Below are positions 1 through 64,000 of a DNA stretch of 64,000 bases, piece by piece. Every line of letters begins with the position of its first letter. Position 1 is the first letter of the stretch. Origin of the DNA: Zygnema cylindricum (taxonomy: Eukaryota; Streptophyta; Zygnematophyceae; Zygnematales; Zygnemataceae). Under the pieces are notes generated by a model. It ran no database searches, had not been told where the DNA came from, and worked only from the letters and a program-made list of their open reading frames with translations. Location: positions 161,838 through 225,837 of the forward strand of contig JBBHKE010001456.1 in NCBI GenBank assembly GCA_037447655.1, given 5' to 3'. A program made the translations under genes and the position numbers.

Positions 1-547
1 TTTGGCTACTTACCTGTATTTTTTCCTAGGTTCATTTAGACTTCTACTGAGAACACCTACAGCTGCAGCTATGCCCGGACGTGTACAATTCATAAAGTAA
101 ATTAAACTGCCTACAATTTGTCGATAAGGAATTCTTTCCATAAACCTCTTTTCTTCCTCACCCATCTCATCATTCAAAATCAATATCCCTCCCTTTTCAC
201 TCCCCTCCGATACTTTCTTTAGATCCATGGGAGTGGTACACCCATTTGCTTTCTCCATGTGAAACTTTTCTAGCATATTAGCGATAGCTTCTTTCTTAGT
301 GAGTCTTATAATTCTATTCCCTCTTTCCCTCTCCATTTGAATCCCCAAAATGTATTTTGCTTCGCCAAGATCTTTCATGTCAAACCGACTTCTTAGATCC
401 TCTTTGAGTTTGTTAATTTTATCTAAGGACTTGCTTAAGACTAACAAATCATCTACATAAATAGCAATAAATATCACTCCATTTTCATCCTCAAATATAT
501 ATATGGAGTGATCTGAACTTATTCTAATGTATCCCAAACGTGTCAGA
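1..547 (-). pseudogene. Copia RT fragment (left edge, minus strand)
   Basis: Open frame encoding the C-terminal half of a Ty1/copia reverse transcriptase. It contains the polymerase motif AIYVDDLLVLSK (YVDD catalytic aspartates intact), then GEAKYILGIQMER of the connection region and the IPYRQIVGSLIYFMNCTRP block that precedes RNase H. It runs off the left edge at its C-terminal side and is cut at its N-terminal side by the N run at 548-557, so neither end of the element is visible. Sequence is close to the A/E/G/H/I/J family further right. Inference: part of another member of the same family, orientation minus. Confidence 0.9.
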
Positions 548-557
548 NNNNNNNNNN
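548..557. other. Assembly gap (10 N)
   Basis: Ten consecutive N. The gap sits exactly at the end of the RT fragment, so the sequences on its two sides need not be adjacent in the genome. Confidence 0.99.
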
Positions 558-933
558 GCTAGTTTTGTATAAAATGTGTCAAGTCTAAGCGCATGCACGT
601 ACTTAACAAGGAGAAGCAATCACGCCACAATTAATCGGCAACGTAATTACAAATATATAGAAACTTTAAGCAGTACACACAACAAAACATTGCGGAATTA
701 CCAATTCCGAGATATATCTTAGAACTCCAGCGTACAAGTTTAGGCCTACATCCGTTGTAAAATCATTTTATAGGAGATGAAGTTTTAGACGGTGAAAGAT
801 TTATACCGCCGTCGTTACCGCACGGAAACTAGGAGTGAGAGAGAGAAATTTCATATTGATTTTATCTGTTTACTTCAGATTTTGCTGCCTTCTACATGAT
901 AGACTAACCAGCGACAAAAATACTTCCTCGTTG
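558..933. other. Unassigned non-coding sequence left of element A
   Basis: No coding pattern or repeat recognised. It abuts the GTTAG target duplication of element A; the same locus resumes at 7074 after the insertion. Confidence 0.5.
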
Positions 934-938
934 GTTAG

Positions 939-1821
939 TGTTGAAAAGAGGTAATCAATAGTTCATTTGTCTATTTTAGTTATACTTTAAAGAGAGAGAG
1001 TGAGGATCAAAGGCACGCCATTGCTGCCGCCATATTTAGAAAGTGGCAGATTTTGAAGTAGAGGATATTTTACTAAAATGTTGCCTACATCCGGATTTGA
1101 ACATGCGACCTCAAGATTCTATATAGAGCCTTAACCATTAAGGCGTTACAAAACAACACACATGACGAATTTCAAAGATATATAAACATTAATGCAACGG
1201 CTAATTAACACCGCACTAACGAAGAGGAACAATTCATGCACGTACGCGAATCTGAACTGTGTAAAATATGTTTTGATCGGACGGCCAGCATTATTACCGC
1301 CACCCAAAGTGAGCTTTTAGCGGCATTCGGAGATTGATTCATGCGGTTCCACGTGGCGCCACATTATTTGATACCGAGGAAGAGGGGAGGAGGAACCATG
1401 GCTCCTGATTTGAGAGGTGTCACTTTGTAGACTATGTCGTACAATGGACGTACAATAAGTACATCGCCCATTATTCCTTCTTGTACTAAATAGTGTTCCT
1501 ATTGGATTAGGGTTTAGTAGTAGGTAGTCGTGTGTAGGAAGACCAAGCCTTAGTGATATTTAGGCACCTCTCTCTAAGAGAGCTTGTAACTATAAATGTT
1601 ATCTTTGACCAGCCATAATTTACTGCTCAAGGGAGAAAATTTAGTGATTCTTTTTGCGTTTGACTCAAGGGAGTCTTGTCCTCATAGACGTGAGGGTGGT
1701 CAGAATATTTGTGTGCCTAGGCGGCACTTATTTAGTGGGAAAGTTGAAGGGGCAAATATTATCCTAGAGGCTTTATATAGGCTACTCATTTTGTGGGTCA
1801 ATGGAGACCAAAGAATTTTTC
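939..1821 (+). repeat. 5' LTR of element A
   Basis: About 883 bp, paired with 6191-7068. Contains an antisense tRNA-like module, GTAC-rich inverted sequence in U3, and the U5 hairpin GACTCAAGGGAGTC at 1662-1675. The inner end is slightly mutated (TTTTTCG instead of TTTCAG). Confidence 0.92.
1081..1151 (-). other. Antisense tRNA-like module in 5' LTR of A
   Basis: Read on the minus strand it has a box A-like CCTTAATGGTTAAGGC and a box B-like GTTCAAATCC, followed by TTTT (AAAA at 1075-1078 on the plus strand). Degenerate as a cloverleaf. Confidence 0.5.
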
Positions 1822-1836
1822 GATTATGGGCCCACC
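1822..1836 (+). promoter_or_regulatory. Primer-binding site of A (half-tRNA type)
   Basis: GATTATGGGCCCACC directly after the LTR; the family form is GGTTATGGGCCCACC. Its complement matches the anticodon stem-loop of eukaryotic initiator tRNA-Met (GGTGGGCCCATAACC) and not the tRNA 3' end. Drosophila copia has the same arrangement. Confidence 0.8.
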
Positions 1837-2736
1837 CTCTAGGGTGCCCATATTTGATGGATCAGACGTTTTATATTGGGAAATGATGATGGAGGGAGAA
1901 ATATTTGAGAAGAATCTACGGGGCATAGTGTTTGGTCAAATTCGATGCCCACCTCCACCTGGGTTTAGAGGGACACGTTTTTCAGGCACCTCCGCCACTA
2001 CGGTAGCCGGAACAGCTACCACCATCACTGAGGATGAAGATGAGGAAGGAGAGAAGATTGTCATGTAAGGAGAAAAGGGAGGAGTAGCAACTCAAGTGAC
2101 ACCATTGCCGAAGGCGATACCCATAGCAGCACCACCAGCAATGGTGACAAGGGTTCAGACTGACAAATCAGAGTATGAAAAGTGCAACTACAAAGACAAG
2201 GTTGGTTAGCACTTAATTTTTAAAAGTGTAGCAAAGGGCATTGCCATTCCCCTTATGTATGTCAAATCTTCATCTCAGATTTGGATATCATTATTTAACA
2301 AATATAAGAGTGGATCGTTGCAGCAGCAGCAGCAGTTGGCAGAAATTAAGATTGCAGCTTATACTTATAGGGGAGGAAGCATGAATAATTATTGCAATGA
2401 TTTAGGAGCATTGTTTGGAGAGCTAGAGAGTGCGGGTAACTCATGACCTGAGAGACAAAGAGTGAACACATTAATGATGAAATTACTTGAAGAGTATGAG
2501 AATATCATTAACCGATTGCACGACATATGACATAGCAATTGGAATTGGGGTGACACAGTGGGAATGATTTTAGTGAAAGAAAGCACCATAAAGCTTAGGA
2601 GAGGGAGTGCAAGTGTTAAAGAATTGTCTGCAAGAGTTGATTGGCGGAAGCGTGATGAGGAGAGAGGGAAAGATCCCGATCGAAACTTTGGTGGAAAAGG
2701 ACAAAGAGGTGGCAAATTTGATAGACAGGGGAGAGG

Positions 2737-2830
2737 AACTTCTCGAGGAGGATAATGTCACTTCTGCAAGAAACCGGGATACAAACTTCTCGAGGAGGAA
2801 TATGTCACTTCTGCAAGAAATCGGGATACT
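2737..2830 (+). repeat. 47-bp tandem duplication in the gag zinc knuckle of A
   Basis: Two adjacent near-identical copies, 2737-2783 and 2784-2830, beginning AACTTCTCGAGGAGG. The 47-bp period shifts frame and duplicates the first CX2C of the knuckle. Confidence 0.9.
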
Positions 2831-2990
2831 ATATGGCAGAGTGTGTCAAACTTGCAGATATTCGATAGAAAGATGGACAAAAAACTGCAAAGGATGAAGG
2901 AAAGAAAAAAGCTTTTCTAACTCAAGTTCATGATGAGGAAGAGGACGAAGAAACTGAACCGGAAGTGGAGATTGAGGAGCTTCTTCTTAA

Positions 2991-4260
2991 TCCGAAAAAC
3001 ACTCAAAAGCATGTTGACATTCCATGGAGACAGAAGTGTGCTTTTGAAGGTAAAAGGGATCCACCCGAGGATGGGCGGATCATAGAATCAAAGGCCTCAA
3101 TCCATATGTGCAAAGAAAAGAAGTGGTTCCCTAAACTGAGAAAGATCCTAGTTGAGATAGAATACGGAGATGGTAGAGTAGAACCACAAGTGTAGTTGGA
3201 AATGTTGACTTGAAGGTTCTAATTGATGGAAAAGCCTCAAATCTAACACTCTTAGATGTTGTGTACATTCCACAGCTTAGCAAGAACCTAGTCTCAACAG
3301 TTGTCCTAGATGAAAAGGAGTTTGAAACAGGAACTAGGAAAGGAACCATCACAACAACCTTTGATAATGCGGTTTATTTCATAGCTGAGAAGGGCAGTCA
3401 AGGAATGTTCATAATTGTTTTTTGCAATGAAAATAGTGTTCTCTACTCCTGTGCAAGTGAGATGATGCTTTGGCACAAAAGGTTAGGGCATGTGCACCTA
3501 GATAAACTAAAAAAAATGAAGAAAAAGGGAAGAGTGGAGGGTATTACTTTTGAGGATGATGAGACTTTCGATGATTGTAGTGGATGTGCCCAAGTGAAGC
3601 TTCATAGACTTCCATTTCCAAAAGCAACCATATTTAGGAGAGAGAAAGTATTTGATCTAATTCACACTGATGTGTGGGGACCTGCTAGGTATGTTTCACA
3701 TAGGGGGAACAGATGGATGTTAACCATCACAAATGATTCGTCTAGATACACAAAGGTATACTTTATCAGACAAAAGTCAAAGGTATTCAGATGTTTCAAA
3801 TAGTATAAAGTATGGAGAGAAAAACTACATGAAACCTCAATAAAAGAGATAAGAAGTGATAATGGGAAAGAATACACCTCAAGGGAATTTGAAAAATATC
3901 TTAAATAAGAAGGAATTCATCATGAGAAAACTCTTCCCTATAATCAGGAACAAAATAGAGTAGCATAAAGAGTGAATAGAACTTAAAGAGATATGTCTAG
4001 AAGTATGTTAAGTGATAAGAGGATTGGGTTGCAATTTTGGGCCGAGTCTATGAACTCTGCTAATTTCATCAAAAATAGAGTTTCAACTTTAGCAAATAAA
4101 GAGGAAACTCTATATAAGAGGTGGATTGGAAGAAAGCATGATTTGTCTAGTTTGAGGGTGTTCGGAAGTCAAGTCTACAGTTTGGATTCCGATAACACTA
4201 AATGGAAATTAGAGGGGAGAAGGAAACCATGATATCTTGTAGGATTTTATGAGAGCACAA
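2991..4260 (+). pseudogene. Protease-integrase remnant of element A
   Basis: The protease region reads IIESKASIHMC where relatives have the aspartic active site DSGASMHMC, so the catalytic Asp and Gly are lost. The GAG-pre-integrase zinc domain follows (WHKRLGHVHLDKL then DCSGCAQVK), then the integrase core start DLIHTDVWGPA and SDNGKEYTS. A stop near 3800 and several more to 3990 break the core; the segment near 3993-4232 is the C-terminal part (FWAESMNSANFIKNR, LRVFGSQVYSLD). Copia-type order and motifs are clear, but it is inactive. Confidence 0.88.
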
Positions 4261-6175
4261 AAATATACCGAGTATATGACTTGAAAAAGAGAGATATCAT
4301 TTTGGTAAAACACATAGTGGTGATGAATGAAGAGAAGTCCATTGATCCATTCAAATGTAATAAGGAAGTCAAAATCACATTTGAAACGGATCAGTTTTTT
4401 GACTTTCAATTTGAAAATGAAGAGAATGAAGAAGGAGAAAAAGAAAAATCTGCAGATCTACTAAAAGAGAAGGAGGCAAAGACAACATCCGAGGCAACGC
4501 CACAATACGAAGTGGAAACCAATGAGGAATTTGATGAGACACCGGAATTGGAAGATAGGGGAGCTGAAAATCTTCCTAAACAAAACCCAAAGATGACTTC
4601 TATACCGGCGTCCGATTTTGAAGAGGGAAGAAGAAGTAGTAAACGACTTCAAGAAAGACAAGTAAATAACCAAATCACAAAGATGTTTCACCCAGATGAA
4701 CCTCAGATATACTTTGAGGCCATAAACACCCCAGAAAGTAGCCAGTAGATCACAACTATAAATGAAAAAATGGCTTTCGTCATGGAAGCCAATACATGGG
4801 AGTTGCCCACCGAACCGAAAACCGATCGGATGTAAGTGGGTTGTTAAACTTTAATTAAACCTAAACAATACCATTAAGAGGTACAAAACAAGGTTGGTTC
4901 CAAAAGGTTATACTCAAAAAGAGGGGATAGATTATGAAGAAACCTTTGCACCAGTAGTTAGATTTCCTTCTGTTAGAATTCTCTTAAGTTTAGCCGCAGC
5001 AGAGGATTTGGAAGTACTCCAGATAGATATTAAAACGACCTTTTTGCACGGAGAATTGGAAGAAGAAATTTACATGAGGCAACCGGAAGGATTCGTGGAA
5101 AGCGGGAAGAAAGCAAGGTATGCAAACTGATAAAATCACTTTATGGGCTTAAACAAGCCCCGCGACAATGGATTATATAGTTACACGAATTTTTGACCGG
5201 TTTGTGGTATAGATCACTCCATATATTTATCTCAGGATGAGAATAGAGTGATATTTATTGGTATTTATGTGGATGATTTGTTGGTCTTAAGCAAGTCGTT
5301 AGGTAAGATTAACTAACTAAAACATGATCTTAGAAGTCGTTTTGATATGAAAGATTTCAGCGAAGCAAAGTACATTTTGGGAATTCAGATGGAGAGAGAT
5401 AGAGGGAATAAGATTATAAGACTCACTTAGAAAGAAGCAATCAGTAATATGCTAGAAAAATTTCAGACGGAAAAAGCAAATGGATGTACTACTCCATGGA
5501 TTTGAAGAAAGTGTTTGAGGGGAGTGAAGAGAGAGGAATATTGACTTTTAATGATGAGATGGATGAAATAAAGAAAATTTATGGAAAATATCCCTTATCG
5601 GTAGATTATAGGCAGTTTAATCTATTTTATGAACTGTATAGATGGGCTGGCTGTGGGGTCCAAGTGAAGTCTAAATGAAGAGGAGGAGGTTTCAAAGAGT
5701 GATGAGGTATCCGGTGGGAGGGAATTGTGGTTTGGAGGGGAGAACCGACATCACCACCTCGGGGATGCCTCAGGAGACGGTTCGCGCGGTGCACGAATCG
5801 TATCACGAAATCGATCCGGTGTACGCCTTAAAAGCAAGCTCAAAAGTAGTTGTCACCACCATGAACCGATACCCACCCCGGTAGTCACCCATGCACCAAG
5901 TTAAAACCCTCAAGAATCCTAGGTCCATCGAACCCAAAATTTTGTGATAATCAAGCTGCTATCTCTATTGCAGCTAATCCGAAACATCACTTCAAAGCTA
6001 AGCATATGGATATTAGACTAAGCTTTGTTAAAGAAAAGGTTGAAAATAAAATCATTAAACTGGTTCATACAAGTGATAGTTGAACCAGTGATTGCAGACA
6101 TGATGACAAAACCAATGCCTTCCCCTAAGTTTATTTATCGCAAAGAAAATTGTGGATTAAAATTGAAAATTGACT
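4261..6175 (+). pseudogene. RT-RNase H remnant of element A
   Basis: An acidic linker at 4281-4748 (DPFKCNKEVKITFETD, later FEEGRRSSKRLQERQ) separates integrase and RT as in all family members. RT starts near 4790 with KGYTQKEGIDYEETFAPVVRF and IDIKTTFLHGELEEEIYMRQPEGF, reaches YVDDLLVLSKS near 5265 and the connection region GEAKYILGIQMER-like at 5360. Multiple stops. RNase H is mostly replaced by a foreign GC-rich segment (5759-5935); its end resumes at 5936 with NQAAISIAANPKHHFKAKHMD. Confidence 0.86.
5759..5935 (+). other. Foreign GC-rich segment replacing RNase H of A
   Basis: Between DITT (conserved RNase H) and the point where RNase H resumes, about 177 bp match no other copy in the window. 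It is richer in G+C and CpG than its surroundings. It stays open in the frame beginning at 5675 (GMPQETVRAVHESYHEID, ending NRYPPR then stop at 5882). Relatives have about 230 bp of RNase H here. Source unknown; could be captured host sequence or repair filler. Confidence 0.6.
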
Positions 6176-6190
6176 AAGAATTAAGGGGAG
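6176..6190 (+). promoter_or_regulatory. Polypurine tract of A
   Basis: AAGAATTAAGGGGAG immediately before the 3' LTR; the expected primer site for plus-strand DNA synthesis. Confidence 0.8.
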
Positions 6191-7068
6191 TGTTGAAAAG
6201 AGGTAATTAATAGTTCACTCGTCTATTTTAGTTATACCTTAAAGAGAGAGAGTGAGGTTGAAAGGCAAGCCATGGCTGCCGCCATATTTAGAAAGTGGCA
6301 GATTTTGAAATAGAGGATATTTTACTAAAATGTTGCCTACATCCGGATTTGAATCTGCGACCTCTGGATCCTATATAGGTGGGCGCCTTAACCGTTAAGG
6401 CGCTACAAAACGATACACATAACGGATTTCAAAGATATATAAACATTAACGCGACGGCTAATTAACACCAAACTAACGAAGAGGAACAATTCATGCACGT
6501 ACGCGAATCTGAACTGTGTAAAATATGTTTCGATCGGACGCCCAGCATTATAGCCGCCACCCTAAGTGAGCTTTTGGCGGCATTCGGAGATTGCCTCACG
6601 CGGTGCCACGTGGCGCCACATTATTTGATACCGGAGAAGATGGGAGGAGGAACCATGGCTCCCGATTTGAGAGGTGTCACTTTGTAGACCATGTCGTATA
6701 ATAGACGTACAATAAGTACATCGCCCATTATACCTTATAGTACTAAATAGTGTTCCTATTAGACTAGGGTTTAGTAGTAGGTATTCGTGTGTAGGCAAAC
6801 CAAGACTTAGTGATATTTAGGTACCTCTCTCTAAAAGAGCTTATAACTATAAAGGTCATCTTTGACCAGCCATAACTTACAAGGAGCAAATTCAATGATT
6901 CTTTTTGCGTTTGACTCAAGGGAGTCTTGTCCGCACAGGTCTGATGGTGGTCAAAATATTTGTGTGCCTGGGCGGCACTTATTCAGTGAAAGTTGAAGGG
7001 GCAAATATTATCCTAGAGGCTTTACATAGGTTGTTCATTTGTGGGTCAATGGAGACCATATAATTTCA
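6191..7068 (+). repeat. 3' LTR of element A
   Basis: About 878 bp, TGTTGAAAAG to ATTTCA, followed by the GTTAG duplication. It differs from the 5' LTR by scattered substitutions and small indels, so the insertion is not recent. Confidence 0.93.
6333..6406 (-). other. Antisense tRNA-like module in 3' LTR of A
   Basis: Minus-strand reading has CCTTAACGGTTAAGGCG (box A-like), GATTCAAATCC (box B-like) and TTTT just after (AAAA at 6327-6330 on plus). Confidence 0.5.
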
Positions 7069-8079
7069 GTTAGTCTTCCATCGACGAAATTGATTAGTTC
7101 TTACTTTACGGAACAACACTTCCACGATATTGCACTGTTTCTTTTTTAGCAGCGAGCCTCTCTCGTCGCTGAATGGAAATCCAAAAGCGAAATTGTTTCG
7201 TCGTCATCTCCGGAAAAGCGGTCTGCACTTTTTGTTTGTTCTCATTGTAACGATGACCCTGTCTCATCGCATGGCCTACAACGGCGAGGTTGTTTCGTCG
7301 CTGGTTTATGAAGTGTGAGTTTGCAAAATAACTGAAAATGTTTATGGCTATCAACATTAAAGAGGGTTTTTACTTTGCAACAAATTTGTATTTTGACTGG
7401 GCTGAAACCATAAAAATTGGAGTTTATAAAAAAAAAACAGATTTATCCATGTAGGAAAAGAAAAATACGACTAAGATACGCTGTGAGAAGTAAGATAAAC
7501 GAAGTCATATTTTCAGGATATACAGATGATACACAAAGGAATAGATGTAAAGACCATTTAATATATTTCAAAACAAAAAAGTCATCGAAACAACATGAAA
7601 GCAATTGAAAAAAGACAAATTGAATAAAAAATGGAGAATAAATTGACACAAATAAAGTTATTTGTTAAAAACAATAGAAGAAAATTTACAAAAAATATAT
7701 ATTTAATGGTGATATTGTTTTTCAACGTTATATTATAAAAAAAATGTAGTGAAGCTAATTAATCTACAATATGATACAAAACTCTATGTACTACACTATT
7801 CTTAACGCTTGTGTCTCTTGCACAAAAACCCCTATTAAAGGAAAAAACCCTTCTTAATACTACACACACTAACTAAATAGTAACAATCAAACACGACGGA
7901 GATAGATCCTTGCAAAATTATTTACAGTTTTCTCCAAACGTTGTCATCCGCTCCAACACCTTGAAGGTGATACTTTCTTCTTCCCTACGATCATATGTTG
8001 GCGTAGGTGTCCCTTAATACAACGACCGTCGGATGGAAATCGATGGTCGATTAAAGTCTCAAATACAAAAGAGAAAGAG

Positions 8080-8520
8080 AGAGAAAAGGAATAATGAGTA
8101 ACAATGAGAGAAAATAGAGTGTGAGAGGATGGACAAGGGACAGTCGCAAAGAGGAAAAGAAGGGGGGACGCGGATGAGGTTGGATTAAAGAGTGGGAGAG
8201 AGAGTGGATCAGGAGTATCAAGAGAGTGAGGAAAGAAAATGGGAAAGGGTGAAGAAGGGAGAGGTAGAGGGCGCATTTAATTGAATCACGTGGATGGAAA
8301 ACAAGGAGGCATATTTAAGGTGAATAGGGGGATTATGGATAGGGCAAATACTTAAGAGGGGAGTAGGGGCGATTTAATGGAGAGGGATTGAGAGATAGAC
8401 GGAGAGGGACACAACATGAGAGAGAGAGTGGTAAGAAAAAAATGAGAGAGAAGAGTAGAGAAAGGGTATAGGACAGAATAAAAAATAGAGAGAGAGGGAT
8501 GAAAAACGGATAGAGCCACG
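8080..8520. repeat. Purine-rich (GA) low-complexity tract
   Basis: Long runs of GAGAGA and GGGAGAG on the plus strand. The minus-strand frames over it give only Ser/Pro/Phe/Leu-rich low-complexity peptides, so it is not coding. Confidence 0.75.
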
Positions 8521-8643
8521 CACTTAACCATGATTTTCTTCGTAAACCCTAAAAGATGTAACGACGATAATGATGCGCACTTCTTTGATGTTTCCCCCAT
8601 GTTATTGTCAACCCTAATACTGTTGTAAACCCTAAAAGTAAGT

Positions 8644-8790
8644 ATGGCGTATTGGAGGTCGCAAGACTATGTGAGGCGGCGGGATGACGTTTTGCATCTT
8701 GCCCAAAAATTGGCGACGTTTTGTGAAAATGGCTTCGCGAGATTCAAATGTCACCCACCAGGAGACGAGGATGTGGATGGGAATAGTTAG
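8644..8790 (+). CDS. Small 48-codon ORF, function unknown
   Basis: ATG at 8644, stop TAG ending at 8790. Composition is protein-like, not simple-sequence: starts MAYWRSQDYVRRRDD and contains LAQKLATFCENGF. Telo-box-like motifs (AAACCCTAA) lie just upstream, a feature of some plant promoters. I do not recognise the family. It could be a gene relic, a short exon, or chance. Confidence 0.2.
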   Translation: MAYWRSQDYVRRRDDVLHLAQKLATFCENGFARFKCHPPGDEDVDGNS

Positions 8791-9736
8791 GACAAATAAT
8801 ATATTTCTTGTGATCTATTTGCATTTGCCGTTAGTTTGTTATCTTTTTAAGTTTTCAAGGCGCCGCGTTTTTTCAATCCTAAATTTTGTAACTTAACTCT
8901 AAAATTTACACATTATGACTGTAATTTGGTGACGTTTTATGAAGCATTACCCATTTTAGGGTCAAACTTAACTCTAATAAACATCTCTTTTGCTTACACG
9001 TCTGGTATTACCATTATGTTTCCGTTTGACACTGTAATAGTGTAAATATATACTCTACTAATTTTGAATGAACTTCAATAGAGTTAAACCGACAACGTAA
9101 TAGACTTAACTTTTCACGACTGTACAACATGTGTAAGCTTGTGACAGGACGCCGACGTAACATACGCAAAGTTCTTCGCATGTGCACCTGTTATTTGTTC
9201 ACATTGTCACACACAAAAACGAACGTTTGAATGTATGCGAACGGATGTGTTACAAACTCAACTCCACGTTTATCTAAGCACAGTTTTGTATGCAACCGAG
9301 CACAGTTTTGTATTCAACCGACATAAGTTCACAACAATTTTCGTACGATTTTTGGTAATGAAGTACAGTATTGTACGAACAACACATTCTGTACACCACA
9401 ATATTCATAAAACAAGTACGGTAAAACCATTGACGCTAATTTACAAGAACCGTAATTAGCGCCACTGTATTTTGGGTATCAATGTCAAAATTTTGGGGTG
9501 CCGATATAGAGTACATAAGGCTAATAACGATTCACAGTGTACCTTTCAAAATGCAACTGAAAATGAAAAAAAGTAATCTCGAAACAGATCTTCGTTGCGC
9601 TATTTTTGGCAACGCTCTTTCGTCACACTATTTCTCGCTGGTCATGTTCAAAAACAGAAACCCTTCAAAATGAGCTGGCGTAGAAGATATGCGTTTCCAA
9701 AAAGTACAAAGGTTCTGTCGTATGATGACTTGGTAC

Positions 9737-10303
9737 CATAGTTCAAAAATAGGTGAAAGTAGGCCCATACAATATGCCTATTGTACGCAAAACATACAAT
9801 ATGGCCTTAAGACCAATATTGTATTGGTCGTAAAATGAAAAATAATAGTAACAGGGTTGAGTTGCACATCGATCGATAGAGAATTAAACGTCATGTCTAA
9901 ATTTTGAAAAAATATCGGACAAATTTTTATTTTTCCGTGAGTTTTGAGGTATTTTTTTATTTAAAACGTCAGATTTGGACGATCGGACGGTCGCTGATCA
10001 AAGTAGCGATCTTAGAAGATCATATGAAAAACCCATAACACAATTGACAATAAGATTTACGTCCGCCGCATTTTTTTATGGGTTTTTTTTCCCCCGGAAT
10101 GTCATCCTATGCCGTGTCGGTTCGCTAAAAAAATTTGTCCGGCGGCATGCGCTATACTATGATGATACGTCAGATTCGTACGTTTGTACAAGAGTGTGCA
10201 CAATGCACAGATATACAGTATCCGTACTCTGAGCAAGTTTTGTGCCAAGTTTTGTGCGCCTAACAAAAGCCTACCATAAAAAGGCCTTCTTTTGAACTAT
10301 GTT
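9737..10303. mobile_element. Putative TIR/MITE-like element
   Basis: Ends are inverted: CATAGTTCAAAAATAGG at the left and, read from the other strand, CATAGTTCAAAAGAAGG at the right. About 567 bp, no coding capacity seen. A second copy of the right-end sequence (about 33 bp, including TTTTATGGTAGGC) occurs at 62944-62979. No clear target duplication found, so superfamily is unassigned. Confidence 0.5.
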
Positions 10304-11919
10304 TAGTACGCAGGTACATGGTAAGCAAGTGAAGATTTGAAGTGAAATTTGTCGGTGTTAAAAATTGAATGATATTCAATATTGGTTTGTAGCTTACGTG
10401 ATGCCACTCAATTTAGAATACATGGTTTACAGGCTGTACTTGATCGAACATCGACTCAATTAACTTGGCCAGTAGAGTTGGTCGTACAATTACAGAAACG
10501 ACTGATGGAACATCACCCTAACCAAGGGTGTGTGCCCATGTAACCGATAGTGTACTTTGAAGTTTGAAGCGTATCTCATACCACTTTGCAGTGCGTTCCA
10601 AAATGAAATCGTTACGGTGCTTTAAAATGTGACGGCTGGAGACGTGGGTAAATTTTGTGACGACTGTAGACGTGGGTCAAATTTTTGACGATTGTAGACG
10701 ACTATAAAACTTGCGACAATCGATGACGTCTAGAAAAACGGGCTAGGGTTTAAGACGTTTAGTTTTGTGTGATATTGTAGATGTTTAAGGTTTTGTCACA
10801 TTATGACGTCTCACTCATCTTTGACAGGGTCGACGTCATTAATTCCGAAACATTACACCATGGTTTCCCAATTTTCTCTTTGCGTATTTTCTCACTCCCT
10901 ACCGTCGACGTCATTAATTCCGAAACATTACGCCATGGTTTCCCAATTTTCTCTTTGCGTCTTTTCTCATTCCCTACCGTCGAACTACAGTACGCCCAAA
11001 AGTAGTAAAATAAATTACTATTATAGCTCTTTCGTTATTTACCAATGTTATCGTGTTTCGTTTTAAAAATTGCGAAACACAAGTGTTAGTGTTAGAGGGA
11101 GAGGAATAATACTAAGGTTGAGACCCCGCGCAATTTTTCCATTACGCGTAGCGGCGAGGAAAAATTAGCAAGTTTCCCTGCTAAAAAATTTCACATTTGC
11201 GTGACGCGTAAATAAGTTTTTCACTGCTATTCAGGTGATACTTTAACTACAATCAACGGGGCCATGACTTTGTTAAATTTTGCATATCAAAATGGAATGC
11301 CGGCCTTTAGCTGAAGGAGGAAGACGTAAACCCGAGTATACAAGATCTAAAAAAATGGATTACATGTAAAGAGATTAAATTGACTCATTAAATTGTGGTA
11401 TTTTACAAATTTTTCAGCAAGTAAAAAAAATTATCATTGCGCTAAACTTTATAAAACATCAAATAAACACGATAATTTAACACATGGGCAAACACCCTAA
11501 ATTTAAGTTATATCTCTCAATTAAATTCGCAAATTTTCAAGATCCATTTCATGAAATTGGTCTAAAAAATACAATTCACCACGAAGTTTTATAATACTAC
11601 ACGTAGGCCAACAAAAAGGTGCAGATCTATGTTTCTTTTAGCACACCGAAAATATATTTTATTGAATCACAAAATGTTATTAAATCTATTTAGGGTATAA
11701 AGGCGTAAATCAACAAATTTAGCGATAACTTATGCATTTAACACTCATTTATATACAAAACTCGATAGTCACCATATAGCGTTTTTCCGATATAATTTGT
11801 GTTCACACAATCAAATTTTGACCACGTGAGGACAATTCGCTGAATATTCTCTTGTCTTTCTTTAAATGAATCAAATATTAGTGCACTTTCCCTTGTTGTC
11901 AACTCACTTTGCTGTCCCC
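10304..11919. other. Unassigned sequence left of the nested block
   Basis: No gene recognised. Contains a 75-bp tandem duplication and AT-rich stretches; short frames here look like chance. Confidence 0.45.
10829..10978 (+). repeat. 75-bp tandem duplication
   Basis: Copies 10829-10903 and 10904-10978 start GTCGACGTCATTAATTCCG and differ at a few bases. The period is a multiple of three and both copies stay open in two forward frames, e.g. VDVINSETLHHGFPIF repeated. Confidence 0.92.
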
Positions 11920-12156
11920 TTAGTGACAAAAATAATTTAGAAGCCTCTCGGTAGTTTTAATTAACCCCTTATCAACTAAGATCATCTACCCAAGCAATCG
12001 AGACCCCGGATCGCCCTCGCACTCTAGACTTCCAAGAGACAATCTCACTCCACCCCCGCCTCGACTTCAAGTTCAAAGCAAAACAATCACTAAAACCAAC
12101 CCGGACGATCGCCATATAGTATAAAATATGCAATAATTAAAAACTATCGGGAGAGG
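11920..12156 (-). repeat. 3' LTR of I, lower part
   Basis: Aligns with 45640-45840 (5' LTR of E): shared GAAGCCTCT, AATTAACCC and GCAAAACAATCACTAAAA-like blocks in the same order. Strongly diverged. Interrupted at 12157 by J; its remainder resumes at 18660 with GGCTACCTCC. Confidence 0.55.
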
Positions 12157-12384
12157 CGCAGAAATTAATGGTCCATTTAAAGTATTTTCCTTCAAATAGA
12201 AATATAGAAAAAAGTCGAGGCAGTCTACCTCTAACTTCTCTCTCCAACTCTTAAACTTGTCGCAGTCATTGAGAAATTGGAGAGGAAGCTAGAGCCATGG
12301 CTACCTAGGCTATCCAAAGGTTTACGGGAAATATATAAATTAGTTTATTTACCGTTAGGGGTTTATTTACTAAAAGGATATGTG

Positions 12385-12456
12385 ATGCCGCCAGGATTTG
12401 ATCTTGGTACTTGCCGGACGGTAAGTAGCTGGTAGCCGGTAGCCTTAACCGTTAAC
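12385..12456 (-). other. Antisense tRNA-like module in 5' LTR of J
   Basis: Minus-strand reading has GGTTAAGGCTACCGGCTACC near the start, a weak box B (AAGATCAAATCCTGG) and TTTT after it (AAAA at 12372-12375). Weakest of the three LTR subtypes. Confidence 0.4.
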
Positions 12457-13025
12457 TTTAGACTTAGTGTTACTTACTATTGTGTTTGATATTTAATTAA
12501 ATATTAAGACGTAGGATAGTTCATTTAACTAAAACAGTTTACGAGAGACATAGATCCAGTAGTGTAATAAAACGGATTACGGTATGGATAAGAAATTAAT
12601 ACCGCGCATTTATTTTTTTAGCGAAACGAATACCGCGCATGTATTTATTACGGCTACGATTAAATGTGAATTTAATCAGACAACCAGAATTAACGCCGAG
12701 ATCGCGGAAGAGGATTTCGGCAGATTTTGGTTATCGCCACATTGGATGACACGTGGCGGAATGACATTGAATCGCGACATCTCTGAGGATTGAGGGAGCG
12801 AATCCGGATATACCACGTGTCGACATTTAGGCCATATCGTACAGAGTTCATACAGAAAGTACACCGGCAACTTTACTTATGTGTACGGAAGTGTAATTTG
12901 ATTGGCTCCGTACATTAGTAGATAGAGTCTGTGAGGGAGAGAGGACTTAGAAAATTTAGGAGATAGGATCCTCTCTCCTAGAGAGCTTCGGTACAACAGG
13001 TCAACTTTGACCCTCCATAACTTAC

Positions 13026-13077
13026 TGCTCAGAGGAGCAAATTCAGAGATTCTTTTTGCTATCGACTCAAGGGAGTC
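13026..13077 (+). promoter_or_regulatory. Twin U5 hairpins of J
   Basis: Two perfect short stem-loops in tandem: TGCTC-AGAG-GAGCA (13026-13039) and GACTC-AAGG-GAGTC (13064-13077). The same pair occurs in A, D and the 3' LTR of J in various states. Confidence 0.6.
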
Positions 13078-13222
13078 TTGCCTTTATAAGGGTGAAGGTG
13101 GTCAGAGTTATTGTCTACCCAGGTGGCAGTTGTTCTTGCTGAAACAAAAAGGGGTCAGGGTTATCCTAGAGGCTTCTTAGAAACTGTCCATTTTGAGGAC
13201 TTAGGGAGGTCTCAGAGTTTCA

Positions 13223-13237
13223 GGTTATGGGCCCACC
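13223..13237 (+). promoter_or_regulatory. Primer-binding site of J (half-tRNA type)
   Basis: GGTTATGGGCCCACC directly after the LTR-terminal CA; complementary to the anticodon arm of initiator tRNA-Met. Confidence 0.85.
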
Positions 13238-14695
13238 CTCTAAGGTACCAATCTTTAATGGAACTAGCTTCATACACTAGGAAAGTATGATGATAAGAGC
13301 TCTACGCGAAAAAAGGTTTTGGGGGATAGTGAGTGGACGGTTGGGGCGTCCATCAAGTCTTCGAATCCCTCAGGGTTTGGAGGAAGAAGATTCACCAGGA
13401 AAGAGGATCCACCTGCAACGGAGGAAACAAAAGAAGGAGAGGTGGTGGACAAAGGAAAGGAGAAGGAGACGATCACACTTATAACAACTGGTTCGGCATT
13501 CATGTCACCTATTTCGAGGAACGAGGAGAATGATACTGAAACCTGGGACTTCAACAATATGGCGACAAAGCACTTCATCCTACGCCATCTCACTCAAGGA
13601 CTTGCATGTCCTCATTTGCACGTAGAAAGGGCATCTGATCTTTGGATGGCTCTCATAGAGATGCACAGAAGTGGTACGATTCAGCAACAACAGTTGGCTG
13701 ATCAAAAAGTTAAGGAGTATGTATACAAAGGGTGGAAGATGTTCGATTTTTGTAATGAGTTTGCTACACTCTTCATGGAGCTAGAGAGTGCGGGAAAATA
13801 TTTTAGTGAAAAAGAAAAGGTCAACTGTTTACTGATGAAGTTACCCGATGAGTTCGAGAACATAGTCAACCGTGTGCAAGACTTGCCGGACTCAAGGTGG
13901 ATATGGAACTCAGTGGTAGGGATGATTCTCTTTCAGGAGAACACAATTGAGATTCGAAGGGGAGGAAAGAGTGACCAAGCATTGGCAAGTGCGACCGATT
14001 GGAGGAACAAGGATTACCGGAAACCGGCCGGAAACCATGGGGGGAGGGAGCAGAAAAATCAGACCGACGAGTTCGGACCAAGGGCTCCCAAAGGTTTATG
14101 TCATTTTTGTAAGAAACTTGGGCACTATATGGCAGAGTGCACTAAGCTAACCGAGCTTCGGTTAAAGGAGGGGCAGACCGGTGGTACCCTGAGAGGAAAG
14201 AAAAATGCCCTTGTGACACAGGTACATGAGATAGAATCCGAGGACGAGGACAAGGAGCTCCTTTTAGATGAGGAGTTGGAGGCGAAAAACGAGGTCGAAA
14301 TTCCACGAAGGCAGAAATATGCTTACGGTGGATTGAAAGGTGAAACATGCTGGATTGTAGATTCAGGTGCCTTTATGCACATGTGTAAGGATAGACACCT
14401 GTTCACTAAGATAAGAAAGATTCCTATCGTAGAGATAGAGTACTGGGATGGGAGGATTTCCACCACTACTCTCGTAGGATCAGTAGATTTGAAAGTGTTA
14501 GAAGAAGGAAAGACATCCATAGTAACATTCTCCGATGTATTGTTTATTTCGGAGCTGAAAAAAAACTTCATCTTTACATCTGTATTAGATGATAATAGTT
14601 TTTTACTAGCACTAGGGAAGGAGTCTTTACTGCTAGTTTTGAAGTGGATGTCTATTTCATTGCTGAGAAAGGAAGCCATGGGATGTTTAAGCTGA
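13227..14695 (+). pseudogene. Gag and protease of element J
   Basis: The frame starting MGPPSK in the PBS meets a stop near 13278 and shifts frame near 13340-13380; from 13319 a clean 458-codon frame follows. It holds the helical capsid-like Gag (NFIL-like KHFILRHLTQG, then YKGWKMFDFCNEFATLFMEL), a canonical zinc knuckle CHFCKKLGHYMAEC (CX2CX4HX4C) near residue 262, and the aspartic protease site WIVDSGAFMHMC near residue 345. The frame slips near 14610 so the protease C-terminus lies in another frame. Gag packages RNA and the protease matures it. Confidence 0.88.
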
Positions 14696-15660
14696 TTTTA
14701 AGTAATGAAACGAAGAAACTTTATTATGTTGGTGTTCATGATATTATGATGTGGCATAAGAGGTTTGGGCATGTGAATCTAGATAAGTTAAGAGAGATGA
14801 AAAAGATGGGAGTGGTAGAAGGGATTAAGTTCAATGAGAATGATAAAATAAGTGATTGTAGTGGATGTGCTCAAGGTAAAACACACAGATTACCCTTTCC
14901 TAAAACAACCACCTATAAGGGAGAAAATATTATAGATCTAGTACACATAGATATTTGGGGACCGGCTAAAGTGCCCTCACCGGGGGGAAGAGATTTATGA
15001 TGACTATCATTGATGATTGGTCTCGGTATTCCCGGGTGTATTTTTTGAAAAAGAAGTCAAAAACTCATGATTCTTTTAGACAATATAAAGCATGGAGTGA
15101 AAAACTCCATGAAACTCCAATCAAGAGAGTAAGGAGTGACAATGGTGGGGAGTATACTTCTAACCAGTTTGAGGATTTTATGAGAAAGATGGAGTCCAAC
15201 ACCAAAAGATAGTTCCAAAAAACCCGGAACAGAATGGGGTAGCTGAAAGGTTAAATAAAACACTAAGTGATAGTGCTAGAAGTATGTTGTCAGATAAAAA
15301 GATAGGAAAAAGGTTTTGGGCAGAAGCAATTAACTGTGCTAATTACCTCAAAAATAAAGTTCTTACTTCAGCTATAAAAGATCAAACACCTTATGTGTGA
15401 TGGACAGGCCGGAACCATACATATCTCACTTAAAGGTTTTCGGTAGTCAAGTATTCAGTCTAGATACAGATCGGTCTAATTGGTAGCTAGATCCTAAAGG
15501 AAAACTATGATCCTTATTAGGATATGATGAGGATGTTAAAAAATATAGAGCTTACGATATAAAAAGGGAAGATATAATCTTAGTAAAGCATCTAGTAGTT
15601 ATGGATGAAGGAAAGTCTGTGGATCCCTTCAAGTATACAAAGTCAATAAAAATCAGATTT
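14644..15660 (+). pseudogene. Integrase of element J
   Basis: GAG-pre-integrase zinc domain WHKRFGHVNLDKL plus DCSGCAQGK (HHCC type) at 14750-14880, then the core: DLVHIDIWGPAK (first Asp), SDNGGEYTS near 15140 (second Asp) and NPEQNGVAERLNK near 15225 (Glu). All three catalytic residues are present but lie in different frames because of shifts near 14990 and 15190; stops follow near 15400 and 15485. Confidence 0.88.
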
Positions 15661-17590
15661 GAGTCAGAAAATTTTGATGACTTTGAGCTTCCTAAAAATC
15701 AGATTTGAGTCAGAAAATTCCGATTACTTTGAGCTTCCCAACTATCAAGGTTTTAGAGAAGATGACATTCTTCTAGGTACAGATCAGACCGAAAAGGACT
15801 CGGCTGTGGAAACTCCAGTGACAACTCTACCCGAAACAGAAAACATGGTGGAAATTGATTCGGAATCAAAGGATAGGGGAGAAGCCGAGATTGTTCGAAA
15901 GAATCCACGAGAACCATCTATTCCGGCCTCAAATTTTGAGGGGGGAAGGAGAAGTAGCAAAAGATTGCAAGAAAAATAGGTTAATAACAAGGTAACAAAA
16001 CTATCTCATCAAGATGAACCTCAGACTTATGGAGAGGCGATGACCTGTCCAGAAAGAAATCGGTGGAAGACAGCCATCAATGAGGAGATGGCCTTAATTA
16101 TGGCAGCCGATACTTGGGAGCTGGTGGATTGTCCACCTAACCGAAAACCAATCGGTTGTAAGTGGGTTTTCAAATTAAAACTGAACCCAGATAACACAAT
16201 CGAGCGCTACAAGGCCCGATTAATGGCAAAGGGATTTACACAAAAGGAGGGAATTGACTACGAGGAAACCTTTGCTCCGGTGGTCAGATTTCCCTCCGTC
16301 CGCATACTGCTAAACCTGGCAGCAGCGAAAGACATGGAAGTACACAAGATGGACATCAAGACAACCTTTTTGCATAGAGAATTGAAAGAGGAGATCTTCA
16401 GGCGACAACCAAAAGGGTTTGTGGAGGATGGAGAGGAGAGTAAGGTATGCTGGCTGATTAAATCTTTTTATGGTGTGAAACAGGCGCCTCGACACTGGAA
16501 TAAGAAGCTTGATGAGTTTCTTACCGGTCTAGGATATATCTGGATCAGCTGAGATCACTCAATCTATGTTTTCGAAGATGAGGAAGGTTTTATATTTATT
16601 GCAATTTATGTTGATGATTTGCTTGTTTTAAGTAAATCAATGGAAAAAATTAATAAATTGAAAACCAATCTTAAGGGGAGATTTGAAATGAAGGATATGG
16701 GGGAAGCAAAATATATTTTGGGAATTCAAGTAGAAAGTGACCAAAAAAGAAAGATTATAAGATTGACTCAAAAGGAAGCAATAGGGAACATGCTTGAAAA
16801 CTTTCAGATGGATAAAGCTAATTGTTGTACAACTCCAATGGAGTTGAAGAAGGGAAGTGAGGGGAGTGAGGAAGGAGTCATAGTCTTAGACGAGGAATTA
16901 TATCCTGAGGAACATAAGTTCATGAAGACTATTCCTTACAGGCAAGTAGTGGGAAGTCTAATCTATTTTATGAATTGTACCTGGCCGGATTTAGCTGCAG
17001 CTGTAGGAGTGCTGAGTAGAAGTCTAAATGCTCCCACTAAGAAGGATTAGGAGGCAGCTAAGAGAGTCCTTAGATATTTGGTAGGAACTAGGGATCTATG
17101 GTTGCATTTGGGTGGGGAGAATACTGACATCACTACTTGGAGTGATGCCAATTATGGTGATGCTCCGATGAGGAGATGCACTTCTGGATATGTATTATAT
17201 GTGGGTGATAGGGCTTGCTGTTGGAGTAGCAAACAGCAAAAAATTATTGCTCAGTCCACCATGGAGGCTGAGTATATGGCCTCTTGCTTTACTGTAAAAT
17301 AATTGATGTGGGTCAAGTCTTTGCTTGGTGAGCTTGGTCACCTTAAGAGTAGTGTGCAATTTTTTTTTGTGATAATCAGGCAGCAATCGCTATTTCTGCC
17401 AATCCTAAACATCATTTTAAAGCCAAACACATGGACATTAGACTCAGCTTTGTTAGAGAGAAAGTAGAAAACAAAATAATCAGTTTAGAGTACCAACCAG
17501 ATAGTAAGATGGTAGCAGATATGATGACCAAACCTGTGCCTTCCCCTAAGCTAATTTTCTTCAGTGAGAAGTGTGGTCTAAAATGAAATA
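15659..17590 (+). pseudogene. RT and RNase H of element J
   Basis: A linker frame (15659-15979) ends FEGGRRSSKRLQEK. RT runs 16040-17050: CKWVFKLKLNPDNTIERYKA, MDIKTTFL, QAPRHWNKKLDEFL, a stop at 16550, then YVDDLLVLSKS at about 16608 with both catalytic Asp. RNase H (17060-17590) has TTWSDANYGD, STMEAEYMAS and DNQAAI-like blocks carrying its acidic residues, interrupted by stops at 17048 and 17300. Confidence 0.88.
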
Positions 17591-17600
17591 TCAACTAGAA

Positions 17601-17611
17601 AATAAGGGGAG
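17601..17611 (+). promoter_or_regulatory. Polypurine tract of J
   Basis: AATAAGGGGAG abutting the 3' LTR. Confidence 0.8.
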
Positions 17612-18659
17612 TGTAGAAATTAATGGTCCGTTTAAAGTATTTTCTAAGTCGAAATAGATATATAGAAAGAAGCCGAGGCAGTCTACCTCTAACTTCTCTC
17701 TCCAACTCTCAAACTTGTCGCAGTCAATGAGAAATTGGAGAGGAAGCTAGAGCCATAGCTACCTAGGCTATCCAGAGGTTTACGGAAAATATATATATTA
17801 GTTTATTAACCGTTAGGGGTTTATCTACTAAAAGGATATTTGATTCTGCCAAAATTTGATCCTGGTACCTGCCGGACGGTAAGTAGCCGGTAGCCGGTAG
17901 CCTTAACCGTTAAGCATAGACTTAGTGTTACTTACTATTGTGTTTGATATTTAATTAAATATTAAGACGTAGGATAGTTCATTTAACTGAAATAGTTTAC
18001 GGGAGACATAGATCCAGTAACGTAAAAGTACGGATTACGGTACGGATAAGAAATCAATACCGCGCATTTATTTTTTTAGCGAAACGAAAACCGCGCATGT
18101 ATTTATTACGGCTGCGATTTAATGTGAATTTAATCGAACGCTCGGAATTAACGCCGAGATCGCGCAAGAGGATTTCGGCGGTTTTTGATCATCGCCACAC
18201 CAGATGACACGTCGAGGAATGACATTGGATCAGGGCATCTCCGAGGATTAAGGGAGCGAATCTGGATAAACCACGTGTTGACACATAGGCCCTATCGTAC
18301 AGAGTTCGTATAGAGAGTACACTGGCAGCTGTACTTTTGTCTACAGAAGTGTAATCTGATTGGCTCCGTACATTAGTAGATAGAGTCTGTGAGAGAGATA
18401 GGACTTAGAAAAATTAGGAGATTGGATCCTCTCTCCTAGAGAGCTTCTATACTAAAAGTCAACTTTGACCCTCCATAACTTATTGCTCAAGGGAGCAAAT
18501 TCAGAGATTCTTTTTGCTATCGGCTAAGGGGAGTCTTGCCTTTACAATGGTTAAGGTGGTTAAAGTTATTCTCTGCCAAGGTGGTAGTTGTTCTTGCTGA
18601 AACACAAGGCTTCTTGGAAGGTGTCCATTCTGAGGACTTCTAGAGGTCTCAGAGTTTTA
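17612..18659 (+). repeat. 3' LTR of element J
   Basis: TGTAGAAATTAATGG to GAGTTTTA; pairs with 12157-13222. Contains TTGCTCAAGGGAGCAA at 18483-18498 in the U5 leader. Confidence 0.9.
17843..17914 (-). other. Antisense tRNA-like module in 3' LTR of J
   Basis: Minus-strand reading: GGTTAAGGCTACCGG at the A-box position, GGATCAAATTTTGG at the B-box position, TTTT after it (AAAA at 17830-17833). Confidence 0.4.
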
Positions 18660-19410
18660 AGTTGGCTACCTCCTAAATCCTCTAATTCCTAAACCCCTCT
18701 CACAAACCTTATCTACTAAAGTACGAACCATTCAGAAGACTGTAGAGTACAGAAAGGTACTATGGCCGATGTCCTTTCTGTACGCCATGTGTACGACATG
18801 GCCATGGAGTGGACGCCTGTCTCTATCGAAATTGTCCTCATGCTCTCTAGGATTCCGTTTCCTAATGCTATCTTACCATGTGGCGTTGGGTCATGTTACT
18901 TGAAAGCCGCCAAAGCCAACATTCCAAGATCGCGACAATGATATGTGCTGTAGGATCCAAACCGACTTTTAATGCTAAATGTCTGGTACATTTATTTCGT
19001 GCGGTTTCACGTTTGCACTATACTTCAACTGGTTTTCATGTTCTCTATTTTCAATTGCGTTAATCAGACTAGAGTTTCTTAACACTGTTTAAATAGAAAT
19101 CAAACCATATGTACTCTAACGACCTCCTACGACATACCGGCTTAAAGCTGACGGCTACGTCTCGCTTTGCCGGTTAGAGGTTCGAGTCCTACCGGACTCT
19201 ACCTTTTATTAGAGAGTGACTTATGTCACTCTCTGGTCCTGCCTATAGAGCTAAGGCAGCCATGGCTCCATGTTCCTTTTTTTTTTTCAGTGACTACAAC
19301 AAGAATGGGGGCTAGTGTGAGGAGGTAGAGGTAGGCTGCATGCGGATTCATTTGTACTTTTAATATATTTAAGACTTAGAAAATACCCTCTAAATCTAGT
19401 GATTTCAAAA
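18660..19410 (-). repeat. 3' LTR of I, upper part
   Basis: Matches the U3-side of the E, G and H LTRs; its outer end TTCAAAA abuts the purine tract complement CTCCCCTTAA. Contains a perfect inverted repeat GTACAGAAAGG (18747-18757) / CCTTTCTGTAC (18773-18783). Confidence 0.85.
19131..19203 (+). other. tRNA-like module, antisense to element I
   Basis: CTTAAAGCTGACGGCTACG resembles the D-arm/anticodon part; box B GGTTCGAGTCC is canonical at 19179-19189; TTTT at 19204-19207. A perfect palindrome AGAGAGTGAC-TTAT-GTCACTCTCT follows at 19211-19234. Confidence 0.55.
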
Positions 19411-21480
19411 CTCCCCTTAATCTCAATTTGTCTTTTATTCCACATTTTTCTCTACAATTTTTTAATTTGTGAGAGGGCACAGTTTTGGTTATCATATTAG
19501 CCACCATTTCCCTATCACCCTTATACACAAGATTCAAAATTTTATTTTAAACCTTTTTGCTCACAAAACTTATTGTTATCTCCATATGTTTAGTTTTGAA
19601 ATGATGTTTTGGATTGGCTGCAATTGCAACGGCAACCTTATTATCATCAAAACACTTTATGTACTCCCTCATTTATATACCATAGTTTTTGCAATATAGA
19701 CCTCACCTGCATCAACTCTTTTACAGCGGAACAAGAGGCCATGTACTCACCCCCCATAGTGGACTGAGCAACCACCTTTTGTTGCTTGATCCTCTAACAA
19801 CAAGCACCTTCCTCCACATACAACATATACCCAGAAGTGAATCTTCTCATAGGTGCATCGCAATAACTGGCATCACTCCAAGTAGTGATGTCAGTGTGCT
19901 CCCCTCCCAGATGCAACCATAAATCTCTACTTACCATTAGATATCTCATGACTCTCTTGGCGCCTCCCAGTCTCTCTTCCTAAAATCATTAAGACTCCTA
20001 CTTAGGCCTTCAACTGCTGTCGCTATGTCCGGCCTAGTACAGTTCATAAAGTAGATAAAGCTTTCCTACAACCTGCCTGTAAGGAATAGACTTTATAAAT
20101 TGTCTATCTTATGGGCTCATCTGATCATCTAAGATTACCACTCCTCCTACACTGCCATCACTTACTTTCTTCAAGTCCATAGGAGTGGTACAACTGTTGG
20201 CTATTTCCATTTAGAATTTCTCAAGCATATTCCCTATAGTTTTTTTTTGAGTAAGTTTGATAATTTTTTCTCCCTATCTCTTTCCATTTGAATTCCCAAA
20301 ATGAATCTTGCGTCCCCTAAATCCTTCATGTCAAATCTGCTTCTAAGATCTTTCTTTAGCTTATTGATCTTTTCCATAGACTTACTTAACACCAATAAAT
20401 CATCCACATATATCGCAATGAAAACAATACCATTTTTATCCTCAAACATATAAATAGAATGGTCAGAACTGATCCGGATACATCCGAGGCTAGTGAGAAA
20501 CTCATCTAGTTTCTTATTCCATTGTCTGGGAGCTTGCTTCATTCCATATAAGAACTTTATGAGTCTGCAAACTTTGCTCTCCTCTCATTCCTCTACGAAC
20601 CACTCTCGTTGCCGCATGAAGATTTATTCCTCTAGCTCACGGTTGAGGAAGGCGGTCTTAATATCCACCTCGTGTATTTCTATGTCTTCCGCTGCCGCAA
20701 GATTCAAGAGAATCCTTAATGATGGGAACCAAACCACCAAAGCAAAAGTCTCATCATAATCTATCCCTTCTTTTTGGGTGAACCCATTTGCTAGTAACTG
20801 AGCCTTATATCTCTCAATGGTATTATCTGGGTTTCAATTTAAACACCCATTTACACCCAATCGGTTTTCTGTCCGGAAGACGGTCCACCAGCTCACAAGT
20901 ATTCGCTTCCATGATAAAGGCCATCTCATTATTTACAGATCTAACCCATCTATCTTTGTCTTGACTATCCATTGCCTCTAAGTATGACTGAGGCTCATCA
21001 GGGTGAGACAGCTTAGTTTCATTGCAAGCGGCATGTTTTACTTGTAGCCTTTTGATGCTTCTTCGTCCTCCCTCAAAGTTCGAAGTTGGATTAGAGGGAA
21101 GTCTTTGGTTCCTCCTCACTGTCTCATCGGCTCCCCTATCCATGGAAGTCGGCTCCGGTTCCTCCTTCTCTGTCTCTTTGGAGCGTATAGAGATATTGGG
21201 AGATTTGGGTAAATCTCCCTTATCTTGGTTCTCCCATGAATCTGCAATAATTTTTTCACTCATGTCCCTTCCGAAAGATCCGAGTCCTCCTCACTCTCGG
21301 ACTCAAAACTGATTTTTATCTTCTTAATGTATCGAAGGGATCAAATGACTTCCCTTCATCGATGAAAACTAGGTTTTTTACCCGAATGATATCTTGTTTA
21401 GCTAAGTCATAGACTCTATATCCTTTGACATCCTCATTATATCCCACAAAGTATCCACAATTCCCTTTACCATCTAATTT
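19411..21480 (-). pseudogene. RT-RNase H and linker of element I
   Basis: RNase H decayed at 19411-20230. RT C-terminal frame 20234-20542 carries QAPRQWNKKLDEFL and AIYVDDLLVLSKSMEK (YVDD intact). RT N-terminal motifs lie at 20543-20880, and the acidic linker with the SNFEGGRRSIKRLQ block at 20823-21263. Frameshifts separate the pieces. Confidence 0.86.
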
Positions 21481-22606
21481 TCAGTTTTTCCTATCCGTGT
21501 CAAGACTGTGAACTTGGCTATCGATTACTTTTAGGTGAGAAACATCTATTTTCCTTTTAACCCATCTCTCATAAGGTGTCATTCATTTTATGGTTGTAGT
21601 AAGGACTCTATTCTTAACGTAGTTGGCACAGTTCATGACTTCTACCCAAAACCTTTTTCCTATCTTCTTTACAGCAACATAGTACTTTCACTATCTCTTA
21701 AAGTCCGGTTCAGCCTCTCAGCTACCCCATTTTGTTCTGGATTTTTCGGTACAATTTTCTTATGCTGAACTCCCTCATCTCTCAAGTATTCCTCAAACTG
21801 TTTAGTGGCATACTCGCCCCCATTATCGCTCCTTATTCTCTTAATGGGGGTTCCGTGCAACTTCAATTTGTCTTTAGGAAGTAGACTTTAGAGTATCTAA
21901 ACCAGTTATCGGTAATTATCAATATAAACATTTTCCCTTCGACCGAAGGAACTTTCGCCAGTCCCCAGATGTCTGTGTGGACCAGATCTCCTACTTTCTC
22001 AGCTCTATATGTGGCAGTTTTGGGAAAAGGGACTTTGTGAGTCTTACCTTGGGCACATCCACTCCAATCATCCATCATTTTATTATCCCCACACTGAATG
22101 CCTTCAACTACACCAAGCTTTTTCATTTCCCTCAGTCTATCAAAGTGCATATGCCCTAAGAGCTTATGCTAAATCGTCAAGTTTGGGACACCAACATAAT
22201 AACCATTCTTTTTTTCATTACTCATGTTAAGCCTAAACATTCCTTGGCTACCCTTATCAGCTATGAAGTAGATTTCATCTCCATACTCTGCTGTAAAAAC
22301 TCCTTTCTAGTAAAGGTATCAAACTTATTATCATCTAATACAAAAGTAGAGACAAGATTTTTACTCAGCTGAGGAATGTAGACTACATCTGAGAAAGTGA
22401 GTATAGAAGTATTAACCTTCAGTAAAACATTTAGATCTACTGACCCCACTAGATCTGTAGTAATTACTCTCCCATCTCCGTACTCTATCTCTACAGTTAT
22501 GATCTTTCTTAGTTTGGTAAAGAGATGCCTATCACGACACACCTTAATGAGCACCTTAATCGATGATCCATCTTTCCTGTGGAGCTTCCCGAATAAATCC
22601 AAGAGT
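21481..22606 (-). pseudogene. Integrase and protease of element I
   Basis: Integrase frame 21669-21866 has RSDNGGEYATKQFEEYL and NPEQNGVAERLNRTLRD with the catalytic Asp and Glu. Frame 21863-22150 has the zinc domain end (DWSGCAQGKTH, second Cys pair altered) and DLVHTDIWGLAK. Frame 22261-22602 is the protease C-terminal half (EIEYGDGRVITTDLVGSVDL). The protease active site lies near the cut made by G at 22607, and the sequence around it is altered. Confidence 0.85.
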
Positions 22607-23366
22607 TGTTGAAAATCACTAGATTTATGGAGTATTTTCTAGTTCTGAATAAAGAGAAAAGAAAAAGCGCAGGCAGTCTGCCTCCACGTCTTTCCTCTAT
22701 CCCCCATACTTATTGTAGTCACTGAAAGAGAGAAAGAATACTGGAGCCATGGCTGCCTCAACTCCATAGGTAGAACTTAAATGTGACATAAGTCACTCTC
22801 AACAAAAGGTTGAGTCCGGCATGACTCGAACCTCCGACCAACAGAGCGAGGCATAGCCGTCAGCTCTAACCAGTCTGTCATAGGTGTTTGTTAAGTTACA
22901 TAGGGAATTATTTAAACTATATCATGATCCTTAAATCCGATTAACGGAATTACGACCTAGGAAACATACAACTAGTTAATATATAGTGCGTACATGATCT
23001 CGCACAAAACAAATGAATCGAACATTTGTTTTTACGGCTAACATTTAATGTCGGTTTTGATCTAACGACACATATGGCCGCCGAGATCCCGGATGGTCAG
23101 TTTGGCGATTTTCGGACGTGTCATGATTTGGTGCCACGTAGAGAGATAACATTTGGTCGGGAGAATTCCGGAGAACATAAAGACGAGTAAATGTGGACAC
23201 AAGTCCACTCAATGGCCTTGTCGTACACATGTTGTACAAAAAGGACATTGACCGTAGTACCTTCTGTACTTTACAGTTATGTGATTCGGTCGTACTACAA
23301 TAAATCGATGTTGTGAGAGAGGATTAGGACTTAGCATTTTTTTAGTAGACAACCACCTCTCTCTTT
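22607..23366 (+). repeat. 5' LTR of G, first part
   Basis: U3 side of the LTR, cut at the TCTTT (23362-23366) where H entered. Same order as 34983-35750. Confidence 0.88.
22808..22879 (-). other. Antisense tRNA-like module in 5' LTR of G
   Basis: Minus-strand reading: box A-like TGGTTAGAGCTG, box B GGTTCGAGTC at 22832-22823, TTTT after (AAAA at 22804-22807). Confidence 0.55.
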
Positions 23367-24040
23367 TCCAATTCTATGTTCTACATTGGACTACAGAATT
23401 CAAGAAGCCGCTAGATAGCTTTTAACTAGCCCACTTTCAGCCACAACCACTGCTGCCCAAAAGGACAAATTCAAAGTTTGACTGCATTTTTGTGTAGCGT
23501 GGACTCACCTGAGTCCGTAGCAAAAAGAATCACTGAAACCGGCCTTATGTTATCAACGATATATGCCGTGGGGTTAAAACTCGACATTTAACGTTAGCCC
23601 TCAAAACAAATGTCCGATGAATTTATTTCGTGCGAAATGACGTTCGCATTGAAATATTAACCAGTTTTATGATCTTTCGTTCATAAATTAGTTAATTGGT
23701 TTCAAGACCATATCACAGTTTAAATAGTTATCAAACCCTATGTATCCTAACGAACTTCTACGACAGACTGGTTAGAGCTGCGGGCTACGCCGCACTTTGC
23801 CGGTCAGAGGTTCAAGTCTTGCCAGACTCAACCTTTTGTTGAGAGTGACTTATGTCACTCTTTAGTCCTGCCTAAAGAGCTCAAACAGCCATGGCTCCAC
23901 TACTCTATCTCTAGTTAAGTGACTACAACAAGTATGGGGGATAGAGAAAAGAGGTGGAGGCAGACTGCATGCGCTTTTTTTTTTTTTCTACTAAACTAAT
24001 CAGATCTAGAAAATACTCTACAAATCTAGTGAATTCAACA
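23367..24040 (-). repeat. 3' LTR of H
   Basis: 674 bp; about 310 bp shorter than its partner because of an internal deletion near 23545. Adjoins the complement of the purine tract CTCCCCTTATTTTC. Confidence 0.88.
23762..23832 (+). other. tRNA-like module, antisense to element H (3' LTR)
   Basis: Box A-like ACTGGTTAGAGCTG at 23767-23780, a perfect 5-bp anticodon-type stem TGCGG...CCGCA, box B GGTTCAAGTCT at 23809-23819, TTTT at 23834-23837, then the palindrome AGAGTGAC-TTAT-GTCACTCT at 23842-23861. One of the clearest examples. Confidence 0.6.
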
Positions 24041-25333
24041 CTCCCCTTATTTTCTAGTCTAATTTTAGCTTATCTTTCAATCCACATTTTTCCCTACAAT
24101 ATTTTAACTTGGGAGAGGGCACAGGTTTGGTCATCATGTCTGCGACCATTTTTTCATCGGACCTATATACAAGATTTACAATTTTATTTCAAATTTTTCC
24201 CTCACAAAGCTCAATCTTATGTCCATATGTTTAGCTTTGAAATGATGTTTTAGATTGGCTGCAATTGGAATAGTAGCGTGATTATCACTGAAAACTTCAT
24301 GCACTCCCTCTTTCATGTACCCCAAATCTTGCAACAAGGACTTGACCCACATCAACTCTTTCACAACAAAACAAGAGGCCATATTCTTAGCCTCCATAGT
24401 AGACTGAGCAACCACCTTTTGTTGCTTACTCCTACAACAAACACATTCCCCCACATACAACACATACCTAGAAGTGCATCTTCTCATAGGTGCATCCCTA
24501 TAACTGGCATCACTCCAAGTAGTGATATCGATGTGCTCCCCACCCAAATACAACCATAACTCTCTGGTTCCTACTAGATATCTCATGGCTCTCTTGGCAG
24601 CCTCCCAATCTCTCTTCTTACGATCGTTAAGACGCATACTGAGGACTCCTACTGTTGGCGATATGTTCGGCCTTGTACAGTTCATAAAGTAGATCAAATT
24701 TATTACGACCTGTCTATAAGGAATAGACCTCATAATTTTTTTCTTCTCTTGACTCATCTATTCATCTAAGATTACCACTCCTCATTGTACACTCTGATCA
24801 CTTCCTTTCTTCAAGTCTATGGAAGTGGTACATTTGTTTGCCTTTTCCATCTAGAATTTCTCAAACATACTACCTATTGCTTCTTTTTGAGTAAGTGTGA
24901 TGATCCTTTTCCCCTTATCTCTCTCCATTTGGATTCCCAAAATATATCTTGCCTCCCTTAAATCTTTCATATCAAATTTGTTTCTAAGATATTTCTTTAA
25001 CTTATTTATCTTTTCCAAAGACTTACTTAACACCAGCAGATCATCCACATAATTTGCGATAAAAATCACACCATTCTCATCTTCAAACATATAGATATAA
25101 TGGTCAGAGCTGATCAGAATATATCCCAAACCGGTGAGAAACTCATCTAGTTTTTTATTACACTATTAGGGTGCATGCTTCAGTCCATAAAAGGTCTTTA
25201 TGAGCCTGTAGACTTTTCTCTCTTCTCCTTTGTCCACGAAACCCTATAGTGGCCTCAAGAAAATTTCTTCCTCTAACTCACCATTGAAAAAGGCAGTCTT
25301 AATATCCATTTGGTGTATTTTCATGTTTTCCGT
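24041..25333 (-). pseudogene. RNase H and RT C-terminal part of H
   Basis: Frame 24176-24757 covers the RT end and RNase H: TTWSDASYRDAPMRRC, QSTMEAKNMAS, SDNHATIPIAANLKHHFKAKH, with all three acidic residues recognisable. Frame 24851-25129 has RT with ANYVDDLLVLSKS (YVDD present). Upstream motifs fade at 25333, where LTR-like sequence begins abruptly. Confidence 0.87.
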
Positions 25334-25850
25334 TGGATTAAATTCGACATTAAATGTCGGCCGTCGAAACAAATGTCCGATTGATTTTTTTTGTGCGAAA
25401 TGACGTCCGCACTGAAACTTTAACTTCTTCTATGTTCCTTTGTTCACATTTGAGTTAATCAGTTACAAAACCATGTACAAGTTTAAGTACATTTCAAACC
25501 CTATGTGAAGTTCTGTGAGCTCCGTTGCCCCACATTTTCCACAGTTCACAAATAGCCACTAGGATAGCATCATCCCACTTTGGTTTCCCCAATAATAACT
25601 GCCACCTTGGCAGGTAATGACTCTCACCAGCCTTTCCCTTTTGAGGAGAAGACTTCCCTAAGTCCAACGCAAAAAGAATCACCGAATTTGATCCCCTGAG
25701 CAATTAGTTATGGTTGGCCAAAGACAACCTATTTAGACAGAAGGTCACCTAAAGAGAGGCGCCTCAAATGTTACTAAGTCCTAGTCTGCCTCCTCTCAGC
25801 TACCTATTACTAAACCCTAGTCCAATAGGAAGACTATATAGTTAAAAAGG
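25334..25850 (-). repeat. Two fused LTR fragments inside H
   Basis: 25334-25505 matches the U3 part of the E/H LTR type (GTCGAAACAAATGTCCGATT). 25506-25850 matches the U5 side of the A/D LTR type (GCAAAAAGAATCACC and TTACTAAGTCCTAG). Both in minus orientation. They replace integrase and the start of RT. Confidence 0.7.
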
Positions 25851-27047
25851 TATAGTCACCTAGAGATAAGATATTTACTCAGCTGAGGAATATAGAGCAC
25901 ATCTGGGAAAGTGAGTGTAGAAGTCTTATCCTCCACTAAGACTTTCAGATCTACAGACCCCACTAGATCTGTGGTAACCACTATCCCATCCCCATACTCT
26001 ATCTCTACAATAGGGATCTTTCTTTGCTTAGTAAAGAGGTGTTTATCACGACACATATGCATTGATGCACCTGTGTCGATGATCCATCCTTCTTGTGGAG
26101 CTTCCCGAATTGCTCTGAGAGCAAACTTCTGTTTCCGAGGGATCTCTTTCTCCTCTGGACTCTTGTTTAGAAGAAGCTCTCCATCCTCCTCCTCCAAGAA
26201 GTCGTCCTCTGTTTCTCCTTTCACTTTTGTGACCACAAGTGCCTTCTTCTTTCCATCGGAAGAACCCCCTCCACGGTTCTCTTAAAGCCTCACCTCTAAC
26301 AACTTGACATAATCCGCTATAAAGTGTCCCAACTTTTTGCAAAAATGACAAAGACCCTTTGGGGGCCTCGGTCCTCCAAACAGATCTCTCTCTCTTTTGA
26401 ATGGCTTCTTCGGATCCTTCCCCCATCAGCTTTGTTCGCAGCTAGAGCTTGGATGCTCTTTCCTCCTCTCTTAATCTCAATTTTGTTCCCGTACACAAGT
26501 ATCATCCAAACCACAGTGTTCCACTTCCATGAGCTGTCAGTCATTTTATGTACTCTATACACTAGGTTTTTATACGCGTCGGGTAACTTCATGATGAGAG
26601 TGTTAACTTTCATCTTCATTGTAACTTTCCACCCGGCACTCTCCATCTCCATATACAAACAAGAGAGATCATTACAATAGTCTAACATCTTACCCCCTTT
26701 GTAAGAATAATTCCCTAACTTTTGTTCGACCAACTGGAGCTCTTCAATAGTACCAGCTCTATAGATTTCCACCAAACTCCCCCACAACTACTCCACCTTA
26801 TAAATATGAATGTGGGGGGTTGCCAAAGCCTAAGTGGGGTGTCTTATAATGAAGGTTTTGGCAGCCATGTTGATGTCTTCCCACGTTTAGGTGTCGTTCT
26901 CCGCAGTCTTCACGGTCGTCACTCCGGGTGCCGTGGTAATAGGAGCAATAGGAGTAAGAGGCGTCTCCTTCTCTTTTCACTTTCCGGACACACTGTTGTC
27001 CCAATCATCTGCTTGCTGTCATCTGCCTCCTTTGCTGCAGCAGAGGT
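25851..27047 (-). pseudogene. Gag-protease part of H, below B
   Basis: Frame 25856-26236 has the linker EIPRKQKFALRAIREAPQ, the protease site WIIDTGASMHMC and EIEYGDGIVVTTDLVGSVDL. Frame 26317-26787 is the capsid-like Gag (QLVEQKLGNYSYKGGKMLDY and RGGKSIQAL). The zinc-knuckle region near 26330 is frameshifted. Gag continues beyond element B at 29815. Confidence 0.87.
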
Positions 27048-28107
27048 TGTTGGTTTTTGGAAACCTTTAGTCCTCTCTATATCACATTGTTATGTTGCCA
27101 TGCTGCGTTGGTCACACCGCAACCATAGCAACATCTAGGGAAAAGATATTGTGCTACCATGCTGCGCTGGTCACATCGCAGTCATAACAGCTTGCGTACT
27201 AAGTACTAAGAGTATTGGAACGTACGCAATTGGACTTAAGTGACGCGAAGTAACATAGACAAAAGTGCGAAATCTGTTGGAGAAATGGACGGCGGATCGC
27301 GAAGCGATCCGATGATTAATATTCGAAATGATTTAAATTGTACGTCGACTGTACGAAACATAATGCGGCGGTCAACATGTGATGAATTAGACGCCACCGG
27401 AGCTACGGACTGTGGCGCCGTCAGTTTAGTGAGGGACGCGAAATCACGTCCATCACATGATATTGATTTTGGATGGTCCAGATTCATTTAACGGAATTCG
27501 TGAGATTTGTAAATATTTAACAATGTTTGTCCTGTGTATTAATTATTAATGTAGATCTCAGGTACAATCACATTAATAGAGGTAGATGATTGATTACGTA
27601 CTGCTGGTATGCCTCCGTAGAGTTAGTAGTAAGCTGTAGTGTATATTTGTAGGACTTAGTCATTTCTAGACTTAGGAACTTTTTGGAAAGAAACTGTTTT
27701 TGCCTCTTTTTGGGAATTTCATCTGAGAATTGCTCTCAGTTTTATACGCACAATTATCTGAAATTGTGCAAGTCTGTTCCTCCTTGTTTTGGCAATTTTG
27801 TGGTGAATTTGCAGACCTATTGTGTGTCTGATTTGCTTGGGGCTTCATTGTGAAGTTGGTCAGATTTATCAAAGTTGTTGTCGTTTGTTTTTCTGCAACT
27901 TTGACTGGGTATTGTGATAATTATGTTTGGTATTGTTGTATCGAAATTGGTGTGAATACCTCGTGGCCTACGAACTATTTGGTTGAGTAGTTTGAGCTTG
28001 GTTTGGGTATTCTGTAAAATTATGAGTGGAATCAAAGTAGGCTGTTTTGGGGTAGTCTGTGGTGCTTCCGAGGGTACATTCATGGCTGAAAATGGCTATG
28101 AACAACA
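27048..28107 (+). repeat. 5' LTR of element B
   Basis: 1060 bp, TGTTGGTTTTTGGAAACC to GAACAACA. The first 200 bp hold a diverged tandem repeat with CCATGCTGCGYTGGTCACA. No tRNA-like module recognised. Confidence 0.85.
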
Positions 28108-28876
28108 CGTTATGGGCCCACACCCATGGCTACCCATATTGGATGAGTCAATCTTACCCATATTTGATGGATCTAGTTATTACTATTGGAGGAGTATTTT
28201 CGAGGGTTACTTCAAGTTGAGGAAGTTAATGGATGTGGTGGATGGGACATTTGGTAAATCATCGGTTGTATGGGAGGAGAAGAACAATGAGTGTTTGCTG
28301 ACTATCAAGCTTTCCTTGAACAAGGAACTTGACATGACTTACCTTGGTCTAGAAAGTGTTGTTGAATTATGGAAGAGCTTAGAACGTGTATATCAAAAGA
28401 CTTCTGTGTATCACTGGATGAGTAATGTCACGAAAATAGTTGAGTATAAGTTTGATGAAGGTAGTATGGTGAATTATTGTATTGAGTTACAAATATTGTT
28501 TCCAGAAAATGATATTGCAGGAGGAAACTTTACCAATGCTCAAAAGGCTTTCTTGCTAATGAAAGGATTACCAAAGGAATATAGGTGTGTTTTAGATATA
28601 TTAAAACAAGTTGATAAAAAGGATTGGAACTTACCTTTAGCAATCAAATGTGTTTTAGAGGAAGAGGCTAATAACAAGGCGCTAAAGAATAGGGGGAATT
28701 ATCAAGGTGTCAGATCACAGTTTCAGAGAAATAAAAAAAGTTGTGACGTAGAAAATTGTTTTTACTGTAATGATGTAGGGCATACTTTCAGGGTATGCCC
28801 GCTATATAAAAGTGCATGTGTCGCGGGAACTTTCAGGAATGGATGGGATGATAATCGAGTTCGACCCTCTAAATGA
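28082..28876 (+). CDS. Gag of element B
   Basis: Open from ATG 28082, 25 bases before the LTR end (MAENGYEQHVMGPH), through the PBS. Upstream in-frame ATGs exist from 27983, but 28082 matches the LTR-embedded starts seen in the relatives. Contains PIFDGSSYYYWRSIFEGYF (Gag N-terminal motif), a helical capsid-like region (LWKSLERVYQ, MVNYCIELQILF, LLMKGLPKEYR) and a zinc knuckle CFYCNDVGHTFRVC. 264 codons, no internal stop. Not followed by protease or RT. Confidence 0.8.
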   Translation: MAENGYEQHVMGPHPWLPILDESILPIFDGSSYYYWRSIFEGYFKLRKLMDVVDGTFGKSSVVWEEKNNECLLTIKLSLNKELDMTYLGLESVVELWKSLERVYQKTSVYHWMSNVTKIVEYKFDEGSMVNYCIELQILFPENDIAGGNFTNAQKAFLLMKGLPKEYRCVLDILKQVDKKDWNLPLAIKCVLEEEANNKALKNRGNYQGVRSQFQRNKKSCDVENCFYCNDVGHTFRVCPLYKSACVAGTFRNGWDDNRVRPSK

Positions 28877-29098
28877 AGGGCTACAATTCCTATCGAAGAA
28901 TTTGTATATTTGCCAATTGTTACTCTTCAAAATATGGAACATGAGGAAGAAAAAGGAGATATTGTTGTCAACGGAAATCGAGTGGAGAAAGAGGTGACAA
29001 GAAAAGAGTCAGTTTTTGTCACTTTTTCAAACGACAGATTGGTGAGTGATGAAAATATACAAGAGGAAGATGTTATTGAAGAAATAATATTAGGATGA
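28877..29098 (+). pseudogene. In-frame extension after the gag stop of B
   Basis: After the TGA at 28874-28876 the same frame stays open for 73 codons (EEFVYLPIVTLQNME, ending EEIILG). Acidic composition resembles the Gag-protease linker of relatives. Probably a once-continuous product of about 337 codons now cut by one stop. Confidence 0.55.
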
Positions 29099-29161
29099 AG
29101 TGAAGGGGATTTGGAAATTGAAACTAAAAATCATCTGCGTCCCTCACCAAAATATTTTCTC

Positions 29162-29814
29162 TAAAAATATTGATTTTGGACGGTCCCGATTCGTTTAACG
29201 GAATTCGTGAGATTTGTAAATATTTAACAATGTTTGTCCTGTGTATTAATTATTAATGTAGATCTCAGGTACAATCACATTAATAGAGGTAGTTAATTGA
29301 TTACGTACGGTTGTTATGCCTCCGTACAGTTAGTAGTAAGCTGTAGTGTATATTTGTAGGACTTAGTCATTTTTAGACTTAGAAACTTTTTGGACAGAAA
29401 CTGTTTTTGCCCCTTTTTGGGAATTTCATCTGAGAGTTGCTCTCAGTTTTATACGCACAATTATCTGAAATTGTGCATGTGTCTTCCACCTTGTATTAGC
29501 AATTATGCGGCAAATTTGCAGACCTAATGTGTGTCTGATTTGCTTGGGGCTTCATTGTGAAGTTGGTCAGATTTATCAAAGTTGTTGCAGTTTGTTTTTC
29601 TGCAACTTTGACTGGGTGTTGTGATAATTATGTTTGGAATTGTTATATCAAAATTGGTGGGAATACTTCGTGGCCTAGGAACTATCTGATTGAGTAGTTT
29701 GAGTTTGGTTTGGGTATTCTGTAGAATTATGAGTGGAATCAAAGAAGGTTGTTTTGGGGTAGTCTGTGGTGCTTCCGAGGGTACATTCATGACTGAAAAT
29801 GGCTATGAACAACA
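29162..29814 (+). repeat. 3' LTR of element B, 5'-truncated
   Basis: Corresponds to about 27461-28107 of the 5' LTR; begins AATATTGATTTTGGACGG and ends GAACAACA. Confidence 0.88.
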
Positions 29815-29982
29815 AAGGTTGCTACAGAAAACCTTATACCACCAAACCTAGGTGGAGTTCTTTGAGGTGGACGTTTCACTTGTCCACTAACAATACGGAA
29901 GTATCGTTTTTCGCACAAAGCCCCCATCATCATGGCTTCACAATAAATGGACCCAGATCCATTCAAGGTGGGCACCCTAGAG
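29815..29982 (-). pseudogene. Gag start of H, above B
   Basis: Frame beginning at the PBS: MGPPSRVPTLNGSGSIYCEA then EKRYFRIVSGQVKRPP. Continues on the far side of B at 27047. Confidence 0.85.
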
Positions 29983-29997
29983 GGTGGGCCCATAACT
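29983..29997 (-). promoter_or_regulatory. Primer-binding site of H (half-tRNA type)
   Basis: Reads AGTTATGGGCCCACC on the minus strand, one change from the family form. Confidence 0.8.
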
Positions 29998-30987
29998 TGC
30001 ATTTCTATGTCTTTTATTGGACTACATAATTTAGAAAACCTCTAGATAGCGTTTAACTAGCCCACTTTCAGCCACAACCACTACTGCCCAAGAGGAAAAA
30101 TATACTGTTCAGGGTGGACTTCCTTGAGTCCTTAGCAAAAAGAGTCATAGAAAACGTCTAGCCAACCGATTAATTATGACGTGGCAAAAATGCCAATTTA
30201 TACAGATCTCTCAAAGGGAGAGGTGATTGTCTAAAAGTATGCTAAGTCCTACTTCCCTCTCACAAACCCTATCTACTACAGTACGACCCAATCACATAAC
30301 TGTAAAGTACAAAAAGGTACTACAACCGATAACCTTTCTGTACGGCTTTTTACGATAAAGCCGTTGAGTGGACTCCTGTCAACCTTGCACTCGTCCGTAC
30401 GCTCGTTGGGATTCATATGACCAAATGCTATCCCTCCACGTGGCGCCAGGTCATGCCACGTCCACAAACGCCAAATTGACCATTCTAAGATACCGACAAC
30501 GATATATATGCCGCGGGGTTTAATCCGACATTGAACTTTAGCCGTCAAAACAAATGTCTGATTCATTTAATTCGTGCGAAATGACGTTCGCACTAAAATG
30601 TTAACCACTTTTATGTTCCTTTCTTCATAATTTAGTTAACTTGTTTCAAGACCATATCACTGTTTAAATAGTTATCAAACCCTATGTATCTTAACGGACT
30701 TCTACGACAGACTAGTTACAGCAGACTGCTACGCCACGCTTTGCCGATCGTAGGTTCGAGTCCTAGCAAACTCAACCTTTTGTCGAGAGTGACTTAAGTC
30801 ACTCTTTAGTCCTGCCTAAGGAGATGAGGCACGCATGGCTCCATTACTCTCTCTCTTCTTCAGTAACTACAATAAGTATGGGGGATGAAGAAAAGAGGTG
30901 AAGGCGGACTGCCTACGCTTTTTCTTTTTTTTTTCTACTAAACTATTCAGTCCTATAAAATACTCTATAAATCTAGTAATTTCAACA
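29998..30987 (-). repeat. 5' LTR of H
   Basis: 990 bp, TGCATTTC to TTTCAACA on the plus strand. Contains the U3 inverted repeat 30307-30317 / 30333-30343. Confidence 0.9.
30705..30776 (+). other. tRNA-like module, antisense to element H (5' LTR)
   Basis: Box B GGTTCGAGTCC at 30753-30763, TTTT at 30778-30781, then palindrome AGAGTGACTTAAGTCACTCT at 30786-30805. Box A is weaker than in the 3' LTR. Confidence 0.5.
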
Positions 30988-31221
30988 TCTTTGAGAATTT
31001 GTATAAATTGGCATCTTTGCCACCACATAACTTATCAACTTTTTGGCCCTTTTTAGTGTTTATTTTTACTACGGACTCAAGGGAGTACAAACCACACAGG
31101 GTGTAGTCGGATTGTCAACTTGTCTTCTTAGACAGAAGTGGTTGTGGTTGAAAGTGGGTTAGTTAAAATTTAACTAGAGGCTTTCTGAATTGTGTAGTCT
31201 AATGGAGGACACAGAATTGTA
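30988..31221 (+). repeat. 5' LTR of G, second part
   Basis: Resumes with the duplicated TCTTT, then the U5 side ending GAATTGTA. The LTR-embedded gag ATG is at 31202, but the terminal CA has become TA, creating a TAG that stops that frame. Confidence 0.88.
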
Positions 31222-31236
31222 GGTTATGGGCCCACC
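31222..31236 (+). promoter_or_regulatory. Primer-binding site of G (half-tRNA type)
   Basis: GGTTATGGGCCCACC after the LTR end. Confidence 0.85.
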
Positions 31237-31656
31237 CTCTAGGGGTGCCCATCTTCAATGGACCTGGGCTCATCTATTGGGAAGCCATGATGACAAGGGC
31301 TTTGTGCCAAAAACGATTCTGGAGTATTGTCAGTGGACAAGTGAAAAGTCCACCCCTGGGAATTCCACCAGTTTTTGGTCGAAGAAAATTTTATGCAGCG
31401 GCATCTGCTGCAGCAGAGGAGACAAATGATAGTGACAGTAGTGTGTCCAAAAAAAGGAAATGTGGAGCTTCTTCAAGACGAGAATCTGGAGGAGAAGGAA
31501 ATCCCTCAAAAACAGAAGTGTGCTCTCGGAGCAATTGGCGAAGCTCCACAGGGAAGATGGATCATTGACTCAACTCAATCATGCATATGTGTTCGATAAG
31601 CACCTCTTTACTAAGGTAACAAAGATCCCTACTATAAAAATAGAGTATGGGGATAG
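31226..31656 (+). pseudogene. Collapsed gag-protease of G
   Basis: The Gag N-terminus (PIFNGPGLIYWEAMMTRAL, 31245 frame) runs to SSVSKKRK and then joins directly, near 31460, to the linker before protease (LLQDENLEEKEIPQKQKCAL). The capsid-like region and zinc knuckle (roughly 900 bp in J) are deleted. The protease site is degraded (WIIDST). Confidence 0.82.
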
Positions 31657-32780
31657 GTGAGTGGTTATACGGATTTAGTATGGTCGATAGTTCTTAAAGT
31701 CTTAGTGGAGGGTAAGAATTCTATACTCACCTTCTCAGATGTACTATACATTCCGCAGCAGAGTAAAAATCTTGTCTCTACGTCTGTGTTAGATGACAAA
31801 GAGTTTGATACCTTCACTTGTGAAGAATTTTTTACAGCTAAGTATGAGGATGAAGTCTACTTCACGGCAGATAAGGATAGCCAAAGACTGTTTAGGCTTA
31901 ACTTGAGTAATGAAAATAATAATGGTTATTATGTTGGTGTCCCAAACTTGATGATTTGGCATAAGCAGTTGGGGCATGTGCAATTTGATTAACTGAGGGA
32001 AATGAAAAAGCTTGGTGTAGTAGAAGGCATTCACTTTGGGGATAGTGAAATGATGGATGATTGGAGTGGATATGACTAAGGTAAGACTCACAGACTCTCT
32101 TTCCCCAAAATTGCCACATATAGAGGTAAGAAAGTACTAGATTTAGACCACACATACATCTGGGGACCGGCAAAAGTACCTTTTGTCGAGAATTACCGAT
32201 GACTGGTCTAGATTCTCTAGAGTCTACTTGTTAAAAAAAAGTTTGAAACACCAACTTACTTCAAAGAATATAAAGCCCGGAGTGAGAAGTTGCATGGAAC
32301 TCCCATTAAGAGAATAAGAAGCGATAATGATGGGGAATGTACCTCTAACCATTTTGAGGAATACTTGAGAAATGGAGGAGTTTAGCATCAAAAAACTGTA
32401 CCAAATAATATAGAACAAAATGGGGTAGTTGAGAGGTTGAACTGAACATTAGGATATAGTGTATTCAGTATGTTGGCCGATAAGAAAATATGAAAGAGAT
32501 TTTGGGCAGAAACCATAAACTGTGCCAAATACATTAAGAATAGTGTCCTAACCTCAACCATAAAGGAATGACACCTTATGAGAGATGAGTTGACAGGAAA
32601 CCTGATATCTCTCACCTTAAAGTATTCAGTAGCAAATTTTTCAGTCTTGATACAGATAGGAAACTGTGGAAACTAGATGCTAAGGGAAAACCTAGATACT
32701 TTGTAGGATATGATGAGGATGTCAAGGGATATAGAGTCTATGACTTAGCAAATTAAGATATCATTTTGGTCAAACACCTA
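31657..32780 (+). pseudogene. Protease end and integrase of G
   Basis: Frame 31657-31992 has VLYIPQQSKNLVSTSVLDD and WHKQLGHVQFD then a stop. The zinc domain and integrase core follow in broken frames (SDNDGECTS-like near 32320, NGVVERLN near 32420, where the residue after VV is Glu). Interrupted at 32781 by a MITE. Confidence 0.82.
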
Positions 32781-32997
32781 CACCGCGCATCGTTATTAGT
32801 GTCAAGGTTTATATAGCGTAAAAAAAAATTGGTGTTATTGATTCTAATTTAGTGCCAAAAACGTGGTAGAATATGGTTCACATCCTTAAATAGAGTTACT
32901 ACTTTAATTTCGAATATCATGTATATTAACTGCGGAAAAAAATCAAGATTTTAAAAACCCAAATTAGAGTTAATAACACTAATAATGATGCGCGGTG
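32781..32997. mobile_element. MITE inserted in G, TA target duplication
   Basis: 217 bp, AT-rich, with 22-bp terminal inverted repeats starting CACCGCGCATC (right end GATGCGCGGTG). Flanked by TA on both sides; removing it and one TA restores the AAACACCTAGTTGTC reading seen in relatives. TA duplication suggests a Tc1/mariner-type MITE. No coding capacity. Confidence 0.9.
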
Positions 32998-34982
32998 TAG
33001 TTGTCATGGATGAAGGGAAGTCACTTGACCCCTTCAAATATACCAAGAAGATAAGTATCAGTTTTGAGTCTGAAAAAGATGAGAACTCGATTTTTCCCCA
33101 AAGGGACATTTGTGAAAGAGTGATTCTAGATTCAAGGGAGATCCAAGATACAAGAGATCTACCTATCACCTCACATATTCCTATGGACTTCGAGGAGACA
33201 GATTTGGAGGAACATGGACCAACTTCCATGGATAGGGGAGCCGATGAGAGAGTAGGGAAAAATCAAAGTCTTCCCTCCATTCCATTTTTGGAGTTTGATT
33301 GACGGAGAACGAGCAGCAAAAAGATACAAGAAAAATAGGTCGCTCATAAGGTAATTAAGCTATCGTTAAGCTAACTCACCTTGATGAGCCTGGTCATACA
33401 GAGGCAGTAGAAATCCGGAGAAAAGCAGATGGATTTGAGCCATAAATGATAAAATGGCCTCTATCATGGAAACAAATACTTCGGAACTAGCGGACTGTTC
33501 TTTGACATAAAACCGATTGCCTGTAAATGGGTTTTTAAACAAAAAATGAACCCAGATAATACCATTGAAAGATATAAGGCCCGATTGGTAACAAAGAGGT
33601 TCACCCAAAAGGAGGGAATTACTATGAGGAGACTTTTGCTCTAGTGGTTCGGTTCCCATTAGTAAGGATTCTCCTGAGTCTAGAAGCAGCGGAAGATATG
33701 GAAATACACCAAATGGATATTAAGATTGCCTTTCTCAATAGTGAGTTGAGGAAGAAATTTTCATGCAACAACTAGAGGGGTTCGTGGAGGAAGGAGTAGA
33801 GAGCAATGTCTGCAGGCTCATAATGTTCTTATATGGACTGAAGCAGGCTCCCTGACAGTGGAATAAGAAACTAGATAAGTTTCTCACTGGTCTGGGATAT
33901 ATCCGGATCAGCTCTGACAATTCTATCTATATGTTTGAAGATGAGAATGGTGTGATTTTTATTGCATTTTATGTGGATCATATGTTATGTTAAATAAGTC
34001 TTTGGAAAAGATCAAGAAGTTAAAGAAAGACCTTAGAAGCAGATTTGACATGATGGATTTAGAGGAGGCAAGATATATTTTGGGAATCCAAATGTAGAGA
34101 GATAGGGGGAAAAGGATCATTAGACTAACTTTGAAAGAAACAATAGGTAATATGCTTGAGAAATTCCAGACGGAAAAGGCAAACAGTTGTACCCCTCGGA
34201 TAAACTTGAAGAAAGTAAGTGATGGAATGGTAGAAGGAGGAGTGATAATCTTAGATGATCAAATTAGTCCAAAAGAGAGAGAGTTTATGAAGTGTATTCC
34301 TTATAGGCAGGTTGAATGAAGTCTAATATACTTTATGAACTGTACCAGGTCGGTCATAGCGGCAGCAGTTGGAGTACTCAATAGGAGGCTTAATGATCCT
34401 AGAAAGAGAGATTGGGAGGCAGCCAAGAGAGTCATGATGTATGTGGTGGGAAACAAAGAGTTATGGTTACATTTGGGAGCGGAGCACACTGACATCACTA
34501 CTTGGAGTGATGCCAGTTATAATGATGCACCTATAAGAAGATGCACTTCTGGGTATGTGTAGTATGTGGGGGAAGGTGCTTGCTCTTGGAGCAGCAAGCA
34601 ACAAAAGGTGGTTGCTAAGTCTATTATGGAGCCTGAGTATATGGCCTTTTGTTCTGCTTTGAAAGTGTTGATGTGGGTCGAGTCCTTGTTGCAAGAACTA
34701 GGTTATATGAAAGAGGGAGTGCATGAAGTCTTTTGTGATAGTCAAGCTGCCATTCCAATTGTAGCTAACCTAAAACATCATTTTAAAGCTAAGCATATGG
34801 ACATAAGATTGAGCTTTGTGAGGGAAAAAGTTGAAAATAAAATTGTGAATCTTGTGTATAGGTCTGATGAAGAAATGGTGGCAGATATGATGACCAAACT
34901 TGTGCGCCCTCCCAAGTTGAAATATTGTACGTAAAATTTGAATTGAAAGAGAAGTTAAAATTAGACTAGAAAATATGGGGAG
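32998..34982 (+). pseudogene. Linker, RT and RNase H of G
   Basis: Linker frame 32985-33302 (DEGKSLDPFKYTKKISISFES). RT 33430-34320 is heavily broken; the polymerase motif reads YVDHM instead of YVDD. RNase H frames 34335-34562 and 34566-34934 are well kept: TTWSDASYNDAPIRRCTSGYV, a TAG at 34559, SKQQKVVAKSIMEPEYMA and CDSQAAIPIVANLKHHFKAKH. Purine tract just before 34983. Confidence 0.85.
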
Positions 34983-35980
34983 TGTTGAAAATCACTAGAT
35001 TTATGGAGTATTTTCTAGGTCTGAATAAAAGGAAATGAAAAAGCGCAGGTAGTCTACCTTCACATCTTTCCTCTATCCCCCATACTTGTTTTAGTCATTT
35101 AAGGAGAGAGAGAATAGTCGTGCCATGGCTGCCTCAACTCCATAGGATGGACTAATGAAAGACATAAGTCACTGTCAACAAAAGGTTGAGTCAGACAAGA
35201 CTCAAACCTCCGATCGACAAAGCGAGGCGTAGCCATCAGCTCTAACCGGTGTGTTGTAGGAGTTCGTTAAGTTACATAGGGTATAATAATAACTTAAACT
35301 GTATCATGATTCTTAAATCTGATTAACGAAATTATGACTGAGGGAACATACAACTAGTTAATATATAGTGCGTACATGATCCGGCACGAAACAAATGAAT
35401 CGGACATTTGTTTTGACGGCTAACATTTAATGTTGGTTCTGATCCAACAGCACATATCGCCGCCGAGATCTCGGAATGGTCACTTTGGCGGTTTTCGCAA
35501 GTGGCATGACCTAGCGCAACGTGGAGAGATAACATTTGGTCACGATAATTTTGGGGAACATAAGGACGAGTAAAATGTGGATACACGTCCACTCAATGGC
35601 CTTGTCATACACAGGTTGTACAGAAAGGACATCGACCATAGTACCTTTCTGTACTTTACATTTGTTTCATTGGATCGTACTGTAGTAGACAACGTTTATG
35701 AGAGAGGATTATGACTTAGCAATTTTTCAGTAGACATCCACCTCTCTCTTTGATAGTTTAAATAAATTGGTGTCTTTGACACCTCATAACTTATCAGTTG
35801 GATGGTGGTTTTCAGTGTTTCTTTTTGCTACGCACTCAGGGGAGTCCAGACTACACAGGGGTGCAGTCAGATTGTCAACTTGTCTACATATGGAACAGAG
35901 GTTATGTTTGAAAGTGGGTTAGTTAAAAACTACCTAGAGGCTTCTGAATTTTACAATCCAATGGAGGACACAGAGTTGCA
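34983..35980 (+). repeat. 3' LTR of G
   Basis: 998 bp, TGTTGAAAATCACTAG to CAGAGTTGCA. Confidence 0.9.
35184..35255 (-). other. Antisense tRNA-like module in 3' LTR of G
   Basis: Minus-strand reading: GGTTAGAGCTGATGG, box B GGTTTGAGTC, TTTT after it (AAAA at 35180-35183). Confidence 0.5.
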
Positions 35981-36158
35981 CACACTTCTGTTTTCGAGGG
36001 ATCTTTTTCTCCTCCAGGTTCTCGTCAAGAAGGAGTTCCCTAACCTCCTCGTCAAAGGACTCGTCCTTGTCGGTCTCCCCTTTTACTTGGGTAACCACAA
36101 GTGCCTTCTTATTTCCTCCGAAAAACCCCCTCTACGTTTCTCTTAGAGCCTCAACTCT
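35981..36158 (-). pseudogene. Gag-protease linker of I (between G and E)
   Basis: Minus-strand sequence aligns with 44520-44700 in E. It ends at AACTC (36154-36158), the target duplication of E. Confidence 0.85.
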
Positions 36159-37141
36159 GGAGTTCTATGTCCTCCAATGGACAACAGAATACAGGAAGCC
36201 CCCAGATAGTTTTTAACTAAGCACATTCAAGCCACAACCACTACTACCCAAGAAGGCAAACTGAATGTTTGACTACACCCCTATGCAGCTTGGACTCTTT
36301 TGAGTCTGTAGCAAAAAGAATCACTAAAATCAGCCAACTAGCCGATAAGTTATGAGCCGACAAAGATGCCAATTTTATACAAAGCTCTCTTGGAGAGAGG
36401 TGACTACCTACAAGATTTTCCTATGACTAAACCCTCTGCACAACCTATCTCGCTGACGATTCAATCGCACGACTGTAACAAAAGGTACCACGCCGTCTCT
36501 CTGACGGCATGTGTACCAGGTTTGAGTAATATCGTCACTTTTCCACTCGTCCGTATGTTCTTCGGAATTCCCGCGACCGAATGTCATCCTTCCACGCGGC
36601 GCCAGGTCATGCCACGTCCATAAACACCAAAGTGATCATTTCGCGATCTCGGCAGTGATGTATGGCGTCAGATTAAATCCGACATTAAATGTTGGCAGTC
36701 GAAACAAATGTCCGATTCATTTGTTTCGTGCGAAATGACGTCCGCACTGAAACTTTAACTGCTTCTATGTTCCTTTGTTTACATTTCAGTTAATTGGTTA
36801 CAAAACCACGTACAACACTAGATATAATTCAAACCCTATGTTACCTAACAGACTTCTACGACATATTGGTTAGAGCTACCGGCTACGTCGTACTCTACTG
36901 GTCGGAGGTTCGAGTCCTGTCGGACTCAACCTTTTGTTGAGAGTGACATAAGTCACTCTTTAGTCCAGCCTGTTAAACTAAGGCAGCCATGGCTCAATTA
37001 CTCTCTCTATCTTTCAGTGACTACAACAAGTATGGGGGCTAGAGAGAGGAGGTGGAGGTAGGTTGTCTACCCCTTTCTTTTTCCTTTTATACTAACATTT
37101 TTATACCTAGAAAATACATTAGAAATCTATTATTTTCAACA
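36159..37141 (-). repeat. 3' LTR of E
   Basis: 983 bp; outer end TTTTCAACA abuts CTCCCCTTATTTTC. Confidence 0.9.
36859..36931 (+). other. tRNA-like module, antisense to element E (3' LTR)
   Basis: Box A-like TTGGTTAGAGCTAC near 36866, box B GGTTCGAGTCC at 36907-36917, TTTT at 36932-36935, then AGAGTGAC-ATAA-GTCACTCT. Confidence 0.6.
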
Positions 37142-37419
37142 CTCCCCTTATTTTCTAGTCTAATTTCAACTTTAATTTTAGTCCATATTTTTCTCTACAC
37201 TATTTGAATTTAGGAGACGGCACTGGTTTTGTCATCATATCAACCACCATTTCCTCATCAGATCTATAAACAAGATTCACAATCTTATTTTCAACTTTTT
37301 CCCTCAATAAGCTCAATCTTATGTCCATATACTTAGCTTTGAAATGATGTTTTGGATTAGCTGCAATTACTGACAGCTTGATTATCACAAAACACTTCAT
37401 GCACTCCCTCCTTCATATA
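37142..37419 (-). pseudogene. RNase H end of E, below D
   Basis: Contains ANPKHHFKAKYMDIRLS and MTKPVPSPKFK, the C-terminal end of copia RNase H. Ends at ATATA (37415-37419), the target duplication of D; the gene resumes at 41531. Confidence 0.88.
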
Positions 37420-37590
37420 TGTTGAAATTAATGTATAGAGTGTTGGTAAAAGGTAACTAATAGTTCACTTCTATATTTTAATTAGAATGTAAAAAGAGAG
37501 AAAGAGAGGACCAAAGGCAGGCCATGGATGCTGCGTCATTTAGAAGGAGGCAGAATGAATTAGAAGGTATTTTACTAGTTTTAGCAAAAT

Positions 37591-37672
37591 CTTGCCTCTA
37601 GCTGGATTTGGAGCGGGGTATGCAGATTGCTATGTATACCCACGCCTTATCCATTAAGGCACTAACGAAACG
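37591..37672 (-). other. Antisense tRNA-like module in 5' LTR of D
   Basis: Minus-strand reading: TTAGTGCCTTAATGGATAAGGC (shortened here to the D-arm-like part TAATGGATAAGGC), a weakened box B GCTCCAAATCC, TTTT after (AAAA at 37586-37589). Confidence 0.5.
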
Positions 37673-38146
37673 ATACACATGAAATATTTCACGCATATAT
37701 ATTTATTGATCTATAAAACTAATTCGCAGCAAGCTAACGAAAACGCGCATTAATCAATTCATGCATGGAAGCGAATCGAAGCCGTAAAAATACAACAGAT
37801 CGGACGACTACCATAACAGCCGCCACCCACAATAAGATTTCGGCGGCCTTTGGGGATAGCGTCACGCGGTGCCATGTGGCGCTACATAATTTGATATCGG
37901 AAAAGATGGGAGGAGGAACTATGGCTCCCAATTTGGCAGATGTCACCTTGTAGACCATGTCGTACAATGGTCGTACAATAAGTATATCACCCATCGTGCC
38001 TTCTTGTACTATATAGTGTATCAATTAGACTAGGTTTTAGTAGTAGGTAGTCGTGAGTAGGCAAACCAAGACTTAGTGATATTTAGGTACCTCTCTCTAA
38101 GAGAGCTTGTAAATATAAAGGTAATCTTTGGCCAGCCATAACGTAA

Positions 38147-38199
38147 TGCTCGGGTGAGCAAATTCAGTGATTCTTTTTGCTGCGGACTCAAAGGAGTCC
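38147..38199 (+). promoter_or_regulatory. Twin U5 hairpins of D
   Basis: TGCTC-GGGT-GAGCA (38147-38160) and GGACTC-AAAG-GAGTCC (38184-38199), both perfect stems. The first loop differs from J while its stem is kept. Confidence 0.6.
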
Positions 38200-38467
38200 A
38201 AACTACACAAGGATGTAGTCGGTTAGAGTCTTTGCCTGCCAAGGTGGCACTTATTCAATGGGAAATTCAAAGTGGGGAATATTGTCCAAAACACATATTC
38301 AAACTTGGATTCTATGATGGAATTGAGCACACAGAAGGTCTTCTCTTCACAAGGGTGAAGGTGTATTGGGGTTTTAATTGTCATGGGATCATCCAGTTGA
38401 GTTTATATCAACTTGGAGTCGGCACTATCTACATTAGCTTCTTTTGGATCTGCGAATTCCGTGGGCA

Positions 38468-39541
38468 ATGGAGCCCATAGAATTTCAGGTTATGGGCCCA
38501 CCATCTAGGGTGCTTATATTCGATGGAACAGACTTCACTTATTGGGAGTTTACGATGGAGGGATTGCTTTTTGAAAATCACTTACGGGATTTTTTTCGGG
38601 ACAAGTGAGGTGTCCGCCACCGAGATTTGGCGGAACTCACTACGGAGAATCATCAGGGGCTTCCCAAAAAACCAACCGTATTTTAGATGCAACGGCAGGT
38701 GAAGGTAAAAATATTGTCATGGAAGGGGGAAAAAAAGGAGAAGGATAAAGGGACACTTATGCTGAGGGGAGCTATGCTCTCCGCTACAACTCCACTTAGA
38801 GGGGTTATAAGTAAAACTGAAGAAAATGGATAGTAAAATTTGGGAGTATAAAACACAATAGCAAAACATCTTCTACTTAGATATGTGTTTAAGTCCATAG
38901 CTATCACTCATTTAAGTCTAACCAAGTCTTCGGAAATCTAGGAAACATTAAGTCAGATTTATAAAAGTGAGACTCTTCAGAGGCAGCAGTTAGTAAAACA
39001 AGAAATATAGGCCTTTGTTTATTAAGGCGGTAACATGATAGAGTTTTGCAATGATATTGCTGCGTTATATGTCGAGCTTGCTAGTGCGGGGTATGTAGAA
39101 TCAGAGGAGAGAAAGATTAATACATTACTCATAAAACTTCTAGATGAGTACGAAAACATCATTTATTGTATGCATACAATGGATGGCTCCTCATGGACTT
39201 GGAGCTTTACCATGGGGATAATTCTTGTGAGGGAAAGCACTTTGGAGCTTCGTAGGGGAAGTGACTGGGTGACTGTATTAACAGCTGGCGGTGATTGGCG
39301 GAAGCGTGATGAGAGGAACGGCAGTGACGAGCAGAAGCGTGATGAGCGGAAAAAAGACAAAGGTAATCCTTATCGGAACTTTGTTGGAAAGAGAGGGAGA
39401 CGAAAAGAATGGGGAGCTTTGAAAAAGAGGGTTTGCTTCATTTGTAGGGCCCTGGGTTATTATATGGAGAAATGTCCTTGTTTGGAAGAACTTAGAAGTT
39501 GGAATGTGGATGAGGAGGAAGAAAGTGAAGAGCAGAAATAG
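38468..39541 (+). pseudogene. Gag of element D
   Basis: An ATG inside the LTR (38468) reads MEPIEFQVMGPPSR through the PBS, then LIFDGTDFTYWEFTMEGLL, stopping near 38607. Frame 39035-39541 holds the capsid-like part (MIEFCNDIAALYVELASAGY, RESTLELRRGS) and a zinc knuckle CFICRALGYYMEKC in which the His is replaced by Tyr. Broken in the middle by stops. Confidence 0.85.
38488..38502 (+). promoter_or_regulatory. Primer-binding site of D (half-tRNA type)
   Basis: GGTTATGGGCCCACC directly after ATTTCA. Confidence 0.86.
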
Positions 39542-39577
39542 GATAAAGAAATCTTAGAGCTTCTTCACATCGGTAGA

Positions 39578-40414
39578 ATGGAGAAGAAAGAAAAGTACGC
39601 AAAAATTCCACGAAAGCAACAGTGTACTTTTGGAGGTATAAGGGAAGTAAAAGGAAGGGAGATACTTAAAGGAGTTAAACATGATGTGGATGTCAAGGAG
39701 TATAGAAAGTCAGATCTAGAATCTATAATTGAAAAAGGGAAAAATAAAAATAATGAGGATAAATTTATAGATATATTGGAAACAAAAAACCGGTCGGAAA
39801 CGGAGACTTCAACGGATTTCAAGGAAAAGGGAGAAGTAAATCTAGAGGGGGTTTTAAAAGGTAGGGGAGAAGAGGAATATTTAATGAAAGGTTTAGGGGA
39901 GGAGAAATATTTATTGGGAATAAAAATAGAAAGTGATAGCGGAAATAATTCCATGGGAGAGAGTGAGGAAAGTTTAAAAAATAGGGTGAGTATCATGGAT
40001 AAAAATATGAGTACGGAAGACGTAGATCTTATGAAAAACTTAGTGGGGACATTTGTTTTTTGGGAAATTTTGGGGGGTAATGGATTTGACATCACTAATG
40101 GGAGTGATGGCATTTCTGTAGGTGTGCCTGTAAAAGGGTTAGCATCTCGGTGTGTGTTGCACATTGGAGATGGGGCTGGTTGTTTGAATTGCAAGAGGGA
40201 AATAGGATTTAGTGTGGATGGAAAAGAGATGAGGTGGATAAAATCTTTTATCGAAATTATGAAAAATGGCATGCAAAATAAAATGTGTGATGTAATTATT
40301 ATTTCAGCTCATCTAATACACTTCTTTACATACGAGGGTATTCACTTAAAGTTTTATGAGGAGAAAAGAAAGAAGAAAAAGAAAAGAAAAAAAAATGTGT
40401 TTAGTGGGAGTTGA
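39578..40414 (+). CDS. 278-codon frame fused from pol remnants in D
   Basis: Starts in the pre-protease linker (KIPRKQQCTFGGIREVK), then jumps past protease and integrase. DVKEYRKSDLE resembles the integrase tail and NRSETETSTDFKEKGE the acidic linker. GEEKYLLGIKIESDSG is the RT connection region without the polymerase motif. FDITNGSDGIS, KEMRWIKSFIE and CDVIIIS are RNase H scraps. A Lys-rich tail follows. Several deletions have occurred yet the frame is open throughout. No catalytic core survives, so it is not an enzyme. Confidence 0.6.
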   Translation: MEKKEKYAKIPRKQQCTFGGIREVKGREILKGVKHDVDVKEYRKSDLESIIEKGKNKNNEDKFIDILETKNRSETETSTDFKEKGEVNLEGVLKGRGEEEYLMKGLGEEKYLLGIKIESDSGNNSMGESEESLKNRVSIMDKNMSTEDVDLMKNLVGTFVFWEILGGNGFDITNGSDGISVGVPVKGLASRCVLHIGDGAGCLNCKREIGFSVDGKEMRWIKSFIEIMKNGMQNKMCDVIIISAHLIHFFTYEGIHLKFYEEKRKKKKKRKKNVFSGS

Positions 40415-40429
40415 AAAGAGAGTAGACTA

Positions 40430-40443
40430 GAAAATAAGGGGAG
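40430..40443 (+). promoter_or_regulatory. Polypurine tract of D
   Basis: AGAAAATAAGGGGAG-type tract abutting the 3' LTR. Confidence 0.8.
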
Positions 40444-41530
40444 TGTTAAAATTAATATATTTTCTAGGTATGTATTGGAAAAATAAATAGAGTGTTGGAA
40501 AAAGGTAATTAATAGTTCATTTCTATATTTCAGTTAGAATGTAAAAAGAGAGAAAGAGAGGACCAAAGGCAGGCAATGGGTGTTGCGTCATTTAGAAGGA
40601 GGCAGAATAAATTAGAAGGTATTTTATTAGTTTTAGCAAAATCTTGCCTCTGGCCGGATTTGAACCGGGGTATGCAGATTGCTATCTAGACCCATGCCTT
40701 ATCCATTAGAGCACTAACAAAACAATACACATGAAATGTTTCACGCATATATATTTATTGATCCATAAGACTAATTCGCGGTAGACTAACGAAAACGCGC
40801 ATTAATCAATTCATGCATGGAAGCGAATCGAAGCCGTATAAATACAACACATCAGATGACCACCATTACAGCCGCCACCCACAATAAGGTTTTGGCGGCC
40901 TTTGGGGATAGCGTCACGTGGTGCCACGCGGCGCCACATAATTTGATATCGGAAAAGATTAGAGGAGGAACTATGGCTCTCGATTTGGTAGATGTCACCT
41001 TGTAGACCATGTCATACAATGGCCGTACAATAAGTACATCGCCCATCGTACCTTCTTGTACTATATAGTGTTCCTATTGGACTAGGGTTTAGTAGTAGGT
41101 AGTCGTGAGTAGGCAGACCAAGAGTTAGTGATATTTAGGTACCTCTCTCTAAGAGAGCTTGAAACTATAAAGATCATCTTTGACCAGCCATAACTTAATG
41201 CTCGGGTGAGAAAATTCACTGAATTTTTTTGCTGCCGACTCAAGGGATTCCAAGCTATACATGGATGTAATTGGTCAGAGTCTTTGCTTGCTAGGGTGGC
41301 ACTTATTCAGTGGGAAAGTCAAAATGGGGAATATTGTCCAGAACACATATTCAAGCTTTGCATTCTGTGGTGGACACAAGGTCTTCTCTTCACAAAGGTG
41401 AAGGTTTATTTGGGTTCTTATCGTCAAAGGATCATTCATTTGAGTTTATATCAACTTGGAGTCGGCACTACTTAGATTAACTTCTTTTGGATCTGTGAAT
41501 TCTGTGAGCAATGGAGCACATAGAATTTTA
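40444..41530 (+). repeat. 3' LTR of D
   Basis: 1087 bp, TGTTAAAATTAATATA to AATTTTA, followed by ATATA. Confidence 0.9.
40643..40719 (-). other. Antisense tRNA-like module in 3' LTR of D
   Basis: Minus-strand reading: box A-like TAGTGCTCTAATGG (40716-40703), box B GGTTCAAATCC (40666-40656) with a CCGG/CCGG T-arm-like stem, TTTT after it (AAAA at 40638-40641). The D-arm (TCTAATGGATAAGGC) resembles plant tRNA-Arg. Confidence 0.6.
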
Positions 41531-42709
41531 ATATACCTTAGTTCTTGCAACAAAGACTTGACCCACATCAATTCTTTCACATCAGAACAAGAGGCCATGT
41601 ACTCAGCCTCCCTAGTAGACGGAGCAACCACCTTTTGTTCCTTACTGCTCCAACAGTAAGAACCTTCCCCCACTTACAACACATACCCAGAAGTGCATCT
41701 TCTCATAGCTGCGTCCCCATAACTGGCATCACTACAAGTAGTGATGTCAGTGTGATCCCCTCCCAAATGCAACCATAACTATCTGGTTCCCACCAGATAT
41801 CTCATGACTCTTTTGGCTGCCTCCCTGTCTCTTTTCCTAGGATCATTAAGACTCCTAGTGACTACTCCAACTGCTGCCGCAATGTCTGTCTTGGTACAAT
41901 TCATAAAATAGATCAAACTTCTTACGACCTGTCTATAAGGGATAGATTTTATAAACTCTCTCTCATCTAGACTCATCTCATCATCAGATAATCACTCCTC
42001 CTTCTACACTACCATCACTTAATTTTTTCAAGTCCATGGGAGTGGTACAACTGTTAGCATTTTCGATCTCGAATTTCTCAAACATATTACCTATTGCTTC
42101 TTTCTGGGTAAGTATGACAATCTTTTACCCCCTATCTCTTTCCATTTGGATCCCCAAAATGTATATTGCCTCACCTAAATCCTTCATATCAAATCTGCTT
42201 CTAAAATCTTTCTTTAGCCTATTTATATTTTCCAAAAATTTACTGAGCACAAACAAATCTTCCACATAGATTTCAATAAAAATGACACCATTCTCATCCT
42301 CAAACATATAAATAGAATGGTCAGAATTGATCCGGATATATCCCTGACCGGTGAGAAGCTCATCTAGTTTCTTATTCCACTGCCGGGGAGCCTGCTTCAG
42401 TCCATATATGGACTTTATGAGTCTAAACACTTTGCTCTCTTCTCCTTCCTCGATAAATCCTTCTGGTTGCCTCATAAAAATCTCTTCCTCTAACTCACCT
42501 CTAAGAAAGGCAGTCTTAAAATCCATCAAGTGTATTTCCATATCTTGCGCTGCTTCCAAATTGAGGAGAATCCTTACTGATGGGTACCGAACAACTGGAG
42601 CAAAGGTTTCCTCATAATCAATACCCTCCTTTTGGGTGAACCCCTTTGTTACCAATCGAGCCTTATTTCTCTCAATGGTGTTATGTGGGTTCAGTTTTAG
42701 TTTAAACAC
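41531..42709 (-). pseudogene. RT and RNase H of E, above D
   Basis: RNase H pieces at 41531-41976 (SYCWSSKEQKVVAPSTREAEYMA). RT frame 42125-42709, 194 codons: FKLKLNPHNTIERNKARLV, MDFKTAFLRGELEEEIFM, YGLKQAPRQWNKKLDELL, and IYVEDLFVLSK where the polymerase YVDD has become YVED. The loss of a catalytic Asp predicts no activity. Confidence 0.9.
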
Positions 42710-43875
42710 CCATTTAGAGCCATTCAGTTTTTCTGTTCGGAGGACAGTCCGCTAGTTCCTAAGTTTTTGCTTCCATGATAGAGGCCATCTTTTCATTTAT
42801 GGCTCTAATCCATCTGTCTTTATCTGGACTGTTTACTGCCTCCGAGTATAACCGAGGCTCATCTAAGTGAGATAGCTTAGTTACCTTGTGAGTGGTTAGT
42901 TTCTCCTGAATTTGTTTGCTGCTCTTTCTTCCCCTTTCAAACTCCGAAGCTGGGATGGAGGGAAGTCTTGGAATTCTCCTTACTGTCTCATCGGCTCCCC
43001 TATCTATGGAAAGGAATTAATTCCGATTCCTCCTCTTCTGTCTTCTCGAGGTCCATAGGAATATGTGAGGTTTCTGGTGGATCTCATGTGTCTTAGATCT
43101 CTCCTGAATCTGCATTACCTGTTTCACTCATGTCTCTTTTGGGAAAGACCTAATCCTCTTCACCTTCAGACTCAAATCTGATTCTTATCTTCTTTGCATA
43201 TTTAAAAGGGTCCAATGACATCCCTTCATCCATGACAACTAGGTGTTTAACCAGAATGATATCCCTCTTTGCTAAATAGACTTTATATCCCTTGACATCT
43301 TCATCATATCCTACAAAGTATCCAGGTTTTCCCTTAGCATCTAGTTTCCAATTTTTCTTATCCATGTCAAGACTGTAAACTTGGCTACGGAATACATTAA
43401 GGTGAGAGATATCTGGTTTCCTTCCCACCCATCTCTCATAAGGTGTCATTCCCTTTACTGCTGAGGTAAGAACTCTATTTTTAATGTAGTTCGCACAGTT
43501 TATGGCCTCTGCCCAAAATCTCTTTCCTATTTTCTTGTCGGTCAACATACTACATGTACTATCTCCTAGTGTTCGGTTCAACCTCTTAGCTACCCTATTT
43601 TGTTCCGGGTTATATGGTACGGTTTTCTGGTACTGAACTCCCTTATCTCTCAAGTATTCCTCAAACTGTTTAGAGGTATATTCCCCCTCATTATCACTCC
43701 TTGTCCTCTTAATGAAGGTTCCATGCAACTTCTCACTCTAAGCTTTATATTCTTTGAAGTAAGTTGATGGTTCAAACTTTGTTTTTAGGAAGTAAACTCT
43801 AGAGTATCTAGACCTGTCATCAGTTATTGTCAACATAAACCTCTTTCCTCGAACCAAAGGCACTTTTGAAGGTCC
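42710..43875 (-). pseudogene. Linker and integrase core of E
   Basis: Frame 43150-43728, 192 codons: RTRSDNEGEYTSKQFEEYL (second Asp), then NPEQNRVAKRLNRTLGD where the catalytic Glu of VAER has become Lys. It continues with the family tail YFVGYDEDVKGYKVY and DPFKYAKKIRIRFES. The acidic linker at 42710-43149 is frameshifted. Confidence 0.88.
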
Positions 43876-44510
43876 TTAGATATCTTTGTGGACTAAATCT
43901 AATACTTTCTCACCTCTATATGTGGCGGCTTTGGGAAAGGGAAGTCTGTGAGCCTTACCTTGAGCACAACCACTACAATCATCCATCATTTCATTATCCC
44001 CAAACTCAATGCCATCTACTACCCCAAGTTTTTTCATTTCCCTTAACCTATCAAAATGTACATGTCCCAACCGCTTATGCCAAATCATCACCTTAGGAAC
44101 ACCAACATAGTAAGCATTCTTCTTTTCATTACTCAAGTTAAGCCTAAACATTCCTTGGCTACCCTTATCTGCTGTGAAGTAAACTTCATCCCCATACTTA
44201 GCTGTAAAGACTCCCTTTCTGGTGAAGGTATCAAACTCTTTGTCATCTAACACAGACGTAGAGACAAGGTTTTTACTCAGCTGGGGAATGTAGAGTACAT
44301 TTGAGAATAAGAGTATAGAAGTCTTACCCTCCACTAAGACTTTCAGATCTACTAACCCCACTAGATCTGTAGTAACCACTCTCCTATCCCCATACTCTAT
44401 CTCTACAGTATGGATCTTTCTTAGCTTAGTGAAGAGTTCCTTATCACGACACATATGCATGGATGCACCTGAGTCAATGATCCATCTTTCTTAAAGAGCC
44501 TCCCGAATTG
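43876..44510 (-). pseudogene. Protease and integrase zinc domain of E
   Basis: Frame 43876-44460, 194 codons, follows the protease site (IDSGASMHMC just upstream and in frame): EIEYGDRRVVTTDLVGLVDL, VLYIPQLSKNLVSTSVLDD, then the zinc domain IWHKRLGHVHFDRL and DCSGCAQGKAHRLPF, ending at DLVHKDI, the first integrase Asp. A stop follows. Confidence 0.9.
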
Positions 44511-45617
44511 CTCCAAGGGCACACTTCTGTCTTCGAGGAATCTCCTTCTCCTCTAGACTCTTGTCAAGAATGAGCTCTTTATCCTCCTTATAAGACTCAT
44601 CCTCGATTTCTCCTGTCACTTTTGTGACCTTAAGTGCCTTTTTCTTCCCTCAGAAAGAACCCCCTCCAAGGTTCTCTTGGAGCCTCAGCTCCGACAGCTT
44701 GACACAGTCCGCGATAAAGTGTCATTGCTTTTTGCAAATATGATAAAAGCCCTTTGGGGGCCTTCGTCCTTCCGAGTGATCTCTTTCCCCCTTGTACGGT
44801 TTCTTCGGGTCCTTACCCCATTGATCCCTCCTGCAACTAGAGCTTGAATGCTCTTTCCTCCTCTCCTAATCTCCATGTTGTTTTACTGCACTAGTACCAT
44901 CTGGACCACTGTATTCTACTTCCATGAACTATCAATCATTTCTTGTACTCGGTACACTACGTTCTCATACTCGTTTGGTAACTTCATATTGAGAGTGTTA
45001 ACTTTCATTTTCATTGTACCTATCCATCCGGCACTTTCCATCTCCATATACAAACAAAAAAGATCATTACAGTAATCTAACATCTTTACTCCTTTGTAAG
45101 TGTAACTCACTAGCTTTTGCTCAACCAACTGGAGCTCTTGAATACTACCAGCTCTATAGATCTTCACCAAACTCACCCACAACTCCTCGGCCATGTAATT
45201 GTGAAGGTGAGGGGTGGCCAAAACTTGAGTGAGATGCCTTAGAATGAAGTTCTTGGCAGCCATGTTTACGTCTTCCCACATTGGAGTATCGTTCTCCACG
45301 ATCTTCACGGCCGCCGCTCCCGGTGCCCTAGTAATAGTAGTGAGGGGTGTCTCCTTCCATTTCCCTTTTTCGGACACACTGCTGTCCCCATCATCGGCCT
45401 CTTTCGCGGAAGTAGTCGCTGCTGTAGGAAACCTTACTCCTCCAAATCCTTGTGGAGTTATTCAAGGTGGACGTTTCAATTGTCCACTGACGATACCCCA
45501 GTATCGTTTTTCGCACAAAGCCCCCATCATCATGGCCTCCCAATAGATGAACCCAGATCCATTAAAGGTGGGCACCCTAGAGGGTGGACCCATAACCTGC
45601 AATTCTGTGTCCTCCAT
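44511..45617 (-). pseudogene. Gag of E
   Basis: An ATG inside the LTR (45617-45615) reads MEDTELQVMGPP through the PBS. Frame 44916-45377, 153 codons, is capsid-like (NFILRHLTQVLATPHLH, QLVEQKLVSYTYKGVKMLDY, MKLPNEYENVVYRVQEM). Frame 44685-44876 holds RRGGKSIQAL and a damaged zinc knuckle. Confidence 0.87.
45583..45597 (-). promoter_or_regulatory. Primer-binding site of E (half-tRNA type)
   Basis: Reads GGTTATGGGTCCACC on the minus strand, one base from the family form. Confidence 0.82.
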
Positions 45618-46568
45618 TAGACTACAAACTACAGGAAGCCTCTAGATAGTTTTTAACTAACCCACTTCAAGCCACAACCATTGCTGGCCAAGAAGGCAAA
45701 CTCACAAATTAGCTGCACCCTTGTGCAGCCTGGACTCCCTTGAGTCCGTAGCAAAAAGAATCACTAAAAACGGTCAACAAGCCGATAAGTTATGAGCCGG
45801 CAATAATGTCAATTTTATACAAAGCTCTCTTGGAGAGAGGTGGCTACCTACCAGATTTTCCTAGGTCCTAAACCCCTCTCACAACCCCTATCTACTGAAG
45901 TACGAACCAATCACATTACTGTAAAGTATAGAAAGGTACTACGGCCGATGTCCTCTCTGTACGGCTTGTGTACGACAAGGCCACTAAGTGGACGCGTGTC
46001 ACTTTTCCACTCGTCCGTATGTTTTCCGGAATTCCCGTGACCAAATGTCATCTTTCCACGTGGTGCCAGGTCATGCCACGTCCATAAACGCCAAAGTGAT
46101 CATTCTGCGATCTCGGTAGTGATGTATGGCGTCGGATTAAATCCGACATTAAATGTTAGCAGTCGAAACAAATGTCTGATTCATTTGTTTCGTGCGAAAT
46201 GATGTCCGCACTGAAACATTAACTGCTTCTATGTTCCTTTGTTTACATTGCAGTTAATTGGCTACAAAACCACGTACAACATTAAATACAATTCAATCCC
46301 TATGTTACTTAACGAACTTCTACGACAGACTGAATAGATCTACCGGCTACGTTGTACTCTACCGGTCGGAGGTTCGAGTCCTACCAAACTCAACCTTTTG
46401 TTGAAAGTGACATTAGTCACTCTTTAGTCATGCCTGCTAAACTAAGGCAGCCATGGCTCAACAACTCTCTCTATCCTTCAGTGACTACAACAAGTATGGG
46501 GGCTAAAGAGAGGAGGTGGAGGCAGGCTTATACCTAGAAAATACTGTATAAATCTAGTAATTTCAACA
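45598..46568 (-). repeat. 5' LTR of E
   Basis: 971 bp. U5 hairpin GGACTCCCTTGAGTCC at 45732-45747. Confidence 0.9.
46324..46395 (+). other. tRNA-like module, antisense to element E (5' LTR)
   Basis: Box B GGTTCGAGTCC at 46371-46381, preceded by CCGGTCGGA as in many plant tRNAs; box A mutated (ACTGAATAGATC); TTTT at 46396-46399. Confidence 0.5.
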
Positions 46569-47320
46569 AGCTCCTACACTTTGATAAAATCCACTTTGAG
46601 CTGTCCCGTTTTTTTGCAAAAATGACATTGACCCTTTTGGGGCCGCGGTCCTCCACATTGATATTTCTCTATTTTGAAGCTGTTGTACGACTTCCTTAAA
46701 TCCTTCCCCCACCGGTCCGTTTCGCCAGCTAGAGGTTGAATGCTCTTTTCTCCTATCCTAATCTCAATAATGTTTTCTTGCACAAGTATCATTCAGACCA
46801 TTGTATTCCACTTCTACGGACAGTCATTCATTTCTTCTACTCGATACACTATGTTCTCATACTCATCACGCAACTTCATAATGAGGCTGTCGACCTTCAT
46901 CTTTATTTTTACCTGTCCACTAGGCACTTTGCATCTCTATATACAAACAATAAAGGTTATTACAGTAATCCAACATCTTTCCGCTATGTAAGTGTAATCC
47001 CCTAACGTTTGATCAGCCAACTGGAGCTCTTCAATACTACCAGCTCTATAGATCTCCACTAAAGTCACCCACAACTCCTCGGCCTTAAGAATATGAAAGT
47101 GAGAGGTTGCCAAAGCTTGAGTGATAGATCTCCACTAAAGTCACCCACAACTCCTCGACCTTAAGAATATGAAAGTGAGAGGTTGCCAAAGCTTGAGTGA
47201 GGTGCCTCAGAATGAAATGCCTAACAGCCATGTTTGTGTATTCCACGTTTGAATATCAGTTGTTATTCTATGACAACTGGTGCTGGTGGAGCTGCAGCAG
47301 TAGTAGTAGAAGTAGACGTA
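46569..47320 (-). pseudogene. Gag N-terminal part of I
   Basis: Frame 46574-46792 has ENIIEIRIGEKSIQPLAGE and a damaged knuckle CHFCKKTGQLKVDF. Further right are the capsid-like motifs (KHFILRHLTQ equivalent near 47200) and a Thr/Ala/Pro-rich linker to about 47320. A 76-bp tandem duplication (47048-47123 and 47124-47199) disrupts it. The PBS and 5' LTR are missing. Confidence 0.8.
47048..47199 (-). repeat. 76-bp tandem duplication in gag of I
   Basis: Two adjacent near-identical copies beginning ATAGATCTCCACTAAAG. Confidence 0.92.
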
Positions 47321-47329
47321 CTTAACTCA

Positions 47330-48201
47330 GAAGCTATCAAGAATCCTACCAAACAGCTGTTCTTAAGTGCTCACCAATTCTTATACAAGCATCCAAACTT
47401 CACAAAACTCTATCACAATATAGAGTAGCATAAACATTGATAACTCCCAAAGTTTTAGCACAATTGACCCGACAACACTCAAGATATAATACTCACAAGT
47501 TTCCCAAATTTTGTCTGCAGTTTTACTACTTGGAAGTCTGGATACATAATATGTTATGAGTCCTAAGTCTTATACTTGTGTTTTTTAGGGTTTTTTTTAG
47601 GGTTTTCTATCCTGTACAAAATCACATTAAGAATATCAGACAGTGTGTTTTCCGTACGGACCATATCAAATATAATCGTGGTTGCGTTGTCCTGTCTGTG
47701 TTGCAGCTTTGTTGCTGCGCTGCTCTGCTGCTGCGCTGCTCTACTGTATAGCAGCTGCTCTGCTGTATAGCAGCTGCTATGCTGTATAGCAGCTGCTCTG
47801 CTGTATAGCAGCTGCTCTGCTGTATAGCAGCTGCTCTGCTGTATAGCAGCTGCTATGCTGTATAGCAGTTGCTTTGTTGTATAGCAGCTGCTCTACTATA
47901 TAGCAGTTGCTCTGCTGTATAGCAGCTGCTCTTCTCTGTTGTATAGCAGTTGCGCTGCTCTGTCTGTATAGCGGCTGCGCTGCTCTGAGACTGAAATCTT
48001 TCCAAAAAGACAACAGCTTTATCCAATCTGCGCCAAAGCTGCTTTGTTTCGTTCGATGTTTGACATGCGTATGTGAGTGTCGGTGCCATTCCAAAATACT
48101 TGTTCTGTACCTAGAAGGCGACGCGTGTCCTTTTGCATTACATATTCAATCTTTCTGCCGTAAAACTAATTTACTAAGACTTAAAGTTTTCCAAAATAAA
48201 C
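47330..48201 (-). repeat. Probable 3' LTR of K
   Basis: The upper end is firm (AATAAACA before the purine tract). 48055-48130 matches 61205-61275 in the LTR of L (GACATRCGTATGTG, GCCATTCCAAAATACTTG). The lower end is not defined because no second copy exists; 47330 is a guess. Contains the minisatellite. Confidence 0.5.
47727..47990. repeat. 19-bp self-complementary minisatellite
   Basis: About eleven units of the type TGCTGTATAGCAGCTGCTC. GTATAGCAG recurs every 19 bp from 47746 to 47917, then at 47941 and 47966 after small insertions. Each unit contains TGCT-GTAT-AGCA and AGCAGCTGCT, so either strand can fold into repeated hairpins. Confidence 0.93.
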
Positions 48202-48223
48202 ACTCCCCTAAAGCTTTAGACTT

Positions 48224-48392
48224 AGTGTATCAACGCAATTGTGGTGTCATAGTTGAGCAGCTACGATGTCATACTAAAGCAACATGGCAACATAGCAACG
48301 CAGCATAGCAACGCAGCAAATCACCTAGTCACCTAGTCCCACAACACCCTAATTTTTGGACTAGCGCAGCATGGCATTATCGCAATGCATCA
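48224..48392. other. Extra segment between RNase H stop and purine tract of K
   Basis: L has about 20 bp at this position; K has about 170 bp more. It includes CAACATGGCAACATAGCAAC and the repeated AGCAACGCAGCAT and CACCTAGT. Similar GC/CAAC-rich words occur in the first 150 bp of the B LTR. Confidence 0.5.
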
Positions 48393-50573
48393 ACTCAGCT
48401 ATTCACTCAATCCCACTGCATCCCTATAACACTTCAACTTAGGAGCAGGATGGGCTTTAGGAAGCATATCAGCAATCATTTTTGCATCGGGCAGATAACA
48501 TAATTTAATCACCATAGAGAACACTTTTTCTCTTACAAAGTGTAATCTCACATCTATGTGCTTGCTCTTGAAGTGATGACTCGAGTTAGAGGCAATGGCA
48601 ATGGCAGCCTGGTTATCACACCAGATCACTTGTGGACCAACTTGCATGTATCCCAATTCTTACAGTATGGATTTTACCCATAAAAATTCCTTGAGAGTCC
48701 AACTCGCTGCCATATACTCTAAATCCATTGTTGATTGTGCCGTGACCTTTTCAATTTTGCTGCTCTAGCAGCAAGTGCCGTTCCCAATTTGTAAAACGAA
48801 TCCCGCGGTGGATTCCCGGCTTGGCATGTCGCCATAGCTTGCATCACTCTATGTTTGCTGGTTAACTTCTCCTCCGCCTAGTGTGAGTTGAGGTCTTTGG
48901 TTCCTGCCAAATATTTTAAGACTTTCCTTGCTTCATCAAGGTCATACTTTCTTGAATTCTTTAGACTTCTGCTCAGTACCCCAACTGCTGCAGCAATATC
49001 CGGACGGGTATAGTTCATGAAATATTTCAAGCTTCCCACTATTGTCTATAAGGTATTAGTGTCATAGTATCATCCTCCCCTGACCGTGAATACTCACTAA
49101 TAATGACACGTGGTTCTGTTTCTTCTCCCTCTAACTTCTGCCGAAACTCCATTAGAGTTAAACATATTTTTGCCCCCCACATTCCATACTCATCTAACAT
49201 GTTTCCAATAGCCTCTTTTTGTGTCAATTATATTAATCTTTTTTTTCTGTCCCTCTCTACTTGTACACCCTGAATATTTTTTGCCTCACCGAGGTCTTAG
49301 ATTTCTAATCGTGAATTTAAGGCTGTTTTTTTTTTTTTAGTTTTAGCCATTGATTTGCTAATTAGCAGTAAATCATCTACATACACTGCTATGTACACTA
49401 TCCCATCCTTACCCTTTACAACGCAGACAGAGTGATCAAAACTTATCCTTTGAAATCCTAAGCCAGTTAAGAATTCATCAAGTTTTAGATTCCATTGTCT
49501 AAGGGCATGTTTTAGACCGTACATAGATTTTAACAATTTGTATACTAAGTGCTCTTTTCCTGGCTCTGTATACATTTCAGGCTGCTACATGTAAATGGTC
49601 TCCTCTAGTTCTCTATGCATAAAACTTTTCTTTACATCCATTTGATGTATTTCCATATCTTGTATAGCAGTTAGGGAAAGCAAAAGCCTAACTGTCAGAA
49701 ATATTACAACCAGAGAAAATGTTTCTTCAAAATCAATTCCTTCCTTTTGATTATATCCCTTTGCAACAAGTTTGGCCTTATGTCGTCCAATGGTGTTATC
49801 GAGATTTAACTTCACCTTGAACACCCATTTGCTGCCAATCGCTTTTTTGTGTGGAGGTAGGTCTACAAGCTCCCATGTCTGAGCCTCTATGATCGACTTC
49901 ATTTCGTCTTTTGCTGCCTCGATCCAGTGATTCCGCTCTTGTGATGAGAAGGCCTCTCGGATAGTCAGAGGCTCCCCTAAGGCTAGCGAGTAGGCAAAGT
50001 TAGAGCTTGCTTGTAGGCGGCTGCTAGATCTTCTTCCCCGTGGAAATTCTGAAACTGAGATTGTCGGATCCCGTGCATTGGGCTGATTGCGCTGGTTGCG
50101 ATTTGCTTGCATTGTCGATTGTTGGTCTGGTTGGAACTGAACTTGTTGAGGAACTCGTAGATTTTCAGACTCTTGGGGTACTATAAGAGAATTTTGAATC
50201 CGCGGTACAATTTCATGAACGCAATCTTAAATGACAAATTCTTGTACTTTTTGCTACTTTTGGTGCTTTGTCATATCAAATAGATCTATCGAGTCCTGTT
50301 CATCTTTTAAAACTATGTTCCTTGCTACAACTATCTTCTGCTTTTCAAACACAAAGACTCAATAACCTTTTGAGTGATCATCATATCCTAATTAAATACC
50401 TGGTAATCCCTTTGGTTCCATTTTTTATCTATCATTAGATGTATTTAAGATAAAGCATTTAATACCAAAGACCTTGAAATGACTGATATCGGACTTCCTA
50501 CCTGTCCAGATATCGTAAGGAGTAGTCTTTACCAATTATGATCCTATCCTGTTTTTAACATAAACTGCACAAT
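48393..50573 (-). pseudogene. RNase H, RT and linker of K
   Basis: RNase H end 48399-48656 (DNQAAIAIASNSSHHFKSKHIDVRLHF). RT frames 49297-49575 (AVYVDDLLLISKSMAK, YVDD intact; HALRQWNLKLDEFL) and 49585-50112 (SKWVFKVKLNLDNTIGRHKA, MDVKKSFMHRELEETIYM). Linker with FPRGRRSSSRLQ. Stops between the frames. Confidence 0.87.
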
Positions 50574-51300
50574 TTAAAGCCTCAGTCCAAAATTTCGGAT
50601 CCACATATTTATCTGCAAGCATGGACCGGGAGCTGTCGTGAGAGTCCTATTTATCCTCTTCGAGACCCCATTTTGTTCAGGTGAATACGAAATAGTTTTA
50701 AGATGACTTATAACTTCATCAAGTAAAAAAAATTCAAACTCCTTTGACGTATATTCGCCACCATTATCCGATATGAACTCCATAATTGGTAAATTATGGA
50801 GTTTTTCCTCCCAAGCTTTATAGTATTTGAAGTGACCAAACACTTTGATTTTTCCTTTCATGAAGTATACTTTCGTGAACCTAGAAAAATCATATGTGAA
50901 GGTGACCATATATTTCAGCCCCCTCGCAGATGGTACCTTTGCAGGACCAACAACATCCGAATGAATTTGTTGTAATTGTCTGGTTGACCGATGCTCACAC
51001 TCCTTAAAAAATGGCATTTTGTGGATTTTGCCTAAAGTGCAGCCATCACACGCTTTAGTCTTTTGATCTGTGATTGAGACACCATCTATTTTGCCAACAA
51101 GTACCATTTTTCTCAAACTATCATAATTTACATGGCCTAATCTTTTATGCCACAACTCATCTGAATGAAAAACACTGGAGTACAGAATATCATTCTCCTT
51201 GGTATTAGCCATATCCATGCAGTACATCTTGCTGCTATCTCTAGTACCGGTAACTGCAACTCTTCCGATGAATGTAGACAAAGGTGTATCAAAGTGTGTG
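50574..51300 (-). pseudogene. Integrase of K
   Basis: 235-codon frame: LWHKRLGHVNYDSL and CDGCTLGKIHKMPF (zinc domain), QIHSDVVGPAKVPS (first Asp), SDNGGEYTSKEFEFFL (second Asp), SPEQNGVSKRINRTL, where the Glu expected before Arg is Lys. Truncated near its protease side. Confidence 0.88.
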
Positions 51301-51654
51301 AGAGGATAGAGAGCTAAACATAGCAGCTTGTTGAATATATTAGTTGAAGGAACTTGTCATCTACGTTGGCATAGAAGCAAATGGCAAAGCTGTTTTCAAC
51401 ATATTTGTTGAAAAAACACATCACCTAAGTTGATGCAGAAACAAATCACGAAACTATATTCGTCTGTTTCTAACTATTTTTCTTTGGATCTTTCAGCGAT
51501 ATCACCTCCGCCTCCTTCACCTCCCCCTCCTTTGCCTCCTCCACCTCAACCTCCTATGTTATTGCCTCTTGTTTTAAAACCACCATAGTCATCTTTATGA
51601 TGGTAATCTTTAAAATGAAAGTCAGTTTATAAAAACACCTTTCCTGTCAAATGC

Positions 51655-51750
51655 TTACAAGTTATATTTTTAAAAAAATTGACACTAATTAGAGTGAGTG
51701 TTTTACAAGTTATACTTTTAAAAAAATTGACACTAATTAGAGTGAGTGTT
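51655..51750. repeat. 48-bp tandem duplication
   Basis: Copies 51655-51702 and 51703-51750 with core AAAAAAATTGACACTAATTA. Confidence 0.92.
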
Positions 51751-52655
51751 TTTAGTGTAGAGATACCTGTAGAATGTTGAATTATGTTTTTTTTTTGCTT
51801 TATTTTACATATTATTAATATTGAGCATTGTTACCACAAAGACGCTCTGAAATTGTTGATTTATGTCTTACTTTTATGGTTAAGTGTGAGAATGTGTCAA
51901 TGGTGTATGCGATGACTTCTCAAATTGGTCTACTTAAATATGTAAAGAATTCTCATGCGGATATAGACTTGTCAAGTCATTATCTTTTGCAAACTTATTT
52001 TTTATCGAATGAAGAGTGTTAAAGACGTTGGTGAAATTTAAATTGAAGAAACACATCAACTTTTTCGGAGTAGAAGCAAATGAGGAACATATCATTTTGG
52101 AGCTGAAAGTATTAAGCTATATTTTTGAATAATCGTCTAATTTTTTCACTTTGGCTTTTTCAGTGAGCCCCAATCCATCTACGTCACCTCTTGTTTTTCC
52201 ACCTCCAGAATCCGCGACTTTTGTTCCCAACCTCCTCAAGCTCCTGATTTATCGCCTCCTGGTTCTCAACCCCCGCCTCAATGTCATTCTAAAGGTATGG
52301 CCTAAACCAAAAGACAATTTTTTTTTTCTTTTGTTAGTGGACATACTTCATATTCTAATATCATAAAGTACACAACGATTATACGAGCATTATTACCATC
52401 AAGGCAAGCATAAATGGCACTTGTAGATTGTTGTATTTGTCTCAAGTAATCTTAGTCACACTAGCAAACCAGAACTTGTTCTTTTTTTTATGTCTCTCAA
52501 TTATTTTCACGTTTCTTATATTTTTGATATTTGTAGGTTCGTATACTGTGTTCTTTTTCAAGTGTACACTAAATGGTTCAGATTTTTGTTTATATTTTAC
52601 CATCTTGTTTTAGCCTCTAAACTCCCATTGAGTTAGGTGTATGTCGTTTCTGTGC

Positions 52656-52761
52656 AAATGAAATGCCTTCAACTTAACTATCAACATTTGGATTTTTGTT
52701 ATCAGAGGAAATGAAATGCCTTCAACTTAACTATCAACATTTGGATTTTTGTTATCAGAGG
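52656..52761. repeat. Perfect 53-bp tandem duplication
   Basis: Copies 52656-52708 and 52709-52761 are identical, starting AAATGAAATGCCTTCAAC. Identity implies a young event. Confidence 0.96.
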
Positions 52762-53073
52762 AACAGTCTCACCTTCTGAAAGTGATGTCACGATTGTGAA
52801 TACGAGAACCCTGTGACGAGAAAATGTACTTTCGAGTGTCTGGGAAATGTTAAACACTAACAGAGGTGGGCGGTGTACTTGTTTTCAATTTTACAATCCT
52901 TTTCAGTTGATTGGTTCCACAAGACTTGGAGACGCACATTTTTGGGAGTGCTTGGAGAACTCGCAAGCATAGCTAGCATTGTGGCACTGTTTTATCGTTG
53001 GTGTCGCTCGAAAAATACAAATTCATATGTTTTACTTAAGCCAGATGATGGTGTACTTAAGCTAGATGATGAT

Positions 53074-53653
53074 TGAAATTAAATCAAACATAATAACACA
53101 TTGAAAGCTCATTATCCGAGATAGAGGCCAATTGAACACTTAATAAAATATACTTATATTAACTCAATCCTTTACTCAAACATTAAACTTCTCTTAATTC
53201 ATTCTTTCTTAGTTGACTCTTAATTGAATTCCTAATCCACTTTATCTAACTCACACGATGGCTTTTTAATTGAGTCGTTGAAACAATCTAGATCACTAAC
53301 TCTAGAAGGGTCAAAATTTACTTAGACGCAAATATGGTACAACGCAAAGTGAAACTACTTGAAAGGAAACAATCAAATTTTTGTACGACAAACTTAACTT
53401 ACAGGAAACGAAACTACTAGACGTACGTCGCACGAAACAAAACTTGTCAAAGTAGTGTAGAAGAACTTCAACAAAACAAAACAAATTAAATAAAATCTAA
53501 TCGTGTAAAAGCGAAACATAGATGCGCGAAATACTAAATCAAACTAAATGAAACAAAACCAAAATACGGAAAATGTTCTGTTAGTAAATCTAGCCACGCT
53601 AACTACGAAAAAACATTACATAAATGTAGATTCCAACATTGTAAATCCCAACA
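53074..53653 (-). repeat. 3' LTR of M
   Basis: 580 bp, ends AAATCCCAACA, then the purine-tract complement ATCTCCCTCTCAATG. Confidence 0.88.
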
Positions 53654-53668
53654 ATCTCCCTCTCAATG
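53654..53668 (-). promoter_or_regulatory. Polypurine tract of M
   Basis: CATTGAGAGGGAGAT on the minus strand next to the LTR. Confidence 0.8.
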
Positions 53669-55500
53669 TTGAATCTATACTAAATCTCAAAATAATCGTA
53701 ACTTAGACCTTCCTCTCACAAAGACGTCATACATAACAGCTTTTGTTAACATGTTAGCTGTTTTTTTACCCGTAGGCACAAAATTGAACTCAATTTCACC
53801 AGTGTTTACTAAATCTCCCACAAAATGCCACTGAATCCTAATGTGCTGTCTTTTTATGAAACACTTGATTTTTAGCTAACGCAAAACTAGATACTATCTG
53901 AAAACAACTTCATACATTTAATTATAATTCCTAACTCACTCAACATTTCTCTTTACCAAACTGAAGTTTGGCCATCATGGCAAGTCGCCATATATTCGGC
54001 CTCCGTCGAACTCAAGGCCACCGTATGTTGAAGTCTCGAACTCCACGTAATCTCACCTTCACATAAGACAAAAGCATAACCGGATGTTATCTTTCCCGTG
54101 TCCAAGTCTCCACCCCAATCAAAATCGCAATATCCAAAACAATTTAACTCTGAATCCACATTATAAACTAAACGAATCCATAACCTGAGGTTCCAACTAA
54201 TTTCTAAAAATTCTTTTAACACTCTCCCAATGACACTTCTTATGAGCTTGACAATATATACTCACAATACTAACAGTAGCTGATGGTCTAGTTCCTACAC
54301 TAAGATACATCAATCAACCAACAACTTGTTTATAAGGTACATTAATTGTTGGTTCATTTTCTGCTTTACTCAACTGAACTCTAGGCTCCAAAGTTGTACT
54401 AAAAAGCTAAGCTTAGCATTCAACATAGAGAACCTAGCTAAGACTTCCTTACAATATTGTTCTTGACTAAGTTTCAAGGAACCAAACTCATCTCTTATCA
54501 CCTCAATACCAAGAATGTACTTAGCTTCTCATAAATCTGTAAATTTGAAGAATTTGTTAGGAAAACATTTCAATACTTGAATCCTTTCAATACTATCTGA
54601 AATTAAAATATAATTATCAACATACACACTAAATATAATCTGATCAACTCGTTCTCCTTTCACATAAACACCAAAATCTGAAAAAGTCTGAACAAAACCA
54701 AAATCCAAAAGTACCTTATGAAGACGAGTATACCAATTCTTTGGTGCTTCCTTAAATCCATAGAGCGACTTCATCAATTTCCACACATGTCCAAGTTTGC
54801 CCGAAACTCCTTGTAGGATCTTCATATATTCTTTTTCTTCCAATTCTCCATTTAGGAAAGTTGTTTCCACATCCATTTGGTGGATATGCTTTCCCTTAGT
54901 TGCAGTAATCGCAATAATCATCCTTAAACTATCAAACTTAGCTACGGGTACGTATGTTTCTGTGTAGTCTATGCCATCTTTCTGCTGAAAATATTTACGA
55001 ATTAATCTTGTTTTATATTTAATAATTTCACCTGATGCACCCGTCTTAGTCTTAAATTCCCATTTACAATCAATAGTTTTCTTTCCCTCTAGTAAAACTA
55101 CTTATTGAAATGTTCCTTTATCAATAATAGTCTTAAGTTTTTCCTCAAAAGTTGGTTTCCACTTTTTCTTCCAATCACTTAATGTTAAAGCTTTTGAATA
55201 GGACTTAGGATCCCCATTCAGAGGCTCACTCAGTAATTGCTATAAAAAAAACTCATTTAACCTAGCATTTGAAATAAAACTATCTGACTTATCCTTAGCA
55301 TTTATATGAATGGTTAATCTCTTAATAACCTTTCCTTTATTGGCTCGATTACTTCTCGTAACAACACCAACTTCTTCAACAACATTATCTTTCTCATCTT
55401 TTTCACTTACAGATGGCAAACTACATTCACTTCTTTGTTTGCTAAAGATTCTTTCACTAGGCTTAGAACTTTGACTTCCATTCTCACTTTTCAAGCTTTC
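53669..55500 (-). pseudogene. RNase H, RT and linker of M
   Basis: RNase H frame 53953-54222: GYCDFDWGGDLDTGKITSGY and HTVALSSTEAEYMATC, the typical plant copia form. RT frame 54529-54921: HQMDVETTFLNGELEE, LYGFKEAPKNWYTRLHK, and FSVYVDNYILISDS, where YVDD has become YVDN. The linker frame 55240-55494 is Ser/Lys-rich. Confidence 0.88.
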
Positions 55501-56600
55501 ACAATCAGATTGGGATAATCGGATTTCCTACTAACTTTGATAGATTTCTTGTTTTTCAATGAAATTTCTTCTTTTTCCTTTTCATCACTCTCGTCATAAA
55601 TTCTGAGCTCGCTCTAAATTGCTCTATTCCTCAAAATCCAAACTTTCTTCCTAATCTTTTGTGAACTCCATTGCTTTCGCCAAATCTTCATGAAACTCCA
55701 CATTCCTCGATTCCACAATCGTTCGAGTAGCTAGATTGAAAATCCTATATTGACTTCAATTTGGACTATATCTAACAAAGATACCCGACCAAGTTCTATG
55801 ACTGAATTTTCCAGCTCGATATCTTTTCTCAATGTAGAGAGTGGCTTGGCATCCCCAAATCCTTAAATGTCGAACAAATGGAATCTTGTCACTCCACAAT
55901 TCTTCAGGCGTCTTATCTCTAGAAATCAAAGTTAGTCTTATGTTATTTATGTAATTTGTTGTAAGAAAAACTTCTCTTTAAAACCTGACACTATGTTTTA
56001 TACTATGTAACATAGCTTTAACCATCTCTTGAAGCGTCTTATCTTTCTTTCAGCAACTCTATTAGTCTCCGGTGAGTATGCAGCCGTAAATTGTTGTTTA
56101 ATCCCTCTTTTTTGACAAAAGCTTTTAAAAGCAACAAATTCTCCTCTATTATCTGATCTAACTGCTTTTAACTTTGTATCTATTTCTCTCTCAGCCATAC
56201 TAACAAATACTCAAAACTTATATAACGCTTCTAACTTATGTTTCAACCAATATACCAAACTCTTTCGACTATAATCATCCACAATAACAAAATATACTTT
56301 TGTCCTCTTAGACGTACTGGATTGATATCTCAACATAAGTCTACATGAACAAGCTCAAGGGGAGCACTAGCTTTATACTTCACATCTTTAACAGATGAGA
56401 TTTTCTAATGTGTTTCTCTTTGCTACAACCATTACAACATTGAACTTTCTCTTCGATACACTCAATAATCCTTTTACTGCTGCAATTTTCATCATATACT
56501 TATTTTCATCATATACTTATATTAGACTCAGAAATATGACAAAGTCTATAATGCCATAAACTTAGATCTCCTCTTTCAGAACTTACTGCATTTACTAAAA
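55501..56600 (-). pseudogene. Integrase of M
   Basis: Frame 55998-56198: VRSDNRGEFVAFKSFCQKRG, then YSPETNRVAERKIRRFKR, with Asp and Glu kept. The rest is decayed. Confidence 0.82.
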
Positions 56601-57002
56601 TTATTGAACTCTGATTTTTTTTGGTCTAATCCATTTTAACTTACTTTTCAAACAACCAGTTATATAACTTTCTCCAAATTGATTTCCTTCTCTATCTTGG
56701 AAAATTATCGTTTCATTTTCAAAGGAGGTTACTCTACCACCATTTCTTTGTATCTGAAGAACACTAACAAGGTTTACAAGTCCATCAAGAAAATACAATG
56801 TATTGTTCAAATTCACTTTCCTTACAACAACTTGACCATTCATATTCTTGACAGGGAAATGTAATCTGACAGTTCCCACTGAATCTATCAAAACAACATG
56901 TCCACTAGCAACCGTAATAGTCTTAAAAATTGTCAGCTTTCTCAAATCTGTTAACAAACTTAAATCACTACAAACATGATAACACCTGAATGAACTATCC
57001 AA
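56601..57002 (-). pseudogene. Protease to pre-integrase of M
   Basis: 133 codons: DSSFRCYHVCSDLSLLTDL (degraded active site), VGTVRLHFPVKNMNGQVVVRKV, LYFLDGLVNLVSVLQIQRNG. Confidence 0.8.
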
Positions 57003-58375
57003 TCTTTATAACTTTGACTCCCACATGCGGAATTTGCAGAATTTACAGCAACATTTCCATCTTCTTTCATTATCATAGAAAAGTTTAGAGACTTATCGCC
57101 TTGATCGTCATTAAAATCTGAATAGTGGGTTTGATGTCATTTTCCACGTGATTGTCCAAATCTTCCAACACCTTGTCTTCGTTGTCCATATCGACCTCTT
57201 CCTCTTTCCGAGTAGTAAGATGATCCTCCTCCATTTCGTTGAAAACATTGAGCACTAACATGTCCCCATTTTCGACAAATGTTGCATTGCTTTTCCCTAT
57301 CTGGACAGTTAGTAGCCATATGTCCTTCCTTGTTACACTTATAACAAATAGTAGGACTTAGATCACCTTGATGATTATAACCTCTTCCAAAACCTGAATG
57401 CTGAAAATTGTTTCTACCCCCTTTTGATCTAAATCTTCCTCTACCTCCACGACCATGTAGAGAATATAACTCAGACGTGTCAGTGAGGTTTACATTACTA
57501 TTTCCAAATCCTCTACCATTTTTCTCTTTACTCTTTTCTGCACCTTTTAGAAGGTTAATAACAAAATCAAAAGTGGGTTCTATGTAGATCTTATGACTTC
57601 AACTGTGACATCAAACTTAAATGGTAATCCATTTGGAAACACAAATACTTTTTCATCTTCAGGAGGAGACTTTCCTGCGCTATTCAACTGCTCTATCAAT
57701 ACATTAAATCTTTTTAAAGCATCATCAATGAACTCATTACTTTCATCCTAAACTGAATAAAATCCTGAAATACATAATTAGACTTAGTTGCAAATCCCTT
57801 CTCATACAAATTTTGTAGATGAGTCCAACAAGCATGAGTCGTATCATGAGTTAACATATGCTCATCAACTGAACTACTACTACTGGGAAGGGAAGTAATG
57901 CAGTCAAAGCTGCCATATCTTTATCATCCCACTTTTTCCTTCCTTTTGCATCTAATGGTATTTTCTCTTCTCCAGTAAGTATTTTTCACAATTTCTTTGG
58001 TGTAAAGGTTCCTTGAATATATCTCTTCCATACAGGATAATTCTTTCCATTAAACATGATAGTCTTAGACGACACCTTATAATCTGACTCTTCATTTGAA
58101 CTCGACTCATCATCATCATCATAAAATGGTACTTCCATTTTGCCTTTTTTACTCTTTTTAAAATTCTCATCATCTTAATTGCCCCCAAAGGTAGGAGTTT
58201 TACCGAAAGATTGTCCTTCTCTTTTTGCCTTTAGAAATTCGGAAAGTTCCTCTATTGTCAGTGGATCAAACTGAATTGTGAGACACTCCTTCGCCATTGA
58301 TAACTTCTCCGATTCTCCAACTCCAAAACTGACTTCAATGTCTTCTTTCTTTGCGGAGTATTCCTCAACCATCAC
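57003..58375 (-). pseudogene. Gag of M
   Basis: Zinc knuckle CNICRKWGHVSAQC in frame 57137-57319, followed by a Gly/Arg-rich RNA-binding tail. N-terminal frames 57952-58188 and 58175-58375 are separated by shifts. Confidence 0.82.
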
Positions 58376-58431
58376 TTATAAACTCTCAATTCTTAATCAA
58401 TTCTTAACTCAAATCTAAGTGGAATAAACAC

Positions 58432-58444
58432 TGCTCCGATACCA
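58432..58444 (-). promoter_or_regulatory. Primer-binding site of M (tRNA 3' end type)
   Basis: TGGTATCGGAGCA on the minus strand, near-match to the usual plant copia site TGGTATCAGAGC for the 3' end of initiator tRNA-Met. Two bases (AT) separate it from the LTR. Confidence 0.88.
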
Positions 58445-58446
58445 AT

Positions 58447-59097
58447 TGATAGAAAAAAGAGTCAATCGGAATGAGCTTACAACTTCTTAAATGTCTCAAT
58501 GCGGAAGCGAAACTGAAATCAAATCAACCATTATAACACATTGAAAGCTCATAATCTAAGATAGAGAGAAATTGAATACTCAATAAAATAAACTCATATT
58601 AACTCAATCTTTAAACATTACACTTCTCTTAATTCATCCCTCCTTAATTGACTCTTGATTGATTCCTAATTGTTATATCTAACTCACATGATGGCTTTTT
58701 AAACTAAGTCGTGGAAACAATCTAGAACACTAACTCTAAAAGTGTCTAAATGTACTTAGACGTAAATGTGGTACAAAACAAAATGAAACTATTAGAAACA
58801 AAACTGACAAAGTCCTATACCACAAAATTAACTTTCGCTAAACGAAACTACTAGACGTAGGTCACGCGAAACGAAAGTTCTCGAAGTACGGTACAAAAAT
58901 CAAAACTAATCTAATCTTGTACGTGTGAAAAGTACACGCACGAAATACAAATTCCAACGAAACAAAATCCGCAAAGTGACGTACGGAGTAATACATCAAA
59001 CTAAGTGAAACATAACCGACGCGCGACCAAATCTGATCCACACAAACTACAAACCAACATTCCGTAAAAGTAGATTCCAACATTGTAAATCCTAACA
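58447..59097 (-). repeat. 5' LTR of M
   Basis: 651 bp, TGATAG to AAATCCTAACA on the plus strand. Confidence 0.9.
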
Positions 59098-59174
59098 ATC
59101 CCCCTCTCAATGTTGAATCTATACTACGAACCAACATTCCGTAAAAGTAGATTCCAACATTGTAAATCCTAACA
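59098..59174 (-). repeat. Purine-tract end plus LTR start outside the 5' LTR of M
   Basis: 59098-59126 is the last ~29 bp of an M internal region (purine tract). 59127-59174 is the first 48 bp of an M LTR. Relic of a second M copy or of aberrant replication. Confidence 0.8.
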
Positions 59175-59182
59175 CCCCCCAG

Positions 59183-59909
59183 GATTACCTCTCCTCCGGT
59201 GCCCTCCACTCCCTCCATTGGCGCCGCGTGGTATTGGAAGAGGCCCACACTATTAAGGCACTACAGTTCAAAAAATCTTCGACAGTATTTGAGCTCTTGG
59301 CCGATTGTAGGTGGTGTCTCACGGGGACTCCTATCCAGGTGGACACCCACTTTTTTTTTTTATGAAATTTTTGAGACTTTTTGGTAGCGAAAGGTTTTTT
59401 CGATGGATTTTTGGGTTATTCAGGCTTTTTTTGGGGTTTTTGGATTTTTTTTTTAGTTTTGCATACATCTTTCATAATCTACAATTCTAAGTTTGAGTCG
59501 GTTGTTTTTCTTTTTTGTAACTGTTTTTTTTTTTTGTAAAATCATTTGGAAGATGTTTTCAGTTTGCTACATTTTTTGAGAGTGGAACCCTGGAGCAATT
59601 TTGGGTGGTTAGTTGAAAAAAAAAAGTATCTCGAGATTCTTAAATGGACTGTTTAAGGTTTTTTGTCTTAATCCATACTATTTCAGGTGGAAGAATTTGA
59701 TCTAAAAACCTTATGAAGAGGGAGACCGGAGGAGTTTACGACTTCTACAAGCGATATTAAAACCTCTCATGTTGAGAAGAACAAAAGAAAGTAAAAGTTC
59801 TTTGGGAAAACCTATTTTAGTTCTCCCTCCCACGGACCAAAAAGTGATTTACTGTCAACTTTCGGTTTACGAAAAAGATTTTTACGACGCCCTTCATGAG
59901 AAATCGAAG
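59183..59909 (+). pseudogene. RAD5/SNF2-like helicase, exon fragment series
   Basis: Three exons of a plant RAD5-type SWI2/SNF2 ATPase. Exon 59183-59338: LHWRRVVLEEAHTIKAL (motif II, DEAH as EEAH) and CRWCLTGTPIQ (motif III), donor CAG|GTGGAC. Exon 59563-59607: LLHFLRVEPWSNFGW. Exon 59687-59909: WWKNLI then TAA at 59703 (Gln in relatives), KPYEEGDRRSLRLLQ, LMLRRTKESK, GKPILVLPPTDQKVIY, EKDFYDALHEKSK; followed by AAG|GCAAGT, a strong GC-type donor. A short exon for the residues after GTPIQ and all later exons were not found. RAD5-type proteins act in DNA-damage tolerance. Truncated upstream by M. Confidence 0.88.
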
Positions 59910-60839
59910 GCAAGTTTCATTTTTTTTTTGTTTCTGCTAGTTTTTATTTTTTTTGTTAGTTTTTAGTTTATTTTTTGTTTTGGTGATTTATCAATTGTCA
60001 AAGCAAAAACTCCAACCTGTTTATCCATTATTGTTTGATTGTTCAAAGGAGGGAAGGGAAGGAGGGAGGGAGGGAGGGAAGGAGAGGGGAGAGGAGGAGG
60101 GGAGAGGGCGGAGAGGGGGGGAGGAGGTGACCAGGGCAAGTGGAATGATAATGATGAGAGAGTTTGAGGAGGAAACTGTGGAAATGTGATAAAGTGAGTG
60201 GGGGAGTGGAGGAACGACGTCAAGGAAAGGGGAGAGGGGAGGGATTGGTGGAGGGGGAGGGGGAGGGAATGGAGTGGATTACCATGTGAATGAATGGAAG
60301 GAAGTGCACAATTACAGATCAATGTTGTGAATCTTTTCTAGTTAAGGTAATTGTTAACGATCCTGAATGCTTTTCAGCCCTTTTGCGGATATTTATTATT
60401 TATTCATTGTGTACGACTTGACTCGTGTAAACCCTCAACAAAAGTTTTTTTTTTTTTTTTTTTTTTTTGCAAAAAACAAAAAGAAACAACTTTGCGGATT
60501 CGTTTATTATTTTTTTACGGTCAAATCCATGCGTATTCCAGTATTCAAAGGAAAATTAAAATAAAATGGACGGTTTTTTTTCTTTTAAGTTCTCGCTCGG
60601 CTTTTATGTAAGACTGTTGGAAGATCAGGATTTGATAGAAGTATTCGATGTTTGTAAAACTAGAATTGTTTTAGAATATCGAAATCTAGAATTCTAGAGG
60701 GTTACAGTATCTAGGATTTCGATGTTCAGTTTGCTAATTTGTTATGTCTGATTTGTCTTTTCTCTACGTATCTCAGGTGAGATAAGAATAGAATTTGGTC
60801 AAAGATCTTTTAATATATCCTGACCGGATCCTTTGAGCG
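59910..60839. other. Intron-like and low-complexity sequence
   Basis: Poly-T-rich sequence after the RAD5-like exon, then a G/A tract and a poly-T run near 60447-60468. No further helicase exon seen. Confidence 0.5.
60050..60290. repeat. G-rich purine tract
   Basis: Runs such as GGAGGGAGGGAGGGAGGG at 60060-60080 and many later GGGG blocks, compatible with G-quadruplexes. The minus-strand frame over it gives only Pro/Ser/Leu repeats. Confidence 0.85.
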
Positions 60840-61426
60840 ATTCGTCAACTGACTGTTGTTGTGCTGTACGAAACATCTCAGTGCGTACGATTTGCTTCGT
60901 CACATGTGGTCCAACTTGAATCGTGTGCGTCGACACGATTTGATCGTAATGATGGTTCGTACCGTACATCTTCAAAATATCCGGTCAAGAATTTGTTCGT
61001 TCGATCGGTGAATCCACTCGTTCAATTAATGACGCGTGTAATCGGATTGTCGACGCCACTTCGTAAAACAATTAATGTTGTTCATGCTTAGTCAGCATCA
61101 GCCGCAAAATTCCAGATGAATATTGATTTGATGGTACGATCATTTTGAGTGCGTACGATGCACTTAGTCATTGTGGTCCCTGCTTTAATCGCGTCCGTAT
61201 GAATTTTGACATACGTATGTGGATGTCGGCGCCATTCCAAAATACTTGCATTAAATTCTCTTGGCGACACGTGTACCTGTAAATGTACAATGCACTCTAT
61301 TGTACTTTTGCTACTTGTATCACTAATACAAGTAAGTGTTACAGCAAAGGACTTTAGAAAATATTCTAAGTCTTTAATCTCTTCTTACAGCCCTAACCAC
61401 TGAAATAAAGATTTCAAAATTCGACA
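60840..61426 (-). repeat. Probable 3' LTR of element L
   Basis: The upper end AAAATTCGACA abuts the purine-tract complement CTCCCCTAAA. The lower end is undefined. Shares a block with the K LTR (near 61210-61270). Confidence 0.55.
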
Positions 61427-62063
61427 CTCCCCTAAATCTTTAAACTCAGCTACTCACTTAGTCCAATGGCTTCTCTGCAAAATTGCAACTTTGGAGCAGG
61501 AAGGGCTTTGGTTAACACGCCAACCACCATCTCCTCATTAGGTAAAAAACAAAATTTATTCACTTTTGCAAGCACTTTTTCTCTGACAAGTGTAGTCTAA
61601 CATCCATGTGTTTGCTTTTAAAATAATGATTGGGGTTAGAGGCAATGGCAATAGCTGCTTCGTTGTCACACCAAATAAACTGAAGACATGTTTGCATGTA
61701 CCCAAGTTCTTGTAAAATAGACTTGTCCCATAAGAGCTCCTTGAGGGCGAAAGCTGCTACCATGTATTTTGACTCCATTGTGGATTGAGCTACCATGTAT
61801 TTTGACTCCATTGTGGATTGAGCTGTAACCTTTTGCACTTTGCTACTCCAGCAACAAGTTCCATCTCCAATGTTAAGAACAAAATTGGTTGTAAATTTCA
61901 GGTTTGGCATGTCTCCATAGCTAGCGTCACTCTATATTTGTATCTTCACTTCTCCTCCTCTGAGTGCATGCTTAAGATTTCGAGTTCCTGCAAGATATCT
62001 CAACACCCTTTTTGCTGCTTCCCAGTCTGCCTTTTTAGGATTCTGCAGAATTCTACTCAAGAC
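61427..62063 (-). pseudogene. RNase H remnant of element L
   Basis: Frame 61560-61910: CCWSSKVQKVTAQSTMESKYMV, an 11-residue tandem repeat of AQSTMESKYMV over the catalytic Glu (33-bp duplication at 61756-61821), then KELLWDKSILQELGYM and CDNEAAIAIASNPNHYFKSKHMD. Cut at 62063 by an inserted LTR. Confidence 0.85.
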
Positions 62064-62941
62064 TGTTGTCCATAGCCATTTTCAGCCATGGATTTACCCT
62101 CGGAAGCACCACATACTACCCCAAAAACAGCCTACTTTGAATCACAGTATTCTACAGAAATAAAAAAACAATCTGAAACTAAAAAATAGGATAGTTTTAG
62201 GCTATAGAATAACCTCACAAAGTTTAAGACAAAAATATTCAACAGAGTGATCACATCATCTAATCAAAGTTGCAGAAAAACAGTCTGCCAAAACTTTGAT
62301 AAATCTGAAAACTTCACAATAAAGTTACACACAGACCAGACACACAATAGGTCTGGAAATCTGTGGCAATGTAGACAGTACTAGAAGAAACATACATTCA
62401 AAATTTCACATAATTTTGCTTACAGATCTGAGAGCAATCTTCACATAAAATTACCAAAAATCATCATAAACAGTTTTGGTCCAGAAAAGTTCCTAAGTTC
62501 AAAAATGACCAAGTCCTAGAAATATATACAGGAGCTCACTACTAAACGTACGGAGGCATACCAGCCGTACTCATTCTGTCAGCTACCTCTATTAATGTTA
62601 GTATACCCAAATAACTCGAGGTATATCAGAATAAGTAAATCTACACTATTAACTATTACACAAAAAGACAAACCACTGTTGTTACAAATATTTACAAAGG
62701 ACACACAATCTCACAAAATCGTATGCTGAGTCACTCAACGAAACTCCTCGAATTTCATCAAACAATCCGGGACGTCCAGAATATACATCTTGTGATTTGA
62801 CGCGATTTCGCGTCCCCGCTCCTTGAAAAATTACGGCGGCCTTTGTTCGCCCTCCGTAGCTTTTATTCGGCACCCTCAATGTCACGCCACGTGGTCCCAA
62901 GTCCACTTGACGAAACAATGTCAAACCATCCAAATTTGTCT
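62064..62941 (-). repeat. B-type LTR, minus strand (solo or partial)
   Basis: Reverse complement of the B LTR from about 27250 to its end; ends at 62064 with TGTTGTCCATAGCC. Lacks the first ~200 bp. No internal region beside it. It interrupts the RNase H of L. Confidence 0.82.
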
Positions 62942-62943
62942 AT

Positions 62944-62979
62944 ACCATAGTTCAAAAGTAGGCGTTTTATGGTAGGCCT
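62944..62979. mobile_element. End fragment of the 9737-type TIR element
   Basis: CCATAGTTCAAAAGTAGGCG then TTTTATGGTAGGC, matching the reverse of 10265-10303. Confidence 0.55.
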
Positions 62980-63273
62980 TGTTGGTTTTGGAAACCTTTA
63001 GTCCTCTCCATATCTTGTGTGTGAGAAAGAGAGTTTAGACTAAGCCGGTTTTTGTGTACCGATTGAGTTGACATTGACAAGATGTGGTGTTATACTGTTT
63101 ATATTGTGGCAAAATTTTAGACCTAGTGTGTGTCTGGTTTGCTTGGGGCTTCATTGTGAAGTCGGTCTTTTTTGCGGATTCCGAGAGAGTTTCCTTTTTT
63201 GTAATCTGAATATTATCGCAACAGCTGGTGCTTCTTCTTCTTCCTCTGGGTCACCGGTTGCCTCAAACCAACA
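62980..63273 (+). repeat. 5' LTR of N
   Basis: TGTTGGTTTTGG to CCAACA, then the PBS. Compared with B the middle ~750 bp is absent. Confidence 0.8.
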
Positions 63274-63288
63274 GGTTATGGGCCCACC
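63274..63288 (+). promoter_or_regulatory. Primer-binding site of N (half-tRNA type)
   Basis: GGTTATGGGCCCACC. Confidence 0.85.
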
Positions 63289-64000
63289 CTCACGGATCCT
63301 GGTGTTTAATGGCCAAAAATATTTATATTGGGCGGATTTGACTAAGTCTTACCTTAAGCAAGTCAGATTAAATGATGTGATTTTCGGTGTTCTTCCGGAT
63401 ACGGATTCTGATTTTGAAAAGAAAAATAAGGATGCATTGCATGCTCTCAAGCTACTCTTGTCCAAAGATCTGAACATGACATATATCAAGATCTCTAAAG
63501 CATCTGACATATGGAAGGCTTTGCGGGAGTCATATGTCCTAGCTAGTGAGCAAAATGAGGTAATAACTGCTGGGAAATTTGGGATTATAAGTATACCGGG
63601 GGTGATATGAACTCCTATTGTAATGGCTTGAAGCTTTTGTTGTCGGAAAATGCATGTTCTGAGGGAAGTTTCCTCCCTATCATCAAGCTATGATTTTAAT
63701 GAGAGGGCTTCCTCCTGAATATAAAAGAGCCGCGGAACAATTGAAAAGGTTAGAGAAAGCTAGATGGAATATAGCTGTAGCTGAAGCTTACATTCTAGAG
63801 GAAGAGGCAACTCAAATATCATTGAATGGTGGAAAATCAGAGGTAGCGTACAAAGGTTAGAGAAGGCTAGATGGAATATAGCTGTAGCTGAAGCTTACAT
63901 TCTTGAGGAAGAGGCAACTCAAATAGCATTGAATGGTGGAAAATCAGAGGTAGCGTACAATGCTTAGACATATAGGCTGGTTGGATTTTCCGGAAACAGG
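63278..64000 (+). pseudogene. Gag of N, partial
   Basis: Frame through the PBS (NQQVMGPPSRILVFNGQKYLY), then DLNMTYIKISKASDIWKALRES. It shifts frame near 63580, after which MNSYCNGLKLLLSENACSEG is seen in another frame. Upstream of the PBS the same frame reads ATAGASSSSSGSPVASNQQ, preceded by ATC where an ATG may have stood. Later sequence contains a 107-bp tandem duplication. Confidence 0.8.
63745..63958 (+). repeat. 107-bp tandem duplication in gag of N
   Basis: Copies 63745-63851 and 63852-63958, starting AAAGGTTAGAGAA, differing at three or so bases. The period is not a multiple of three, so it breaks the frame. Confidence 0.93.

Follow-up and report, generated by a model that had tools for sequence, protein, structure and literature searches.

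Results and Discussion

Copia elements and an antisense module in their LTRs

The stretch of DNA analyzed here, which we call the window, comprises 64,000 nucleotides of a contig of Zygnema cylindricum (JBBHKE010001456.1) and is largely a nest of Copia elements in which gag, integrase-linked and RVT_2 domains can be recognized. Thirteen LTRs within it belong to the related types A/D, B and E (the last comprising L1-L7), and each carries a box A-like sequence, a box B and a TTTT at near-fixed spacing on the strand opposite to its element; this combination is referred to below as the module. Complete module-bearing LTRs measure about 0.9-1.1 kb, and the elements that carry them contain gag and/or RT-related domains, element D excepted. 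The E-type LTRs form three nested pairs (L2/L5, L3/L4 and L6/L7), a pairing inferred from DNA similarity and primer-binding sites. The features are as follows.

939-1821 and 6191-7066: A LTR pair
12160-13222 and 17615-18663: B LTR pair
18682-19421: L1, an E-type LTR without a partner
37420-38487 and 40493-41528: LTR pair of element D
1075..1145, minus strand: module A5, in the A 5' LTR
6327..6402, minus strand: module A3, in the A 3' LTR
12372..12459, minus strand: module B5, in the B 5' LTR, with the weakest boxes
17830..17917, minus strand: module B3, in the B 3' LTR
19088..19095: A/T block of L1, TTTAAATA on the plus strand, a candidate Pol III TATA for the plus-strand unit, with TATTTAA as candidate Pol II TATA for the element on the minus strand
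19130..19207, plus strand: module L1, E-type and unpaired (box A 19130-19140, box B 19179-19189, TTTT 19204-19207)
22804..22880, minus strand: module L2, in an E-type 5' LTR of a plus-strand element, primer-binding site at 31222
23761..23837, plus strand: module L3 (box A 23761-23771, box B 23809-23819, TTTT 23834-23837)
23887..23896: palindrome AGCCATGGCT, some 50-70 nt past TTTT, with counterparts at the corresponding position of the other LTRs of the family
30705..30781, plus strand: module L4, in the 5' LTR that is taken to pair with L3; primer-binding site at 29997, minus strand
35180..35256, minus strand: module L5, in a 3' LTR, inferred partner of L2
36859..36935, plus strand: module L6, in a 3' LTR
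37586..37661, minus strand: module D5, in the D 5' LTR, D arm with 15 nt identical to host tRNA-Arg genes
40638..40713, minus strand: module D3, in the D 3' LTR, D arm with 16 nt identical to tRNA-Arg-TCT, box B GGTTCAAATCC
46323..46399, plus strand: module L7, in the 5' LTR that is taken to pair with L6; primer-binding site at 45597, minus strand
1822, 13223, 28108, 29997, 31222, 38488, 45597 and 63274: primer-binding-site-like sequences, similar to the complement of the initiator tRNA anticodon arm

Orientation was assigned from the primer-binding sites and the coding strand, with LTR partners and L1 placed through DNA similarity. Read along the antisense strand, an A/T block is followed after about 24 nt by the predicted start and 11 nt later by box A; box B then lies at a distance of 31-44 nt, and TTTT and AGCCATGGCT come after it. 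The initial annotation of this DNA had likewise counted 13 LTRs with the module and had placed a TTTT shortly after box B, and both observations hold: the module is antisense to the element in 13/13 copies, and the T run, exactly 4 T in every one of them, begins 14 nt after box B in 11 copies and 18 nt after it in the two B copies.

The same annotation described three LTR subtypes that keep the module and otherwise align poorly. While the module is indeed common to all types, the poor alignment elsewhere was not borne out, as profiles match well outside the module. The A/B/D profile matches E LTRs over almost their full length (for example 35979-35004, 1e-58), and the E profile matches the B LTRs at 1e-71 and 6e-56 as well as parts of the A and D LTRs at 5e-24 to 9e-20. 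Since the types are related outside the module too, one inherited module is the simplest reading. What had been named the weakest carrier, "J," is probably type B in our naming; the J-type LTR pair (27460-28107/29167-29814, 94% alike) is adjoined by a primer-binding-site-like sequence and gives no module match.

The primer-binding site after the 5' LTRs is GGTTATGGGCCCACC or a near variant, which appears to be the complement of the anticodon arm of plant tRNA-iMet. Priming by a half-tRNA-Met is described for Osser, Bryco and part of Gymco-II Copia elements (PMC6317226). Searches of IMG/VR by RT protein and by the exact module pattern yielded no relatives. Element D, at 4.1 kb, lies above the TRIM size range, and neither of its two ORFs has a confident Pfam match. 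In the genome, the A-type query yielded several pairs of LTR hits spaced about 3.0-3.1 kb apart, which suggest a young non-autonomous family with boxes A and B retained.

Likeness of the module to host tRNAs

Host tRNA genes were located with RF00005, which gave 63 scored places in the genome, and 44 genes were taken for comparison. The best copy, D3, has the 16 nt CTAATGGATAAGGCAT in common with tRNA-Arg-TCT, and D5 has 15 nt in common with the tRNA-Arg-TCG genes; both stretches lie in the D arm, which the initial annotation had described as Arg-like in A/D. Further exact shares with host tRNAs are GGTTCGAGTCC in L1, L4 and L7 and TTGGTTAGAGC in L6. On the opposite strand, serving as the control, the longest exact shares were 7-11 nt; the two strands were equal in A3 and B3 (9 and 7 nt, respectively), and in B5 the opposite strand gave the longer one (9 vs. 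8 nt).

Local alignment of each module to nine host tRNAs was compared with 300 shuffles. The number of shuffles that reached the module score was 0 for L2, L4, L6 and A5, 1 for D3, 3 for L7, 4 for A3 and D5, 6 for B3, 11 for L3, 19 for L1, 39 for B5 and 47 for L5. Elsewhere in the LTR concerned, the module score was reached by 2/96 windows for L1, 18/148 for L5, 6/124 for A3, 1/162 for D5, 45/156 for B5 and 5/154 for B3, and by none for the other seven copies. Overall, the D copies and most E copies are clearly tRNA-like, whereas the B copies are barely so. Judged by its sequence, the module looks derived from a tRNA or a tRNA-derived SINE, and the similarity to host tRNAs supports the capture of such a sequence that the initial annotation had proposed.

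A tRNA gene at the module was rejected. A search with the tRNA covariance model RF00005 (E of 10 or less) gave no match in the window or in the module stretches of D3, A3 and L3, and ARAGORN at default settings reported no tRNA in the window; with lowered thresholds it returned up to hundreds of predictions over the window and was uninformative. Among the host sequences, a tRNA-like gene near a tRNA-Lys gene (L103:137-208, equal to L049:2261-2332; 51.8 bits with RF00005) has a CTA anticodon and was labeled Pyl by ARAGORN, and is more likely a suppressor-type or decayed tRNA.

Candidate promoter boxes, terminator and A/T block

The window was scanned for box A as RRYNNRRYGG (at least 7/8) and box B as GGTTCRANYCY (at least 9/10) at a spacing of 25-45 with TTTT within 25. 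Ten places were found, nine of them in modules (L7 through a shifted box A), against a mean of 0.78 and a maximum of 3 in 100 shuffles; requiring box B at 10/10 left five places, every one of them in a module, compared with 0.04 in shuffles. The excess shrank under the stricter box A TRGYNNARBGG (7/9), which gave six places, five of them in modules, against 1.23 (maximum 4), and this box A combined with a 10/10 box B gave two places against 0.06. Taken copy by copy, box B matches at 9/10 or better in 10/13 window copies, in 55/57 copies of the E set and in 24/25 A-type copies from the genome. Box A matches RRYNNRRYGG at 6-7 of 8 positions in 12 window copies (L1 at 7 or more of 8) and TRGYNNARBGG at 5-8 of 9 in the 12 in-register window copies, T1 and G3 being mostly absent.

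A T run terminator is present in 50/57 E-set genome copies. Among the A-type genome copies TTTT stands at the site in 14/25 and within 31 nt of box B in 22/25; the original TTTT is gone in 8/25, which have a TTTT 30-31 nt after box B instead, and 3/25 have no TTTT in the sequence examined. The shifted TTTT of these eight copies may reflect terminator turnover or chance in A/T-rich DNA.

The start was predicted by the rule that box A lies 11 bp from it, the plant TATA being located at -30/-24 (PMC10137851). An all-A/T 8-mer starts between -33 and -24 of the predicted start in 13/13 copies, which are related and do not amount to 13 independent cases; the chance of such an 8-mer per random LTR position is 0.02-0.13. 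Of the 44 host tRNA genes, 38 have such an 8-mer beginning in the broader range of -44 to -20 relative to the mature 5' end; a T run within 40 nt is present in 25 host genes and is exactly 4 T long in 12 of these. As TATA motifs occur upstream of just 22-32% of flowering-plant tRNA genes (PMC11700998), a Pol III unit does not need the A/T block. On the element strand, a TATTTAA/TATATA-type motif lies 38-44 bp from the predicted start in 11/13 copies (it is absent in L5 and L6) and is the sole searched motif found at the same place in all LTR types. In A5, A3 and D3 a TTTT directly follows the predicted start, which counts against reading the module as a Pol III promoter.

Conservation of the box bases among window copies

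Between the two members of an LTR pair, the boxes show decay similar to that of the remaining sequence (15/99 vs. 271/1925 sites differ). Between the E lineages they change less (4 changes in 33 columns vs. 406 in 892, p=0.0008), and the comparison of boxes with the rest over all seven lineages gives p=0.013; for box B alone the corresponding values are p=0.09 (E) and p=0.015 (all lineages). Taken in full, box A does not stand out, 304/838 LTR windows being equally or more conserved; box B does, with 44/838. The full-LTR alignment misplaces the TTTT in A and B, which works against the boxes in both the window-conservation and the lineage tests. Within the module, 9/12 specified columns are fully conserved among the window copies vs. 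9/47 others (p=0.0005), with T1 and G3 counted in and A21 left out.

Other blocks of the LTR, AGCCATGGCT included, are conserved to the same degree as the boxes. AGCCATGGCT ranks near the top in conservation across the LTR types (5/839 windows equal or better), and the eight perfect GCCATGGC sites in the window all lie in LTRs of the module family. A further palindrome, perfect or near-perfect, lies directly past TTTT in five E-type LTRs (TGACTTATGTCA at 23846-23857), with the variants TGACATAAGTCA, as read on the other strand, and TGACTTAAGTCA.

Such a setting is what would be expected if the conserved blocks were ordinary Pol II regulatory sites, for instance the MYB-like TAACGGTTA, with a resemblance to boxes A and B. 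The blocks are found immediately upstream of the likely TATA of the element and amid the other conserved blocks, and TAACGGTTA is present in A3 and B. However, the MYB-type core, CNGTTR, is found at the D loop in just 4/13 copies, which disfavors a MYB site, the tRNA likeness of several copies reaches past one site, and the bases kept are the set specified for Pol III, with degenerate positions at background in the E set (see below). We therefore regard Pol II sites as a rather unlikely explanation.

Conservation of the box bases across the genome

The genome (353 Mb, 2689 contigs) was searched with an LTR piece (2471 candidate places, 40 scored) and with a query made of E flanks only (1480 candidates, 40 scored, 30 loci). 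Absence of the module from most family members, which the initial annotation had named as evidence against its proposal, was not observed: of the 30 loci sampled with the flank-only query, 27, including two window copies, can be aligned across it. The annotation had also proposed a comparison of rates between boxes and flanking LTR, and here the outcome depends on the set. A shallow test on 27 close copies showed no significant difference, with 6 variants shared among copies in the 33 box columns and 76 in 390 others, box B varying mainly at the Y position and a CG, while the specified bases were slower in the 66-copy E set and in the A-type set.

The tree of 66 E copies comprises 9 window rows, 30 rows from flank-only loci (second LTRs included) and 27 from the module-including query. 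The specified set consists of 15 bases specified for Pol III; T1 and G3 were omitted, the family being without them, and A21, an invariant base of tRNAs, was added. On internal branches the specified bases show 0.47 changes per column vs. 1.96 in base-matched LTR columns (p=0.0001), whereas degenerate box positions are at background (1.92 vs. 2.04, p=0.46). The difference is also seen in the flank-only and window copies (n=39; 0.40 vs. 1.27, p=0.0011) and in the flank-only copies without the window (n=30; 0.27 vs. 0.82, p=0.0046), and circular shifts of the specified set gave 2/403. Terminal branches likewise show low rates at the specified bases (2.13 vs. 4.36, p=0.0003, for 66 copies; 1.13 vs. 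2.02, p=0.011, for n=30), which in the 66-copy set would not be expected from decay after insertion alone. The E spacer evolves at background (1.97 internal changes per column, the rest 1.99).

For the A type, a flank-only query gave 1978 candidates, of which 40 were scored, and 27/39 non-window places were retrieved; 25/28 hits span the module (one being a second hit in L112), making 29 copies with the four from the window. On internal branches the specified box bases show 0.18 vs. 1.05 changes per column (p=0.0011) against a background from which the query flank was dropped, since hits had been chosen for flank likeness, a decision taken after the test with the flank in the background had proved non-significant (boxes alone, p=0.08; TTTT included, p=0.19). 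Rates are low at the degenerate positions as well (p=0.034), terminal branches show no difference for specified bases (p=0.37), and the spacer has 1.83 internal changes per column vs. 1.04 in the background pool.

These rates bear on whether the module is a fossil, left by a tRNA or SINE that inserted long ago into the ancestral LTR and carried along passively without function. The lack of a match to the tRNA model, the poor boxes of some copies and the non-significant result for 27 copies would all fit such a history. The conservation of specified bases on internal branches in two LTR types, together with the normal decay of the boxes within LTR pairs, speaks against it, and we consider the fossil reading disfavored and unlikely.

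RNA structure

A different product of selection would be the antisense RNA itself, in which case the module would be an RNA gene making tandem hairpins, for example as a source of small RNAs or an antisense regulator of the element. The outline of the hairpins is like that of the dumbbell pri-miRNA of foamy viruses, whose U3 Pol III cassettes lie in sense. In the seven E-type window copies RNAalifold does give an antisense z of -5.2 (0/300 shuffles), compared with -2.3 for the sense strand (5/300). The candidate of a conserved structured antisense RNA, strong in these seven copies, nevertheless failed in 65 genome copies, where RNAalifold found no structure; when the structure is given, 85% is paired across genome copies with little covariation. 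Another stretch of the LTR has a lower mean z than the module (-2.94 vs. -2.44), folds of single copies show no steady strand preference (L6 and D5 are stronger in sense), the A/D copies have just a short hairpin in common, and the E spacer changes at the background rate. An RNA gene is therefore very unlikely in our judgment.

A putative backward Pol III promoter beside the Pol II promoter

We favor, with modest confidence, the reading that the module is a type 2 Pol III promoter, predicted to be bound by TFIIIC and TFIIIB, that lies antisense in the LTRs of a Copia family. Its specified promoter bases are kept and the spacer and fold are not, which argues that it is selected as a binding or start site and not for an RNA. 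That the key bases are apparently kept by selection suggests that the element uses the machinery of tRNA genes beside its own promoter.

We suggest the following scenario: (i) a tRNA-derived promoter (TATA, box A, box B and TTTT) would have been fixed antisense in the U3 of the LTR, (ii) its A/T block may be common to the Pol III unit and the adjoining Pol II TATA of the element, and (iii) TFIIIC on boxes A and B with TFIIIB on the A/T block would set up a divergent Pol III/Pol II start region, from which an antisense RNA of about 90 nt ending at the T run could be made, at least at times. The bound factors, or the act of transcription, might keep the LTR promoter open in silenced chromatin, and the module would then owe its retention to them rather than to the RNA itself. 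The broader proposal, that a large plant-type Copia family has captured a backward Pol III promoter which shares the Pol II TATA and shields the promoter from silencing, much like a tRNA gene acting as a boundary or opener, is put forward tentatively, as a possibility that we hold to be well short of probable.

Relation to known systems

The nearest known system appears to be Helenus/Ajax (PMC10886601). In Helenus (TRIMp3; Kojima, 2024), tRNA-derived boxes A and B lie in the LTRs, mostly with no functional tRNA, and the elements are Copia-linked in fungi (PMC10886601). The module resembles them in its tRNA-derived sequence, in its boxes A and B and in its location within the LTR. However, Helenus elements are TRIMs of 311-1263 bp, and the carriers described here are not short TRIMs, having LTRs of about 0.9-1.1 kb and remains of gag and RT. 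In addition, the unit here is antisense (13/13) and does not face the direction of the element's own RNA; antisense units are not described for Helenus in the available text of that source, where the word "antisense" occurs 0 times. The same text states that "not a few" Repbase LTRs hold part of a tRNA, of which only TRIMs under 1000 bp were followed further (PMC10886601).

Cassandra, a TRIM carrying 5S sequence, is a plant example of a Pol III promoter in an LTR, with promoter and terminator conserved (PMC10886601). The plant-type LTRs in this study share with it the Pol III promoter, which is a predicted one here; the 5S-type promoter of Cassandra makes the element's own RNA, whereas the present one is of tRNA type, antisense and beside a likely Pol II TATA. 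Foamy viruses have miRNA cassettes transcribed by Pol III in U3, with an RNA product of tested function (PMC7693620). The short Pol III unit predicted in U3 here is comparable, but it lacks a conserved RNA fold. With tRNA-derived plant SINEs, for which box A is defined as RRYNNRRYGG and box B is likewise defined (PMC2774510), the module shares both boxes, and unlike them it is embedded in LTRs.

In the literature surveyed, mostly open-access and largely at the level of titles and abstracts, no antisense tRNA-type promoter in the LTRs of full Copia elements was found; what appears to be new here is that the unit is antisense and that its carriers are protein-coding Copia elements. TRIMs and foamy viruses already provide cases of LTRs with a Pol III promoter, and in those the RNA is, or is considered to be, what matters, whereas here it is the promoter bases and not the intervening RNA that are kept, antisense, in LTRs of coding-size elements. 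If confirmed, this would mean that Pol III factors help some LTR retrotransposons to keep their Pol II promoter active, and that such LTRs are a source of tRNA-like sequence in these genomes.

As a separate observation on the window, a tandem array of 19-bp units at 47697-47981 (GCTGCTCTGCTGTATAGCA-like) gives rise to weak matches to Rfam miRNA families.
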